Source: Pseudomonas sp. R4-35-07
GTDB taxonomy: Bacteria > Pseudomonadota > Gammaproteobacteria > Pseudomonadales > Pseudomonadaceae
Length of the DNA: 64,000 nucleotides
Direction of reading: 5' to 3'
NCBI RefSeq assembly: GCF_003852235.1
Contig: NZ_CP027732.1
Coordinates: 4,588,001 to 4,652,000 of the forward strand
Positions 1 through 64,000 of this stretch are shown piece by piece. The translations under genes were made by a program, and so were the position numbers. The stretch's first letter is position 1. Every line of letters begins with the position of its first letter. The notes under the pieces are model-generated. The model was not told the origin of the DNA, did not search any database, and saw nothing but the letters and a program-made list of their open reading frames with translations.

Positions 1-116
1 TTCCAGTGGAAGTTGTGGGTCTTCAGGTACAGCACATAGGTATCGGACAGCAGCCGTGAAAGTCCGTCGACGATGGATTTACGATCTTCTTCACTGATAC
101 CAATATCGATTGCCAT
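1..116 (-). CDS. dps: Dps / ferritin-like DNA-protection protein, 5'-terminal part only
   Basis: The first 38 codons lie in the window and the gene runs off the left edge. The visible N-terminus starts [14 protein letters not shown] and reaches THNFHW. That His-containing segment is typical of the first helix of Dps-type miniferritins, whose ferroxidase site lies at the dimer interface. The family forms dodecamers that oxidise and store iron and bind DNA under stress. The next genes are a cold-shock protein, slyX, a HIT protein and an OprD porin, an order I recall around oprD in P. aeruginosa. The rest of the protein and its C-terminal helices cannot be judged here. Confidence 0.8.
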
Positions 117-545
117 GTTTTTCCCCTTCAATTGACGAGCATTCATTGATCAGGTGCAGGATCACTCTAGCAAGAGTGCTGGCCGCGTGCAGCCCAACGC
201 ACCCAGGCAATGTGCGGCAAATTGCCCCGCACCGCTTGCGAGGGCAGCGGCGGAAGAGCCGGTCATCCTGTAAGAAAAACGCTCGAAAGGCCGCTCAAAT
301 TACCTGCACCTGTCTAGGACAAGCCTTAGACGCAAAAATGCCACCTCGATTGCAACACCCCGAAATGCTTGATTTGAGTAGGCACAGCCTTTGCTGTTAA
401 ATAGGCGGCGTGTGGCTGCCGTTCATTTCTGCGGCACGTCACATAGGCTGCTACCCGCGCACGTGCCCAACGCCTCCCATTGTTCAGAAGCGAACCGTGC
501 CAGTCAGCTCTTCCTTGTGATCCGTCTTAACGTGAGTTAATCAAA
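117..545. other. Gene-free divergent region between dps and the cold-shock gene
   Basis: These 429 bases separate two divergently transcribed genes and should hold both promoters. A perfect 6-bp inverted repeat with a 4-base loop (CACTCT/AGAGTG, 163-178) lies about 50 bases upstream of the dps start. I recognise no named operator. An open frame of 96 codons (110-400, +) has no recognisable domain and an Arg/Cys/Ser-rich composition, so I do not call it a gene. Confidence 0.5.
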
Positions 546-1148
546 ATGTTGAAAATCGTCCACCTGCTAACGGGCGTTGCAGCTTTGCTGCTGTCCTTTA
601 TCCCGAGCCTGCAGCCTGAAAGCCTGCCCTACCTGCAACAACACGACGCTCTATACCTGGCCTTGTTCGGCCTTCTCAACCTGACCCTGGCACCGGTAAT
701 CCCCTACTGGAACAAAGGCACGCGTCATCAACTGCAAAACCTGGTCAGCGCGCTGCTGGTACTGACCGTCGTTGTTCAAACCCTTACCCTGCTGGCACCC
801 ATGCCTGAAGTGGGCGGCCACCCGGCCATCCTGCTCAGCCTGGTGATCGCTGTGGTCGCCATCGTTCTTCACCTGGCCATCAGCTTCTATCGTTCGTCCC
901 CAGCGGCCGCGTCGCAAAACTACGACATGACCAACCGGGATACCGGGACCGTCAAGTGGTTCAACACCTCCAAAGGCTTCGGCTTTATTTCGCGCGACTC
1001 GGGTGACGATATCTTCGTCCACTTCAGAGCTATCCGCGGTGAAGGCCACCGCGTCCTGGTCGAAGGCCAGCGCGTGGAGTTCTCGGTGATGAACCGCGAC
1101 AAAGGCCTGCAAGCTGAAGATGTCATCGCTGCCCTGCCGCGTCGCTGA
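546..1148 (+). CDS. Membrane protein with C-terminal cold-shock domain
   Basis: The 200-residue product has two parts. Residues 1 to about 120 contain four hydrophobic stretches (near 3-20, 33-52, 64-84 and 93-114) that look like membrane helices. Residues about 131-197 are a complete cold-shock domain with RNP1 (KGFGFISR) and RNP2 (DIFVHF), starting at GTVKWFN. Such domains bind single-stranded nucleic acid and melt RNA structure. Anchoring one to the membrane is unusual, because most Csp proteins are free 70-residue proteins. The gene stands alone, diverges from dps and ends at a shared bidirectional terminator with slyX. The cytoplasmic side is inferred for the cold-shock domain. Its target is unknown. 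Confidence 0.8.
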
Positions 1149-1164
1149 TTCCAGCCTGCGCTGC

Positions 1165-1207
1165 AAAAAAAACCGCGATCCGGCGTAGGCTGGATCGCGG
1201 TTTTTTT
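1165..1207. terminator. Bidirectional rho-independent terminator
   Basis: A 10-bp perfect stem (ACCGCGATCC at 1172-1181 with GGATCGCGGT at 1192-1201) is flanked by an A-run on the left and a T-run on the right. It therefore works in both directions, for the cold-shock gene and for convergent slyX. Confidence 0.9.
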
Positions 1208-1220
1208 ATTGCACGCTCAT

Positions 1221-1427
1221 TTAATAGTGCGGCGGCGGGGCTTCTTCTTCCGAGGTTTCGAACTGGCCGCCCATCTCTTCCTGACGCTTGAGCAAGGCGA
1301 TCATCTGCAATTGCAGGCGCTCCACCGCTTGCTGCTGGGCGACCAGAATGTCATTGAGGGTTTCGATGGTGTCGTCCTGGAACGCCAGGCGGCTTTCCAG
1401 GTCGGTGACGCGATCTTGCAGGTCCAT
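1221..1427 (-). CDS. slyX: SlyX family protein
   Basis: The 68-residue protein has the usual SlyX length. It consists of an N-terminal heptad-rich coiled coil (residues about 3-50, [20 protein letters not shown]) and ends in the family's proline-rich tail PPPHY. SlyX proteins are small coiled-coil proteins of unknown function. The gene starts 3 bases after the upstream HIT gene stops, so the two are probably co-transcribed, and it ends at the bidirectional terminator at 1165-1207. Confidence 0.93.
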
Positions 1428-1430
1428 GGT

Positions 1431-1856
1431 TCAGTCCTGGGTAAAAATGAAGTCGGCAGGCAGTAGTTCACGCAATTGGCTGCGAATCGCCGCCACCTGC
1501 TCTGCGCTGTATGGACGGGCCGGATGCTTGCCCCACACCGGTGCCGGCCATGCCACGTCATCGCGCTTGCGCACGATGACATGCACATGCAGCTGGCTGA
1601 CCACGTTACCCAGCGCGCCGATGTTCATCTTATCGGCGGCCAGGCCTTCGTTCAGCAACTGTGCGAGTGCAGTCGTTTCCTGCCACAGTGTCTGTTGCTC
1701 GGCGACATCCAGTTGAAACACTTCGCTGATACCGTCAATGCGCGGTACCAGGATGAACCAGGGATAATTCGAATCATTGGACAGCAGCAGGCGACAGAGC
1801 GGGAAGTCCCCAATGGCCAATGTGTCTTGTTGCAGGCGTTGATCTAAAGCGAACAC
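1431..1856 (-). CDS. HIT family protein (nucleotide phosphohydrolase/transferase type)
   Basis: The 141-residue product carries a HIT domain whose C-terminal motif is QLHVHVI at residues 88-94. In the canonical histidine triad (H-x-H-x-H-x-x) the first position is His. Here it is Gln88, while the catalytic middle His (His90) and the third (His92) are kept. The N-terminal half has the beta-hairpin motif SNYPWFILVPR typical of HIT proteins. Members hydrolyse nucleoside phosphoramidates or dinucleotides, and the substrate here is unknown. The gene is the first of a two-gene unit with slyX. Confidence 0.85.
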   Translation of the reverse strand: MFALDQRLQQDTLAIGDFPLCRLLLSNDSNYPWFILVPRIDGISEVFQLDVAEQQTLWQETTALAQLLNEGLAADKMNIGALGNVVSQLHVHVIVRKRDDVAWPAPVWGKHPARPYSAEQVAAIRSQLRELLPADFIFTQD

Positions 1857-2597
1857 GTGGGCACTCCGTTCGGCAGGTCAATTACAGGCGCCCAGCATAC
1901 CGCCGAATGCGCGAGGCTTCACGGCGAATGCGCGAGCAGCCTGAGGCAAGCCAATTCCATGGATGCACTCTTTCGAGGCAGTCGGACGTGTGAACCACGC
2001 TAACTCGGGCTTCAACGGGATGCACCAAAATGACCCACTTGTGCCTCAAAGGGAGTCGGCCGCTACCCACTTATGAGGGTCAATCGGTAACGTTTTGCCA
2101 AGGCGCAGGTTTTGCGCGCCACCGCACGACGGTAACACCTGAATGTCGCGCCTGAACCAAACTGCCCGAGAGGCCCGTGTTTATGCGGTTTTTACACTGC
2201 CGTAACGTTTTTCACGAAAAAATGACATTCGGTTGGCGCTTTGTGCACGCTTGTTGCATTCACCTCGCTATCGTCGGCAACGACACCTGGGTGGATGCCA
2301 GGGTTTCGCGATAAGAAACAATAGCGTTTCAATGGGTACCAAGGACGATTTCAAACTTTGAAGGCGTTTGAAAAGAACATTGAAGTTGTCAGCCTAATTA
2401 CCATCGGGCTGTGATTTGCGACACGGAGCTAGCAATTTACGACAGCCTCGTAAAGAAGCTGAAAGGATAGTTGGGCAAGTATCGTCAATAGCGCCGGTGT
2501 GAGATAACTTTGCGCCGACACACATAAAGAAAGAGCCGCCCAGATAAAAATACAGGTGGGACGGCAGTACTCTTCTAAACCAAAGGAGCAAATCACG
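1857..2597. promoter_or_regulatory. Long gene-free region upstream of the OprD porin gene
   Basis: This 741-base stretch holds the promoter of the HIT-slyX unit and an unusually long upstream region for the porin gene. No convincing reading frame is present. The 10-mer GTAACGTTTT occurs twice (2087-2096 and 2202-2211), and the part after about 2200 is visibly more AT-rich. A strong ribosome site (AAAGGAG, 2582-2588) precedes the porin start at 2598. I cannot assign a named operator. Confidence 0.4.
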
Positions 2598-3878
2598 ATG
2601 CGCGTGATGAAGTGGAGCATGATCGCCCTGGCTGTTTCAGCAGGCACCTCGCAGTTCGCAATGGCGTCCGCCCAGGACGATTCCAAGGGCTTTGTTGAAG
2701 ACAGCACTTTCAGCATCAACACTCGCGCTTTGTACTTCAGCCGCGACTTCCGCAACAACCCGTCGGGCCCGGGCTCCAAGAGCCGTGCGGAAGAAAGCGG
2801 CCTGGGCTTCAACGCCTTGTACGAGTCGGGCTTCACCCAAGGCACCATCGGTGTCGGCGTTGACGTGATCGGCCTGATGGGCCTCAAGCTCGACAGCGGC
2901 AAGGGCCGTGCCGGCACCGGTCTGTTCCCTACCGGTTCCGACGGTCGTTCGCAAGACGAGTACTCAAAAGGCGGCGGCGCGGTTAAGTTCCGCATTTCCA
3001 ATACTGTGCTGAAAGTCGGTGACCAATACACCACAGCGCCTGTATTCGCCTCCGATGACAGCCGTTTGCTCCCAGAACTGCCACAAGGTATCTCGATCAC
3101 CAGCAACGAGATTAAGGGCCTGAAGCTCGAAGGCGGTCACTTCACTTCCAGCGTCGCGCAGAACCAGACCTACCATGACAGCCTGGGCCTGACGAAGACC
3201 GACTTCGTCGGCGGCGTCTATGCCTTCACCCCGGAAGTCACCGGCAGCCTGTACTACGCGAAAACCGAAGACTACTTCCGCAAGTACTACAGCAACCTGA
3301 ACTGGACCCATGCCCTGAGCGATGACCAGTCCTTCGCGCTGGACTTCAACATCTACGACACCAAGAGCGAAGGCGCCGGCCTGCAGCGCGCAGAGAAAGA
3401 TGGCGTGACCAAGCTCGACAACCGCGCATTCAGCTTGCAGGGCGCGTACACCGTCGGCGCTCACACCTTCACCCTGGCTGCCCAAAAGGTTACCGGTGAC
3501 GGCGACTACGGCTACGGCGTAGATGGCGGCGGCACTGTGTTCCTGGCCAACTCCATCGCCCGTTCCGACTTCAACGCCGAAGGCGAGAAGTCGTACCAGG
3601 CGCGCTACGACATCAACATGGCGACCTTCGGCGTTCCTGGCCTGAGCTTCATGACCCGTTACGTGACCGGTAGTGGCGCCAACACGGGCACCACCAGCAA
3701 CGGTAAAGAGTGGGAACGCGACATCGAAGCCAAGTACGTGGTTCAGAGCGGCCCGGCTAAAAACCTCAGCCTGCGTCTGCGTCAAGCGACTTATCGTTCC
3801 GGTGATGGCGTTTACTACGGTTCGCCTTCGATCGACGAACTGCGTCTGATCGCGAACTACCCGCTGAACATCTTGTAA
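2598..3878 (+). CDS. oprD: OprD family outer-membrane porin
   Basis: The product is 426 residues from the ATG at 2598, which follows AAAGGAG by 9 bases. An in-frame start 14 codons earlier lacks such a site. It has a signal peptide (residues 1 to about 24, ending AMA-SAQ), then GFVEDSTFSINTRALYFSRDFR, the characteristic start of OprD barrels, and a C-terminal beta-strand ending YPLNIL. OprD-type channels are 18-strand monomers that pass basic amino acids, small carboxylates and, in P. aeruginosa, carbapenems. The exact substrate depends on loop residues that I cannot infer. The neighbourhood (HIT, slyX, cold shock, dps) matches my memory of oprD itself rather than its paralogues. A strong terminator follows. 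Confidence 0.85.
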   Translation: MRVMKWSMIALAVSAGTSQFAMASAQDDSKGFVEDSTFSINTRALYFSRDFRNNPSGPGSKSRAEESGLGFNALYESGFTQGTIGVGVDVIGLMGLKLDSGKGRAGTGLFPTGSDGRSQDEYSKGGGAVKFRISNTVLKVGDQYTTAPVFASDDSRLLPELPQGISITSNEIKGLKLEGGHFTSSVAQNQTYHDSLGLTKTDFVGGVYAFTPEVTGSLYYAKTEDYFRKYYSNLNWTHALSDDQSFALDFNIYDTKSEGAGLQRAEKDGVTKLDNRAFSLQGAYTVGAHTFTLAAQKVTGDGDYGYGVDGGGTVFLANSIARSDFNAEGEKSYQARYDINMATFGVPGLSFMTRYVTGSGANTGTTSNGKEWERDIEAKYVVQSGPAKNLSLRLRQATYRSGDGVYYGSPSIDELRLIANYPLNIL

Positions 3879-3923
3879 TCACGCAAGTAATTACAACGAT
3901 GACTTAAGGTTTCGACCTTGAAT

Positions 3924-3963
3924 AAAAAGCCGCTCCCCTGTTTGCAAGGGAGCGGCTTTTTTA
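3924..3963 (+). terminator. Rho-independent terminator of oprD
   Basis: The stem AAGCCGCTCCC / GGGAGCGGCTT has a short CTGTTTGCAA loop and is followed by a run of six T. The preceding A-run means it could also act weakly on the other strand for the mscS-like gene region. Confidence 0.9.
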
Positions 3964-4065
3964 TTTCAGTTACATTTCAAAAACAATATAACTAGCAAGC
4001 TAAGTAACTATATACAACTGTCGCATTTAACCTGACCTTTCGGCCAACTTAAACGCGACACTGTT

Positions 4066-4911
4066 TCATGGCTTCGCCGGAGCTTCCTGCATCACGCGAA
4101 TAACCCGCTGCGGGAACGGAATATCAATCCCCGCCCCTTTCAAACGGTCGCGCGCCAGTTCATTGAGCATGAATACCACATCCCAATAATCCGCCGTATT
4201 GGTCCAGCAACGCAGGGACACGGTGATGGAGCTGTCGCCCAGGGTCGATACCACTGCGACAGGCGCCGGGTCGGCCAGCACGCGCGGGTCCTTGGCCAGT
4301 TCCAGCAACACTTCACGGGCTTTCTGCAGGTCAGCCTCGTAGTCCACGCCCACATCAAACACCACCTTGCGCGTCGGTTGGCGGTTGGTGTTGGTGATGA
4401 TGCCGTTGGACAGGATGCCGTTCGGTACAATCACCGTCTTGTTGTCGCCGGTACGCAGCACCGTGTGGAAAATCTGGATACTGTCGACGGTACCCGAGGT
4501 GCCCTGGGCTTCGATCCAGTCACCGATGCGAAACGGACGGAACAACAGGATCAGCACACCGCCGGCGAAATTGGCCAGGCTGCCTTGCAAGGCCAGGCCG
4601 ATCGCCAGGGTAGCGGCACCAATGGCTGCGACGAACGAGGTGGTTGCCACGCCGATCATCGAGGCCACGCTGACGATCAACATGACTTTCAGCGCAATGT
4701 TCGCAAGGCTGGTGATGAAGTGCTGCAGCGCCAGGTCGGCGTTACGCACGGCCAGCAAGCGCCCCACTCGGTGGGTAAAGACGTTGATCAGCCACCAACC
4801 AATGGCCAGGGTGATAACGGCCAGCAGTACCCGGCTGCCGTATTCCATGATCATCGGGATCCAGGACTGCGAGGTCTTGATCAAGTGATCCACTTCAGCG
4901 TTCAAATCCAT
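4066..4911 (-). CDS. Small-conductance mechanosensitive channel, MscS family
   Basis: The 281-residue length matches E. coli MscS. The N-terminal three helices end in the pore-lining, Gly/Ala-rich TM3 (GAATLAIGLALQGSLANFAGG, residues about 95-115). The beta domain follows, with the family signature FRPFRIGDWIE and the FHTVLRTGDNKTVIVPNG segment. The C-terminal alpha/beta domain ends IPFPQRVIRV. The protein opens on membrane tension to release solutes during osmotic downshock and sits in the inner membrane as a heptamer. The gene is monocistronic, downstream of yajQ on the same strand and separated from it by a probable terminator. Confidence 0.92.
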   Translation of the reverse strand: MDLNAEVDHLIKTSQSWIPMIMEYGSRVLLAVITLAIGWWLINVFTHRVGRLLAVRNADLALQHFITSLANIALKVMLIVSVASMIGVATTSFVAAIGAATLAIGLALQGSLANFAGGVLILLFRPFRIGDWIEAQGTSGTVDSIQIFHTVLRTGDNKTVIVPNGILSNGIITNTNRQPTRKVVFDVGVDYEADLQKAREVLLELAKDPRVLADPAPVAVVSTLGDSSITVSLRCWTNTADYWDVVFMLNELARDRLKGAGIDIPFPQRVIRVMQEAPAKP

Positions 4912-4959
4912 CTATCTTCTCCTGTTATGCGGATATGCGGCTTCATTGACTGCCTGAAA

Positions 4960-4984
4960 ACGCAAATGAGCCCCGTAGGGCTCA
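4960..4984 (-). terminator. Probable terminator of yajQ
   Basis: The inverted repeat TGAGCCC/GGGCTCA (4967-4984) has a 4-base loop and, read on the minus strand, is followed by TTTGCGTTTT. The T-run is interrupted, so termination may be partial. Confidence 0.5.
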
Positions 4985-5047
4985 ATTGTAGGCATTGTTG
5001 CTGCGGCGTGGGACGTCGAAAACGGCCACAGGTTCCGCGAGCTGCCA

Positions 5048-5533
5048 TCAGTCGCGGAAGTTGTTGAACTGCAGCGGCATGTCGAAGGTCTTGGCGCGCA
5101 GGGCCGCAATGGCCTCTTGCAGGTCATCACGCTTCTTGCCGGTAACACGCACCTGTTCACCCTGGATGGCCGCCTGGACTTTCAGCTTGGCATCCTTGAT
5201 GTGCGCGACGATCTTCTTCGCCAGTTCCTTGTCGATGCCTTCCTTGAGCACGGCTTCCTGCTTCATCAGTTTGCCGGAAGCGTAGGCGTCCTTGACTTCA
5301 AGGCACTGCACGTCGATCTTGCGCTTGACCAGGGCCAGCTTGAGGATCTCGATCATCGCTTCCAGCTGGAAATCGGCTTCAGCGGTCAGGTTGACGGTCA
5401 GTTCCTTTTCCTTGAATTCGAAGCTGCCCTTGCCTTTCAAGTCATAGCGACGGTCCAGTTCCTTGACGGCGTTCTCGACGGCGTTGGTGACTTCGTGTTT
5501 GTCCAGTTCGGATACCACGTCGAACGAAGGCAT
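5048..5533 (-). CDS. yajQ: YajQ family nucleotide-binding protein
   Basis: The product is 161 residues, the full family length, starting [20 protein letters not shown] and ending [12 protein letters not shown], both hallmarks of YajQ (UPF0234). The fold is two ferredoxin-like halves. Family members bind nucleotides; one in Xanthomonas binds cyclic di-GMP and influences transcription. The protein is cytoplasmic. The ribosome site (TGGAGAAATGAC in the transcribed direction) fits the first ATG. The gene is divergent from panE with about 120 bases between the starts. Confidence 0.95.
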
Positions 5534-5551
5534 GTCATTTCTCCAATATAA

Positions 5552-6574
<1,023 letters not shown>

Positions 6575-6619
6575 GGCACGCGCTACCCTGCCGTATGTCT
6601 ATTGCCTGCGAAAAACCTG

Positions 6620-8656
6620 ATGCCACTGCGCCAGCGTCTTGAAAACCTACCGGTAGGGCAGAAACTGCTGGCCGCCCTGCTGGTACTGCTGACCACCGTG
6701 TTGCTGGTGGCCAACCTGACCTTTATCAGCGCCGCCTACTGGATCTCCCAGGAAAGCATGGCGCCCCAGGCCTTGCAGGCCATCGGTCGGCTGGTGTCCA
6801 ACCCGGCACTCGCCGCTGAAGCCCTGCAGTCCCCGGCCAAGGCCAACGCGCTGCTCAATGAGCTGACCAGCTATTCACCGCTGCGCGCCGCCGCCTTGTA
6901 CGACGGCGAAGGCAATCGCCTGGCGCAGATGCAACACGGCGACCGCCTGCACCTGCCCGACAACTACCGGCATATCGAGGCCTGGCGCCTCACCGAGTTT
7001 CGCAGCAACCAAGTCATCACCCTGCCCCGCACCGACCAGCCTTCGGGGCATTTGCTGCTGGTGGCCAGCAGCGAGCTCCCGGTGGCGTTCTATACCGGCA
7101 CCCTCACCGCAAGCCTGGGCATCCTGATTTTCAGTGTGTTGCTGTGGCTGGTCATCGCCCGGCAGATCAAACGCCTGATCACGCGGCCGATCCATGAACT
7201 CGAAGAACTGTCGCGCCAGGTGACTCGCGAAGAGAACTACGCCCTGCGCGCAGGCCCCGGCAACCACGATGAAATCGGCAGCCTGGCGGAAGCGTTCAAC
7301 ACCATGCTGTCGCGCATCGAAGCCCGTGAGCAGCAGCTCAAACGCGCGCGGGATGATTCCCAGGCCGCCTACGACCAGGCTCAGGGCCTGGCCGAAGAAA
7401 CCCGCCATACCAACCGCAAGCTGGAACTGGAAGTGCAGGTGCGCAGCAAGATCGAGAAAAAGCTCACCGGTTTTCAGAACTACCTCAACAGCATTATCGA
7501 CTCGATGCCTTCGGCGCTGATCGCCCTGGATGAACAGCTCTACGTCACCCAGTGGAACCAGGAAGCCACCGCGCTCTCGGGCACGCGCCTGGATGAAGCC
7601 CTCAACCAGCCGATCTTCCTCGCATTCCAACCTCTCAAGCCGTACCTGCCGCAAATCAAGGCCACGGTGGAACAGCACACGGTGGAGCGGATCGAGCGGG
7701 TCACCTGGGTCAAGGACGACGAGCCAAAGCATTACGCCCTGACGTTCTACCCCTTGATGGGCGGTGCCGGGCGCGGCGTGGTGATCCGTATCGATGACAT
7801 CACCCAGCGCCTGTCCCTGGAAGAAATGATGGTGCAATCGGAAAAAATGCTCTCGGTCGGCGGCCTGGCTGCCGGCATGGCCCACGAAATCAACAACCCG
7901 CTGGGGGCGATCCTGCACAACGTGCAGAACATCCGGCGCCGCCTGTCACCCGAGCTGCCCAAGAACCTGGAACACGCCGAACAGGCGGGCATCGAGCTGG
8001 CGCTGGTCAATCAATACCTGCAAGCGCGCGAAGTCCCGCAGTTGCTGGATGGGATTCAACAGGCCGGCGCGCGTGCAGCGAAAATCGTCACACACATGCT
8101 CAGCTTCAGCCGGCGTAGCAACCGGCAAATGGCCCCCTGCGACTTGCCAGCCCTGATCGACCAGGCCGTGGAGATCGCCGGTAACGATTTCGACCTGGCC
8201 ATCGGTTTCGATTTCAAGGGCCAGGCGATCATCCGCCAGTTCGACCCGCAACTGGGGCCGGTACCCGGCACGGCCAACGAACTGGAGCAGGTGCTGCTCA
8301 ACCTGCTGAAAAATGCCGCCCAGGCGATTCACCTGCGTGAAGACGGCAGCGAACCGGGGCGCATCATCCTGCGCACCCGCCTCAACCCGCCCTGGGCCGA
8401 GATCCAGGTGGAAGACAACGGCATCGGCATGAGCGAAAACGTGCGCAAACGCACCTTCGAGCCGTTCTTCACCACCAAAGAGATCGGCCAGGGCACCGGG
8501 CTTGGGCTGTCGGTGTCGTATTTCATCATCACCAATAACCACAAGGGCCAGATGGAAGTGCACTCCACCCTGGGCCAAGGCACCTGTTTCACCTTGCGCC
8601 TGCCCCTGGCCGGCAGCCAATTGTCCCCCGCAGAACTCACCCAACTGGAGCAATGA
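6620..8656 (+). CDS. Membrane sensor histidine kinase (HAMP-PAS-HisKA-HATPase)
   Basis: The product is about 678 residues from ATG 6620. A TTG start 18 bases earlier is also possible, and neither has a strong ribosome site. Order of parts: TM1 (about residues 13-37), periplasmic sensor, TM2 (about 160-185), HAMP (RPIHELEELSRQVTREENYALRAG), coiled coil, PAS (SIIDSMPSALIALDEQLYVTQWN), HisKA with the phospho-acceptor His422 in AHEINNPLG, and a HATPase with N, G1 (DNGIGM), F and G2 (GTGLGLS) boxes. There is no receiver domain and no response regulator gene beside it, so it is an orphan kinase. It overlaps the adenosyltransferase gene by 4 bases, suggesting co-translation. Its signal is unknown. 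Confidence 0.88.
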   Translation: MPLRQRLENLPVGQKLLAALLVLLTTVLLVANLTFISAAYWISQESMAPQALQAIGRLVSNPALAAEALQSPAKANALLNELTSYSPLRAAALYDGEGNRLAQMQHGDRLHLPDNYRHIEAWRLTEFRSNQVITLPRTDQPSGHLLLVASSELPVAFYTGTLTASLGILIFSVLLWLVIARQIKRLITRPIHELEELSRQVTREENYALRAGPGNHDEIGSLAEAFNTMLSRIEAREQQLKRARDDSQAAYDQAQGLAEETRHTNRKLELEVQVRSKIEKKLTGFQNYLNSIIDSMPSALIALDEQLYVTQWNQEATALSGTRLDEALNQPIFLAFQPLKPYLPQIKATVEQHTVERIERVTWVKDDEPKHYALTFYPLMGGAGRGVVIRIDDITQRLSLEEMMVQSEKMLSVGGLAAGMAHEINNPLGAILHNVQNIRRRLSPELPKNLEHAEQAGIELALVNQYLQAREVPQLLDGIQQAGARAAKIVTHMLSFSRRSNRQMAPCDLPALIDQAVEIAGNDFDLAIGFDFKGQAIIRQFDPQLGPVPGTANELEQVLLNLLKNAAQAIHLREDGSEPGRIILRTRLNPPWAEIQVEDNGIGMSENVRKRTFEPFFTTKEIGQGTGLGLSVSYFIITNNHKGQMEVHSTLGQGTCFTLRLPLAGSQLSPAELTQLEQ

Positions 8657-9237
8657 CCATGGGCTTTCGCCTGTCGAAGATCTACACCCGCACCGGTGAC
8701 CAGGGCGAAACCGGCCTCGGCGACGGTCGCCGCGTGCCCAAGGATCACCCACGGGTGGAGGCCATTGGCGAGGTGGATACGCTGAACAGCCAGTTGGGGT
8801 TGTTATTGGCCAACCTGGAGGAGCAGAGCGGCAAGCACCCCGAACTGGACGATGTGGTGGAAGTGCTCACACCCTGCCAGCATCGCTTGTTCGATCTGGG
8901 CGGCGAGCTGGCCATGCCGGTGTACAAGGCGTTGAATGCAGCGGAAGTGGATCGGCTGGAAGCGGCGATCGACCGCTGGAATGAAGAGGTGGGGCCACTG
9001 GAAAATTTCATCCTGCCCGGCGGCTCAGCGCTGATCGCCCAGGCCCATGTGTGCCGCAGCCTGGCGCGCAGTGCCGAACGCCGCTGTCAGCAGCTGAATG
9101 CTCTGGAACCGTTGGAGGGGGTTGGGTTGGCGTATATCAATCGATTGTCGGATTTGCTGTTTGTAGCGGCCAGGGTGATTGCCAGGCGCCAGGGGGTTGC
9201 CGAGGTGTTGTGGCAGGCGGCCGCCAAGCCCCATTGA
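8653..9237 (+). CDS. Cob(I)alamin adenosyltransferase, PduO type
   Basis: The protein transfers the adenosyl group of ATP to reduced corrinoid, making adenosylcobalamin. The 194-residue product shows the PduO/MMAB signature: SKIYTRTGDQGETGLGDG with the ATP loop at the N-terminus, FILPGGS in the middle, and CRSLARSAERR near residue 140. The ATG at 8653 overlaps the histidine kinase stop, and a second in-frame ATG lies two codons later. It is the last gene before a palindromic repeat. Confidence 0.92.
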   Translation: MTMGFRLSKIYTRTGDQGETGLGDGRRVPKDHPRVEAIGEVDTLNSQLGLLLANLEEQSGKHPELDDVVEVLTPCQHRLFDLGGELAMPVYKALNAAEVDRLEAAIDRWNEEVGPLENFILPGGSALIAQAHVCRSLARSAERRCQQLNALEPLEGVGLAYINRLSDLLFVAARVIARRQGVAEVLWQAAAKPH

Positions 9238-9256
9238 TCGTTTTCAGGTGCCTATT

Positions 9257-9370
9257 GATCGTTCCCACGCTCTGCGTGGGAATGCCGCCCGAGACGCTCC
9301 GCGTCCGCCTTTAAAGTCATGACGCAGAGCGTCACAGCATGCGTTACCACGCGGAGCGTGGGAACGATCA
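9257..9370. repeat. Palindromic intergenic repeat, GTTCCCACGC type
   Basis: The 114-base element begins GATCGTTCCCACGC and ends with the reverse complement (GCGTGGGAACGATC). An inner inverted pair, GACGCTCCGCGTC and GACGCAGAGCGTC, makes it a nested palindrome. A second copy lies at 54251-54362. Such elements are abundant between genes in Pseudomonas. Here it sits between two convergent genes. Confidence 0.85.
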
Positions 9371-9374
9371 TGCT

Positions 9375-10325
9375 TCAAGCTTGCGGCCAAAATGCCCGAA
9401 TCCCCGCAACACCTTGCGCTCCAGCCGCCCAAGCCTGCTCCCGCTGCGCAGGCCCTACCCCGCCCAACAGAAACACCGGCTTGCTGAACCCACGGATCAG
9501 CTCGGCCGCCTGTTCCCAACCCAACGGCTGAGCCTCGGGATGAGTCTCGGTCGGCTGAACCGGCGACAGCGTGACGAAGTCCACATCCATCAACTGCGCC
9601 AGCGCCAGTTCTTCAGCGTTGTGACACGAGGCCGCCAACCAACGGTCCTTCGGCAGCGGTCGGCCCTTGCTCGCGTATTTACGCAATTGCGCCGAGGTCA
9701 TGTGCCAGCCTGCCGCTGGAAAATCCCCCAGCCATTCGAACGGCCCCTTGAGCATCAACTGCGCCTTGCCCGCACACAGCCCCACGGCGTCCACGGCGAG
9801 GTCGCGGTATTTAGGGTCGTAACCGTTGGGCGCGCGCAGTTGAACCAGTTTGATGCCACCGGCGATGGCTGTTTGAAGGCCACGCAGCAAGGGCGCGGTT
9901 TCCAGTTCACCGGGCGTGATCAGGTAGTCGGCCGGCAGACGGGCTGCCGCGACAATCGGCGCGTTAGCCGCTGGAAACTCATAGTTGACCAGATCCCGCG
10001 GGGTCACCCACTCCAGGGGCTGCCCTTCGACCCCATGGGGCTCGCCGGTAAACGCCGAGACCTCCCAGACATCCAGCAACACCTGCTTGTCCGGGTAGTC
10101 ATGCTGCACCTGGATCAACGGCCGCGCCGTGGTGACCTGGATGCCCAGCTCTTCCTGCAACTCGCGGGACAAGGCCGTGACGACTGACTCATCAGCCTCC
10201 ACCTTGCCGCCGGGAAATTCCCAGAGGCCACCTTGATGCTGGGTATCGGCGCGGCGTGCCAGCAGGATCCTGCCGTCGACACCGCGGATCACCGCTGCTG
10301 CTACATGCACTCGTTTCACCGCCAC
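9375..10325 (-). CDS. Nudix hydrolase fused to thiamine-phosphate-synthase-like domain
   Basis: The 316-residue fusion has two parts. Residues 1 to about 130 are a MutT-type Nudix domain with the box GGKVEADESVVTALSRELQEELG (G-x5-E-x7-RELxEE). Residues about 140-316 are a TIM-barrel domain of the TenI/thiamine monophosphate synthase family (LVQLRAP, LMLKG, GWHMTS, WLAASCHNAEEL, DFVTLSPVQPT, FLLGGVGP). The Nudix half probably removes oxidised nucleotides such as 8-oxo-dGTP. The second half probably does not make thiamine phosphate, and its role is unknown. The combination recurs in gammaproteobacteria. It lies downstream of argJ on the same strand, with a REP-like repeat between. Confidence 0.88.
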   Translation of the reverse strand: MAVKRVHVAAAVIRGVDGRILLARRADTQHQGGLWEFPGGKVEADESVVTALSRELQEELGIQVTTARPLIQVQHDYPDKQVLLDVWEVSAFTGEPHGVEGQPLEWVTPRDLVNYEFPAANAPIVAAARLPADYLITPGELETAPLLRGLQTAIAGGIKLVQLRAPNGYDPKYRDLAVDAVGLCAGKAQLMLKGPFEWLGDFPAAGWHMTSAQLRKYASKGRPLPKDRWLAASCHNAEELALAQLMDVDFVTLSPVQPTETHPEAQPLGWEQAAELIRGFSKPVFLLGGVGPAQREQAWAAGAQGVAGIRAFWPQA

Positions 10326-10348
10326 TGTTTCCTCTCGTTATAGCCCTT

Positions 10349-10446
10349 GTAGGAGCGAGCTTGCTCGCGAAGAACGTCAACGATAGCGCGTACATCCTGG
10401 ATAAACGCGGTGGCATTGAGTTTTTCGCGAGCAAGCTCGCTCCTAC
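10349..10446. repeat. REP pair, GAGCGAGCTTGCTCGCG type
   Basis: Two inverted copies of a 25-base palindrome are separated by about 50 bases. The left copy is TGTAGGAGCGAGCTTGCTCG (10349-10368) plus CGA, and the right copy ends GAGCAAGCTCGCTCCTACA. This is a different REP class from the GTGGGAGGGGGCTTGC pairs further right. It sits between the argJ stop and the Nudix gene start. Confidence 0.85.
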
Positions 10447-10448
10447 AT

Positions 10449-11666
10449 TCAGGTGCGATATTCCGCGTTGATCTTCACGTATTCGTGGGACAGGTCCGTG
10501 GTCCAGATGGTTTCGCTGCAGTCGCCGCGCCCCAACTCGATGCGGATGGTGATTTCTTCCTGCTGCATCACCGCCGAGCCCTGGGCTTCGGTGTAGGTGT
10601 CGGCACGGGCGCCACGGCTGGCAATGCACACGTCGCCGAGGAACACGTCGATCTTGCTCACATCCAGGTCAGGCACGCCGGCACGACCGACGGCTGCGAG
10701 GATACGGCCCCAGTTCGGGTCGGAAGCGAACAAGGCGGTCTTGATCAGCGGCGAGTGCGCCACGGTGTAACCCACGTCCAGGCACTCCTGGTGGTTGCCG
10801 CCGCCGTTGACTTCAACGGTGACAAACTTGGTAGCGCCCTCACCGTCACGCACGATGGCCTGGGCCACATCCATGCACACTTCGAATACCGCCTGCTTCA
10901 ATGCGGCGAACAGCGGGCCTTCGGTGGAGGTGATTTCCGGCAGGTTGGCTTGGCCGGTGGCGATCAGCATGCAGCAATCGTTGGTGGAAGTGTCACCGTC
11001 GATGGTGATGCGGTTGAACGACTTGTTGGCGCCGTCCAGCATCAGGCGTTGCAATACATCACGGGAGACTTTGGCGTCGGTGGCGATATAGCCGAGCATG
11101 GTGGCCATGTTCGGACGGATCATGCCTGCGCCCTTGCTGATACCGGTCACGGTGACCGTCACGCCATCGTGCACGAACTGCCGGCTCGCGCCTTTGGGCA
11201 AGGTGTCGGTGGTCATGATGCCGGTAGCCGCAGCCGCCCAGTTATCCACAGACAGGTCATCCAGCGCGGCTTGCAGGGCGCCTTCGATTTTCTCCACCGG
11301 CAGCGGCTCACCGATCACGCCGGTGGAATACGGCAGCACCTGGCTTGCGTCCACGCCGGTCAACTGGGCCAGCTTGGCGCACGTGCGCGCAGCAGCCACC
11401 AGGCCAGGCTCGCCGGTACCGGCGTTGGCATTACCGGTGTTGGTCAGCAGGTAACGAATCGACCCGGCCACACGTTGCTTGGCCAGGATCACCGGCGCAG
11501 CGCAAAAGGCGTTGAGGGTGAATACACCGGCGACGGTCGAGCCTTCGGCACAGCGCATCACTACCACATCCTTGCGCCCCGGGCGCTTGATGCCGGCCGA
11601 AGCGATACCGAGTTCAAAACCGGCGACCGGGTGCAATGTGGGCAAAGGACCAAGACCAACAGCCAT
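10449..11666 (-). CDS. argJ: Glutamate N-acetyltransferase / ornithine acetyltransferase
   Basis: The enzyme transfers acetyl from N-acetylornithine to glutamate, the recycling step of arginine synthesis, and may also use acetyl-CoA. The 405-residue product has the autoprocessing site in [12 protein letters not shown] (cleavage before a Thr makes alpha and beta chains) and the C-terminal NINAEYRT typical of the family. N-terminal motifs include [13 protein letters not shown]. It lies downstream of secA on the same strand but beyond the secA terminator, so it probably has its own promoter. Confidence 0.95.
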
Positions 11667-11727
11667 GTATGCGCTCCTTGAAATAGATGATGTGTGTGCC
11701 GTCGCTATCGACGGTGGGAATTAATGG

Positions 11728-11762
11728 CAAAACGCCGCGACGGCTGTTGCCGGTCGCGGCGT
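11728..11762 (-). terminator. Rho-independent terminator of secA
   Basis: A 10-bp stem (ACGCCGCGAC at 11732-11741 with GTCGCGGCGT at 11753-11762) is followed on the minus strand by TTTTGCC. It lies 28 bases beyond the secA stop. Confidence 0.75.
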
Positions 11763-11789
11763 GGGGTGTTGCAGCGTCAGGCGAAAATC

Positions 11790-14525
<2,736 letters not shown>

Positions 14526-14830
14526 ATCGGCAGGTTCTTCCACACATAGGGATGGAGGGCGCACCGTGAGTGGCCCGAGCAGCCCTCACGGCCGCATGCG
14601 AACGCGCATTCTACCCGGAATCGTGGGTGAGGAAAGTGGCGTTGTTCCCCGATGCGGGCACGGCGCTGTGAGAGGGCTTGTTTAAAATAAGGGCTTTTGC
14701 CGGAACTTCAACCCATCAAAGGCAGAAGTTACTTATTGATTTCATGAGAAAAGCCCTGCCCTTGCAGGGTCTCGGGGCTCACCGGCGCTTTCTGCTAAGA
14801 TGACGGCTCTGTTACTTAAGGTGTCTAGAC
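14526..14830. other. Divergent promoter region of secA and dciA
   Basis: These 305 bases lie between two divergent genes. I see no gene and no palindrome strong enough to name. Both promoters must lie here. Confidence 0.4.
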
Positions 14831-15286
14831 ATGGCATTTCGCCCTCTTACAGCCCGCGCTCCCGGCGTGTTGCTTCGCGAAGCCAAGCCGCTCAAAGCCA
14901 TCTTTGGCCACGCGCAACGCCTGGCGCATTTGCAACGCCTGCTCGAAAGTCAGCTGCAACCGGCCGCACGCGAACATTGTCATGTAGCGTCCTGGCGTGA
15001 AGGCAACTTGCTATTAATTGTCACTGACGGGCATTGGGCCACCCGCTTGCGTTATCAGCAAAAACGCTTGCAGCGCCAATTGATGGTGTTTGATGAGTTT
15101 GCCGGCCTGACGCGCATCCAGTTCAAAGTGCAGCCGCCTGCCGTGCTGCGAAGCCCGGCCGGACATACGCTGGACCTGTCGGAACAGGCAGCCGAAACCC
15201 TCCAGGCCACGGCCGAAGGGATCAGCGATCCGGGTTTGCGCGCGGCACTGGAGCGGCTGGCCGCCCATGCCAGGCCCAAACCCTGA
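14831..15286 (+). CDS. dciA: DUF721 / DciA-type protein
   Basis: The 151-residue product has an N-terminal basic DUF721 domain with LLIVTDGHWATRLRYQQKRLQRQL (residues about 57-80), the family core. A less conserved C-terminal half follows. Family members (DciA) act as replicative-helicase loaders or operators in bacteria that lack DnaC; Pseudomonas lacks DnaC. Location between secA and (outside this window) lpxC is common in pseudomonads. The start ATG at 14831 fits the family N-terminus. The protein is cytoplasmic and would bind DnaB and single-stranded DNA. Confidence 0.82.
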   Translation: MAFRPLTARAPGVLLREAKPLKAIFGHAQRLAHLQRLLESQLQPAAREHCHVASWREGNLLLIVTDGHWATRLRYQQKRLQRQLMVFDEFAGLTRIQFKVQPPAVLRSPAGHTLDLSEQAAETLQATAEGISDPGLRAALERLAAHARPKP

Positions 15287-15289
15287 GCC

Positions 15290-16768
15290 TTACTTGCGCT
15301 TGCTGCCACCCAGCAGCGAGCCCAACAAGCCGCGCACCAACTGCCGCCCCATCTGATTGGCGGCTTGCTGCATGGCGGATTTCAGCGCCTTGCCCGCCGT
15401 GGTACCCAGGAATGCACCGGCTTTGTCGGTGAAGCTGGGTTCTTCGGTCGCCGGCTTGGCCTCCTCGGTCGGCCCCAAGTCTTTACGCGCCATCAGCACT
15501 TCATAGGCTGACTCGCGGTCAATCGGCTTGTCATAGCGGCCCTGCAGCGGCGAACTGGCGATCAACGCCGCACGCTCGGCCTCGGTGAGCGGCCCGATCC
15601 GCGACTGCGGCGGTGCAACCAATACGCGCTGGACTACCTCCGGCGTGCCTTTTTCCTGCAAGGTACCCACCAACGCCTCACCGGTGCCCAACTCGGTCAG
15701 CACCGCCAAGGCATCGAATGCCGGGTTGGGCCGGAAACCGTCCGCCACCGCCCGCAGGGATTTTTGCTCTTTGGTGGTGAATGCGCGCAGGCCATGCTGG
15801 ATACGCAGCCCCAGCTGCGCCAGCACCGTGTCAGGCAAATCCCCCGGAGATTGAGTGACGAAGTACACCCCCACCCCTTTGGAGCGAATCAACCGCACCA
15901 CCTGCTCCAGACGGTCCTGCAACGCCTTGGGTGTATCGGCGAACAACAAGTGCGCCTCGTCGAAAAACAGCGCCAACAGCGGCTTTTCGGCATCACCGCG
16001 CTCCGGCAACTGCTCGAACAGTTCCGCCAACAGCCACAGCAGGAACGTGGCATAGACCTTCGGCGCGTCATGCACCAGGCGGCTGGCGTCCAGCAGGTGG
16101 ATACGGCCACGCCCATCGCTGGCGGGCTGCAAAATATCCTCAAGCTGCAGGGCCGGCTCGCCAAACAGGGCTTCGGCACCCTGCTGCTCCAGCACTGCCA
16201 GGCGTCGCAACAACGCCTGGCTGGAACCGGTGGTCATCAACGCCGCATCGTCGCCCAACAGTTCAGGGTGATAACGCAGGTGGTTGAGCAGTGCCTTGAG
16301 GTCTTTCAGGTCCAGCAGCAACAAGCCTTCACGGTCGGCCACCTTGAAAGTCGCGTACAGCGCCGACTGCTGGCTGTCGGTGAGTTCCAGCAGGCTGCCG
16401 AGCAACAACGGGCCCATTTCGCTGATAGTGGTGCGCAATGGATGACCGGACTGCCCGTGGATATCCCACAACGTAACCGGATAAGCCTTGGGCGTGTAAT
16501 TCAGGAAGGGCATCCCGGCAATGCGTTCGGCGACTTTGCCCTGGGGATTGGCCGCTGCGCCCAGGCCGCACAGGTCACCCTTGATGTCGGCGGCGAATAC
16601 TGCCACGCCGGCATCACTGAAGGCTTCCGCCAGGCGCTGCAAAGTGACGGTCTTGCCGGTGCCCGTGGCGCCGGCGATCAACCCATGCCGGTTGGCCAGG
16701 CGCATGGGCTGGGCGATGGGCTGGCCGTCTGGGCCGGCACCGATAAGCAGTTGTGTGGAGTCAGGCAT
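15290..16768 (-). CDS. HerA-like ATPase, DUF853 (YjgR) family
   Basis: The 492-residue product has Walker A GATGTGKTVTLQ (residues about 32-43), Walker B LLALFFDEAH (about 266-275) and the DUF853 features FAADIKGDLCGL and LWDIHGQSGHPLR. The C-terminus is variable and ends in a Gly-rich segment, VRGLLGSLLGGSKRK. DUF853 proteins are relatives of the HerA helicase and VirB4-type ATPases with unknown physiological role. The gene is convergent with dciA, with 3 bases between the stops, and divergent from the downstream chemoreceptor. Confidence 0.9.
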   Translation of the reverse strand: MPDSTQLLIGAGPDGQPIAQPMRLANRHGLIAGATGTGKTVTLQRLAEAFSDAGVAVFAADIKGDLCGLGAAANPQGKVAERIAGMPFLNYTPKAYPVTLWDIHGQSGHPLRTTISEMGPLLLGSLLELTDSQQSALYATFKVADREGLLLLDLKDLKALLNHLRYHPELLGDDAALMTTGSSQALLRRLAVLEQQGAEALFGEPALQLEDILQPASDGRGRIHLLDASRLVHDAPKVYATFLLWLLAELFEQLPERGDAEKPLLALFFDEAHLLFADTPKALQDRLEQVVRLIRSKGVGVYFVTQSPGDLPDTVLAQLGLRIQHGLRAFTTKEQKSLRAVADGFRPNPAFDALAVLTELGTGEALVGTLQEKGTPEVVQRVLVAPPQSRIGPLTEAERAALIASSPLQGRYDKPIDRESAYEVLMARKDLGPTEEAKPATEEPSFTDKAGAFLGTTAGKALKSAMQQAANQMGRQLVRGLLGSLLGGSKRK

Positions 16769-16974
16769 TTCGTCACCTTTGGTTAATCTTTAATGCAGCC
16801 AGGTCGATACAGACACTGTGAAACCCACAAAATCTAAAAACAGGACAGATATTTCCCACAGAGCCCCCCTGGCGCTAGCACTCGAAGTATCACACCTTTT
16901 TTTGACGCTGCCATTTTTGCGCATCCCCTAAAGACGCGCCTCGGATATCAAGACCTTAGCGGACCCTACAAGCC

Positions 16975-18864
16975 ATGAATAAAAACCTGCGCTTCAGCCA
17001 TAAAATTTTGCTTGCAGCCTCCCTTATCGTCATCGCCGCCTTTGCGTTATTTACCCTCTATAACGACTACCTCCAACGCAACGCGATCCGTGACGACCTC
17101 GATAACTACCTGCATGAAATGGGCGACGTCACCGCCGGCAGTATTCAGACCTGGCTCACCGGGCGCATCGCCCTGGTAGAAAATGCCGCGCAGAATATTG
17201 CCCTCAACCCCGAACCTTCGGTGGTTGCCAGCCTGCTGGAACAGAAAGCGCTGACATCGTCGTTCATGGCAACCTACGTCGGCGACAGCCAGGGCACCTT
17301 CACCATCCGCCCTGACAGCAAGATGCCCGACGGTTTCGACCCGCGCGTTCGCCCCTGGTACAAAGGCGCCCAGACCAGCAACGGCTCGACCTTGACCGAA
17401 CCCTATATCGACGCGGCAACGGGGCAACTGATTATTTCCATCGCCACCCCGAGTGCCAAGGCCGGCCAGAGCATCGGCGTGGTGGGCGGTGACCTGAGCC
17501 TGCAAACCCTGGTGGACAACATTGGCGCGCTGGATTTCGGCGGCATGGGCTACGCATTTCTGGTCAGTGCCGACGGCAAAGTGCTGGTGCACCCGGACAA
17601 GGCCCTGGTGATGAAGACCCTGGCTGACGTGTACCCGAAAGACACACCGAAGATCAGCGCTGCGTTCAGCGAAGTGCAGGCCAATGGCAAGACCAATATC
17701 GTCACCTTCACCCCGATCAAGGGCCTGCCATCGGTGAACTGGTACCTGGGTATTTCGGTGGATAAAGCCAAGTCGTTCGCCATGCTCAGTGAATTCCGCA
17801 CCTCGGCGGTCATCGCTACCATCATCGCCGTGGTGATCATCATCGCCTTGCTGGGCATGTTGATCCGTGTGTTGCTGCAACCGCTGCACGTGATGACCCG
17901 GGCCATGCAAGACATCGCCGACGGCGAAGGCGACCTGACCCGACGCCTGACCATCCAGAATAACGACGAGTTCGGCACCCTGGGTACTGCGTTCAACCGT
18001 TTCGTGGAGCGCATTCATACCTCGATCCGCGAGGTGTCGTCGGCTACCGAGCAAGTCAATGAAGTGGCACTGCGGGTGGTCAGCGCGTCCAACTCGTCGA
18101 TGGTCAATTCAGACGAACAGGCCAACCGCACCAACAGCGTCGCAGCTGCCATCAACCAATTGGGCGCTGCCGCCCAGGAAATCGCCCGCAACGCGGCGCA
18201 AGCCTCCAATCAGGCCAGTGATGCGCGGCATTTGGCCGAAGACGGCCAGCAGGTGGTCGAGCGCAATATCAAGGCAATGACCCAGCTGTCGACCATGATC
18301 AGCGCCTCCAGCACCAATATCGAGGCGCTGAACAGCAAGACGGTGAATATCGGCCAGATTCTTGAAGTGATCACCAGTATTTCCCAGCAAACCAACTTGC
18401 TCGCGCTCAACGCTGCCATCGAAGCCGCGCGTGCCGGTGAGGCCGGCCGCGGCTTCGCGGTGGTGGCCGATGAGGTGCGCAACCTGGCGCATCGCACCCA
18501 GGAATCGGCGCAACAGGTGCAGAAGATGATCGAGGAGTTGCAAGTCGGCGCCCGAGACTCGGTGAGCACCATGAGTGAAAGCCAGCGCCACAGCCAGGAC
18601 AGCCTGGAGATCGCCAACCTGGCCGGCGAGCGCTTGAACAGCGTGACTCAGCGCATTGGCGAGATCGACGGCATGAACCAGTCCGTGGCCACCGCCACCG
18701 AGGAGCAGACCTCGGTGGTGGAGTCGATCAATATGGACATTACCGAAATCAACACCCTCAACCAGGAAGGCGTGGAAAACCTGCAATCGACTCTGCGCGC
18801 CTGCTCGGACCTCGAACGGCAAGCCGCACGCTTGAAGCAAATGGTGGGCAGCTTCCGCATCTGA
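16975..18864 (+). CDS. Methyl-accepting chemotaxis protein, PctA-like dCACHE sensor for amino acids
   Basis: The 629-residue product has TM1 (11-29), a periplasmic double-CACHE domain (30 to about 273), TM2 (about 274-298), HAMP, and a signalling domain with the hairpin tip [19 protein letters not shown]. The ligand pocket carries Arg126, Trp128, Tyr129, Tyr144, Asp146 and Asp173, the positions that bind the amino and carboxyl groups of amino acids in PctA as I recall them. The residue at 121 is Phe where PctA has Tyr. L-amino-acid chemotaxis is therefore likely. No CheR-tethering pentapeptide is present at the C-terminus. A REP hairpin follows the stop by 6 bases. Confidence 0.88.
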
Positions 18865-18870
18865 GGCGAA

Positions 18871-18898
18871 TGTGGGAGGGGGCTTGCGCCCTCCCACA
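18871..18898. repeat. Single REP hairpin
   Basis: TGTGGGAGGGGGCTTGCGCC followed by CTCCCACA forms one compact 28-base stem-loop, directly after the chemoreceptor stop. It belongs to the same family as the paired REP elements further right, but has no partner. It may serve as a transcription end. Confidence 0.8.
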
Positions 18899-18964
18899 GC
18901 CAATCTCGATCGAACATCTATCCCTTGCTCAGGTCCACGTAAAGGAGAGCAATGGATCGGAGGG

Positions 18965-20086
18965 ATGTTCATCGTGCATATCGCTGACATAACCATGTTC
19001 TACGCCCCGGCCAGCGGTGGCGTACGCACTTATCTGGACGCCAAGCACCGGCGCCTGGCGCTCAAGCCCGGGATTCGCCACAGCCTGTTGGTGCCTGGCG
19101 CCCATTTGAGCGAGCGGGACGGGATTTTCGAGGTGCCGGCGCCACCGCTGCCCTTCGGCAAGGGTTACCGCTTCCCCCTGCGCTTGGCTCCTTGGCGAAA
19201 TGTCCTGCACGATTTACAGCCGGATCTGATCGAAGTCGGCGATCCATACCTGACCGCCTGGGCCGCCCTCGACGCACGGCGCCAGCTGGATGTGCCGGTC
19301 ATCGGTTTTTACCACTCCGATCTACCGCTGCTGGTGCGTAACCGCATGGGCGCCTGGTTTACCCCCAACGTCGAAGCCTATGTCAGCAAACTCTATGGGA
19401 ATTTTGACCGAGTACTGGCCCCCAGCCAGGTGATGGCCGACAAACTCACCGGGCTTGGGGTGAAAAACGTCTTCGTACAACCCCTGGGCGTCGACCTGCA
19501 AACCTTTACCCCCGCCGTGCGCGACCCCGGCCTGCGCGCCGAACTGGGGATTGCTGAAGACACCCGGCTACTGATTTTCGCCGGGCGTGGTTCCAAGGAG
19601 AAAAACCTGCCGGTGCTGCTCAATTGCATGAAACGCCTGGGCGAGGGTTACCACTTGTTGCTGGTGGGCTCCGGCATGCCGGCCAGCGTGCCGGACAACG
19701 TCACCGTGGTCGATGGCTTCGTACCGGCCAATCATGTTGCCCGCTTGATGGCCAGCGCCGACGCGTTGCTGCACGGCGGCGACCAGGAAACCTTCGGCCT
19801 GGTGATTCTGGAAGCCATGGCCTGTGGCATCCCGGTGATCGCCGTTGCGGCGGGCGCTTTCACTGAGATCGTCGACGAGCGCTGTGGCCTGCTCTGCGCG
19901 CCCAACAACCCCAAAGCGATGGCCGATGCGGTACGCGAACTGTTCGGCGCCGACAGCCGTCGCCTCGGGGAGCAGGCTCGGCGTCATGTCGAACAGCAGT
20001 ATGCGTGGGATGCAGTAGTGGACAGCCTGCTGGGGCATTACCACGCCGTGCTGGGCACGCACAAACCGATGCTCGCCCATGGCTGA
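18965..20086 (+). CDS. GT4-family glycosyltransferase
   Basis: The 373-residue product has the two-domain GT-B fold. The N-terminal acceptor domain has the glycine motif ASGGVRTYL. The C-terminal donor domain carries FAGRGSKEKNLPVLL and the EX7E motif (ETFGLVILE) that holds the nucleotide sugar. It resembles GDP-mannose or UDP-glucose dependent transferases; sugar and acceptor are unknown. The start is uncertain: ATG 18965 has GGAGG almost touching it, whereas GTG 18974 has the same GGAGG at good distance. A mini-frame with its own AAGGAG precedes it (18952-18987). The last 8 bases overlap the deacetylase gene, so the three genes to 21928 form an operon. Confidence 0.85.
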   Translation: MFIVHIADITMFYAPASGGVRTYLDAKHRRLALKPGIRHSLLVPGAHLSERDGIFEVPAPPLPFGKGYRFPLRLAPWRNVLHDLQPDLIEVGDPYLTAWAALDARRQLDVPVIGFYHSDLPLLVRNRMGAWFTPNVEAYVSKLYGNFDRVLAPSQVMADKLTGLGVKNVFVQPLGVDLQTFTPAVRDPGLRAELGIAEDTRLLIFAGRGSKEKNLPVLLNCMKRLGEGYHLLLVGSGMPASVPDNVTVVDGFVPANHVARLMASADALLHGGDQETFGLVILEAMACGIPVIAVAAGAFTEIVDERCGLLCAPNNPKAMADAVRELFGADSRRLGEQARRHVEQQYAWDAVVDSLLGHYHAVLGTHKPMLAHG

Positions 20087-20831
20087 ACGTTCGGTCATGC
20101 TGGTGCTGCACGATGTGGCGCCGAACACCTGGGCCGATTACCGGCCTTTTGTCGAGGCCGTCGATGCCATCGGCAATGTGCCTATCACCTGGCTGGTGGT
20201 GCCGGACTTCCATCACCATAACGCCCTGGGCGCCCACGGTGATTTCCGGCGCCTGCTCGATAACCGCGTGGCAAAGGGCGATGAGCTCACCTTGCACGGT
20301 TACTACCACTGCGACGAACAACCCCGGCCGCGCACGCCAAAAGAATGGTTCATGCGACGCATCTATACCCATGAGGGCGAGTTCTACCAGTTGTCCGAGG
20401 CCGAGGCGTTGCAGCGCCTGAGTGACGGCATTGAGGTATTCCAGCGCAATGATTGGCCGCTGCAAGGGTTTGTCGCACCCGCCTGGTTGATGAGCGAAGG
20501 CACCCGGCTGGCGCTGCGCCAGTTACCGCTCGGCTATACCAGCGACCCGCAGCATTTGTATCGGCTGCCTGACTTCACGCGCATTCATGCCCCGGGCCTG
20601 GTGTGGAGCGCGCGCAGTGCGTGGCGCCGGGGCCTGTCCAAAGTGCTCAGCGACCGCCGCGAACAGCGCTGGCAGACGGCCCCGGTGATTCGGCTCGGCT
20701 TGCACCCCGTGGACATGCGCCACGAGTTTTCCCGCCATTACTGGCTACAAACCCTGCAGCGCCTGCTCGACGACGGACGCACGCCACGGACCAAGGCCGC
20801 CTGGCTGTCGACGCTGCCATGCGCCGACTGA
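20079..20831 (+). CDS. Polysaccharide-deacetylase-like protein, DUF2334
   Basis: The 250-residue product begins with the metal-binding strand VMLVLHDVAPNTW, followed by TWLVVPDFHHH, ELTLHGYYH (H-x3-H metal pair), GFVAPAWL and LGLHPVDM near residue 207. This is the DUF2334 branch of carbohydrate-esterase-4-like (beta/alpha)7 barrels, which remove N-acetyl groups from sugars. No signal peptide is present, so it acts in the cytoplasm. It overlaps the glycosyltransferase gene at its start and the flippase-like gene at its end. A joint pathway, for example deacetylation of a lipid-linked amino sugar, is inference. Confidence 0.82.
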   Translation: MAERSVMLVLHDVAPNTWADYRPFVEAVDAIGNVPITWLVVPDFHHHNALGAHGDFRRLLDNRVAKGDELTLHGYYHCDEQPRPRTPKEWFMRRIYTHEGEFYQLSEAEALQRLSDGIEVFQRNDWPLQGFVAPAWLMSEGTRLALRQLPLGYTSDPQHLYRLPDFTRIHAPGLVWSARSAWRRGLSKVLSDRREQRWQTAPVIRLGLHPVDMRHEFSRHYWLQTLQRLLDDGRTPRTKAAWLSTLPCAD

Positions 20832-21928
20832 TCTGGCTGGTGCTGGCGCTGATAGTCGCGCTGGTGATTCCCGTGTGGCTGGGGGGCGGCGAAACCGTTG
20901 CGCGCCTGCGGCAGTTCCCCCTGCCCCAGTTACTGGCGATGTTTGCCATGATCATCGGCTGCTGGTTGATCAACAGCCTGCGCCTGCGCTTGTTGCTTGG
21001 CGAACAGCGCGGCCGGTTGGGATGGCGTAAAAGCCTGGGCGTGGTGATATCGACCGAGTTCGCGATGTGCGCGACGCCTGGGGGCAGCGGCGGGCCGCTG
21101 ACGTTGATGGGCCTGCTGGCACGCAATGGCATACGACCCGCCCACGGCAGCGCGGTGTTCGCCATGGACCAACTGAGCGACTTGCTGTTTTTTCTCTGCG
21201 CACTGGTGGGCATCGTGCTGTATGCGCTGTTCCACAGCCTCAGCCCGCGCCTGGAATGGCTGCTGGGGCTGAGTGCCGTGTCGATGGTGGGTGGCGTCGT
21301 TGTTGGCCTGCTGGTGGTGCGCTTTCATCGTCGGCTGATTCGCCTGGCCGGGTTGGCACTCAAGGCCTTGCACGTGCGTGCCAGCACCCGTCGGCGCTGG
21401 GCCCGCCGGCTGCTGCGCTTCCTCGCGGCATTCAGCCAAACCCTGAAATTGCCCTGGCACACGCTGCTCGGGGTGTTTGCGCTGACCAGCCTGCATTGGC
21501 TATTACGCTATAGCGTGTTGTACCTGGCGCTGCGCGGCCTGGGGGGTGATGTGCAGTGGGCCTGGAGTTTCCTGATCCAGATGCTGTCGTTGACCGCAGG
21601 GCAATTCAGCCTGTTGCCAGGCGGGGCCGGGGCGGCGGAGTTGACGTCGGCGGCATTACTGGCGCCCATGGTGGGCAAATCCACGGCGGCGGCGGCGATT
21701 CTGATCTGGCGGGCGGTGACCTACTACTTCTATCTGCTGGCCGGTGCGCCAGTGTTTTTGCTGATGGTGGGCAAACCGCTGCTCAAACGTCTTTTTCAGG
21801 GACCTCGGGCGGCTTCTCAGGCGCCTGTAACTGCTCCCACAACTGGGCAGCGCCAGGAAAGTCAGTACCATCATCGGCACCCAGCGCGTCCGGGTCGTAG
21901 CGACTCAGACACCCCTCGCCCAGGGTAG
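20819..21928 (+). CDS. Membrane protein of the lysylphosphatidylglycerol synthase / UPF0104 flippase-like family
   Basis: The ATG at 20819 overlaps the deacetylase gene by 13 bases and gives 369 residues with about eight membrane helices. Typical family segments are CWLINSLRLRLLLGEQRG, EFAMCATPGGSGGPLTLMGLL and SLTAGQFSLLPGGAGAAELTSAALL. Relatives flip or export lipids and glycolipids, as in the membrane half of MprF. The last 48 codons after GKPLLKRLF are low in hydrophobic residues and overlap a plausible gene on the other strand, so the true functional end may be near 21785. It is the final gene of the operon. Confidence 0.82.
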   Translation: MRRLIWLVLALIVALVIPVWLGGGETVARLRQFPLPQLLAMFAMIIGCWLINSLRLRLLLGEQRGRLGWRKSLGVVISTEFAMCATPGGSGGPLTLMGLLARNGIRPAHGSAVFAMDQLSDLLFFLCALVGIVLYALFHSLSPRLEWLLGLSAVSMVGGVVVGLLVVRFHRRLIRLAGLALKALHVRASTRRRWARRLLRFLAAFSQTLKLPWHTLLGVFALTSLHWLLRYSVLYLALRGLGGDVQWAWSFLIQMLSLTAGQFSLLPGGAGAAELTSAALLAPMVGKSTAAAAILIWRAVTYYFYLLAGAPVFLLMVGKPLLKRLFQGPRAASQAPVTAPTTGQRQESQYHHRHPARPGRSDSDTPRPG

Positions 21929-21968
21929 CCGGTGGCCTGGAAGTCGCCTTATCGAGTGGGTCGGTCAT
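21783..21968 (-). CDS. Small acidic protein of unknown function, antisense to the flippase gene end
   Basis: The 61-codon frame starts at ATG 21968, preceded on its strand by CAGGACG at a usable distance. The product is acidic and proline-rich (MTDPLDKATSRPPATLGEG at the start, PEKPPEVPEKDV at the end) and looks more protein-like than the overlapping flippase tail. It overlaps that gene by 146 bases in convergent orientation. The purU terminator lies immediately upstream of it, so it would need its own promoter or read-through. I recognise no family. Confidence 0.5.
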   Translation of the reverse strand: MTDPLDKATSRPPATLGEGCLSRYDPDALGADDGTDFPGAAQLWEQLQAPEKPPEVPEKDV

Positions 21969-21983
21969 GGTCGCGTCCTGAAA

Positions 21984-22020
21984 TAAAAAGGGCCCGGAGA
22001 GTTTTACTCCCGGGGCCCCG
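21984..22020 (-). terminator. Rho-independent terminator of purU
   Basis: The stem GGGCCCGGAG/CTCCCGGGGCCC (with one bulge) encloses a short loop. Read on the minus strand it ends in TTTTTATTT. It lies 24 bases after the purU stop. Confidence 0.85.
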
Positions 22021-22043
22021 CTTATTCAATCAACACGCGTCGA

Positions 22044-22892
22044 TCAGAACACCACGGTCTTGTTGCCGTGCACCAACACGCGATCTTCCAAGTGATAACG
22101 CAAGCCGCGCGCCAGCACCATCTTCTCGACGTCACGCCCGAAACGCACCATGTCTTCGATGCTGTCGCTGTGGCTGACGCGAACCACGTCCTGCTCGATG
22201 ATCGGACCGGCGTCCAGTTCCTCGGTGACGTAGTGGCAGGTCGCTCCGATCAGCTTCACGCCGCGCAGGGACGCCTGGTGATAAGGCTTGGCCCCCACGA
22301 ACGAAGGCAGGAAACTGTGGTGAATGTTGATCACCTTGCCGGCGTATTCGCGGCACAGTTCCGGCGGCAGGATCTGCATGTAGCGCGCCAGCACCACCAC
22401 ATCGGCGTCGTGCTGCTTGACCAGGCGCGACACCTCGGCGAACGCCGGTTCCTTGTCCTGCGGGTTGACCGGCACGTGGTAATACGGGATGCCGTGCCAT
22501 TCGACCATGCTGCGCAGGTCATCATGGTTGGAGATCACACAGGCGATCTCGCAATCGAGCTCATCGCTGTGCCAACGGTGCAGAAGGTCCGCCAGGCAGT
22601 GGGATTCACGGCTGGCCATCAGGACGACACGTTTTTTCTGCTCCGTGTCGGTGATGTGCCAAGTCATCGAAAACTCTTCGGCGATCGGCGCAAACGCCTC
22701 ACGAAAGGCTTCCAGACCAAAAGGCAGTGTATCGGCACGAATTTCGTGACGCATGAAGAACCAACCGCTGAGATCATCCGAGTGATGGCTCGCCTCGGTG
22801 ATCCAACCGTTATGAGAAGCCAGAAAGTTACTGACCTTGGCAACGATGCCAACCCGGTCCGGGCAAGCAATCACCAGCCGAAAAGTGCGCAT
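22044..22892 (-). CDS. purU: Formyltetrahydrofolate deformylase
   Basis: The enzyme hydrolyses 10-formyl-THF to THF and formate, balancing one-carbon pools and supplying formate for PurT. The 282-residue product has an N-terminal ACT domain (FRLVIACPDRVGIVAKVSNFL) and a formyltransferase-type catalytic domain with the Asn-His-Asp triad region (NIHHSFLPSF, GATCHYVTEELDAGPI). The start at 22892 gives the usual N-terminus MRTFRLVIACPD, with GGAG upstream; the frame extends 12 codons further without homology. The gene is monocistronic. Confidence 0.95.
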   Translation of the reverse strand: MRTFRLVIACPDRVGIVAKVSNFLASHNGWITEASHHSDDLSGWFFMRHEIRADTLPFGLEAFREAFAPIAEEFSMTWHITDTEQKKRVVLMASRESHCLADLLHRWHSDELDCEIACVISNHDDLRSMVEWHGIPYYHVPVNPQDKEPAFAEVSRLVKQHDADVVVLARYMQILPPELCREYAGKVINIHHSFLPSFVGAKPYHQASLRGVKLIGATCHYVTEELDAGPIIEQDVVRVSHSDSIEDMVRFGRDVEKMVLARGLRYHLEDRVLVHGNKTVVF

Positions 22893-23238
22893 TAGGGGGA
22901 AACTCCAGAACTTCGCAAAGGCCGCCATTCTAGCGATTGCGCAGAAAAACTGCAGTACTCCTTGCGGCTTATTCTGAGCCCCGGCCGTGGCAACAGCCCT
23001 TAATAGCGTAAGGTTTTACCACCGCTATATGTACGTGCACGGCTAAGCTCAGCACTTAGCCGCATTAAGCTGATTATTCTCAGCCACTCACCTGATAATT
23101 AACTCGACCGCAGCGCATTGCCACAAACATTCAATGTAATTCACATAAATAGCTGCTTAAATGTTTACTTGGTGAAATTGCCTGACTATTATTGGGCCAC
23201 TCACCCTGTCAATCAGCGTTCTACATAAGGTAGTCCAC
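22893..23238. promoter_or_regulatory. AT-rich divergent region of purU and mvaT
   Basis: This 346-base region is clearly richer in A and T than its surroundings. It contains a perfect 8-bp inverted repeat (CGGCTAAG at 23040-23047, CTTAGCCG at 23055-23062) with a 7-base spacer and no T-run, so it is more likely an operator or RNA element than a terminator. H-NS-type proteins such as MvaT commonly bind their own AT-rich promoters; autoregulation here is inference. Confidence 0.45.
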
Positions 23239-23613
23239 ATGTCCCTGATCAACGAATACCGCGCCACCGAAGAAGCTATCAAAGAGCTGCAAGCCCGTTT
23301 GAAGAACCTGTCGCAAGACGACAAGCTGAAAACCGAGCTGGAATTCGAAGGCAAACTGCGCACCCTGATGGGCGAATACTCAAAATCCCTGCGTGACATC
23401 ATCGCACTGCTGGATCCGGAATCGAAAGTTAAAGCACCTCGCGGCGCTGTGAAAACTACCGGCACCAAACGTGCTCGCAAGGTCAAGCAATACAAAAATC
23501 CGCACAACGGTGAAGTGATTGAAACCAAAGGTGGCAACCACAAGACGCTGAAAGAGTGGAAAGCCAAGTGGGGCGGTGACGTGGTTGAAGGTTGGGCGAC
23601 CCTGCTGGGCTAA
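23239..23613 (+). CDS. mvaT: H-NS-like nucleoid protein MvaT
   Basis: The 124-residue product starts MSLINEYRATEEAIKELQARL, the coiled-coil oligomerisation region of MvaT. It ends with the AT-hook-like DNA-binding domain (KQYKNPHNGEVIETKGGNHKTLKEWKAKWG). MvaT silences AT-rich, often horizontally acquired genes by forming filaments and bridges along DNA. Spacing from the AAGGTAG site to the ATG is normal, and the position between purU and sbcB supports MvaT over its paralogue MvaU. A strong terminator follows. Confidence 0.93.
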   Translation: MSLINEYRATEEAIKELQARLKNLSQDDKLKTELEFEGKLRTLMGEYSKSLRDIIALLDPESKVKAPRGAVKTTGTKRARKVKQYKNPHNGEVIETKGGNHKTLKEWKAKWGGDVVEGWATLLG

Positions 23614-23648
23614 GCCTGGTCGGCGTCACACCCGATACGCGATACATT

Positions 23649-23676
23649 AAAAACGCCAGCTTGCTGGCGTTTTTTA
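23649..23676 (+). terminator. Rho-independent terminator of mvaT
   Basis: The 8-bp perfect stem ACGCCAGC-TT-GCTGGCGT has A-runs before it and TTTTTT after. It lies 36 bases beyond the mvaT stop and could act in both directions, also for convergent sbcB. Confidence 0.9.
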
Positions 23677-23703
23677 TTGTCTGGATGTTTTGCAGTTATG
23701 CAG

Positions 23704-25131
23704 CTACAGACTCAGGCGAGCCGCTAAAGAGTCGGCATAGTCTTGCCATTCACCCAGTACCTGGCACTGAAACGCTGTCGCATTGTTTTGCAACTCCTGG
23801 CGCGCCGCCTTAAATGCCGACAGGGTATTGGGTGCGCCCCACACCGGGTCTGACAAACGTTGCTGACAGAAAAGTCTCCAGCGCTGTTGTTCCTCATTGT
23901 TCAAGGTTTCAGGAAAGTTACGCGCGCGGTAGCGAAATAATAATTCCGGCAACCGATGATCATCGAAAGGCCATTGCTGACGCCCTAGTTGCAGCGGCTC
24001 TGCCAGGCGAACTTGTTCACATAAGCGTCGGTCACGGTCGCCGATAAAACCCTCGTAGAGCTGCTGCTCCGGATCGGCATTCGGCGCAAATTCCTCCTCG
24101 GCGTAAACGCTCGCCAACTTGTCACGCCAAACTTCCTGTGCGTCAGTTAGTCGCAGCGCCCGCGCCTGATAAACGTCCATATCCAATTGCAGGCGCTCGC
24201 GATCTTGCGCGCGCAGCACCTTCAAGGGCGCGACGACCGGGCAGCGGTTGATGTGCAGCAACTTCAGGGGTACCGGCAGCTCGCCTTCCGCCAGTTCATC
24301 ACGCCGCGTATAGAGGCGCTTGCGCAACGTGTCGGCATCCAGTTCGAGCAGGCCCTGCGGGTCGAGCCCCAGGTCACAGACAATCAATGCATTGCGATTG
24401 CGCGGATGCCAAGCCAGAGGCAACACCACACCGAGGTAATGGCGCTCGGCGCTGAAGCGTCCGGAAATGTGCACCAGCGGCTGCAACAATCGCACCTGGT
24501 CCATCACCCGTTGCTTGCTGCGCAGCTGGAACAGCCATTCATACAGCCTGGGTTGTTTCTCCCGGACCAATCGCGCCAGGGCAATAGTTGCACGCACATC
24601 AGACAATGCATCGTGGGCCTGGCCGTGGTCGATGCCATTGGCTTGGGTCAAGCGCTCAAGCTTGAGCGTCACGCGCCCGTCCTGCTCGGGCCACACAATC
24701 CCTTCCGGGCGCAGGGCATAGGCGGTACGCATCACATCGATCAGATCCCAGCGGCTGTTGCCGCCTTGCCATTCGCGCGCGTAAGGGTCGAAAAAGTTGC
24801 GGTACAGGCTGTAGCGCGTCATTTCATCGTCAAATCGCAGGGTGTTATAACCCGCGCCGCACGTACCGGGAGCAGACAGTTCGGCATGCACCCGCGTCAT
24901 GAAATCCGCTTCGGCAAGGCCCTTCTGCGCCAGGACCTGCGGCGTGATACCGGTGATCGCACACGCCGCCGGGTGAGGCAGGATATCGTCGCCGGGCTGG
25001 CAATAAAGATTGATCGGCGGACCGACCTCGTTGAGCTCGAGGTCGGTACGAATGCCGGCCACCTGCAGCGGGCGGTCGCTGCGTGGGTTGATCCCGGTGG
25101 TTTCGTAGTCGTACCAGAAAATGGAGGTCAC
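23704..25131 (-). CDS. sbcB: Exodeoxyribonuclease I
   Basis: The enzyme degrades single-stranded DNA 3' to 5' in repair and recombination. The 475-residue product starts with the exonuclease motif FWYDYETTG (catalytic Asp8 and Glu10) and carries the HDALSDVRA motif (His and Asp of the DEDDh set). The ExoI C-terminal domains (LLHINRCPVVAPL, LPELLFRYRARNFPETL) follow. The length fits E. coli ExoI. It is convergent with mvaT. Confidence 0.95.
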   Translation of the reverse strand: MTSIFWYDYETTGINPRSDRPLQVAGIRTDLELNEVGPPINLYCQPGDDILPHPAACAITGITPQVLAQKGLAEADFMTRVHAELSAPGTCGAGYNTLRFDDEMTRYSLYRNFFDPYAREWQGGNSRWDLIDVMRTAYALRPEGIVWPEQDGRVTLKLERLTQANGIDHGQAHDALSDVRATIALARLVREKQPRLYEWLFQLRSKQRVMDQVRLLQPLVHISGRFSAERHYLGVVLPLAWHPRNRNALIVCDLGLDPQGLLELDADTLRKRLYTRRDELAEGELPVPLKLLHINRCPVVAPLKVLRAQDRERLQLDMDVYQARALRLTDAQEVWRDKLASVYAEEEFAPNADPEQQLYEGFIGDRDRRLCEQVRLAEPLQLGRQQWPFDDHRLPELLFRYRARNFPETLNNEEQQRWRLFCQQRLSDPVWGAPNTLSAFKAARQELQNNATAFQCQVLGEWQDYADSLAARLSL

Positions 25132-25297
25132 GGGCTGTTCCTGTGCTGAAGACCGGCAAAGTCTAGGCGCTGCGAGGTGTCAGGGGCCAGCGATACCTTA
25201 CTGGACAAACATCCAGCAAAAGCTTGAAGGGTTGCTTCCAGCCTCGACACTGCTAGCATCCGTCTCTCTCAGTCGCTTCGCACTGCCAAGGATCGCA

Positions 25298-25990
25298 ATG
25301 CCAACAGCTCCTCTGGATACCTGCTACCAGATCGAGACCCCCGAGGGTATCGACCTGCCCTTGCGCCCTGCCGGCCTACTGCCAAGGGCCGTGGCCTTTG
25401 CCTTCGACCTGCTCGTGCGCGGCGTGATCATGGGCGTTCTGCTGGTGCCCCTGGCGCTGCTTGGCAACCTCGGGCTCGGCTTGGGCTCCCTGCTGCTGTT
25501 CCTGGTCAGCTGGTGGTACATGGTGCTGTTCGAAGTGCTCAATCAGGGCTGCTCTCCCGGCAAGCAGGTCATGGGCCTGCGGGTGGTACAGGACGACGGC
25601 ACCCCCATTGGCTGGTCGGCGTCGCTGATCCGCAACCTGCTGCGCTTTGTCGACATGCTGCCCTTCGGCTACTTCTTCGGCGCCATCAGTTGCCTGCAAC
25701 ATCCACACTTCAAGCGGCTCGGCGACCTGGCAGCGGGTACGCTGGTGGTCTACCGCGATCAGGCGTCGGCCCGCCCGCGCATCCCTCAGGCAGCCGCCCT
25801 GCGCCTGCCCTTCGCACTGGAGCTGAGCGAACAGCGGGCCATACTCGGTTTCGCCGAACGCCAGGCTGAATTGTCTGCCGAGCGGGTCCATGAACTGGCT
25901 GCCATCCTCGCCGCGCCCTTGCAGGTGTCTCCGGCTCGCGCCGTGGAGCAACTCAACGGTGTGGCCCACGGTTTGTTGGGGCCGACATGA
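25298..25990 (+). CDS. RDD family membrane protein
   Basis: The start ATG 25298 follows AAGGA by 6 bases; the frame continues 59 codons upstream into the sbcB promoter area without homology. The 230-residue product has the RDD signature, PRAVAFAFDLLVRG with the conserved Arg and Asp, then GCSPGKQVMGLRVV, and about three membrane helices before residue 140. RDD proteins are small membrane proteins, some with ion-transport activity. This is the first gene of a six-gene unit running to 31968. The next gene starts inside its last codons (ATGA overlap). Confidence 0.85.
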   Translation: MPTAPLDTCYQIETPEGIDLPLRPAGLLPRAVAFAFDLLVRGVIMGVLLVPLALLGNLGLGLGSLLLFLVSWWYMVLFEVLNQGCSPGKQVMGLRVVQDDGTPIGWSASLIRNLLRFVDMLPFGYFFGAISCLQHPHFKRLGDLAAGTLVVYRDQASARPRIPQAAALRLPFALELSEQRAILGFAERQAELSAERVHELAAILAAPLQVSPARAVEQLNGVAHGLLGPT

Positions 25991-26961
25991 AGCAGAGCCT
26001 TTTTGAAAGCCGCCACCAGCAGCAATGGCAAACCTTCGCCGAACTGCTCAAACAGGTAGAGCAAGGCAAAGCCTGCGAGGCAACCGACTTCCCTTATCAA
26101 TACCGCCGCCTCTGCCAACATCTGGCCCTGGCCCAGGCACGCGGCTATAGCAGCTACCTGGTAGACCACCTGCAACAACTGGCGCTGCGCGGTCACCAAC
26201 AACTGTATCGCCATCGCAGTCAAACGACAGCCAACGTACTGGCGTTCATCCTCGCCGGTTTCCCGCGCCTGGTGCGCGAACAATGGCGCTTCGTACTGAT
26301 TTCCAGTTTGCTGTTCTTCGGTAGCCTGCTCGGCATAGCGTTATTGGTGTACCTGTTCCCCAACCTGATCTACAGCATCGTCAGCCCGCAACAAGTGGCC
26401 GAGATGCAAAGCATGTACGACCCTGCCGCCAGCCGTCTGGGGCGTGCGGCCGAACGGGCCTCCAGCGAAGATTGGATGATGTTTGGCTATTACGTGATGC
26501 ACAACATCGGCATCGCCTTCCAGACCTTCGCCGCCGGCTTGCTGTTCGGCCTGGGCAGCGTGTTCTTCCTGGTATTCAACGGCTTGATCATCGGCGCGGT
26601 CAGCGGGTACCTCAGTGAAATTGGCTACGGCCAGACGTTCTGGTCATTCGTGATCGGTCATGGCGCCTTCGAACTCAGCGCCATCGCACTGGCCGGTGCA
26701 GCGGGCCTGCAACTGGGTTGGTCGCTGATCGCGCCTGGGCCCCTGGCACGTAGCGAATCCCTGCGCCTGGCGGCCCGCAAAAGCGTGCAGATGCTGTGCG
26801 GGGTCATGTTATTGCTGCTGATCGCAGCATTCATCGAAGCCTACTGGTCATCCACCACGAGCATTGCGCCCTGGATCAAATACCTCGTGGGCAGCGCACT
26901 TTGGCTGTTCGTGGCCGCCTACCTGATCTTCGCCGGCAGGACTCGCCATGCGCCTGACTGA
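25987..26961 (+). CDS. SpoIIM / DUF95-type integral membrane protein
   Basis: The 324-residue product has a soluble helical N-terminus of about 90 residues and then five or six membrane helices. It includes GLGSVFFLVFNGLIIGAVSG and the family-typical VIGHGAFELSAIALAGAAG, which carries conserved His and Glu in the membrane. The SpoIIM family takes its name from a Bacillus forespore-engulfment protein, but here the organism does not sporulate, so the role is unknown. The start overlaps the RDD gene by 4 bases and the end overlaps the next gene by 14 bases. Confidence 0.85.
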   Translation: MKQSLFESRHQQQWQTFAELLKQVEQGKACEATDFPYQYRRLCQHLALAQARGYSSYLVDHLQQLALRGHQQLYRHRSQTTANVLAFILAGFPRLVREQWRFVLISSLLFFGSLLGIALLVYLFPNLIYSIVSPQQVAEMQSMYDPAASRLGRAAERASSEDWMMFGYYVMHNIGIAFQTFAAGLLFGLGSVFFLVFNGLIIGAVSGYLSEIGYGQTFWSFVIGHGAFELSAIALAGAAGLQLGWSLIAPGPLARSESLRLAARKSVQMLCGVMLLLLIAAFIEAYWSSTTSIAPWIKYLVGSALWLFVAAYLIFAGRTRHAPD

Positions 26962-28480
26962 CTCCAGCGTGGTCATCCGCCCCCGCACCTCCTGGGAAGC
27001 CATGGACCTCGGCGTACTGATGGCCCGGGAACATCGTGTATTGCTGATGAGCAGCTGGGCGCTGGTCAGCCTGCCGGTGTTCGTGCTGCTCAGTGCGCTG
27101 CTGTGGCAGTACCCGTCCTACGCCATCTTCTTGTTCTGGTGGCTGAAGCCGGCCTTCGAGCGCTTGCCGCTGTACATTCTTTCCAAAACGCTGTTTGGTG
27201 AGACGCCCAGTCTGAAACAGTCCGTTCGCCAGTGGCCGCGCCTGCTCAAGGGGCAACTGCTCGCCAGCCTCACCTGGCGCCGACTGAGCCTGAGCCGCAG
27301 CTTCGTGATGCCCGTGAGCCAGCTTGAAGGCCTGGAGGGTCAAGTGCGCCAACAGCGCCTGGGTGTCCTGCAACAGCGCAACGCGGGTGGCGCGCGCTGG
27401 CTGACCATCATCGGGGTGCATCTGGAAATCGGCCTGTGGTTCGGTTGCATGGCGCTGTTCTATCTATTCATCCCGGAGCAGGTCGAACTGGATTGGGACT
27501 GGCAGCGGCTGGCATTGGCGACCGGCCCGCAGGGGCTATGGCTGGAGCACCTGAGTAATGCCTTCTATGCGCTGATCCTGGTGTTCTGGGAACCCATCTA
27601 CGTCGCCTGCGGTTTCAGCCTGTATCTCAACCGTCGCACCGTCCTGGAGGCTTGGGACCTGGAGCTGGTGTTTCGCCGATTGCGCCAACGCCTGAGCAGT
27701 GTCGCACCGCTGTTGCTGCTGGTCGTCGGGCTGACGCTGGCGCAACTGAGCCCAACGGCGATGGCGGATGAACCGACTGATCCAAAGCCGCTCAGTACCC
27801 AGGCGGCCAGCCAATCGATCAAGGCATTACTGGAAAAACCGCCGTTCAAGAATCCGCAAACCGTTACCCGCTATCGTTTTGGCGAAGAAAAACCCGCCAC
27901 TGACCACAAAGCCCAGGGCGGCGACGGTAAGCTACCTGGCTGGCTCCAGCACTTGCTCGACAACCTCAACAGCAACACCTTCAAGCACGTGGCCCAAGGT
28001 CTGGAGATACTGCTATGGGGCTTGCTGATCGGCGGGTTGGCCTGGGTGGTGTGGCGCTACCGTGAATGGCTGCGCACGTTTGTCAGCCGCAGGCGGCGAC
28101 CTCGCCCCAACGCCGCAAAACCTGCGCCTGCCCAGTTGTTCGGGTTGGATCTGGGGGTCGAGACGTTGCCCGACGACATCGCCAGCACCGCCGAACAACT
28201 GTGGCCCACCCAACCGAGGGAAGCCCTTGGCCTGCTGTATCGCGGCCTGCTCAGCCGGCTGCTGCATGAGTTCAACCTGCCGCTCAAAAGTGCCGACACC
28301 GAGGGCCAGGTACTGGAGCGCGTCCATCAGTTGCAGCAACCGCAGTTGCTGGCATTCAGTCACGAATTGACCCGGCACTGGCAAAACCTCGCCTATGGCC
28401 ACCGGCTGCCTCCCGGCGCCGCCCAGCAAAAGCTCTGCAGCGACTGGCGCGCACTCTTCAGTAGCGGGGCCAGCCAATGA
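26948..28480 (+). CDS. Membrane protein with C-terminal DUF4129 domain
   Basis: The 510-residue product has N-terminal membrane helices (about 27-60, 155-175, 205-225, 256-275), then a periplasmic-looking segment, another helix (about 352-372) and a soluble DUF4129 domain at the end (QLWPTQPREALGLLYRGLLSRLLHEFNLPL, residues about 418-447). DUF4129 is common beside transglutaminase-like or MoxR/DUF58 genes. No enzymatic residues are recognised. It may be a scaffold for the operon's membrane complex. Confidence 0.8.
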   Translation: MRLTDSSVVIRPRTSWEAMDLGVLMAREHRVLLMSSWALVSLPVFVLLSALLWQYPSYAIFLFWWLKPAFERLPLYILSKTLFGETPSLKQSVRQWPRLLKGQLLASLTWRRLSLSRSFVMPVSQLEGLEGQVRQQRLGVLQQRNAGGARWLTIIGVHLEIGLWFGCMALFYLFIPEQVELDWDWQRLALATGPQGLWLEHLSNAFYALILVFWEPIYVACGFSLYLNRRTVLEAWDLELVFRRLRQRLSSVAPLLLLVVGLTLAQLSPTAMADEPTDPKPLSTQAASQSIKALLEKPPFKNPQTVTRYRFGEEKPATDHKAQGGDGKLPGWLQHLLDNLNSNTFKHVAQGLEILLWGLLIGGLAWVVWRYREWLRTFVSRRRRPRPNAAKPAPAQLFGLDLGVETLPDDIASTAEQLWPTQPREALGLLYRGLLSRLLHEFNLPLKSADTEGQVLERVHQLQQPQLLAFSHELTRHWQNLAYGHRLPPGAAQQKLCSDWRALFSSGASQ

Positions 28481-29630
28481 AGCGACCCTTACTGTGGATG
28501 GCCCTGCTGCTGGCTTGCCTGTTGGGAGTGGGCGGTCTGTATGCCTGGCACAAGGCAATTCCCTATGAGGAGGTTGTGGATCACGGCCCGGCGCCGGACG
28601 CGCTGGCTAATCCTTACCTCGCGGCCGAGCATTTCCTGGGCCAGCAAGGTTTGACGGTAGCGCATGCCAACGGCCTTGAGCGGCTTGCCGACCTGCCCGC
28701 CCCAGGCCATAGCCTGCTGTTGCTGGGAGAACGCGGCAACATGACCCCACGCCAGGTCGAACAGTTGCTGGCCTGGGCCAAAGCAGGGGGCCACCTGCTA
28801 CTGGTGGCCGAGGCGTTATGGGATGAAGAAACCGGCAAAAGCGGCGACCTGCTGCTTGATCGTCTCGAGCTTCGCCAGGCCTTGAGTGATGACTTCGACG
28901 AGCCGGCGCCACCGCGCAAAAAGCGCGCGCCAGACCTCACCAAACTGTATGTCGACAATGAAACCAAACCTGCGTATTTCAGTTTCGACACCGACTTCAA
29001 CCTTACCGACCCCAGGCACCTTGCGCAGTTTTCAGCCAACAGCGCCAAGTCCAGCCACCTGATGCAACTGGACCTGGGGCTGGGCCGCGTCACGGTGATC
29101 ACCGACAGCGACCTGTGGAAAACCCCGAGCATCGGCAAACACGACAACGCCTGGCTGCTGTGGTACTTGAACCAGGGTACCGACGTCACTTTGCTGTTCA
29201 GCAGCGACGTGGACAACCTGCTTACCCTGCTGATCCGTTACTTCCCCCAGGCCCTCGTCGCGCTTGTTGCACTGGTTGCCCTGGCACTCTGGCAGGCCGG
29301 CATGCGCCAAGGCCCGATCCGGGCGCCCGCGCCCAAGGCGCGTCGACAGCTGCAGGAGCATTTGCGCGCCAGCGCCGACTTCCTGCTACGCCGCAACGGC
29401 CAGGGCGCATTGCTGCAGGCCTTGCAGCACGACCTCCTGCGCACAGCCCGGCGACGCCACCCCGGCTTTGAACACCTCGACACGGCGGAACAATGCCAGG
29501 TGCTGGCACTTCTGACGCGACAACCTTCCCCTATCATCAGCCAGGCACTCGGCGCACCTGCGCTGAAACGGCTGTCCAGCGCCGACTTCAGCCGACAGGT
29601 GGCGTGCCTGCAAACCCTCAGGAATGCCCT

Positions 29631-29634
<4 letters not shown>
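28477..29634 (+). CDS. DUF4350 domain protein
   Basis: The 385-residue product has an N-terminal membrane helix (residues about 5-22). A soluble domain with the DUF4350 pattern follows (NPYLAAEHFLGQQGL, then LLLLGERGNMTPRQVEQLLAW and GGHLLLVAE). A second helix (about 249-267) and a cytoplasmic tail with a winged-helix-like look complete it. The GATase-like Rossmann fold of DUF4350 suggests ligand binding rather than catalysis. Both ends overlap the neighbours by 4 bases (ATGA), implying coupled translation. Confidence 0.78.
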
Positions 29635-30629
<995 letters not shown>

Positions 30630-30636
30630 CGCCGGC

Positions 30637-31968
30637 ATGAAACCGACCCGTCTGCTCCTGACCTGGCTGGGTGTTCTGCTGGCCCTCGATATCCTGCTGG
30701 GCGCGTCGGCGGCGTTGCAGTTCAAGGTGCCCGATACCTTGCACGCAATCGCCTGGGGCCTGCTGTTGGCCCTGCTGTTGCTGGCGATACTGGATGCCAT
30801 GCGCTTGCGCCGCCGCCCTTCGGCCCGTATACAGCGGATGTTGCCCGGTAGCCTGGCGCTGGGGCGCTGGGGAGAAGTGCGCCTGTCACTGGAACACGAT
30901 TATCCACAGCCGCTGACCGTGCTGGTGTTCGATCACGTGCCCGAAGGACTGGTAGTGGATAACCTGCCGCAATCCATCTCACTGCGCCCCGGTGAGCGCG
31001 GCGAGTTGGGCTATCGCGTGCGCCCCCTGCGACGTGGGCATTTCAGTTTCAGCCGCTGCGAAATCCACTTGCCCAGCCCCTTGGGGCTGTGGTCGGCGCG
31101 GCGCTGGATCGAAGCCTCGGATGCCACCCGCGTGTACCCGGATTTCGCGCGTTTATCCGGTGCCCGGTTGCAGGGTGTGGATAACTGGCTGAGCCAACTG
31201 GGTGTACGTCAGCACCAGCGGCGCGGACCAGGCCTGGAATTTCATCAATTACGCGAATTTCGCGACGGTGACAGCCTGCGTCAGATCGACTGGAAAGCCA
31301 CGGCACGCCAGCGCACGCCGATTGCCCGCGAGTATGAAGATGAGCGCGACCAGCAGATTGTATTCATGCTCGATTGCGGCCGACGCATGCGCAGCCAGGA
31401 CGACGAGTTGTCCCACTTCGACCACGCGCTGGACGCCTGCCTGTTGCTGAGTTATGTCGCCTTGCGCCAAGGCGATGCAGTCGGGCTCTGTACCTTTGCC
31501 AGCGACCAGCCGCGTTACCTGGCGCCGGTCAAGGGCAGCGGCCAATTGAACGTCTTGCTCAATACAGTCTATGACCTGGAAAGCACACGCCAGACCGCTG
31601 ACTATGAGGCCGCCGCCAGCCAATTGCTGGCTCGGCAAAAGCGCCGCGCCTTGGTGATCGTGGTGACCAACCTGCGCGATGAAGACGATGAAGCACTGAT
31701 GAGTGCCATCAAGCGGATCGGTCGACACCATCGGGTACTGGTCGCCAGTCTGCGAGAGGAAGTACTCGACCAACTGCGCCAGGCCCCGGTACAAACCCTA
31801 CCCGAAGCACTGGCTTACAGCGGCGCGGTTGACTACCTCAACATGCGCAACCAGCTGCATGATCGCTTGGGCGCTCATGGGTTGTCGGTGTTGGATAGCC
31901 TGCCATCGGAGTTGGGCGCCGCGTTGGTGACACGTTACCTGCACTGGAAAAAAGCCGGGGTGTTCTGA
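30637..31968 (+). CDS. DUF58 domain protein, likely partner of the MoxR ATPase
   Basis: The 443-residue product has two N-terminal membrane helices (about 5-24 and 33-52) and a middle beta-rich region. Its DUF58 core is marked by GLEFHQLREFRDGDSLRQIDWKATAR and a von Willebrand A-like segment IVFMLDCGRRMRSQ, which has D-x-G-R in place of the D-x-S-x-S metal motif. It starts 7 bases after the MoxR stop. MoxR/DUF58 pairs are widespread; known ones assist assembly of metallo- or surface complexes. No terminator is apparent after it. Confidence 0.9.
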   Translation: MKPTRLLLTWLGVLLALDILLGASAALQFKVPDTLHAIAWGLLLALLLLAILDAMRLRRRPSARIQRMLPGSLALGRWGEVRLSLEHDYPQPLTVLVFDHVPEGLVVDNLPQSISLRPGERGELGYRVRPLRRGHFSFSRCEIHLPSPLGLWSARRWIEASDATRVYPDFARLSGARLQGVDNWLSQLGVRQHQRRGPGLEFHQLREFRDGDSLRQIDWKATARQRTPIAREYEDERDQQIVFMLDCGRRMRSQDDELSHFDHALDACLLLSYVALRQGDAVGLCTFASDQPRYLAPVKGSGQLNVLLNTVYDLESTRQTADYEAAASQLLARQKRRALVIVVTNLRDEDDEALMSAIKRIGRHHRVLVASLREEVLDQLRQAPVQTLPEALAYSGAVDYLNMRNQLHDRLGAHGLSVLDSLPSELGAALVTRYLHWKKAGVF

Positions 31969-32024
31969 CGGCAAGCGCACGGCCACGGTAGGCACAGGTC
32001 CCCATGGCCGACTGCACATGATAG

Positions 32025-32384
32025 TCAAACGGGTGCCTGTAAAGGATCGAAACTGAAGTAATGCAACAAGGCGCTGATCAGCTGCGCGTATTCTTCGCAC
32101 GCCTGACGCACGCGGAACCCCGAGTCGTAATGCTGCGGGTTGACATCTTCACGGCTCCACAAACAGGTCGCGGTGAGGTCAATAGCCTGGAACTCGCCGT
32201 CCGGCCCTGGAATCTTCAGGCGCAGCTCAAAATCTGCGCCGATCATCATTGGTAGCTGGCTGATCAGCATCAGCCCTTCTTCAGAAACGTCGCCCAGATA
32301 GCCGATTGGCTTGTCCGTAAGCCGATTGAACACCTGCAGGAAATAAGGTAGCTGATGCCGTTCGATCCGTCGTTCGATAAACAT
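32025..32384 (-). CDS. PilZ domain protein, probable cyclic di-GMP receptor
   Basis: The 119-residue product from ATG 32384 is almost entirely one PilZ domain; a TTG six codons upstream is the alternative start. Both cyclic di-GMP motifs are intact: R-x3-R at Arg5/Arg9 (ERRIERH) and D-x-S-x2-G at Asp32-Gly37 (GDVSEEG). It should bind the second messenger with the loop before the barrel. With no fused output domain it probably acts through a protein partner. The gene is convergent with the MoxR/DUF58 operon. Confidence 0.88.
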   Translation of the reverse strand: MFIERRIERHQLPYFLQVFNRLTDKPIGYLGDVSEEGLMLISQLPMMIGADFELRLKIPGPDGEFQAIDLTATCLWSREDVNPQHYDSGFRVRQACEEYAQLISALLHYFSFDPLQAPV

Positions 32385-32589
32385 GGTGAGGTCGCCATCC
32401 AATAAAGCCAGTGATTCGGAACAAGCCCATCGCTCGCTCTCCCTGGATATCGGTGTGACAAGAAATCGTTGCCACGAGACAGCTGCCGAATCCGGGCATT
32501 ACATTCTTTTGAACAGAAAGTTGTACAAACATCTATTCAAAGAATAACCCAAGACTGGAAAGAGGCCAGTTATGAAGCGACGAATACCA

Positions 32590-32964
32590 TCATAAAGACG
32601 CCGGCCGTGGTTGCGCTGCGGTCACGCCAGAGAAATGCCCCAGCTGGCGCAGGGTATCGAGCCGGGCTTGGGCTCGGTAAGCGTACTCGCTTGATGGGTA
32701 TTGGCTGATGATGAATTGGTAGGTTTGCGCAGCATCGACGAACAGTTTCTGGCGCTCCAGGCACTGCCCGCGCAACATCGAAACCTCGGGCTGCACATAG
32801 CGGCGGGTGCGGCTTTCACGGTCTACCTGGGACAATTCCAGGGTAACCCGTGCGCAGTCACCCACCCCATAGGCGCGGTAAGCGTTGTTCAAATGATGGT
32901 CCATCGACCAGCGGGTGCAGCCGACAACACTGACGGCCAGGGCAGCAACGAGCAAAATTCGCAT
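32590..32964 (-). CDS. Small TPR-like lipoprotein
   Basis: The 124-residue product has a lipoprotein signal (MRILLVAALAVSVVGC, with Cys16 as the lipid site; +2 is Thr, favouring the outer membrane). A helical domain follows that resembles a tetratricopeptide pair (LNNAYRAYGVGDCARVTLELSQ, AAQTYQFIISQYPSSEYAYRAQARLDTL). Such small lipoproteins often serve as periplasmic scaffolds. It stands alone between a PilZ gene and pyruvate kinase. The precise role is unknown. Confidence 0.78.
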   Translation of the reverse strand: MRILLVAALAVSVVGCTRWSMDHHLNNAYRAYGVGDCARVTLELSQVDRESRTRRYVQPEVSMLRGQCLERQKLFVDAAQTYQFIISQYPSSEYAYRAQARLDTLRQLGHFSGVTAAQPRPASL

Positions 32965-33138
32965 GGGGGTTCTCCTGTCTTGTGCAGTGTATCGACCTAT
33001 CGTCCAAAATCTTCAAGGGCGTTCACCTTTCCACCGCAGCAAAAACAAGCCGATCGTCGATAAGTAGTGCAAACGAACAATGACTACAACGAAAGAGCAT
33101 AGTAGCCTTCCCCAGCGCTTGAACTCAGGAGTCTGTGC

Positions 33139-34590
33139 ATGTCCGTCCGTCGTACCAAAATCGTCGCCACCCTTGGCCCGGCCAGCAACTCGCCGGAAGT
33201 CCTCGAACAGCTGATTCTGGCTGGTTTGGACGTTGCCCGTCTGAACTTCTCCCACGGCACCCCGGACGAGCACAAGGCTCGCGCCAAGCTGGTGCGGGAC
33301 CTGGCTGCCAAACACGGCCGCTTCGTGGCGTTGCTGGGTGACCTGCAAGGCCCGAAGATCCGTATCGCCAAATTCGCCAACAAGCGGATCGAGCTGAAGA
33401 TCGGTGACAAATTCACCTTCTCCACCAGCCATCCGTTGACCGAAGGCACCCAGGACGTCGTAGGCATCGACTATCCGGATCTGGTCAAGGACTGCGGCGT
33501 CGGCGACGAACTGCTGCTGGACGACGGTCGCGTGGTGATGCGCGTCGACACCGCTACCCCGACCGAACTGCATTGCACCGTGATCATCGGCGGCCCGCTG
33601 TCCGACCACAAAGGCATCAACCGTCGCGGCGGTGGCCTGACGGCACCGGCCCTGACTGAAAAAGACAAGGCCGACATCAAGCTCGCCGCCGAAATGGAAG
33701 TGGACTACCTCGCCGTGTCCTTCCCGCGCGACGCCGCCGACATGGAATACGCACGTAAACTGCGCGACGAAGCCGGTGGTACCGCCTGGCTGGTGGCCAA
33801 GATCGAACGTGCCGAAGCCGTGGCTGATGACGAAACCCTGGATGGCCTGATCAAGGCTTCCGACGCCGTCATGGTTGCCCGTGGCGACCTGGGCGTGGAA
33901 ATCGGCGATGCCGAGCTGATCGGTATCCAGAAGAAGATCATCCTGCACGCACGCCGCCACAACAAAGCGGTGATCGTTGCGACCCAGATGATGGAGTCGA
34001 TGATCCAGAACCCGATGCCGACCCGCGCCGAAGTGTCCGACGTGGCCAACGCCGTGCTCGACTACACCGACGCCGTGATGCTTTCGGCCGAAAGTGCCGC
34101 TGGCCCGTACCCGCTGGAGGCCGTCCAGGCCATGGCGCGTATCTGCGTCGGTGCTGAAAAGCACCCCACCAGCAAGACCTCCAGCCACCGCATCGGCAAG
34201 GTCTTCGAAAGCTGCGACCAGAGCATCGCGTTGGCCGCCATGTACACCGCCAACCACTTCCCGGGCGTTAAAGCGATCATCGCCTTGACTGAAAGTGGTT
34301 ATACGCCGCTGATCATGTCGCGCATCCGCTCGTCGGTGCCGATCTACGCGTTCACCCCCCACCGCGAAGCCCAGGCCCGTGCGGCGCTGTTCCGTGGCGT
34401 GTACACCATTCCGTTCGATCCGGCCTCGCTGGCCCCGAACGAAGTCAGCCAGAAAGCTATCGACGAGCTGGTCAAACGCGGCGTCGTAGAGAAAGGTGAC
34501 TGGGTCATCCTGACCAAGGGCGACAGCTATCACACCACCGGCGGCACCAATGGCATGAAGATCCTGCACGTGGGCGACCCGCAGTTCTGA
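33139..34590 (+). CDS. pykA: Pyruvate kinase, PykA type
   Basis: The enzyme converts phosphoenolpyruvate and ADP to pyruvate and ATP. The 483-residue product starts RRTKIVATLGPASNSPE and has the active-site stretch AWLVAKIERAEAV (catalytic Lys), MVARGDLGVEIG and ATQMMESMI. It ends in the allosteric C-terminal domain. Length and sequence style match PykA, the AMP/sugar-phosphate-activated isozyme, rather than PykF. It feeds pyruvate from the Entner-Doudoroff flux whose genes lie at 50-54 kb. A clear terminator follows. Confidence 0.95.
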   Translation: MSVRRTKIVATLGPASNSPEVLEQLILAGLDVARLNFSHGTPDEHKARAKLVRDLAAKHGRFVALLGDLQGPKIRIAKFANKRIELKIGDKFTFSTSHPLTEGTQDVVGIDYPDLVKDCGVGDELLLDDGRVVMRVDTATPTELHCTVIIGGPLSDHKGINRRGGGLTAPALTEKDKADIKLAAEMEVDYLAVSFPRDAADMEYARKLRDEAGGTAWLVAKIERAEAVADDETLDGLIKASDAVMVARGDLGVEIGDAELIGIQKKIILHARRHNKAVIVATQMMESMIQNPMPTRAEVSDVANAVLDYTDAVMLSAESAAGPYPLEAVQAMARICVGAEKHPTSKTSSHRIGKVFESCDQSIALAAMYTANHFPGVKAIIALTESGYTPLIMSRIRSSVPIYAFTPHREAQARAALFRGVYTIPFDPASLAPNEVSQKAIDELVKRGVVEKGDWVILTKGDSYHTTGGTNGMKILHVGDPQF

Positions 34591-34608
34591 GTGACACGCT
34601 GAAAAAAC

Positions 34609-34643
34609 AAAAGCCCTGCCATGAGAATGGCGGGGCTTTTTTG
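34609..34643 (+). terminator. Rho-independent terminator of pykA
   Basis: The stem AGCCCTGCCAT / ATGGCGGGGCT, containing one mismatch, is followed by a run of six T. It begins 19 bases after the stop. Confidence 0.9.
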
Positions 34644-34703
34644 CATTCTTAGCAACGGCTATGTAATCGCCCAGATCCAACATCCTAGTCGGCTGTCAGG
34701 CCG

Positions 34704-34924
34704 CCATCGGGGGCAAGCCCCCTCCCACCTTTTAATTCGGTTTTGTCGGCTATCACTGTGCAAGCAGCCATTGCGCCCACGGCAGGCCTGCGGCGCTCGG
34801 CGCCAACACCATTTCATGAGCAAGGGAGATCCCCTGTGGGAGGGGGCTTGCCCCCGATGGCGCAGGGTCAGTCACCCGCTGTATCAACTGACCCAACGCT
34901 ATCGGGAGCAAGCCCCCTCCCACA
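34704..34924. repeat. REP cluster: one single element and one inverted pair
   Basis: Three REP palindromes lie in the gene-free stretch between pykA and the convergent ferredoxin-reductase gene. The first (34704-34729) reads CCATCGGGGGCAAGCCCCCT then CCCACC and stands alone. The second (34835-34860) and third (34901-34924) face each other as a pair. Nothing else is recognisable in 34644-35013. Confidence 0.85.
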
Positions 34925-35013
34925 CTTGACCGTGCCCCCTTCAAACAATTTGGTCGACTGTGGCCTGCAATGGCGTCAGTCAAGGCGAATCTCGCGGCGG
35001 TAGGATTCAGCGC

Positions 35014-35946
35014 TCAACCACGGGGCAGGAACACATCGGCCAGCAGTTGATTGCGCGGCAGTCCCGCCAGAAACAAGCGCTTGGAAAGGGCTTCGACGCT
35101 GTCAGGATGACCGCATATTAAGGCCAGCGTTTGCCGCGAAATAAGCCGCAGCTGCCCCAATGCCTGGGCCAACTCATCTGCGGTCCACAACTCCACCGTA
35201 AGGTTCTGATGCTGCGCGGCCAGCGCCGTCAGGGGTTCGGCCAGGTAGTGAGCCTGGGCATCATGAGCCAGGTGAATGACGCGGATGGCACCTTGGTGAT
35301 CCTGGCGCAACGCTTCACGCAACACCCCCCACAACGGACCCAGCCCAGTGCCGGAGGCCAGCAGCCACAGCGGCCGGGCTTGCCAGTCGGGATCATACTG
35401 CAGCGCCCCACCCCGCAACTCACCCAGGTTTAAAGCATCACCGATCTTGAAGTGGCGAGCGGCATCGCTGAATGCCCCGGGTTGACGGCAATCGATATGA
35501 AACTCCAGGTACGGGTCCTGCTGGGGCAAGCTCGCCAGGGAATACGGACGTGCCACCTGCCCTGCCCACAACACCAGATGCTGCCCGGCGCGGTATCGCA
35601 GGCCACGCTCGGGTTGAAGGCGCAGGCGCAGCACCGTCGGACTCAGCCAATCCGCACCCACCACCTGCGCCGCCATGCCGTCGCGCAGCGGGTCAAAGGC
35701 TTCGACCCGCAGATCGCCGCTGACCCGACACTGACACGCCAGGCGCCAGCCGTCCTGGCGTTGCGCCGGGCTCAACGCCTGAGGTTGCTTGTCTTCAACC
35801 TCGCCCTGGCAGCGCACCAGGCAGGCATGGCAACTTCCGGCGCGGCAACTGAAGGGCACGGCCACCCCCGCCTGGTTCAAGGCGTCCAGCAGGTTGCTGC
35901 CGGTAGTCACCGGCCAATGGCGTTCGCCGACGTACAGTTCAGGCAT
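35014..35946 (-). CDS. 2Fe-2S ferredoxin / NAD(P)H flavin reductase-like electron-transfer protein
   Basis: The 310-residue product from ATG 35946 joins a plant-type [2Fe-2S] ferredoxin domain to a ferredoxin-NADP-reductase-like module. The cluster ligands are Cys34, Cys39, Cys42 and Cys71 (CRAGSCHAC and ACQC). The flavin-binding motif is RPYSLAS (RxYS), and the nucleotide domain has LLASGTGLGPLWG. The layout is that of CDP-6-deoxyglucoseen-reductase-like and oxygenase reductase proteins. The substrate partner is unknown. A TTG four codons earlier is the alternative start. It is divergent from fumarase. Confidence 0.85.
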   Translation of the reverse strand: MPELYVGERHWPVTTGSNLLDALNQAGVAVPFSCRAGSCHACLVRCQGEVEDKQPQALSPAQRQDGWRLACQCRVSGDLRVEAFDPLRDGMAAQVVGADWLSPTVLRLRLQPERGLRYRAGQHLVLWAGQVARPYSLASLPQQDPYLEFHIDCRQPGAFSDAARHFKIGDALNLGELRGGALQYDPDWQARPLWLLASGTGLGPLWGVLREALRQDHQGAIRVIHLAHDAQAHYLAEPLTALAAQHQNLTVELWTADELAQALGQLRLISRQTLALICGHPDSVEALSKRLFLAGLPRNQLLADVFLPRG

Positions 35947-36162
35947 ACAAGGACTCAATCACAAGGGGCGCGCACAGGGAATCATGCCTGCGACAGTTTG
36001 ACCATAGTCGGGTGTATCAGCCACCGTGCCGGGTTATACTGCCGCGCTTTTTTAGCGTCGCGCCTGCACCAGTGGCGTGCCTTGGAAAGGTGGTTTCAGC
36101 CGACCGATGCACCCTCACTGAAGCCACCTTATTGAATGTTCCCTTATAGAGGAGCGCGACTC

Positions 36163-37686
36163 ATGACCGTGATCAAGCAAGACGACCTGATTCAGAGCGT
36201 TGCCGACGCCCTGCAATTCATTTCCTACTACCACCCCGTTGATTTCATCCAGGCGATGCACGAGGCCTATCTGCGCGAAGAATCGCCGGCCGCCCGTGAC
36301 TCCATCGCCCAGATCCTGATCAACTCGCGCATGTGTGCCACCGGCCATCGGCCAATCTGCCAGGACACCGGTATCGTGACCGTGTTCGTGCGCGTGGGCA
36401 TGGATGTACGTTGGGATGGCGCCACCATGGGCCTGGACGACATGATCAACGAAGGCGTGCGTCGCGCCTACAACCTGCCGGAAAACGTCCTGCGCGCTTC
36501 CATCCTTGCCGACCCGGCAGGCGCGCGCAAGAACACCAAGGACAACACCCCGGCGGTGATCCACTACTCCATCGTCCCGGGTAACACCGTGGAAGTGGAC
36601 GTGGCCGCCAAGGGCGGTGGTTCCGAGAACAAGTCGAAAATGGCCATGCTCAACCCGTCCGACTCGATCGTCGACTGGGTGCTCAAGACCGTGCCGACCA
36701 TGGGCGCCGGCTGGTGCCCACCGGGCATGCTCGGCATCGGCATCGGCGGCACCGCCGAGAAAGCCGCGGTGATGGCCAAGGAAGTGTTGATGGAATCCAT
36801 CGACATCCACGAGCTGAAGAAGCGCGGCCCGCAGAACCGCATCGAAGAGATGCGCCTGGAGCTGTTCGAAAAGGTCAACCAACTGGGCATCGGCGCCCAG
36901 GGCCTGGGTGGCCTGACCACCGTGCTCGACGTGAAGATCATGGACTACCCGACCCACGCCGCGTCCCTGCCGGTGTGCATGATCCCCAACTGCGCCGCCA
37001 CCCGCCACGCGCACTTCGTGCTCGACGGTTCGGGCCCGGCGTCGCTGGAAGCGCCACCGCTGGACGCCTACCCGGAAATCGTCTGGGAAGCCGGCCCATC
37101 GGCCCGTCGCGTCAACCTCGATACCCTGACGCCCGAAGAAGTGCAAAGCTGGAAACCGGGCGAAACCGTGTTGCTCAACGGCAAGATGCTCACGGGTCGC
37201 GACGCGGCGCACAAGCGCATGGTCGAGATGCTGAACAAGGGCGAAGCCCTGCCGGTGGACCTCAAGGGCCGTTTCATCTACTACGTCGGCCCGGTTGATC
37301 CGGTGCGCGAAGAAGTGGTTGGCCCGGCGGGCCCGACCACCGCAACGCGGATGGACAAGTTCACCCGTCAGATCCTCGAGCAAACCGGCCTGCTGGGCAT
37401 GATCGGCAAATCCGAGCGCGGCCCGACCGCCATCGAAGCGATCAAGGACCACAAGGCCGTGTACCTGATGGCCGTGGGCGGCGCCGCTTACTTGGTGGCG
37501 CAGGCCATCAAGAAATCGCGCGTCGTCGCTTTCGCCGAACTGGGCATGGAAGCGATCTACGAGTTCGACGTGAAGGACATGCCGGTCACCGTTGCGGTGG
37601 ACAGCAAGGGCGAATCCGTACACATCACCGGTCCTGCGATCTGGCAGAAGAAGATCAGTGAAAGCCTGGCGGTGGAAGTCCAATAA
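36163..37686 (+). CDS. Fumarate hydratase class I (iron-sulfur)
   Basis: The enzyme interconverts fumarate and malate in the citric acid cycle using an oxygen-sensitive [4Fe-4S] cluster. The 507-residue product from ATG 36163 (AGAGGAG site 9 bases upstream) has the N-terminal alpha-domain with CATGHRPICQDTGIVTVF and NTKDNTPAVIHYS. A C-terminal beta-domain follows with YYVGPVDPVREEVVGPAGPTTATRMD. It is the single-chain FumA/FumB type. Cysteines fitting the cluster are seen in RPICQDTG and in the middle region (PNCAATRH). An IS110 element begins 14 bases after the stop. Confidence 0.95.
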   Translation: MTVIKQDDLIQSVADALQFISYYHPVDFIQAMHEAYLREESPAARDSIAQILINSRMCATGHRPICQDTGIVTVFVRVGMDVRWDGATMGLDDMINEGVRRAYNLPENVLRASILADPAGARKNTKDNTPAVIHYSIVPGNTVEVDVAAKGGGSENKSKMAMLNPSDSIVDWVLKTVPTMGAGWCPPGMLGIGIGGTAEKAAVMAKEVLMESIDIHELKKRGPQNRIEEMRLELFEKVNQLGIGAQGLGGLTTVLDVKIMDYPTHAASLPVCMIPNCAATRHAHFVLDGSGPASLEAPPLDAYPEIVWEAGPSARRVNLDTLTPEEVQSWKPGETVLLNGKMLTGRDAAHKRMVEMLNKGEALPVDLKGRFIYYVGPVDPVREEVVGPAGPTTATRMDKFTRQILEQTGLLGMIGKSERGPTAIEAIKDHKAVYLMAVGGAAYLVAQAIKKSRVVAFAELGMEAIYEFDVKDMPVTVAVDSKGESVHITGPAIWQKKISESLAVEVQ

Positions 37687-37739
37687 GTAAAGGTGGGAGG
37701 TCCCACTAAGTCTTCGACGTAGCGCTGTCGCGCATCAAA

Positions 37740-37930
37740 CTGGTTCATCGTAAGGTTGAAGAACGCGTGCGGGGCAAAGGCCGTAGCCAACACTGGTGTG
37801 ACAGCACCCGAGTGGGAGAGTGGCCTGCACGGTATCGGCGTGGAGTCATTGTCGGCACAGCAAAGCTGTGACCACGTATAAGAGAGTGAATCCGCTCGCC
37901 ACCGTGTACCCCGCCCGCGTCGTTCAATCC
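37740..37930 (+). ncRNA. Candidate bridge RNA in the IS110 left end
   Basis: IS110-group elements encode a structured bridge RNA between left end and transposase that pairs with target and donor DNA. In this 190-base stretch I see GTGGGAG at 37812-37818, identical to the left target flank at 37693-37699. ATAAGAG at 37878-37884 is identical to the element's right end at 39313-39319. Between them is a perfect 6-bp hairpin CACAGC-AAA-GCTGTG (37856-37870). The order target-guide then donor-guide agrees with IS621. The right-hand guides are not convincingly found, and the RNA ends are guesses. Confidence 0.45.
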
Positions 37931-37944
37931 TGCGAGGAATTGTC

Positions 37945-39276
37945 ATGACGCGCAAGAACCAAAAGCGTTTTGAGGTTATCCATCCGGACTGCGCTGCCGT
38001 TGATGTGGGCGGCAGTGAGCATTTGGCCGCTGTTGATCCGACCAAATGCGATGATCCGGTTAAGCGGTTTTCAACCTTCACCGATGATTTGCATGCCATG
38101 GCCGATTGGTTTGAATCCATGGGCGTCAAGGTGGTGGCGATGGAGGCGACTGGAGTTTATTGGATCCCGCTCTTTGAAATACTCGATAGACGAGGGTTTG
38201 AAGTCTATCTCGTGAATTCCCGTGCGACCCGGCAAATAACCGGTCGCAAGTCCGACGTACTGGATTGTCAGTGGATCCTTCAGCTCATGACGCACGGGCT
38301 GCTGCGAGGCGCTTTTCGGCCCTCGGACGATGTGTGTTCATTGCGCTCACTGGTCCGTCAGCGTGGCAATAAGGTCCGCGACCAAGCCAAGGCCCTCAAC
38401 CGGATGCAAAAGGCTTTGGTCCAGATGAACATCCAACTGGCTCAAGTCATCAGCAACATTGCCGGGGTGACAGGCATGAGTATTTTGCGGGCAATCGTTG
38501 ATGGAGAACGTGACCCCGAAGTACTTGCCATGCTCAGAGACAAGCGCGTCAAAGCCGACCAGGCCACTGTCGCCCGAAGTTTGCGGGGTAACTGGCGAGC
38601 TGAGCATTTGCATGCACTGAGTCAGGAACTGGCGGCTTACGACTTCCTTGAAAAACAGATTGGTGAATGCGACCAAGCCATCGCCTTTGCACTTGAACGG
38701 TTGCCTGTTCTTCAAGACGAGGTCGTGCTCCCAGCTAAAACGCTGCGCAACCCACACCGCTCCACTGAGCAGCAATTGACCCTGCATCGAGCGCTGAATA
38801 AGGTGATGGGGGTAGATTTAACCGCAATTCCTACTATCGGCATCGATACGGCGTTGGTTTTGGCTAGCGAATTGGGATCGGACTTGTCACGGTTTCCGAC
38901 CTCACAGCACTTCTGTTCCTGGCTGGGCCTCGCGCCGCCAACGCGAATTTCGGGAGGAAAACCCTTGCCCGGGAAATCTCTAAAAGTGATTAACCGAGCT
39001 GCACAGGCTTTAAAGCAAGCCGCTTCTATCGCACGCAATGATAAAAGCTTTATCGGAGCAAGCCATCGGGCGCGCCTAACCCGAATGGATACTTGCTGCG
39101 CAATCAAGGCGACAGCGCATCAACTGGCCCGGCTGATTTACGCGATGCTGACTAAAGGTCAACCGTACGTTGAAAAAGGAATCGAGGAGTTTGAAGAAAA
39201 AAGCCGTGACCGGCAGATGCGCGCCTTGGAGCGCAAGGCGCGTAAGTTAGGAATGCAGCTGGTTAAAGCGGCTTGA
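37945..39276 (+). CDS. IS110-family transposase (DEDD recombinase)
   Basis: The 443-residue product has the N-terminal RuvC-like DEDD domain with Asp20 (AVDVGGSEH), Glu67 (AMEATGVYW), Asp104 and Asp107 (RKSDVLDCQW). A long coiled-coil middle follows, then the C-terminal Tnp_20 domain with TIGIDTALVLASELG and the candidate catalytic Ser336 in TRISGGK. All catalytic positions are intact and the frame is open, so the element may be active. It is longer than IS621 transposase (about 326 residues). The codon use contains more A/T-ending codons than neighbouring genes, a sign of foreign origin. Confidence 0.93.
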   Translation: MTRKNQKRFEVIHPDCAAVDVGGSEHLAAVDPTKCDDPVKRFSTFTDDLHAMADWFESMGVKVVAMEATGVYWIPLFEILDRRGFEVYLVNSRATRQITGRKSDVLDCQWILQLMTHGLLRGAFRPSDDVCSLRSLVRQRGNKVRDQAKALNRMQKALVQMNIQLAQVISNIAGVTGMSILRAIVDGERDPEVLAMLRDKRVKADQATVARSLRGNWRAEHLHALSQELAAYDFLEKQIGECDQAIAFALERLPVLQDEVVLPAKTLRNPHRSTEQQLTLHRALNKVMGVDLTAIPTIGIDTALVLASELGSDLSRFPTSQHFCSWLGLAPPTRISGGKPLPGKSLKVINRAAQALKQAASIARNDKSFIGASHRARLTRMDTCCAIKATAHQLARLIYAMLTKGQPYVEKGIEEFEEKSRDRQMRALERKARKLGMQLVKAA

Positions 39277-39316
39277 AATTAAGAGCAAAAACAATGAGTT
39301 ATTTTTTGTTTGATAA

Positions 39317-39340
39317 GAGGGGGCCTTGCTCCCTCCCACA
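39317..39340. repeat. Right part of the REP split by the IS110 element
   Basis: The sequence from GAGGGGGCCTTGCTCC to CTCCCACA matches the REP family. Its left 7 bases are on the other side of the insertion (37693-37699). Confidence 0.75.
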
Positions 39341-39398
39341 CAAGTTTCGGGCAGCCCATGCTATGGTGCTCGCCCCCACTGCGCCTGTTCATCCTCGT

Positions 39399-41165
39399 AT
39401 GATCGCAATCCCTCGCCCCCTGCGCCTGACCTTCTATTCCCTGCTGATCGTCGCCGGTGCGCTGCTGGCGGCAGCTGTGGCCACGCGCCATGCCGAACGC
39501 CAGGCCTTGGTGGACGACGCCGCCCGTGCCAATCAACAGCTGGCGCTGTATGCCAACTCGCTGCACACCCTGATCGAACGCTACCGTGCCCTGCCCGCCG
39601 TGCTGGCGCTGGACTCGGAGATGATCAACGCTTTGAAAGGCCCGCTGGACGCCACCACCCAGGACCTGCTCAACCGCAAGCTGGAACGCATCAACGGCGC
39701 CGCCCAGTCTTCCACCCTCGAATTGATGGACCGCACCGGCCTGGCCGTGGCCGCCAGCAACTGGAACCTGCCCAGCAGCTATGTGGGGCACAACTACGCG
39801 TTTCGGCCGTATTTCAGCCAGACCCTGAGCCAGGGCACCGGGCGCTTTTACGCGGTGGGGGTGACCACCGGCATACCGGGTTACTTTCTTTCCAGCGCAG
39901 TGGTCGACGAACACGAGCAGTTTCTCGGCGCCATGGTGGTCAAGCTCGAATTCCCCGAGCTTGAGCGTGAATGGGCCCAGGGCAACGACCTGCTGCTGGT
40001 CAGCGACGCGCGCGGGATCGTGTTCATCGCCAACCAGCCGGGCTGGCGTTACCGCAACCTGCGGGCGCTGTCGGCCAGCGACCTGGCTGAACTGAAGGCC
40101 ACCCGTCAATACGACAAGAAACACCTGCAGCCGCTGGAGACCAACACCTTGCAGCGCTTCGGCGACAACAGCCACCTGATGCGCGTCAACGGCCCCGACG
40201 GCAACGCCAACTACATCTGGGAATCGCTGCCGCTCAAAGCCGAAGGCTGGACCCTGCACCTGCTGCGCAAACCCCAGTTCCCGTTTGAAGACCAACGCAA
40301 CGCCGGCCTGGCCGCCGCCGGGTCCTGGCTGGCATTGGTGTTCCTCGTGCTGTTTTTGAGCCAACGCTGGCGCCTGGCGCGTCTGCGTCAACGCAGCCGT
40401 GAAGAGCTCGAGCAATTGGTCGAGGAACGCACCCGGGCCCTGCGCACCGCCCAGGATGGCCTGGTGCAGTCGGCGAAGCTGGCGGCACTGGGGCAGATGT
40501 CCGCTGCCCTCGCCCATGAAATCAACCAACCGCTGACCGCCCAGCGCATGCAATTGGCGACCCTGCGGCTGTTGCTCGACCACGGCCGCGTGGACGATGC
40601 CTACAAGGCACTCACACCGCTGGATGACATGCTCACCCGCATGGCCGCGCTGACGGGCCATCTCAAGACCTTCGCGCGTAAAAGCCCCAGCGGCCTGCGC
40701 GAACGCCTGGACCTGGCCACCGTGGTCGATCAATCCCTGCACCTGCTCGACGCACGCTTGCGCGATGAAGCCATCGGCGTGGTGCTGGACCTGACCCGCC
40801 CGGCCTGGGTACGCGGCGACGCGATCCGCCTTGAACAAGTGCTGATCAACCTGCTGCGCAACGCTCTGGATGCCATGGCCGACAAGCCGCGCAAACGCCT
40901 GGAAATCCGCCTGCACGCCGACCAGCAGCTCTGGCAGTTGAGCGTCAGCGACAGCGGCGGCGGGATTGCCGAAGAACACTTGAACAATGTCTTCGACCCC
41001 TTCTTCACCACCAAGCCGGTGGGTGACGGGCTCGGCTTGGGGCTGGCCGTGTCCTACGCTATCGTGCATGAACTGGGCGGACGCCTGATCGCCGGCAACC
41101 GGGGCGACGGCGCGATATTTACCCTGACCTTGCCTGTCGCGCTGGAGACGCCCGACCTATGTTGA
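39399..41165 (+). CDS. dctB: C4-dicarboxylate sensor histidine kinase DctB
   Basis: The start ATG 39399 gives 588 residues beginning MIAIPRPLRLTFYSLL; the open frame extends 42 codons upstream into the insertion element and REP, which is not native coding. Order: TM1 (about 10-27), periplasmic double-PAS/CACHE sensor (30 to about 290), TM2 (about 305-325), coiled coil, HisKA with His373 in ALAHEINQPLT, and an HATPase ending in GDGLGLGLAVSYAIVHELGG. The motif ALYANSLHTLIERYRALPAVLA is typical of DctB. The overlap of 7 bases with dctD shows one operon. The insertion element ends 79 bases before this start. Confidence 0.9.
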   Translation: MIAIPRPLRLTFYSLLIVAGALLAAAVATRHAERQALVDDAARANQQLALYANSLHTLIERYRALPAVLALDSEMINALKGPLDATTQDLLNRKLERINGAAQSSTLELMDRTGLAVAASNWNLPSSYVGHNYAFRPYFSQTLSQGTGRFYAVGVTTGIPGYFLSSAVVDEHEQFLGAMVVKLEFPELEREWAQGNDLLLVSDARGIVFIANQPGWRYRNLRALSASDLAELKATRQYDKKHLQPLETNTLQRFGDNSHLMRVNGPDGNANYIWESLPLKAEGWTLHLLRKPQFPFEDQRNAGLAAAGSWLALVFLVLFLSQRWRLARLRQRSREELEQLVEERTRALRTAQDGLVQSAKLAALGQMSAALAHEINQPLTAQRMQLATLRLLLDHGRVDDAYKALTPLDDMLTRMAALTGHLKTFARKSPSGLRERLDLATVVDQSLHLLDARLRDEAIGVVLDLTRPAWVRGDAIRLEQVLINLLRNALDAMADKPRKRLEIRLHADQQLWQLSVSDSGGGIAEEHLNNVFDPFFTTKPVGDGLGLGLAVSYAIVHELGGRLIAGNRGDGAIFTLTLPVALETPDLC

Positions 41166-42484
41166 ACGCGGTGATTGTGGTGGATGACGAAGCCAGCATT
41201 CGTACGGCCGTCGAACAATGGTTGAGCCTGTCCGGGTTTGCGGTGCAGTTGTTCAGCCGTGCCGAGGAATGCCTGGCGCAGTTGCCCAGGGACTTCCCCG
41301 GCGTGATCCTGAGCGACGTGCGCATGCCCGGCCTCAGCGGCCTGGAGCTGCTGGCCGAAGTGCAGCGGCGCGATGCCGACTTGCCGGTCATCCTGCTCAC
41401 CGGCCATGGCGACGTGCCGATGGCCGTCGAAGCCATGCGCGACGGCGCCTACGACTTCCTGGAAAAACCCTTCAGCCCGGATGCGTTGCTCAATAGCCTG
41501 CGCCGCGCGTTGGATAAACGCGGGCTGATCCTGGAAAACCGCCGCCTGCATCGCCAAGCCGATCATCGCGCCCAGCTGGAATCCAGTCTGCTCGGGGTAT
41601 CCAAGAGCCTGCAAACCCTGCGACGCCAGGTGCTGGACCTGGCGACGCTGCCGGTCAACGTGTTGATCCGCGGCGAGACCGGCAGCGGCAAAGAGCTGGT
41701 TGCGCGCTGCCTGCATGATTTCGGCCCGCGGGCGAAAAAGCCGTTTGTCGCGCTCAACTGCGCCGCGATCCCCGAGCAGCTGTTCGAAGCCGAGCTGTTC
41801 GGCCATGAAAGCGGCGCGTTCACCGGCGCCCAGGGCAAGCGGATCGGCAAGTTGGAATACGCCCATGGCGGCACGCTGTTCCTCGATGAAATCGAAAGCA
41901 TGCCCTTGGCCCAGCAGGTAAAACTGCTGCGCGTGTTGCAAGAGCAGAAGCTGGAGCGCCTGGGTTCCAATCAGAGCATTCATGTGGATTTACGCATCAT
42001 CGCGGCCACCAAGCCGGACTTGTTGGAAGAGGCCCGCGCCGGGCGCTTTCGCGAAGACCTAGCGTATCGTCTCAACGTCGCGCAACTGCGCCTGCCGCCG
42101 TTGCGCGAGCGGCGCGAAGACATCCCGCTGCTGTATGAGCATTTTGCCCAGGACGCTGCCCAGCGCCTGGGACGCAGCGCCGAGCCGCTAAGCGGTCCGG
42201 CGCTGGGACGCCTGCTCAGTCATGACTGGCCAGGCAACGTGCGCGAGCTCGCTAACGCTGCCGAACGCCAAGTGCTGGGGCTTGGCGAGCCGGAACCGGA
42301 GGGCATCGAGGCCGGGCAATCCTTGGCGGCGCAGCAGGAAGCCTTCGAGGCGCATTGCCTGAAAGCTGCCCTGACCCGGCATAAAGGCGATATCAAGGCG
42401 GTGCTGGCCGAACTGCAACTGCCGCGCCGGACCCTCAATGAAAAGATGCAGCGGCATGGGTTGGCAAGGGAGATATTTCTCTAG
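41159..42484 (+). CDS. dctD: Sigma-54-dependent response regulator DctD
   Basis: The 441-residue product is NtrC-like. It has a receiver domain with phospho-acceptor Asp53 (ILSDVRMPG). The AAA+ domain has Walker A GETGSGKELVA, the sigma-54 contact loop GAFTGA (in ESGAFTGAQGKRIGKLE) and Walker B TLFLDEIES. A Fis-type helix-turn-helix lies at the end (KGDIKAVLAELQLPRRTLNEKMQRHG). Phosphorylated by DctB it should open sigma-54 promoters for dicarboxylate uptake. The next gene downstream has such a promoter and paired palindromes. Confidence 0.93.
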   Translation: MLNAVIVVDDEASIRTAVEQWLSLSGFAVQLFSRAEECLAQLPRDFPGVILSDVRMPGLSGLELLAEVQRRDADLPVILLTGHGDVPMAVEAMRDGAYDFLEKPFSPDALLNSLRRALDKRGLILENRRLHRQADHRAQLESSLLGVSKSLQTLRRQVLDLATLPVNVLIRGETGSGKELVARCLHDFGPRAKKPFVALNCAAIPEQLFEAELFGHESGAFTGAQGKRIGKLEYAHGGTLFLDEIESMPLAQQVKLLRVLQEQKLERLGSNQSIHVDLRIIAATKPDLLEEARAGRFREDLAYRLNVAQLRLPPLRERREDIPLLYEHFAQDAAQRLGRSAEPLSGPALGRLLSHDWPGNVRELANAAERQVLGLGEPEPEGIEAGQSLAAQQEAFEAHCLKAALTRHKGDIKAVLAELQLPRRTLNEKMQRHGLAREIFL

Positions 42485-42498
42485 CGGTCTTCAGATCG

Positions 42499-42585
42499 CC
42501 ATCGGGGGCAAGCCCCCTCCCACAGTGGTCCGCGTTTATTCAGGAACAATGAGGTCAAAATGTGGGAGGGGGCTTGCCCCCGATG
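42499..42585. repeat. REP pair, outward orientation
   Basis: CCATCGGGGGCAAGCCCCCT (42499) and its mirror TGTGGGAGGGGGCTTGCCCC (42561) flank 36 bases. The CCCACA/TGTGGG ends face each other, the reverse of most pairs in the window. Confidence 0.85.
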
Positions 42586-42600
42586 ACGCCAGCAGCCATA

Positions 42601-42646
42601 AGCGGATTTCCGCTCATCAGTCCAAAACCATCAGCGACATTCCGCT
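42601..42646 (+). promoter_or_regulatory. Two matched palindromes, candidate DctD upstream activator sites
   Basis: AGCGGATTTCCGCT (42601-42614) is a perfect 6-2-6 inverted repeat. AGCGACATTCCGCT (42633-42646) matches it at 11 of 14 positions. Their starts are 32 bases apart, about three helical turns, placing both on one DNA face. They lie roughly 45-90 bases upstream of a -24/-12 promoter and next to the dctD gene. Tandem sites of this kind are typical for DctD; the assignment is inference. Confidence 0.65.
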
Positions 42647-42689
42647 CAAAAAAATTCTGCAACCCTTCTAAACCGGGCCTTCAACCACC

Positions 42690-42705
42690 TGGCACAGCTC
42701 CTGCT
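42690..42705 (+). promoter_or_regulatory. Sigma-54 (-24/-12) promoter of the KgtP-like transporter gene
   Basis: TGGCACAGCTCCTGCT has GG (42691-42692) and GC (42703-42704) separated by exactly 10 bases, the invariant spacing of sigma-54 promoters, in the context TGGCAC-N5-CTGC against consensus TGGCAC-N5-TTGC. Transcription would start near 42715, about 50 bases before the ATG at 42768. Confidence 0.75.
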
Positions 42706-42767
42706 ACAGCCCGAACCAGGCTGCGCACGCGCCGCTCCATAAAAACAACTAGATGAAGGATCCTTCA

Positions 42768-44087
42768 ATGGATAACACCAACACCCTGCCTCTGGGGTCG
42801 GCGGCCGCGCCGGCAAAAGAACGCACAACCTCCAGCCGGATCAGATCGATCTTCAGCGGCTCCGTCGGCAACATGGTCGAGTGGTACGACTGGTACGTCT
42901 ACGCCGCTTTCTCGTTGTACTTCGCCAAAGCCTTCTTCCCCAAAGGCGACACCACCGCCCAATTGCTCAATACCGCCGCGATCTTCGCCGTGGGCTTTTT
43001 GATGCGCCCGATCGGCGGCTGGTTGATGGGCCTGTACGCCGACAAGGTCGGGCGCAAGAAAGCCCTGATGGCCTCGGTCTACCTGATGTGCTTCGGCTCG
43101 CTGTTAATTGCCCTGAGCCCAGGCTATGAAATCATCGGTATCGGTGCGCCCATCCTGCTGGTGTTTGCCCGCCTGCTGCAGGGGCTGTCGGTCGGTGGCG
43201 AATACGGCACCTCCGCCACTTACCTCAGCGAAATGGCGACCAAGGAGCGTCGTGGTTTCTATTCCAGCTTCCAGTACGTCACCCTGATCTCGGGCCAGCT
43301 CATCGCCCTGGCGGTGCTGATCGTGCTGCAGCAAGTGCTGACCACCGAGCAACTGTATGCCTGGGGCTGGCGCATTCCGTTCGCCATCGGCGCGCTGTGC
43401 GCAGTGGTTGCGCTGTACCTGCGGCGCGGCATGGAAGAAACCGAGTCGTTCACCAAGAAGGAAAAAGCCAAGGAAAGCGCGATGCGCACCTTGATGCGCC
43501 ACCCCAAGGAACTGCTCACCGTGGTCGGCCTGACCATGGGCGGCACCCTGGCGTTCTACACCTACACCACCTACATGCAGAAATACCTGGTGAACACCGT
43601 CGGCATGAGCATCTCCGACTCCACCACCATCTCGGCGGCGACGCTGTTCCTGTTCATGTGCCTGCAGCCCTTGGTCGGCGGCCTGTCGGACAAGATTGGC
43701 CGTCGGCCGATCCTGATCGCCTTCGGCATCCTCGGTACCCTGTTCACGGTGCCGATCCTCACCACCCTGCACACCATCCAGAGCTGGTGGGGCGCGTTCT
43801 TCCTGATCATGGCGGCGCTGATCATCGTCAGCGGCTATACCTCGATCAACGCAGTGGTGAAAGCCGAGCTGTTCCCAACTGAAATCCGCGCCCTGGGCGT
43901 AGGCCTGCCCTATGCCCTGACCGTGTCGATCTTCGGCGGCACCGCTGAATACATCGCGCTGTGGTTCAAGAGCATCGGCATGGAAACCGGCTATTACTGG
44001 TACGTGACCGCGTGTATCGCGGTGTCGTTGGTGGTCTACGTGACCATGAAAGACACACGCAAACACTCGCGCATCACCACCGACTAA
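42768..44087 (+). CDS. MFS dicarboxylate / alpha-ketoglutarate proton symporter, KgtP-like
   Basis: The start ATG 42768 follows GAAGGA by 7 bases and gives 439 residues with 12 predicted membrane helices. Motifs typical of the metabolite:H+ symporter subfamily are GNMVEWYDWYVYAAFS in helix 1, MRPIGGWLMGLYADKVGRKKAL between helices 2 and 3, and LFARLLQGLSVGGEYG-like FARLLQGLSVGGEYG in helix 4. It imports alpha-ketoglutarate or related dicarboxylates. Position behind dctBD and the sigma-54-type promoter make it a DctD target. Confidence 0.88.
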   Translation: MDNTNTLPLGSAAAPAKERTTSSRIRSIFSGSVGNMVEWYDWYVYAAFSLYFAKAFFPKGDTTAQLLNTAAIFAVGFLMRPIGGWLMGLYADKVGRKKALMASVYLMCFGSLLIALSPGYEIIGIGAPILLVFARLLQGLSVGGEYGTSATYLSEMATKERRGFYSSFQYVTLISGQLIALAVLIVLQQVLTTEQLYAWGWRIPFAIGALCAVVALYLRRGMEETESFTKKEKAKESAMRTLMRHPKELLTVVGLTMGGTLAFYTYTTYMQKYLVNTVGMSISDSTTISAATLFLFMCLQPLVGGLSDKIGRRPILIAFGILGTLFTVPILTTLHTIQSWWGAFFLIMAALIIVSGYTSINAVVKAELFPTEIRALGVGLPYALTVSIFGGTAEYIALWFKSIGMETGYYWYVTACIAVSLVVYVTMKDTRKHSRITTD

Positions 44088-44091
44088 AAAA

Positions 44092-44180
44092 TGTGGGAGG
44101 GGGCTTGCTCCCGATAGCGGTGTGTCAGTCAGCTAGTGTGTAGCTGATACACCGTCATCGGGGGCAAGCCCCCTCCCACA
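44092..44180. repeat. REP pair
   Basis: TGTGGGAGGGGGCTTGCTCC (44092) and its inverted partner ending CCCTCCCACA (44180) enclose a central region itself partly palindromic (GTGTCAGTCAGCT / AGCTGATACAC). It lies between two convergent genes. Confidence 0.88.
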
Positions 44181-44202
44181 TTAGTTTGTGTTGTTTGTTC
44201 AA

Positions 44203-44958
44203 TCAGGAAAGCTCTGCGACCTCGCGTTGCCCATAGCGCCGCTGCGCATACGACGCGCCGGCAATCATCACCACCAGCACCGCTGCCAACACCGCCGACG
44301 AACCAATGGTGCCAAAATCCAACCCGCCCTTTTCATGGGGTTTGGTCAGGAAGTCGCCCAGCGTCGCGCCAAACGGCCGGGTCAGCACGAACGCCACCCA
44401 GAACAACAGCACCGACGAGATCCGGGTGAAGTACTTCAGCGCCACCACCACAGCGATGGTCGAGCCGATCAACAGCGCACCGCCGGCAAAGCCGAGCCCC
44501 GAATCGTCCGCCAGGAAATCGCCCAATGCCGTGCCCAAGGTGTTGGAGAACAGGATCGCCATCCAGTAAAACAACTCGCCCCGGAAGGTCTGCACCTTGT
44601 TCACGTTCAGTGAATCACCGCTGAGGTGCCACATCGCGAAGATGATCATCAAGATCACGATCAGGATCATCGACCCTGTGGCGTATCCCAGGCCGAGGGT
44701 GCGGTCCATGAAGTCCGACATCGTGGTGCCGGCTGTGCTGGTGGACAGGATCACGATCCAGTAGAGCACCGGGTTGTAGGTTTTCGACCAGAGTTGCGTC
44801 ACCAGGGTGACCAGGAACACGCTGATCAGGATCATCGAGCTGATGGCGTACCCGACATTCAGCGTCATCGACAGCAAATCCCCGGCGGTTTCGCCCAGGG
44901 TGGTTGCGCAGATTTTCATGACCCAGAACGCCAGGGTGATCTGAGGAAGTTTATTCAT
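44203..44958 (-). CDS. Integral membrane protein of four W-x14-D repeats (COG4705-like)
   Basis: The 251-residue product has about seven or eight membrane helices arranged as four repeats. Each repeat has a Trp exactly 15 residues before an Asp at the end of a helix: Trp12-Asp27, Trp67-Asp82, Trp132-Asp147, Trp187-Asp202. The Asp stands in a T/S-x-x-G-D-F-L context (TLGETAGDLL, TALGDFL, ATLGDFL). Spacing 55/65/55 suggests duplication of a duplicated unit. I recall similar proteins as COG4705, of unknown function. Membrane Asp residues hint at ion binding or transport. It is monocistronic and divergent from the flavin-reductase gene. Confidence 0.75.
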   Translation of the reverse strand: MNKLPQITLAFWVMKICATTLGETAGDLLSMTLNVGYAISSMILISVFLVTLVTQLWSKTYNPVLYWIVILSTSTAGTTMSDFMDRTLGLGYATGSMILIVILMIIFAMWHLSGDSLNVNKVQTFRGELFYWMAILFSNTLGTALGDFLADDSGLGFAGGALLIGSTIAVVVALKYFTRISSVLLFWVAFVLTRPFGATLGDFLTKPHEKGGLDFGTIGSSAVLAAVLVVMIAGASYAQRRYGQREVAELS

Positions 44959-45149
44959 AGGTGGGAAGGCTCCGAAGCTCAGTCATTCAATGGCCGACTT
45001 ATAGGGGTGTCGACCTGGCGCGCAGACTGAACGGGGAGCTGTGAAAAATAGGTGGGCGAGGAATGAAAATTCCATATTGTCGATGGAAATTGGCCGTCAT
45101 GGATTGCACTATGGCTGCCTCCCAGATCCCGCAGCAGGAACCCCGGCCC

Positions 45150-45785
45150 ATGTCCGACGATATCCATTTCTACGAACCCGCCAACGGCCACGGCCTGCCC
45201 CATGACCCGTTCAATGCCATCGTCGGCCCACGCCCGATCGGCTGGATCTCATCCCACGACCGCGAGGGCCGCCTTAACCTGGCGCCCTACAGTTTCTTCA
45301 ATGCGTTCAACTACATTCCGCCGATCATTGGATTTTCCAGCGTGGGGCGCAAAGACAGCCTGAACAATATCGAGCAGACCGGCGAGTTTGTGTGGAACCT
45401 AGCGACCCGCCCACTGGCCGAGCAGATGAACCAGAGTTGCGCAGCCGTTTCGCCAGAGGTGAATGAATTCGAGTTGTCCGGCCTGACGCCGGTGGCGTCG
45501 AAAGTCGTCGGCGTACCGCGAGTGGGCGAGAGCCCGGTGTCGTTCGAATGCAAGGTGACGCAGATTATCCAGCTGCAACGCGCCGACCAGCAGCTGGTAC
45601 CCAGCTGGCTGGTGCTGGGCGAAGTGGTCGCGGTGCACATCGCCAAATGGCTGCTCAAGGACGGGATCTACGACACCGCCGCCGCCGAGCCGATTTTACG
45701 CGGTGGCGGCCCGGCGGATTATTTCCAGCTGGGGCCGGAGGCGCTGTTCAAGATGTACCGCCCAGGCGCCAAAAAGCCTGACTGA
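45150..45785 (+). CDS. Flavin reductase-like FMN-binding protein
   Basis: The start ATG 45150 has AGGAA upstream; an in-frame ATG 29 codons earlier gives a charged, non-homologous extension. The 211-residue product has the split-barrel flavin reductase domain: NAIVGPRPIGWISS near the N-terminus, then NLAPYSFFNAFNYIPPIIGFS and EFVWNLATRPLAEQMNQS. Members reduce or bind FMN and often supply reduced flavin to monooxygenases. No oxygenase gene is adjacent, so the partner is unknown. A REP pair follows. Confidence 0.85.
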   Translation: MSDDIHFYEPANGHGLPHDPFNAIVGPRPIGWISSHDREGRLNLAPYSFFNAFNYIPPIIGFSSVGRKDSLNNIEQTGEFVWNLATRPLAEQMNQSCAAVSPEVNEFELSGLTPVASKVVGVPRVGESPVSFECKVTQIIQLQRADQQLVPSWLVLGEVVAVHIAKWLLKDGIYDTAAAEPILRGGGPADYFQLGPEALFKMYRPGAKKPD

Positions 45786-45798
45786 AACACAGTCAACC

Positions 45799-45887
45799 TG
45801 TGGGAGGGGGCTTGCTCCCGATTGCGGTGTGTCAGTCAACTAATGTGTAGCTGATACACCGCTATCGGGAGCAAGCCCCCTCCCACA
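45799..45887. repeat. REP pair
   Basis: TGTGGGAGGGGGCTTGCTCC at 45799 and its inverted copy ending at 45887 surround a core whose inner part (TGTGTCAGTCAACTA / GTGTAGCTGATACACC) resembles those of the pairs at 44092 and 47812. Confidence 0.88.
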
Positions 45888-45906
45888 TTTGGATCGTCGG
45901 TGGCCT

Positions 45907-46152
45907 TTAGTTGGAGGCAGTTGCCCAGGCAAGTTGACCCTCTGCATCCACGTCGACCAGGCATTCAAGCCGCGCCGCCGCCGCTTCATCGGCGTCGGAA
46001 GCCGTCTTGAACGTCTGCCCATCGAGAATCTTGTGAAAGCGCGGTGCACCCATGCCATCCAGTGCCTTGACGGCGATGGCGGCACTGTAGCCGCCCTCTC
46101 CCGGTACTACGGCGGAAACGGCTTCGTGGTGGGCAAATTGTTTACGTGCCAT
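45907..46152 (-). CDS. Hypothetical 81-residue protein
   Basis: The start ATG 46152 gives a compact, mixed alpha/beta-like sequence (MARKQFAHHEAVSAVVPGEG then YSAAIAVKALDGMGAPRFHK). The upstream extension of the frame is proline/tryptophan-rich and unlikely. I recognise no family. The region around GGYSAAIAVKALDG looks structured and the composition is balanced, so I consider it a real gene. It lies downstream of a monooxygenase-like gene on the same strand with a 43-base gap. Confidence 0.6.
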   Translation of the reverse strand: MARKQFAHHEAVSAVVPGEGGYSAAIAVKALDGMGAPRFHKILDGQTFKTASDADEAAAARLECLVDVDAEGQLAWATASN

Positions 46153-46195
46153 GTTTGAACGTCCTGGCCAATGAAAAGTCGGCCATTCTAACGCT

Positions 46196-46537
46196 CTAGC
46201 CGGCCAGTTGCAGGTACTCGCCGTAGGCTTTGACGGCGGATGCATCGGTGAAGGTCTGGAAGTCCATGCTGCGCACGACCATGTCGTTCAGCAACTCGGT
46301 GAAGATCATCAGGGCCGGAGAATTGAAGTAGGCGCTCATCGCCTGCTCGCTGCTCCAGAAGCCCGAAATCAGCCATACATCGGGATCGGTCTGGGAATGC
46401 TGCACGGTAAATTGCAGGCAACCCTGAGCCTGTCGGCCCGGTTCGATCAAGCTGCTCAAGCGTGCACCGAGTTCGGTGCTGCACCCGGTACGGGCACGGA
46501 CAAAGGCCATATGGCTCGCGGGAATGGGGGTGGACAT
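46196..46537 (-). CDS. Antibiotic-biosynthesis-monooxygenase (ABM) fold protein
   Basis: The start ATG 46537 (GGGAGAG site upstream) gives 113 residues. It has the ferredoxin-like ABM pattern: a first strand (MAFVRARTG), helix, strand with GCLQFTVQHSQTDPDVWLISGFWSSEQAMSAYF, then helix. Most ABM proteins are dimers that oxidise small aromatic compounds or degrade heme without other cofactors; many have no known substrate. It diverges from an AraC-type regulator gene with 328 bases between, a common regulator/target arrangement. Confidence 0.7.
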   Translation of the reverse strand: MSTPIPASHMAFVRARTGCSTELGARLSSLIEPGRQAQGCLQFTVQHSQTDPDVWLISGFWSSEQAMSAYFNSPALMIFTELLNDMVVRSMDFQTFTDASAVKAYGEYLQLAG

Positions 46538-46865
46538 GTTCGACTCTCCCGTTGAGAAGTGATGCTCGGCAAGCACTGTGAGGGCGTGTTGCCACAGGAT
46601 CAAAGATAGCGGCGCCGGTGTGGGCACGGTTAGTCAATTCCTGCCGGCTTATTGCACAATCCTGCGAGAAGCGTAGGCATGACGTTCCAGCGCTGGATTT
46701 ATTCCAGGCCCGAACGGCATGTTTCAGGGAGATGACAGCCGCCTTGCTTGCCTGATTCACGATAAGCCGCAGGATCAGGCAAGGATTGTGCAGAATCGAC
46801 GTAACACTTTTTGAATACCCACCACTAAGCTGAGCACCATTCAACCAGTGTGTAGAGGACGCCCC
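46538..46865. promoter_or_regulatory. Divergent intergenic region between ABM and AraC-type genes
   Basis: These 328 bases should carry both promoters. An inverted match TTGCACAATCCTG (46652-46664) / CAGGCAAGGATTGTGCA (46776-46792) is visible: 11 bases, TGCACAATCCT and its complement AGGATTGTGCA, recur about 120 bases apart in opposite directions. The AraC protein may bind both. Nothing else is recognised. Confidence 0.5.
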
Positions 46866-47795
46866 ATGTCGTCGCCCGACCTCAAGCCCATGCCCCTCGA
46901 TGCCGAGATGGAAAAGCAGCGTGCCGAACTGGCCAGCATTGTGCACCGCCATACCTGGGAAGATGGCTCCTACGGCACGGCGATCACTTCGCTGTACCTG
47001 AACCGCCACAACACGCCGCGTGACTTCATGCCGGTGCTGGTGGAGCCGGCACTGTGCATCCTCGCCAGTGGCAGCAAGGAAGTGCGCCTGGCCGACGAAA
47101 TCTTTGCCTACGACCCGCTCAATTATTTGGTGTTCTCGGTCGCCATGCCGGTGGCCGGGCGAATTATCGACGCCACCCCCGAAGACCCCAACCTGTCGGT
47201 GCGCATCAATATCGACCCGGCCCAGCTCACCGCACTGATCGCCGAAGCCGGCCCGATGGGTGTGCCGTCGCGTCCAACTTCCCGAGGCATGTACGTCGAC
47301 CGCATCGACCATCAGTTGCTTGATGCAGTGCTACGCCTGACCCGCCTGCTGGATACGCCCAAAGATATCGCGATGCTTGCCCCGCTGATCAACCGCGAAA
47401 TTCTCTACCGCTTGTTGCGCGGGCCCCAAGGCTATCGCCTGTATGAAATTGCCGTGGCCAACAGCCAGAGCCACCGGGTGAGCCAGGCGATCAAGTGGTT
47501 GAACGGCAACTACGAACAGCCGCTGCGCATCGATGACCTGGCCAGGGAAGTGAACCTGAGCGTCTCGACCCTGCACCACCGCTTCAAGGCGATCACCGCC
47601 ATGAGCCCGCTGCAATACCAGAAACAACTGCGCTTGCAGGAAGCTCGGCGGCTGATGATTGCCGAAGGGTTGGAGGCCTCGGCTGCGGGGTATCGGGTGG
47701 GGTATGAAAGCCCGTCGCAGTTCAGCCGGGAGTACAGCCGGTTGTTTGGCGCGCCGCCGTTAAGAGACTTGGCCAGACTGCGTCAAAGCATCTGA
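46866..47795 (+). CDS. AraC-family transcriptional regulator
   Basis: The start ATG 46866 lies 8 bases after AGAGGA and gives 309 residues. The N-terminal part is the AraC_N (PF06719-like) cupin domain: FMPVLVEPALCILASGSKEVRLAD then YDPLNYLVFSVAMPVAG. The C-terminal 100 residues have the two helix-turn-helix motifs (RIDDLAREVNLSVSTLHHRFK and EASAAGYRVGYESPSQFSREYSRLFG). This subfamily includes YqhC, an activator of aldehyde-reductase genes; the effector here is unknown. The divergent ABM-like gene is the natural target candidate. Confidence 0.9.
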   Translation: MSSPDLKPMPLDAEMEKQRAELASIVHRHTWEDGSYGTAITSLYLNRHNTPRDFMPVLVEPALCILASGSKEVRLADEIFAYDPLNYLVFSVAMPVAGRIIDATPEDPNLSVRINIDPAQLTALIAEAGPMGVPSRPTSRGMYVDRIDHQLLDAVLRLTRLLDTPKDIAMLAPLINREILYRLLRGPQGYRLYEIAVANSQSHRVSQAIKWLNGNYEQPLRIDDLAREVNLSVSTLHHRFKAITAMSPLQYQKQLRLQEARRLMIAEGLEASAAGYRVGYESPSQFSREYSRLFGAPPLRDLARLRQSI

Positions 47796-47811
47796 CCTGA
47801 CACAGACAAAA

Positions 47812-47900
47812 TGTGGGAGGGGGCTTGCTCCCGATAGCGGTGGGTCAGTCAGCTGATGTGTAGCTGATAGACCGCCATCGGGAGCAAGCCCCCTCCCACA
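47812..47900. repeat. REP pair
   Basis: TGTGGGAGGGGGCTTGCTCC at 47812 pairs with the inverted copy ending CCCTCCCACA at 47900, between the convergent AraC and gtrS genes. The inner part is GTCAGTCAGCTGATGTGTAG-like, almost identical to the pair at 44092. Confidence 0.88.
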
Positions 47901-47917
47901 TTTGGTCCTGCGTGTAT

Positions 47918-49387
47918 TCAGTCTAATCCGCGCGGTAGCTGGAGGGTCACCCGCAACCCACCCTCGCGCAAATTCTGCAAACTCACCTCACCGCCATGGC
48001 TATGGGCGATATTGCGTGCAATCCCCAACCCCAGCCCATAGCCCTGCTGCTGCCCGGCCAGGCGAAAGTGCGGTTCGAACACCTGCTCCAACCGCTGTTC
48101 CGGCACGCCGGGGCCTTCGTCGTCCACATGCAGGATGAACTCGGCGCCATCGTCCTCGATGTGCAAATGCGCGTTCTGCCCGTATTTCAGCGCATTGTCG
48201 ATCAGGTTGCCGATGCAGCGCTTGAGCGCCAGCGGCTTGCCCGGATAGGTGGTCAGGGCCTGCCCATGCTGGGTCACCCGCCCATTGCCGTTGGGCGCGA
48301 GGTAAGGCTCCACCAGGCATTCGAGCACGTGGTTGAGGTCCACCGGCTGGATGTTCTCGTGGATATCGGTGTCTTTCACGCATTGCAACGCGCCTTTGAC
48401 CAGCAATTCCAACTCATCCAGGTCGCGGCCGAATTTGGCTTGCAGGTTCTCGTCTTCGAGCAATTCCACGCGCAGGCGCAGGCGTGTGATGGGTGTGCGC
48501 AAGTCATGGGAAATCGCGCTGAACAGCTGGCTGCGCTCAGTCAGGTAACGGCTGATGCGCTCACGCATGGCATTGAACGCACGGCCGACTTCCACCACTT
48601 CACTGCCGCCGCCTTCGGCCACCGGCTCTACATCCGCTCCCAGGGACATGTCCCGCGCCGCCCGCGCCAGGCGCTTGAGCGGGCGGCTCTGCCAATGCAC
48701 CAGCAAGCCGATGAACAGCAGCAGGAAACCGCTGGTCAACACGATAAACCACACCTGCTGGGCTGGCAGGCCTTGTTCTTCAAGGCTGGTGTAGGGTTCG
48801 GGCAGCAGCGAGGCGATGTATAACCACTCACCGGGAGCGAGCTGGATCTGGGTGACGAGCACCGGCGGGTTGACCGGCTCCAGGGTCAACGCGTAGTGAG
48901 CCCAGGAGCGCGGCAGTTCGTCGAGCTTGAGCCCGGCGTTGAAAATGCGCAGGTCTTCGGCGCTGACGAACTCCACCGAAATATGCACATCGGCGCCGAG
49001 GGTCTGGCGCAGCACGTCGTCCACGGCCACCAGCACCGCCTGCTTGCGCGGGGTTTCGGGCAAGACCTGCATATCCAGCGGGCGATCATTGAGGGTCACC
49101 ACAAAACGCGTGCCGCCCATGCTGCGCAACTGGTCGAGCACCAGCGGGCGATAGGCCACCGGTAATGAACGAAAATAACTCACGCTGGCGGTCATCGAAT
49201 GCGCCAGGCTACGGGCAGCCGTCACCAGGCCTTCGAGCTGGGTAGCGCGCAGTTGCGACACCCAGATTACGCTGGATAACGCCTGGGCAAACAGCACCGC
49301 CAACAGGGTCAGCAGTAACATCCGCCCCAGCAGCGAACGCGGTACCGGGATCCGCCGGCGTAGTTCACGCAGGCGTTCAGTGGGCAT
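47918..49387 (-). CDS. gtrS: Sensor histidine kinase of glucose metabolism, GtrS-like
   Basis: The 489-residue product from ATG 49387 (a TTG three codons earlier is possible) has TM1 (about 20-40), a periplasmic sensor, TM2 (about 205-225), HAMP, HisKA with SAISHDLRTPITRLRLRVELLED, and an EnvZ-type HATPase (NLIDNALKYG, VDDEGPGVPE, GYGLGLGIARNIAHSHGG). It overlaps gltR by 11 bases. In Pseudomonas, GtrS senses 2-ketogluconate or 6-phosphogluconate and controls glucose uptake and exotoxin genes through GltR. The position beside glk, edd and gapA supports this identity. Confidence 0.85.
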   Translation of the reverse strand: MPTERLRELRRRIPVPRSLLGRMLLLTLLAVLFAQALSSVIWVSQLRATQLEGLVTAARSLAHSMTASVSYFRSLPVAYRPLVLDQLRSMGGTRFVVTLNDRPLDMQVLPETPRKQAVLVAVDDVLRQTLGADVHISVEFVSAEDLRIFNAGLKLDELPRSWAHYALTLEPVNPPVLVTQIQLAPGEWLYIASLLPEPYTSLEEQGLPAQQVWFIVLTSGFLLLFIGLLVHWQSRPLKRLARAARDMSLGADVEPVAEGGGSEVVEVGRAFNAMRERISRYLTERSQLFSAISHDLRTPITRLRLRVELLEDENLQAKFGRDLDELELLVKGALQCVKDTDIHENIQPVDLNHVLECLVEPYLAPNGNGRVTQHGQALTTYPGKPLALKRCIGNLIDNALKYGQNAHLHIEDDGAEFILHVDDEGPGVPEQRLEQVFEPHFRLAGQQQGYGLGLGIARNIAHSHGGEVSLQNLREGGLRVTLQLPRGLD

Positions 49388-50111
49388 TGCCGGCAACCAC
49401 GCTGGCTGCCAGTTGATAGCCGCTGCCGCGCACGGTGCGGATCAGCCGGGGTGGTTTTTCGGTATCGCGCAGGCGCTGGCGCAGGCGGCTGACAGCCATG
49501 TCGACAATGCGGTCCAGCGGCATCAGGTCGCGGCCCCGGGTAGCGTTGCCGATGGTGTCGCGGTCGAGGATCTGTTGCGGATGGTCGAGAAACAACTTGA
49601 GCAAGGCAAAGTCGGCGCCGGAGAGGATCACCTCTTCGCCGTCCACATGAAACAGGCGATGGCTGATCATATCCAGGCGCCATTCATCGAACACCAACAC
49701 CTCGCCGCCACTGCTGCGCTCCTGGCCGAACTGGCAGCGTCGCAGCAGCGCCTTGATCCGCGCCTGCAGCTCGCGGGGGCTGAACGGCTTGCCGATATAG
49801 TCATCGGCGCCCAGTTCCAGGCCGATCACGCGGTCGGCTTCGTCGGAACTGGCGGTGAGCATGATGATCGGCACCTGCGCCTGGCGCGGATGCTGGCGGA
49901 TCCAGCGGCAGAGGCTGAAACCGTCTTCATCGGGCAACATCACATCCAGGATGACCAAGTCGCACGGCGCCTCGTTCATCGCCTGGCGGAACCCCGCGCC
50001 ATCGGCCACGCCACGGACCTGGAAGCCGGCGCGACTGAGGTAGGTTTGCAGCAATTCGCGGATTTCCTGGTCGTCGTCGACGAGGAGAATCGATTTACTG
50101 ATTACGCTCAC
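49377..50111 (-). CDS. gltR: Response regulator GltR, OmpR family
   Basis: The start is GTG at 50111, which follows AAGGAGG by 6 bases; the frame continues into a REP without homology. The 244-residue product has a receiver domain with phospho-acceptor Asp56 (LVILDVMLPDEDG) and an OmpR-type winged helix (LLKLFLDHPQQILDRDTIGN, VSRLRQRLRD, IRTVRGSGYQL). GltR represses or activates the glucose transporter and oprB genes in P. aeruginosa. Paired with gtrS by overlap. The target genes are not in this window. Confidence 0.88.
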   Translation of the reverse strand: MSVISKSILLVDDDQEIRELLQTYLSRAGFQVRGVADGAGFRQAMNEAPCDLVILDVMLPDEDGFSLCRWIRQHPRQAQVPIIMLTASSDEADRVIGLELGADDYIGKPFSPRELQARIKALLRRCQFGQERSSGGEVLVFDEWRLDMISHRLFHVDGEEVILSGADFALLKLFLDHPQQILDRDTIGNATRGRDLMPLDRIVDMAVSRLRQRLRDTEKPPRLIRTVRGSGYQLAASVVAGNAH

Positions 50112-50150
50112 GGGGTCCTCCTTGTTGTTATGAGGTGCTCTTGATGGCCT

Positions 50151-50224
50151 CATCGGGGGCAAGCCCCCTCCCACACCTTGAATTGTGAACGCCTTCAAAT
50201 GTGGGAGGGGGCTTGCCCCCGATG
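50151..50224. repeat. REP pair, outward orientation
   Basis: CATCGGGGGCAAGCCCCCTC (50151) and its mirror ending GGGGGCTTGCCCCCGATG (50224) face each other through their CCCACA/TGTGGG ends, separated by 24 bases. It lies between glk and gltR on the minus strand, so it is probably inside the transcript. Confidence 0.85.
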
Positions 50225-50237
50225 AGGCCGTCACAGC

Positions 50238-51194
50238 CTAAGCAAATGCCTGCTCAAGCGCCACACCCGCGCCGGTCAACCCGGAATACGGCGCGGTCAC
50301 CAGCCACACCGGGATGCCCTTGAAGTAGTCACTCATGCAGCCTTTGTCGGCAAAGCTCCTGGCAAAACCGCTGCGGATAAAAAAGTCGGCAAACCTCGGT
50401 ATCACCCCGCCCACGATATACACACCGCCACGCCCGCCCGTGGTCAGCACATTGTTGCCGGCCACTCGGCCCAGCCAGATGCAGAACTGGTCGAGCACTT
50501 CCAGCGCCACCGGATCGCCCGCCAACCCCGCCGCCGTGATGGCCTCGGGCGTGTGCAGTACCGGTGTGTGCCCGTCCACCGCACAGATCGCCCGGTACAG
50601 GCGCGGCAAACCGCCCCCGCTCAACGCGGTTTCAGCGCTGACATGGCCGATCTCGCTGTAGATGTGTTGCCACAACTGGGTTTCACGCGGGCTGCTCAGG
50701 GGCAGGTCGACATGGCCGCCCTCCCCCGGCAACGCCGCCCAACGGCCTGCGCCGAGGTCCAGCAAGGTACCGACCCCCAGCCCGGTGCCCGGGCCGATCA
50801 CCACGGCCGGGCGCAACGGCTCCGGAGTACCCTCGCACACCACGCGAAATTCATCGGGCTGCAGGCGAGTCATGCCCAGGGCCATGGCCGAGAAATCGTT
50901 GACCAGCAGCAATTCGTCCACCTGCAACGCCTGGCAGAAAGCCGTCTTGCTCAGGCGCCAGTGATTGTTGGTGAACTTGAATTCATCGCCGCTCACCGGG
51001 CCGGCCACCGACAGGCACACCGCACCAATGTCACCCAGCACCAGGCCTACCTCCTTGAGATAGACCTTGATGGCCTCCTCAGGGCTTGCGTGATCCACCG
51101 TGGCCTGCACGCGGATCGAATGCAGTGCCTGATCCCGCCACAACGCAAAACGGGCGTTGGTACCCCCGATGTCACCGACCAGCGCTAACTTCAC
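50238..51194 (-). CDS. glk: Glucokinase
   Basis: The enzyme phosphorylates glucose to glucose 6-phosphate. The 318-residue product starts [19 protein letters not shown] with the phosphate-binding DIGGTN. It has [21 protein letters not shown] and the GGEGGH-like [10 protein letters not shown] active-site motif, and GGVIPRF near the C-terminus. The ATG overlaps the edd stop by 4 bases, so the two are translated together. A REP pair separates it from gltR. Confidence 0.95.
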
Positions 51195-53017
51195 TTAAGC
51201 GTCTCCAAGGCACAGGTAAAGGCGCTGGCGCCTTGCTCTGCGGAGCTTGCGGCCAAGCGCATGAATGCAAACAACTCGCGACCGGCGCCCACGTTATTGC
51301 CCAGCAGGCCCGTGGCCGGCGTGCGCGCGGCAAATTCTTCGGCGTCCACCTTAAGCTCCAGGGTGCCGGTAACGCCATCGACGCGAATGATATCGCCATC
51401 CTGGACCCGCGCCAGCGGCCCGCCGCTCTGGGCTTCGGGATTGACGTGGATCGCGGCGGGAATCTTACCCGAGGCGCCGGACATACGCCCGTCTGTCACC
51501 AGGGCGACTTTGAACCCACGGTCCTGCAACACGCCAAGGAACGGCGTCATCTTGTGCAATTCGGGCATGCCGTTGGAGCGCGGGCCCTGGAAGCGCATCA
51601 CCGCGACAAAGTCTTTTTCCAGCTGGCCCGCCTTGAAGGCGTCAGCCAGGTCCTGTTGGTCCTGGAACACCACCGCCGGCGCTTCGACCACTTGGTGCTC
51701 GGGCGCTACTGCCGAAACTTTCATCACGCCACGGCCGAGGTTGCCTTCCATCACCCGCAGGCCGCCTTCGGGCGAAAACGCACGGGCCACGGGGCGCAGG
51801 ATGGTTTCATCGAGGCTTTCGATGGGGCCTTCGCGCCAGATCAGTTCGCCGTCGACCAGGAACGGTTCCTGGGTGTAACGGCTCAAGCCCTTGCCCGCCA
51901 CGGTGTTGACGTCTTCGTGCAGCAGGCCGGCTTCGAGCAGTTCGCGGATCAGGAACGACATGCCGCCCGCCGCCTGGAAGTGGTTGATGTCAGCCTTGCC
52001 GTTCGGGTACACGTGCGACAGGGTCGGCACCACTTCGGAGAGGTCGGCCATGTCCTGCCAGGTCAGGATAATGCCCGCCGACATGGCGATGGCCGGCATG
52101 TGCAGGGTGTGGTTGGTGGACCCGCCCGTGGCGTTGAGGGCGACGATGGAATTGACGAGTGACTTCTCGTCGACGATCTCGCCGATCGGCGTGAAGTTGC
52201 CGTTGGCCTTGGTCAGGCGTGTGACCTGGTGTGCGGCCTCGCGGGTGAGTGCATCGCGCAGCGGTGTATACGGATTGACGAACGAGGCGCCCGGCAGGTG
52301 CAGGCCCATCACTTCCATCAACAGCTGGTTGGTATTGGCGGTGCCGTAGAAGGTGCAGGTGCCGGGGCTGTGGTAGGACTTCATTTCCGATTCCAGCAGC
52401 TCTTCGCGGGTGGCCTTGCCTTCGGCGTAGCGCTGGCGCACATCAGCTTTCTGCTTGTTGGAGATGCCCGACGGCATCGGCCCGCCGGGCACGAAGATCA
52501 TCGGCAGGTGGCCGTAGCGCAGCGCGCCCATCATCAGGCCGGGGACGATCTTGTCGCAGATGCCCAGCATCAACGCGGCGTCGAACATGTTATGGGACAG
52601 CGCGACCGCCGTGGACATGGCGATCACTTCACGGCTGAGCAGGCTCAGCTCCATACCCGGCTCGCCTTGGGTCACGCCATCGCACATGGCGGGCGTGCCG
52701 CCGGCGAACTGGCCGACCGAGCCGACTTCGCGCAGGGCTTTCTTGATTTGTTCAGGGAAGTGTTCGTACGGCTGATGCGCCGAGAGCATGTCGTTATATG
52801 AAGAAACAATTGCCACGTTGGCGGCATTCATCATGCGCAGACTGTTTTTGTCTTCGGTGCCGCAACCGGCCACGCCGTGGGCGAAGTTGGCGCACTGCAG
52901 CTTGCCGCGCATCGGACCGTCGCTGGCTGCGCCGCGAATGAGCGCAAGGTAAGCCTCGCGTGTGGCGCGGCTGCGGGCGATAAGCCGTTCGGTGACCTCA
53001 AGGACGCGGGGATGCAT
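51191..53017 (-). CDS. edd: 6-phosphogluconate dehydratase (Entner-Doudoroff)
   Basis: The enzyme converts 6-phosphogluconate to 2-keto-3-deoxy-6-phosphogluconate. The 608-residue product is Edd-sized and starts [20 protein letters not shown]. It has the IlvD/Edd iron-sulfur cysteines in [12 protein letters not shown] and [13 protein letters not shown], and ends with PIDVIRVDG-like [16 protein letters not shown]. Fully intact. It is divergent from gapA; two HexR-type operators lie between. The partner aldolase eda and zwf are outside the window. Confidence 0.96.
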
Positions 53018-53136
53018 GTATAGAACTCCAGGCTAACGGATGTGGCGACCTGAGTGTCTATGCTGATCAAACGCCCGCAGCGCATGGATGGCAGGCAGTC
53101 GTTTGGATCATCGGACCAGTTGATTCAGGTCACTCG

Positions 53137-53151
53137 TTGTAGATTGAACAA
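53137..53151. promoter_or_regulatory. HexR operator near edd
   Basis: TTGTAGATTGAACAA fits TTGT-N7-ACAA, the HexR consensus in Pseudomonas. It is 120 bases before the edd start. HexR is released by the edd product KDPG. Confidence 0.8.
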
Positions 53152-53198
53152 AATATTGCCACTAAAAAGGCTTGTTTTCTATTTTTATGCGAATAATC

Positions 53199-53213
53199 TT
53201 GTAATTCTTACAA
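53199..53213. promoter_or_regulatory. HexR operator near gapA
   Basis: TTGTAATTCTTACAA is a perfect TTGT-N7-ACAA match and an almost perfect palindrome, 24 bases before the gapA ATG, probably overlapping the promoter or transcription start. Confidence 0.85.
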
Positions 53214-53237
53214 CAAATCGACGATAGGCACTTTCCA

Positions 53238-54239
53238 ATGACTCTACGTATCGCAATCAACGGTTTTGGCCGTATCGGCCGTAATGTTCTGCGCGCACTG
53301 TATACCCAAGGCTATCGCCAGGATTTGCAGATCGTCGCCATCAATGATCTGGGCGACAGCTCGATCAATGCCCACCTGCTCAAATATGACACCGTGCATG
53401 GCACATTCGAAGCAGAGGTAGCCCACGATCAGGAAAGCCTGACCGTCAATGGCGACCGGATCGCCGTGAGTGCCATTCGCAACCCGGCCGACCTGCCGTG
53501 GGCCGCGCACAAGATCGACGTGGTGTTCGAATGCACCGGCCTGTTCACCGATCGTGACAAGGCCGCCGCCCATATTAGCGCCGGTGCGCGCAAGGTGATC
53601 ATCTCTGCCCCGGCCAAGGGCGCGGATGCGACCGTGGTCTATGGCGTTAACCATGACATTTTGCGTCAATCGCACCAGATCATTTCCAACGCGTCGTGCA
53701 CCACCAACTGCCTGGCGCCGGTGGCCCAAGTGCTGCACCGCGAACTGGGCATCGAAAGCGGCCTGATGACCACGATTCACGCCTACACCAACGACCAGAA
53801 CCTCACCGACGTCTACCACACCGACCCGTACCGCGCACGTTCGGCCACCCAGAACATGATCCCGAGCAAGACCGGCGCCGCTGAAGCCGTCGGCCTGGTA
53901 TTGCCGGAACTGGCGGGCAAGCTGACCGGCATGGCCGTGCGCGTGCCGGTGATCAACGTGTCGCTGGTGGACCTTACGGTGCAGTTGAAAAAAGAAGCCA
54001 CGGCCGATGAAGTCAACGCGCTGTTGAAGCACGCCAGCCAGCATTCGAAAATCCTCGGCTACAACACCCTGCCGCTGGTTTCCAGTGACTTCAACCATAA
54101 CCCGCTGTCTTCGATCTTCGATGCCAATCACACCAAGGTGAGCGGCAAGTTGCTTAAAGTGCTGGCTTGGTATGACAACGAGTGGGGCTTCTCGAACCGG
54201 ATGCTGGATAACTGCCTGGCGCTGTGCAACGCCGAGTAA
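53238..54239 (+). CDS. gapA: Glyceraldehyde-3-phosphate dehydrogenase, type I
   Basis: The enzyme oxidises glyceraldehyde 3-phosphate with NAD(P). The 333-residue product has the Rossmann motif NGFGRIGR at residues 8-15, the active-site [12 protein letters not shown] with catalytic Cys, and HAYTNDQ with the catalytic His. It ends with the family signature [12 protein letters not shown]. Its position opposite edd and behind HexR-type operators makes it the glycolytic gap-1 type serving the Entner-Doudoroff pathway. Confidence 0.96.
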
Positions 54240-54250
54240 CACGACCTGCT

Positions 54251-54362
54251 CATTCCCACGCGCTGCGTGGGAATGCAGCGCCGGACGCTCTGCGTCGCGC
54301 TCCGGAGGTTGTGACGCGGAGCGTCACAGGATGAATTCCCACGCAAAGCGTGGGAACGATCA
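54251..54362. repeat. Palindromic intergenic repeat, second copy of the 9257 type
   Basis: It begins CATTCCCACGCGCTGCGTGG and ends GTGGGAACGATCA, with an inner inverted pair GACGCTCTGCGTC / GACGCGGAGCGTC. It corresponds arm by arm to 9257-9370 with scattered base changes. It lies just after gapA and may end its transcript. Confidence 0.85.
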
Positions 54363-54383
54363 AGCCACTTGCCATTTGAGTTG

Positions 54384-54400
54384 ATGATAAGCATTATCAT
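54384..54400. promoter_or_regulatory. Fur box upstream of the ECF sigma gene
   Basis: ATGATAAGCATTATCAT is a perfect 7-3-7 palindrome with the Fur character (GATAAT-like hexamers inverted). It stands 27 bases before the sigma-factor start, in a position to block its promoter when iron is plentiful. Confidence 0.8.
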
Positions 54401-54426
54401 TAACTGCAAATCGGTCTGGTATCACT

Positions 54427-54945
54427 GTGAGCCAATCTCGCTTCAACCACGTCTTTCTCACCCAACGGGTGATTCTGCTGCGCACGCTGCAACGCATGGT
54501 GAATAACCACAGCACCGCCGAGGACCTGTTGCAGGAAACCTACCTGCGCGTGACCCGGGCCCTGAGTGAGCGGTCGATCGACCACCTTGAACCCTTCGTC
54601 TACCAGACCGCGCGCAACCTGGCGCTGGATCATTTGCGTGCGCGCAGGATCCAGGCCCGCACCCTGCAGGAAGATGTCCCGCTGGATATCCTGCAAAGCG
54701 TTGCCGCCCCGATCAGCACACCCGAAGACGCGACCCAGGCCGAGCAATTGCTCGAGCACCTGAGCGTCAGCCTGGGCCAGTTGAGCGCTCGCCAGCAGCG
54801 GATCTTCATCCTCAGCCGCCTGCACGGTTGCAGCTACCAAGAGATCGCCGATCAGCTGCAGGTGTCCTTGAGCACCGTACAAAAGGAACTGAAGTTGATC
54901 ATGGCCATCTGTGTAGGTGTGGCCGAACGGCTGGATCAGCCTTAA
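54427..54945 (+). CDS. Iron-starvation ECF sigma factor, FecI type (HxuI-like)
   Basis: The 172-residue product from GTG 54427 has region 2 (AEDLLQETYLRVTRAL, FVYQTARNLALDHLRARR) and region 4 (LSARQQRIFILSRLHGCSYQEIADQLQVSLSTVQKEL). It is the first gene of a cell-surface signalling set: sigma, anti-sigma, TonB receptor. A Fur box precedes it. With the receptor bound to heme, it should be freed to transcribe the receptor and heme-oxygenase genes. The heme link and the comparison to P. aeruginosa hxuI rest on context and memory. Confidence 0.88.
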   Translation: MSQSRFNHVFLTQRVILLRTLQRMVNNHSTAEDLLQETYLRVTRALSERSIDHLEPFVYQTARNLALDHLRARRIQARTLQEDVPLDILQSVAAPISTPEDATQAEQLLEHLSVSLGQLSARQQRIFILSRLHGCSYQEIADQLQVSLSTVQKELKLIMAICVGVAERLDQP

Positions 54946-55020
54946 GCTTCACGCCGACAGAAGTGTCGATCCAGGCTGTAGGAAAAATGAACAGAACGTG
55001 GCGAAGACCCGAGGAACACC

Positions 55021-55989
55021 GTGACCGACCCGACTAAACTGCGCCCCCATGCGCTGGCTCATGAGGTGCTGCAAGACACGGCCATGGACCAAGCCCTCGA
55101 TTGGCTGATCGCCTTGCAGTGCCCGCAACCCGGCCAACAAGCTGCGTTCCAAGCCTGGCTGGCCGAGGACCCCGCGCACGCCCACGCCTTCAGCAAAGCC
55201 CAGGCCGCCTGGGGTGGCGCGCCCGTACACAGCGCCGCCGTGGCCCTGGCCGCGCCACGCACGCCGAGCGCCTGGCGCCGGATCAAACCGCATTGGAAAC
55301 CCCTGGCCACCGCCGCCGTGCTGCTGCTCGGCCTGTTCAGCTTCAGCAACCTGCCGGTACGCCTGCAGGCCGACCACCTCACCGTGGTCGGTGAACGCCA
55401 GCGCCTGCAACTGGACGAGGGCGCCAACGTATTGCTGAACACCAATTCGGCGTTTTCCAGCCGCATCAAGGACCACCAGCGCATCGCCCGCCTCTACCAG
55501 GGCGAAGCGTTTTTCGACATCGCCCCCAGCCGTGGCCTGCCGCTGGAAATTGACGCCGGCCCGGTGCGCGCCAGCGTGCGCGACACCGCGTTCGCCGTGC
55601 GCTATCTCGACGGCGAAGCCCAGGTGCAAGTGCAGCGCGGCGATGTCGACCTGAGCAACACCGTCGACGACGCCCGGGTGCGCCTGAGTGCCGGTGAAAG
55701 CATCCGCATCGGCCCCAAGGGCTTCGGCCAGCCGGCCAAGCTGGACGCCGGCAAGGACCTGGCCTGGGTCCAAGGCCGACTGGTGTTCGAAAACTGCCCG
55801 ATGGGCGAAGTGCTGGCGGAGCTGCGTCGCTATTATCCGGGCTGGATCGTCAACACCAACGAAAGGCTCGCCAGTGTCGCCGTCACCGGTAACTATCGCC
55901 TCGACCAACCGCTGGACGTGGTGCGCTCCCTGGCCCACATCACCTCGGCCAAGCTGTCGGAATACCCGGCGCTGGTGATCTTGAACTAA
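55021..55989 (+). CDS. FecR-type anti-sigma regulator
   Basis: The 322-residue product from GTG 55021 (GAGGA 6 bases upstream) has an N-terminal cytoplasmic DUF4880-type segment (DQALDWLIALQCPQPGQQAAFQAWL) and one membrane helix (about 96-113). A periplasmic FecR domain follows (LYQGEAFFDIAPS, VRASVRDTAFAVRYL, VQRGDVDL) with a C-terminal STN-like half. It holds the sigma factor and takes a signal from the receptor's N-terminal domain. The gap to the sigma gene is 75 bases. Confidence 0.88.
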   Translation: MTDPTKLRPHALAHEVLQDTAMDQALDWLIALQCPQPGQQAAFQAWLAEDPAHAHAFSKAQAAWGGAPVHSAAVALAAPRTPSAWRRIKPHWKPLATAAVLLLGLFSFSNLPVRLQADHLTVVGERQRLQLDEGANVLLNTNSAFSSRIKDHQRIARLYQGEAFFDIAPSRGLPLEIDAGPVRASVRDTAFAVRYLDGEAQVQVQRGDVDLSNTVDDARVRLSAGESIRIGPKGFGQPAKLDAGKDLAWVQGRLVFENCPMGEVLAELRRYYPGWIVNTNERLASVAVTGNYRLDQPLDVVRSLAHITSAKLSEYPALVILN

Positions 55990-56003
55990 ATGAGAATTAT
56001 TTT
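55984..56003. promoter_or_regulatory. Possible second Fur box before the receptor gene
   Basis: AAATGAGAATTATTTTTACT has the AT-rich hexamer pattern of Fur sites but is only a partial match. It overlaps the end of the fecR-like gene. It shares the 9-mer ATTTTTACT (55999-56007) with the region upstream of the heme oxygenase gene. Confidence 0.35.
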
Positions 56004-56105
56004 TACTCGATGCTGAACGGCGATACGTCTCGTTATAGCCAATGCAACTGATTCCTATTTGGTTCGGTTCGCAACTATAAGATTCGTATCTCCGGAGCGC
56101 TCTCG

Positions 56106-58670
56106 ATGTCCTCTCGTTTCAACCGCCGGTCTTGTTCGCCCGTCCTTTCTCTGCTGACCGCCGCCATACTGATGGCCGGCGTGCCGGCAATGGCCGCCAC
56201 TGCCGCCGAACCCGCACCGCGCAGCCAAGGCACCTACACTTTCAGCATCGAACAGCAGCCCTTGGTGTCGGCGCTGAACGCGTTCACCGGCGTGACCGGC
56301 TGGCAAGTCGGCCTGCCGGCTGAGTTGGGCCAGGGTGTGTCGTCCCCTGGCGTGCGCGGAGCGTTGTCGCCGGAGAAAGCGCTGGAGCGGCTGTTGGTGG
56401 GGACCAACCTGAGCTATCGCAAGCTGGGCAACAACAACATCGTCCTGGAGAAACGTGCCGCCGGCGGCGCCCTCAACCTGCAGCAGGTAACCATCAGTGC
56501 CACCCGTACCGAGCAGGATGTGAACAGCGTACCGAGCATGGTCAGCGTGCACGACCGCCAGGAACTGGACCGCCAGAACGTCAACACCACCCGTGAGCTG
56601 GTGCGCTACGAACCGGGCGTGTCGGTGGGCGGCGCCGGTACGCGCTCGGGCAATGCCGGCTATAACATTCGCGGTATCGACGGCGACCGCATTCTTACCC
56701 AGGTCGACGGCGTGGAAGTGCCCGACAACTTCTTCAATGGCCCCTACGCCAAGACCCGGCGCAACTACGTCGACCCGGAAATCGTCAAGCGCGTGGAGAT
56801 CCTGCGCGGGCCCGCCTCGGCCCTGTACGGCAGCAGCGCCATTGGCGGCGCGGTGAGCTATTTCACCCTCGACCCGGATGACATCATCCAGCCCGGCCAG
56901 GACGTCGGCGCCCGCCTGAAGACCGGCTACAGCTCCGCCGACGAAAGCTGGCTGACCTCCGCCACCGTCGCCGGCCGTGTGCAGGACGTCGACGGTTTGC
57001 TGCACCTGAGCCAGCGCAACGGTCACGAAACCGAAGCCTATGACGGCAACAATGCCACCGGCCTGGCCCGCACCGGCGCCAACCCGGAGGACGCACGCAC
57101 CACCAACGTGCTGGCCAAACTGGGTTGGAATTATGGCGACGATAACCGCCTGGGCCTGACGTACGAGAAGTACAAGGATGATCGCGACGTCAACCTGAAG
57201 AATGCGGTGGGCGGCCCGTTCATCGGTGGCCGTGGTTTCAACCTGTACCGTGACCGTCGCGGCAACGACACCATTACCCGTGAACGTTTCGGCCTGGAAA
57301 ACAGCTTCGCCCTCGACTCGCCGATGGCCGACCGCATCAAGACCAGCCTCAACTACCAGATCGCCAAGACCGACCAGACCACCGCTGAAATCTATCAGCC
57401 GGGCCGTCGCGTATTGCGCACCCGCGACACCCTGTACGAAGAAAAGCAGTGGGTCTTCGACGCGCAACTGGACAAGGCCTTCAGCCTGGGCGACACCGAG
57501 CACCATGTGACCTACGGCACCACCCTCAAGCAGCAGAAAGTCACTGGTTCGCGCGAAGGCAGCGCCACCTGCCTGGCGGTCGGCAGCGGCTGCACCGCCA
57601 TCGGCGCGCCCAGCCCGTCGGCCAGCGACAGCGTGAAGAAATCCAGCGACTTCCCCGACCCGACCATCAACACCTATTCGCTGTTCGCCCAGGACCAGAT
57701 CAGCTGGAATAAATGGACCTTCCTGCCCGCCGTACGCTACGACTACACCCGGCTCAAGCCCAAGCTGACCGAGGAATTCCTCAGCACCGTAAACCCCACC
57801 GGTGAATATGCAGTCGATGGCAAGGACAAAACCTGGCACCGCGTCACGCCCAAGTTCGGCCTGACCTACGCCCTGACCGATCAATACACCTGGTTCGGCC
57901 AATACGCCGAAGGTTTCCGCACACCGTCCGCCAAGGCGCTGTACGGCCGCTTCGAAAACCTCAACCTGGGCTACACCGTGGAGCCCAACCCCGACCTCAA
58001 GCCGGAAACCAGCAAGGGTATCGAAACCGGGCTTCGCGGCAAGTTCGACGAGGGCTCGTTTGAAATCGCGGTGTTCTATAACAAATACCGCGACTTCATC
58101 GACGAAGACAACGCGGTGGTCGGTGGCACCGTCGAGCAGTTCCAGGCGGTGAATATCAAACGCGCCACCATCAAGGGCGCCGAAGCTAAGGGCCGCCTGA
58201 ACCTGGACGCCTTCGGTGCGCCGCAGGGCCTGTACACCCAGGGAGCGGTGTCCTACGCCCATGGCCGCAACGACGACAACGGCCAGCCGCTCAACAGCGT
58301 CAACCCGCTCAAGGGCGTCTTCGGCCTGGGCTACGATCAGGACAGCTACGGCGGCCTGCTGAGCTGGACCCTGGTGAAGAAACAGAATCGCGTCGACAGC
58401 AGCACCTTCCACGCCCCGGACGGCGATACCAGCGGCCCGTTCAAGACGCCGGGGTTCGGCATTCTCGACCTGAGCGCCTACTACAAAGTCACCCACGACG
58501 TGACCATCAACGGCGGCGTCTACAACCTCACCGACAAGAAGTACTGGAACTGGGATGACGTACGCAGCTACGACAGCGTCGGCGAAGCCGCGGTGACCGG
58601 CCCGGCCAACCTCGATCGCCTGACCCAGCCGGGTCGCAACTTCGCGATCAATGTGATCTGGGACATCTGA
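56106..58670 (+). CDS. TonB-dependent heme receptor with signalling domain (HxuA-like)
   Basis: The 854-residue product has a signal peptide (1 to about 33), an STN signalling domain (about 40-92, FSIEQQPLVSALNAFTGVTGWQVG), the TonB-box region and plug (NIRGIDGDRILTQVDGVEVPD, EILRGPASALYGSSAIGG), and a 22-strand barrel. In the barrel FRTPSAKALYG and NPDLKPETSKGIE correspond to the FRAP and NPNL boxes of heme receptors. The His usually placed between these boxes is missing. The STN domain fits the FecI/FecR pair upstream. A heme substrate is supported by the heme oxygenase gene after it. Confidence 0.87.
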   Translation: MSSRFNRRSCSPVLSLLTAAILMAGVPAMAATAAEPAPRSQGTYTFSIEQQPLVSALNAFTGVTGWQVGLPAELGQGVSSPGVRGALSPEKALERLLVGTNLSYRKLGNNNIVLEKRAAGGALNLQQVTISATRTEQDVNSVPSMVSVHDRQELDRQNVNTTRELVRYEPGVSVGGAGTRSGNAGYNIRGIDGDRILTQVDGVEVPDNFFNGPYAKTRRNYVDPEIVKRVEILRGPASALYGSSAIGGAVSYFTLDPDDIIQPGQDVGARLKTGYSSADESWLTSATVAGRVQDVDGLLHLSQRNGHETEAYDGNNATGLARTGANPEDARTTNVLAKLGWNYGDDNRLGLTYEKYKDDRDVNLKNAVGGPFIGGRGFNLYRDRRGNDTITRERFGLENSFALDSPMADRIKTSLNYQIAKTDQTTAEIYQPGRRVLRTRDTLYEEKQWVFDAQLDKAFSLGDTEHHVTYGTTLKQQKVTGSREGSATCLAVGSGCTAIGAPSPSASDSVKKSSDFPDPTINTYSLFAQDQISWNKWTFLPAVRYDYTRLKPKLTEEFLSTVNPTGEYAVDGKDKTWHRVTPKFGLTYALTDQYTWFGQYAEGFRTPSAKALYGRFENLNLGYTVEPNPDLKPETSKGIETGLRGKFDEGSFEIAVFYNKYRDFIDEDNAVVGGTVEQFQAVNIKRATIKGAEAKGRLNLDAFGAPQGLYTQGAVSYAHGRNDDNGQPLNSVNPLKGVFGLGYDQDSYGGLLSWTLVKKQNRVDSSTFHAPDGDTSGPFKTPGFGILDLSAYYKVTHDVTINGGVYNLTDKKYWNWDDVRSYDSVGEAAVTGPANLDRLTQPGRNFAINVIWDI

Positions 58671-58681
58671 CGCCACCCGCT

Positions 58682-58723
58682 GCATCTCGCCGCGATGTTC
58701 GAGCGGAGAGATGCGGAATTTTT
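58682..58723 (+). terminator. Hairpin between receptor and heme oxygenase genes, terminator-like
   Basis: GCATCTC (58682-58688) pairs with GAGATGC (58708-58714), and CCGC pairs with GCGG inside. GGAATTTTT follows. It could end or attenuate receptor transcripts, or stabilise the receptor message relative to the oxygenase. Confidence 0.6.
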
Positions 58724-58807
58724 ACTGTGCCGCGTCTTCCTGTTCGTCTAGTTGATAACCGCTCTCTTCAGAGCCAGAAAGGCGCTCCCCCTCTCAAGGA
58801 CTTTTTC

Positions 58808-59416
58808 ATGACCGCTTCTCCTACCGCAGAACGTCCAAGCCTGCGCTCCCAGCGCCTGAACCAGATCACCCACGCGCCACACACCAGGCTCGACGCGTTG
58901 GTGAAGGCCCACGCGCCGTTTGCAACCCAGGCCAACTTTGCCCGCTTCGTGGTGGCGCAATACCTGTTCCAATCGGAGTTGGTGGCGCTGTACAACGATG
59001 CCGAACTGAACCGGATCATCCCCAACCTGGCCGAACGCTGCCGCGCAGACGCCGCCAGACTCGACCTGGGCGACCTCGACACCGACGTGCCGGCCCCGGT
59101 TGCCGGGGCCGTGAACAACCCGAGTGTGGCCCAAGCCCTGGGCTGGCTGTTCGTCTCCGAAGGCTCCAAACTGGGCGCTGCCTTCCTGATCAAACGTGCC
59201 GTGGGCCTGGGCCTGAGCGAAACCTTCGGCGCCCGTCACCTGGGCGAGCCGGCGGGCGGCCGTGTCGAAGGCTGGAAAAGCTTCACTCGCACCCTCGATG
59301 CAATGCTATTGAGCGCCGAGGAAGAAGCCGCCATGGATAAAGGCGCAATCGATGCGTTTGTACGCTTCACCGTCTTGCTGGAACAGGCGTACGCTAGCGC
59401 CCCTGAACTGGCCTGA
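58808..59416 (+). CDS. Biliverdin-producing heme oxygenase (HemO/BphO type)
   Basis: The enzyme opens heme to biliverdin, CO and iron, releasing iron from imported heme. The start ATG 58808 follows AAGGA by 8 bases; the frame extends 27 codons upstream without homology. The 202-residue product has the N-terminal helix RLNQITHAPHTRLDALVKAH, where His25 is the likely proximal ligand, and the distal helix GWLFVSEGSKLGAAFL with the family's flexible Gly residues. It is all-helical. Placement behind the TonB receptor makes it the intracellular end of the heme pathway. Confidence 0.88.
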   Translation: MTASPTAERPSLRSQRLNQITHAPHTRLDALVKAHAPFATQANFARFVVAQYLFQSELVALYNDAELNRIIPNLAERCRADAARLDLGDLDTDVPAPVAGAVNNPSVAQALGWLFVSEGSKLGAAFLIKRAVGLGLSETFGARHLGEPAGGRVEGWKSFTRTLDAMLLSAEEEAAMDKGAIDAFVRFTVLLEQAYASAPELA

Positions 59417-59450
59417 TTGCGACTTGATCCTGAATTGAAATGCAATCAAC

Positions 59451-59540
59451 TGTGGGAGGGGGCTTGCTCCCGATGGCGGCGTATCAGTCGACGCATTCAG
59501 TGACTGACACGCCCTCATCGGGAGCAAGCCCCCTCCCACA
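59451..59540. repeat. REP pair
   Basis: TGTGGGAGGGGGCTTGCTCC (59451) and its inverted partner ending at 59540 surround an inner near-palindrome (GTATCAGTCGACG / AGTGACTGACACG). It separates the heme oxygenase and DUF454 genes. Confidence 0.88.
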
Positions 59541-59591
59541 CTTTGACCCTATTTCAAGCTGATTTCTTGTGACCTCCTGATTGCACACACC

Positions 59592-59993
59592 ATGACCGGC
59601 AAAACCCAATCCACCTCGAAAATCGCGCAGATCCTCTACGGCCTGCTGGCCTACGTCAGCCTGGGGATCGGCTTGGTGGCGATTGTCATACCGGGTTTGC
59701 CCACCACCGAATTCATCCTGCTTGCCGCCTGGGCCGCGACCAAAAGCTCGCCACGCCTCAGCGCCTGGCTGGAAAACCACCGCCTGTTCGGGCCGATCCT
59801 GTTCAACTGGCGCAATGGCAAGATCATCGCGCGCCGGGCCAAAGTCAGCGCCACCGTCAGCATGTTGCTGTGCGCCGCCCTGATGCTGGTAATGCTTGAT
59901 CATGGCTGGCCGATCTACCTGGCAATCGCCGGCATGAGCCTGGGCAACCTGTGGATCTGGTCGCGCCCCGAACGGCTTGCACGGCCCGTATAA
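59592..59993 (+). CDS. DUF454 (YbaN-like) inner-membrane protein
   Basis: The 133-residue product has three or four membrane helices and the family core IPGLPTTEFILLAAWAATKSSPRL, then WLENHRLFGPILFNWRNGKIIARRAK. DUF454 proteins are of unknown function and I recall them often near iron or heme genes. Here it follows the heme oxygenase after a REP pair. The first ATG is used; no strong ribosome site is visible. Confidence 0.85.
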   Translation: MTGKTQSTSKIAQILYGLLAYVSLGIGLVAIVIPGLPTTEFILLAAWAATKSSPRLSAWLENHRLFGPILFNWRNGKIIARRAKVSATVSMLLCAALMLVMLDHGWPIYLAIAGMSLGNLWIWSRPERLARPV

Positions 59994-60125
59994 CGTGTGT
60001 GTAGGGGTTTTCCTACCGCTCATCGCCTGTCACTCATGAATTGATTTGTTACGCCGATGTTTCAGACATGGCGCCGAATGGACTTGGCTCTGCGCATCTC
60101 AACAAGTCCATTCGTGAGTGAACCT

Positions 60126-62264
60126 ATGTTCGACACCCTCTCTATCCGCTTGAAAATCGTGCTGCTGTCCGGCCTCTGCCTGTTAGGGGTGATCGCACTG
60201 GTGGTCGGCATCAACATCTACAACACCAACCAGAACGATCAATTGGTCAGTGACTCAAGCTCACGAATGCTGACTGCCAGCGTAGAACAGCTGCTGCAAG
60301 CCAAGGCGGCCGAACAGGCCGTGCAGTTGCAGAAAACCTTCAACGAAAACCTGCTAGTGGTCACCGCTCTCGCCGATCAAGTCAAAGACCTGCGCACCCT
60401 GGGGGCCAAGCGCTCGCTGGACGCGGGTGCCTTGCGCGAAGACATCAACCAGAGCGTAAAAACCGCTTTTGAGCGTAACACCAAGGTGCTGGGCATCTGG
60501 CTGTCGTTCGAACCCAACGGACTGGATGGCAAGGACAGCGAGTTCGTCGACGACAAAGCACGCGTCTCCAACGAAAAAGGCCGCTTCTCCAGCTACTGGA
60601 GCCGGGCCGGCGGCGCCAGCCTGAACACGATCATGGTTGAAGATGACCTGACGAAAACCAGCCTCAACCTCAGCGGCACGCCCTACAACATTTGGTACAC
60701 CTGCCCACGGGACACTCGCACTACGTGCCTGTTGGACCCCTACGAAGACACGGTGGCCGGCAAACCCGTGCTGATGACCACCATCTCCCTGCCCTTGATC
60801 GTGGATGGCAAGGTTATCGGCGTCGTCGGTGTCGATATCGCCCTCAACGCCCTGCAAGCGGTCACCGACGCGGCGCAGAAAGACCTGTTCAACGGCGCGG
60901 CGCACTTGGAGGTGCTGTCCAGCACCGGCCTGATCGCGGCCTACAGCGGTGAACCGGCCAGAGTGGGCAAGAACCTGATCGACACGCTTGGCGCCGAAGG
61001 CAAGGAGATCGTACAGTTGCTCGCCAGCGACCGCCCCATGATCCGCGAGCAGGACGAGACCATTCGCGCCGTGTACCCCGTCAAGCCGATACCCGACGCC
61101 AAATCCTGGGGCGTGGTGATCAAACTGCCCAAAGCGGTGATGCTGGCCGATAACGTGAAGCTGCAAGGTGTGCTTGATGACGCACAAGCCACAGGCACCC
61201 TCAAGGCCTTGCTGGTAGCGGCTGCGGCCGGCCTGGTAGGCCTGCTGCTGATCTGGCTGACGGCCACTGGCGTGACCCGCCCGATCAACAGCGTGGCGGC
61301 CATGCTCAAAGACATCGCCAGCGGCGACGGCGACCTCACCCAGCGCCTGGCCTACAGCAAAAAAGACGAACTGGGCGAGCTGGTGAACTGGTTCAACCGC
61401 TTCCTCGACAAGCTGCAACCAACTATCGCGCAGATCAAGCAAAGCATCACCGAAGCGCGCGGCACTGCCGATCAGTCCTCGGCCATTGCGCGCCAGACCA
61501 GCGAAGGCATGCAGGTGCAATTTCGCGAAATCGACCAGGTGGCCACCGCGTCCAATGAGATGAGCGCCACCGCCCATGACGTCGCCAACAGCGCCTCCAA
61601 TGCCGCCAGCGCGGCACGCGGCGCGGATCAGTCGGCACGCGAAGGCATGTCGATCATCGAACAAAGCACCCGCGATATCACCACGCTTGCCGAAGAAGTC
61701 AGCAAGGCCGTCGGCGAAGTCGAGGCGTTGGCCGTCAACAGCGAACAGATCGGTTCAGTCCTGGAAGTGATCCGCAGCATTGCCGAACAGACCAACCTGC
61801 TGGCGTTGAACGCGGCGATCGAAGCGGCGCGCGCCGGGGAAAGCGGACGTGGTTTTGCGGTGGTGGCCGATGAGGTGCGTAACCTGGCCAAGCGCACCCA
61901 GGATTCGGTCGAGGAAATTCGCGTGGTGATCGAACGTATCCAGAGCGGCACCCGTGGCGTGGTGGCGACCATGCATTCGAGCCAGCATCAGGCCCAAAGC
62001 AATGCCGGGCAGATCCATCAGGCCGTGCAGGCCCTGGGCAAAATCAGCGACGCGGTGACGGTGATCAGCGACATGAACCTGCAAATCGCCAGCGCCGCCG
62101 AACAGCAGAGCGCGGTGGCTGAAGAGGTCAATCGCAACGTCTCCGCGATCCGAACCGTCACCGAAACCCTCACCGGCCAAGCCACCGAATCGGCAGCCAT
62201 CAGCAGCCAGCTCAATGCTTTGGCCAGCCAGCAAATGAAGTTGATGGATCAGTTCAAGGTTTAA
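60126..62264 (+). CDS. Methyl-accepting chemotaxis protein, dCACHE type
   Basis: The start ATG 60126 gives 712 residues beginning with TM1 (about 9-30). The frame continues 23 codons upstream without a ribosome site. Parts: a large periplasmic double-CACHE domain (31 to about 358), TM2 (about 360-382), HAMP, and a signalling domain with the hairpin tip [30 protein letters not shown]. The ligand pattern differs from the amino-acid receptors; the GRFSSYW and [13 protein letters not shown] segments resemble polyamine or histamine receptors of the McpU/TlpQ kind, a weak guess. Cys193 and Cys201 could form a disulfide hairpin in the sensor. Confidence 0.85.
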
Positions 62265-62281
62265 GAAACAACACACATCAA

Positions 62282-62370
62282 TGTGGGAGGGGGCTTGCCC
62301 ACGATGACAGAGTGTCAGTCAAATTGTTTGTAACTGACACCCCGCCATCGGGGGCAAGCCCCCTCCCACA
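62282..62370. repeat. REP pair, first unit of a tandem duplication
   Basis: TGTGGGAGGGGGCTTGCCCA to CCCTCCCACA with inner GTGTCAGTCAAATT / AACTGACACC. Its left flank repeats, with one change, before the next REP pair. Confidence 0.85.
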
Positions 62371-62401
62371 TTTGGACCGAGTACCGCTTGGGGCATCCGG
62401 T

Positions 62402-62429
62402 CAGCCAGCAAATGAGGTTGATGGATCAG
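62402..62429. repeat. Duplicated copy of the chemoreceptor gene end
   Basis: These 28 bases (CAGCCAGCAAATGAGGTTGA then TGGATCAG) match 62225-62252, inside the last codons of the chemoreceptor gene, with one substitution. The offset (about 178 bases) equals the distance between the two REP pairs, so gene end and REP pair were duplicated together. Confidence 0.8.
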
Positions 62430-62459
62430 CCTGATATCCAGACAACACCACAGACCCAC

Positions 62460-62548
62460 TGTGGGAGGGGGCTTGCTCCCGATGACGGAGTGTCAGCCAA
62501 CTTATCTGTCACTGACACAACGCCATCGGGAGCAAGCCCCCTCCTACA
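62460..62548. repeat. REP pair, second unit of the tandem duplication
   Basis: TGTGGGAGGGGGCTTGCTCC (62460) pairs with an inverted copy ending CCTCCTACA, one base changed from the normal CCCACA. The inner part (GTGTCAGCCAACTTATC / GTCACTGACAC) is similar to that of the preceding pair. The second arm lies in front of the convergent nitroreductase gene. Confidence 0.85.
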
Positions 62549-62565
62549 TTGGGATCACTTTTGTC

Positions 62566-63129
62566 TTAGAGACCGGTCCAGCCTTGGACGAACGGTGTCA
62601 GATCTTCCTTCGGCGCGGTGCGCGGCGGGTTCTGGGGGGTACCCAGGTAGAGAAAGCCAATCACTTCCTCGCCGGGTACCAGCCCCAGGCCCTTGGCGAC
62701 GTGGGCCGAGTAGGACAACTCACCCGTGCGCCACACGGCACCAATCCCCTGGGCATACGCCGCCAGCAGAATGCCGTGAGCCGCGCAGGCAGCGGCCAGC
62801 AATTGTTCGGATTTGGGCACCTTGAAGTGCTCCTGCAAACGCGCAATCACCACCACTACCAGCGGCGCGCGCAACGGGCCGTTCTGGGCTTTGTCGATGG
62901 CGGCTTGCGGGGCGTCGGCATCCTGCAAGCGCGCAGCTTCGGCGAGCAGCGTGCCCATCCGCTCACGGGCCGTGCCTTCCACGGTGAGGAAGCGCCACGG
63001 GCGCAGTTGGCCGTGGTCGGGCGCACGCATGGCGGCGGCGAACAGCACGTCGCGCTGCTCCTGGGTCGGTGCCGGTTCCAGCAGGCGCGGCACGGAAACA
63101 CGGTTGAGCAAAGCGTCGAGAGCCTGCAT
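62566..63129 (-). CDS. Nitroreductase family protein, YdjA-like
   Basis: The 187-residue product is of the short NADPH-FMN nitroreductase type: AAMRAPDHGQLRPWRFLTVEG with FMN contacts, AACAAHGILLAAYAQGIGAVWRTG in the middle, and EVIGFLYLGTP at the end. YdjA proteins are dimers with FMN and have weak activity on nitro compounds; their natural substrate is unknown. It is a single gene, divergent from the di-heme oxidoreductase. Confidence 0.88.
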   Translation of the reverse strand: MQALDALLNRVSVPRLLEPAPTQEQRDVLFAAAMRAPDHGQLRPWRFLTVEGTARERMGTLLAEAARLQDADAPQAAIDKAQNGPLRAPLVVVVIARLQEHFKVPKSEQLLAAACAAHGILLAAYAQGIGAVWRTGELSYSAHVAKGLGLVPGEEVIGFLYLGTPQNPPRTAPKEDLTPFVQGWTGL

Positions 63130-63189
63130 TGGCCACCTCCAGAAAAAAATGTGCGCTCATTCTAGCGGAATGAATCGGGATGCCACCAA

Positions 63190-63209
63190 ACGATAATTGC
63201 TCTTATTCA
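63190..63209. promoter_or_regulatory. Possible Fur site before the di-heme gene
   Basis: ACGATAATTGCTCTTATTCA resembles the GATAAT-type hexamer pattern of Fur boxes, but the second half is degenerate. Di-heme (DUF1111) genes paired with imelysin genes are often iron-regulated, which is why I list it; support is weak. Confidence 0.3.
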
Positions 63210-63268
63210 AACTGCCCCGCCCTGTTAGACTTTGCCCCCACATTTTTCGCCTTCGTTCAGGAAACTCG

Positions 63269-64000
63269 ATGTTCCGTTCGCTACTTCACCTGTGCGCAGC
63301 GTTGATGGCCCTGGGCCTGACCGCCTGCGACGACGCCCCGCAGTTTACCCAGGCCGAACCGGGTGAAGCGCGCGCTGGCGGTGCCACCACGGTGAACAAG
63401 CGCGACCAGAACGCGTTTTCCCTGCCCTCGGCCAACCTGGCGCCCACCCGCCGCCTGGACTTCAGCGTCGGCAACAGTTTCTTTCGCAGCCCCTGGGTGA
63501 TCGCGCCTTCGACCACCACCGCGCGTGACGGCCTGGGTCCGCTGTTCAATACCAACGCCTGCCAGAACTGCCATATCAAGGACGGCCGGGGCCACCCGCC
63601 GCTGGCCGATGCGCCCAATGCCGTGTCGATGCTGGTCCGCTTATCTATCCCGGATGCCGCACCTTACGCCAAGCTCATCGAACAACTCGGCGTGGTGCCC
63701 GAGCCGGTCTATGGTGGGCAACTGCAGGACATGGCCGTGCCCGGCGTAGCGCCGGAAGGCAAGGTGCGGGTCGATTACACACCGGTCAACGTCCAGTTCA
63801 AGGACGGTACGGTGGTCGAGTTGCGCAAGCCCGACCTGCAGATCACCCAGCTCGCCTACGGCCCGATGCACCCCGACACGCGTTTCTCTGCGCGCATCGC
63901 CCCGCCAATGATCGGCCTGGGGCTGCTCGAAGCCATCAGCGACGCCGATATCCTGCGCAACACCGATCCGAAAACCGCTGACCGTGAGGCCATCATCGGC
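63269..64000 (+). CDS. Di-heme oxidoreductase family (DUF1111) lipoprotein, N-terminal part
   Basis: The first 244 codons are visible; the gene runs off the right edge. A lipoprotein signal (MFRSLLHLCAALMALGLTAC, with Cys20) precedes the mature part. A c-type heme site CQNCH lies in NTNACQNCHIKDGRGHPP (about residue 97). The family, related to di-heme thiol oxidases and peroxidases, often precedes imelysin-like genes in iron-acquisition clusters. The start ATG 63269 has AGGA upstream. The rest, including a second heme site, cannot be seen. Confidence 0.85.
   Translation, partial: MFRSLLHLCAALMALGLTACDDAPQFTQAEPGEARAGGATTVNKRDQNAFSLPSANLAPTRRLDFSVGNSFFRSPWVIAPSTTTARDGLGPLFNTNACQNCHIKDGRGHPPLADAPNAVSMLVRLSIPDAAPYAKLIEQLGVVPEPVYGGQLQDMAVPGVAPEGKVRVDYTPVNVQFKDGTVVELRKPDLQITQLAYGPMHPDTRFSARIAPPMIGLGLLEAISDADILRNTDPKTADREAIIG

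Follow-up and report, generated by a model that had tools for sequence, protein, structure and literature searches.

A complete insertion sequence of the IS110 family splits a REP palindrome in Pseudomonas sp. R4-35-07, and this intact-looking element very probably chooses its target by RNA. It lies in a 64,000-nucleotide stretch of contig NZ_CP027732.1 (assembly GCF_003852235.1, positions 4,588,001 to 4,652,000), here called the window. The ends, the core dinucleotide and the intact gene can be delimited, the left end carries a structured two-loop RNA whose fold is conserved, and covariation with target or donor DNA is seen for three of the four guides. Because the fold is conserved and the guides covary with the flanks, the element is read as working in the manner of bridge-RNA (seekRNA) elements. 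Bridge RNAs and the targeting of REPs have been described before; what is distinctive here is the guide order, together with the mini-elements described below. Coordinates are collected in Table 1.

Table 1. Positions in the window of the element, its RNA, its guides and its insertion site.
Feature	Position	Strand	Basis
Left target GTGGG + AG core, left half of split REP	37693..37699	+	same in three copies
Whole IS110 element	37700..39319	+	alignment of three copies whose surroundings differ
Left arm of subterminal inverted repeat, ATCAAAC	37734..37740	+	41 nt from core; complements GTTTGAT
Predicted bridge RNA, two guide loops	37764..37917	+	covariance model R1; fold z -4.8
Right target guide GCCAA, loop 1 5' side	37786..37790	+	scan over relatives
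Hairpin closing loop 1	37795..37808	+	paired in 12/12
Left target guide GTGGGAG including AG core, loop 1 3' side	37812..37818	+	guide-flank covariation
Candidate right donor guide GGCGTGGAGTC	37837..37847	+	discontinuous fit, by eye
Hairpin closing loop 2, CACAGC-AAA-GCTGTG	37856..37870	+	three double-changed pairs in 12 sequences (helix 6)
Left donor guide ATAAGAG including AG core, loop 2 3' side	37878..37884	+	equals right terminus
Transposase/recombinase, 443 aa, intact	37945..39276	+	PF01548 + PF02371
Right arm of subterminal inverted repeat, GTTTGAT	39308..39314	+	arms compared in 50 elements
Left donor = element right terminus, ATAAG + AG core	39313..39319	+	three-copy comparison, donor-guide test
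Right target and right half of split REP	39320..39340	+	flank read in the three copies

The element, its insertion site and its transposase

The element is 1620 bp long with one AG core counted. Three copies are present in the 5.84-Mb single-contig genome, the two further copies being 99% identical in DNA to the one in the window, and all three are inserted at the same base of a REP. Their left ends are identical, and identity among the copies begins past GTGGGAG and stops at GATAAGAG. The three sites read GTGGGAG, the element, then GGGGCC, AGGGC or GGGGC. Because one copy has an A following the right-hand AG, the right limit of the core is set after AG, which we take as the core dinucleotide. 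With the core counted once, the right flank in the window is GGGGCCTTGC and the joined site is GTGGGAG+GGGGCCTTGC; the joined sites of the other copies are GTGGGAG+AGGGCTTGC and GTGGGAG+GGGGCTTGC. A preliminary description of this DNA held that joining the flanks restores a normal REP. The REP is indeed split, but its restoration is not exact, as the joined site in the window has one additional C. The same description suggested that the element, if its reading was real, targets a repeat family abundant in the host. In this genome a strict REP pattern occurs 949 times (482 + 467), and a reversed control pattern has 0 occurrences.

A fumarase gene and a gene for a sensor-kinase-like protein flank the window element, and no more than a few bases (37684-37692) lie between the stop codon of the former and the split REP. 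Twelve related loci were fetched, and none of the nine printed, the window's own locus aside, is an exact empty site. REP-like palindromes are present in the fumarase-REP gap of some of these nine loci, and most of them have a terminator-like hairpin and a T run there. A search of a plasmid collection returned 408 records, every one below 60% identity.

Both PF01548 (DEDD RuvC-like) and PF02371 (C-terminal) exceed their cut-offs in the transposase. The catalytic residues D20, E67, D104 and D107 are unchanged across 13 relatives, and the G--P----SG motif appears as GLAPPTRISGG at 328; domains, DEDD residues and motif all place the protein in the IS110 family. The nearest transposase in a named genome, from Pseudomonas libanensis, is 96% identical. 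A profile of 13 transposases has a sole match in the PDB, the IS621 transposase (E 4.2e-13), and a PDB search with the single transposase sequence gave no match.

A long, RNA-bearing non-coding left end (245 nt) and a short right end (43 nt) give the element the layout of the IS110 group, in which the inverted repeat is short (2-3 bp) or absent; here it is subterminal and spans 7 bp. Among 50 elements the repeat is 7 bp in 35 and 4-6 bp in the remaining 15, and the arms include AAGAAAC/GTTTCTT (20), GAGAAAC/GTTTCTC (13) and CAAAC/GTTTG (13). The distance from core to AAAC is 39-44 nt in relatives, most commonly 41.

The predicted RNA and its guides

The left end is more stably folded than its shuffles (z -4.8). 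In an alignment of 12 RNAs, including that of the window, a six-helix structure named by hand has 97.9% of its cells paired and contains eight pairs with both sides changed. Its covariation score is 0.143, against 0.075 +- 0.010 for shuffles and at most 0.063 when slid; none of 500 shuffles reaches the paired fraction, the double-changed pairs or the covariation score. The number of pair types is not above that of shuffles (307/500), and the hairpin closing loop 1 is without covariation because it is invariant. Lack of a conserved fold, which the preliminary description had named as counter-evidence, is rejected by this alignment.

On its own genome the covariance model finds the three copies and nothing else. 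Within the genus, 13 of 398 genomes match it. A further 73 loci, which include known relatives, yield 70 matches at E values of 1 or less, the strongest of the distant ones coming from an Acidobacteria bin (L060, E 2e-11). A group of Pseudomonas elements with transposases 42-43% identical (L089-L097) has weak RNA scores (E 4e-4 to 0.4). A search of Rfam gave four matches, all well under gathering scores.

The RNA is most likely sense to the transposase, judging from base-pair types. That the working RNA is instead the opposite strand, with the guides read reversed, is very unlikely. ISPpu9 has such an antisense RNA, Asr9, described as about 180 nt long and 4.6 times as abundant as Ssr9 (PMC8450116). 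G-U cells, however, outnumber A-C cells on the sense strand (155 vs 39) in alignment A4, an excess that leans toward sense because A4 had been built to fit the model; helix 2, where a pattern was used for the reading, gives 6 G-U against 1 A-C. The sense-strand guides also end in the core at their 3' ends, as derived for IS621, and antisense guides would not. A candidate sense promoter motif, TANNNT, is present in the expected stretch of 27% of 66 sequences, against 11% when shuffled, a difference that does not establish a promoter.

Guides were compared with flanks in 86 distinct RNAs parsed with one pattern, itself written after inspection of many of these sequences; the left-end anchor motifs were likewise picked by eye from the parsed sequences. 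L089-L097 were unparsed and are absent from every guide test. Boundaries in both the left-target and left-donor tests were fixed independently of the guides, the left boundary being the conserved AAAC anchor plus the AG nearest to 41 nt away. From the 86 RNAs, 73 have a left guide and a left boundary, and 68 of these are unique. The 13 rows dropped (L007, one L014 copy, L015, L016, L018, L031, L055, L059, L067, L080, L119, L132 and L135) reflect contig ends, misparses or no AG in range.

The left target guide matches the flank at 4.53 of 7 positions in the 68 unique elements, against 2.57 +- 0.13 when permuted (20,000 permutations, maximum 3.12; p 5e-5). The five core-adjacent positions each reach z 7.0-9.5 and the two outer positions give no signal, so the left guide is read as five bases plus AG. 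Scanned along the RNA, the left-target signal peaks at the left guide (z 13.8) and is absent from the 5' side of loop 1. Taken separately, the Pseudomonas-type elements (n=14, p 1.5e-4) and the Burkholderiales-type elements (n=45, p 5e-5) both show the association, and so does a set reduced to a single element for each guide (n=36, p 5e-5); in the attC-like group with guides ending TTAG it is weak (n=9, p 0.03). Several Burkholderiales-type elements (L011-L018, L032, L043) have guides ending GTTAG at sites that follow GTTAG, which we take to resemble integron attC ends.

The left donor guide was compared with the right terminus in 36 unique elements, drawn from 50 with an end motif among the 61 that have an ORF of 390 aa or longer. 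The two agree exactly in 32 of the 36 (nine guides), and at the five variable positions 4.78 match, against 3.21 +- 0.18 when permuted.

In the window, the two matches and the perfect hairpin between them lie where the preliminary description had placed them, with the target guide ahead of the donor guide as in IS621. Because those 7-mers were chosen post hoc, and a short match within 245 bases is not rare, the matches might have been chance. This explanation now has next to no probability: the fold determines where the guides lie, these guides covary with the flanks, the left-target permutation test refutes it, and both guides lie far beyond permutation across relatives. The covariation of guide and flank that the preliminary description proposed to look for in homologous insertions is thus found over 68 elements, which also rejects the refuting case of like left ends at unrelated target sites.

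The right-hand guides, absent from the preliminary description, divide into one now placed and one not. A right target guide is found 5' of the left guide, so that loop 1 carries its right guide 5' and its left guide 3'. In loop 1 it is the 5' side that complements the right flank (z 6.1 in 58 unique elements), with a family-wise p of 2.5e-4 that corrects for scanned windows and not for the left anchor, which was chosen after looking (a right-anchored reading gave z 3.3, then a left-anchored one z 5.8). Elsewhere in the scanned RNA the signal does not exceed z 3.7, a weak one on the 3' side of loop 1 (family-wise p 0.017). L027 and L083 were left out of the right-target rows, as were L020 and L080 in the 58-element scan; the right flank of L007 is misassigned and counts against the right-target reading.

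It is rather unlikely that the left side of the target alone is read and that the right guide is vestigial. A single Cupriavidus genome has three copies (L038, L039, L040) with a common left flank, CTTTGGAG, and unrelated right flanks, and the right guide fits at a mean of just 2.1 of 5 bases against 1.4 (60 unique elements), with 3 of 5 fitting in the window. The right-target signal nevertheless falls on one antidiagonal and persists when each loop sequence is represented by a single element (n=39, five draws, p 2e-4 each), which argues for a right guide that is read. The right donor guide was not located by a scan in two groups of relatives, a scan that is weak because this element end is too conserved.

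Relatives, retargeting and elements without a transposase

In three relatives (L085, L088, L098), whose transposases are about 80% alike in the regions compared, the guide is GAGGGAG and the insertion follows GCGAGGGAG in a different palindrome. Compared with the window element, they show what appears to be natural retargeting between two REP classes through a one-base guide change. L010, which is outside REPs, carries the guide CACAGAG and is sited after CCACAGAG.

These relatives also bear on whether the protein alone recognises the REP, with the RNA serving as a leader of the mRNA or as a regulator, and with the matches being target sequence that was copied or left as a relic. The left-end and ssr9 RNAs of ISPpu9 are indeed described as regulators of transposase expression (PMC8450116). 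The flanks, however, follow single guide positions where the protein is alike (80% identity between the window and L085), and the donor guides match the element's own end rather than the target, so a protein-only account is extremely improbable.

Three elements of 361, 347 and 346 bp (the second element of L008, L121 and L122) have no transposase; their two ends and the two left guides are retained. L121 and L122 resemble each other and lie at unrelated sites that both end in ATGAGAG, which equals their guide. The mini-element in L008 (L008:2881-3241, 361 bp) directly abuts an autonomous relative at that relative's right end, which is identical to the mini-element's guide ATAGGAG.

Six of the 13 RNA-bearing genomes in the 398-genome draw have an RNA with no transposase match at E 1e-30, one of the six matches being at a contig end (L124). 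In G081 no helper transposase was found at E 1e-30, and present mobility there is disfavoured because no helper is found at that threshold. G039 has six RNA matches (L119, L128, L132, L134, L135, L136) and no transposase match. Five of these six RNAs are full-length, with guides GAGAGGGAG wherever a guide is present, and they sit inside a larger rearranged repeat of more than 1 kb with a second degenerate RNA-like piece.

The left flank encodes the C-terminus of another IS110 transposase in 5 of 69 cases. Four of these (L008, L024, L042, L079) have a guide that agrees with the IS110 end at 6 or 7 of 7 bases, against 3 of 7 in the fifth, a tandem in L014. Two tandem RNA copies are present in each of L014, L027 and L072, and in L014 and L027 a right end adjoins a left end. 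Because the L014 guide misfits the junction, the L014 and L027 tandems are read as having arisen otherwise than by guided insertion.

Proposed mechanism and known systems

By analogy with IS621 and the seekRNA elements, the RNA would be made and bound by the recombinase, and the element would pass through a circle. The left end would encode an RNA with two guide loops. Loop 1 would pair with the REP, its 3' side GTGGGAG reading as left target plus AG core and its 5' side GCCAA pairing with the opposite strand on the right. The partner of loop 2 would be the junction at which the two ends meet in the excised circle, with the 3' side of the loop, ATAAGAG, standing for the right terminus plus AG and its 5' side, the fourth guide, presumably pairing with the left terminus. 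Holding both, the DEDD recombinase would carry out strand exchange at AG, by chemistry like that of the known systems, placing the element in a REP in one orientation.

IS621, as far as its published accounts describe it, shares with the window element the left-end RNA, a target loop ahead of the donor loop, guides ending in the core dinucleotide, a DEDD recombinase, REP as target and a short right end (PMC11208160, PMC11208158). It differs in its solved chain of 328 aa, its CT core (AG as read here) and its inverted repeat of 2-3 bp, against mostly 5-7 bp in the window lineage. The IS621 target loop is described with its left guide 5' and its right guide 3' (PMC11208160), whereas the window element has its right target guide 5'. 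Because both target guides end at the core 3', the local geometry would be that of IS621 with the element reversed.

According to the published description of seekRNA elements, the bottom-strand match comes first in ISEc21, of the IS110 type, and the top-strand match first in IS1111 elements (PMC11187229). The window element has the guide order opposite to that of ISEc21 and resembles IS1111 elements in its target-loop order, the top-strand match lying 5' of the bottom-strand match, and in its subterminal inverted repeat. It differs from them in its RNA, upstream rather than downstream of the gene, and in its transposase of 443 aa rather than 330-350 aa (PMC11187229). As predicted from the sequence, an IS1111-like order in loop 1 is combined with an IS110 layout, and in the donor loop one guide is located. 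IS4321/IS5075 of the IS1111 family are described as likewise targeting the end of another mobile element; the second element of L008, L024, L042 and L079 differ in targeting the end of another IS110 element. A search by title and the start of abstracts, in a collection with few subscription papers and no preprints, turned up no publication that deals with bridge-RNA elements lacking a transposase, nor one that describes this guide order.

ISPpu9 and ISPpu10 of P. putida were compared by published description rather than by sequence. Both are described as inserting in REPs with a 2-base repeat, AG in ISPpu9 (PMC1525189), and ISPpu10 is among six drawn bridge RNAs (PMC11208160). For ISPpu9, the account gives a 41-nt conserved left box, a 14-nt right box, an abundant antisense RNA at the left end, tnp-less ssr9 units joined by AG to the right end, and orphan ssr9 copies (PMC8450116). 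In that account ssr9 units are read as regulators, in contrast to guide-RNA elements (PMC8450116); by analogy, they look as the mini-elements described here would.

These observations may be joined in one reading, which we consider evenly balanced between right and wrong: guide RNA and recombinase may part, with transposase-less satellites of about 350 bp choosing targets and borrowing the recombinase of a relative. As further parts of that reading, some guides may aim at IS110 ends, rebuilding a right-end/left-end junction; the ssr9 units of ISPpu9 would be satellites of this kind; and the lineage may be intermediate, with an IS110 layout and an IS1111-like guide order.

A match noticed by eye has become a mapped guide system in a long-transposase IS110 lineage without a close solved relative, and its guide order misfits the printed contrast of opposite orders in IS110 and IS1111 types. 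If the mini-elements do move in trans, they would be natural short donors with a separate recombinase, and a new reading would be suggested for the Ssr9 RNA of P. putida.
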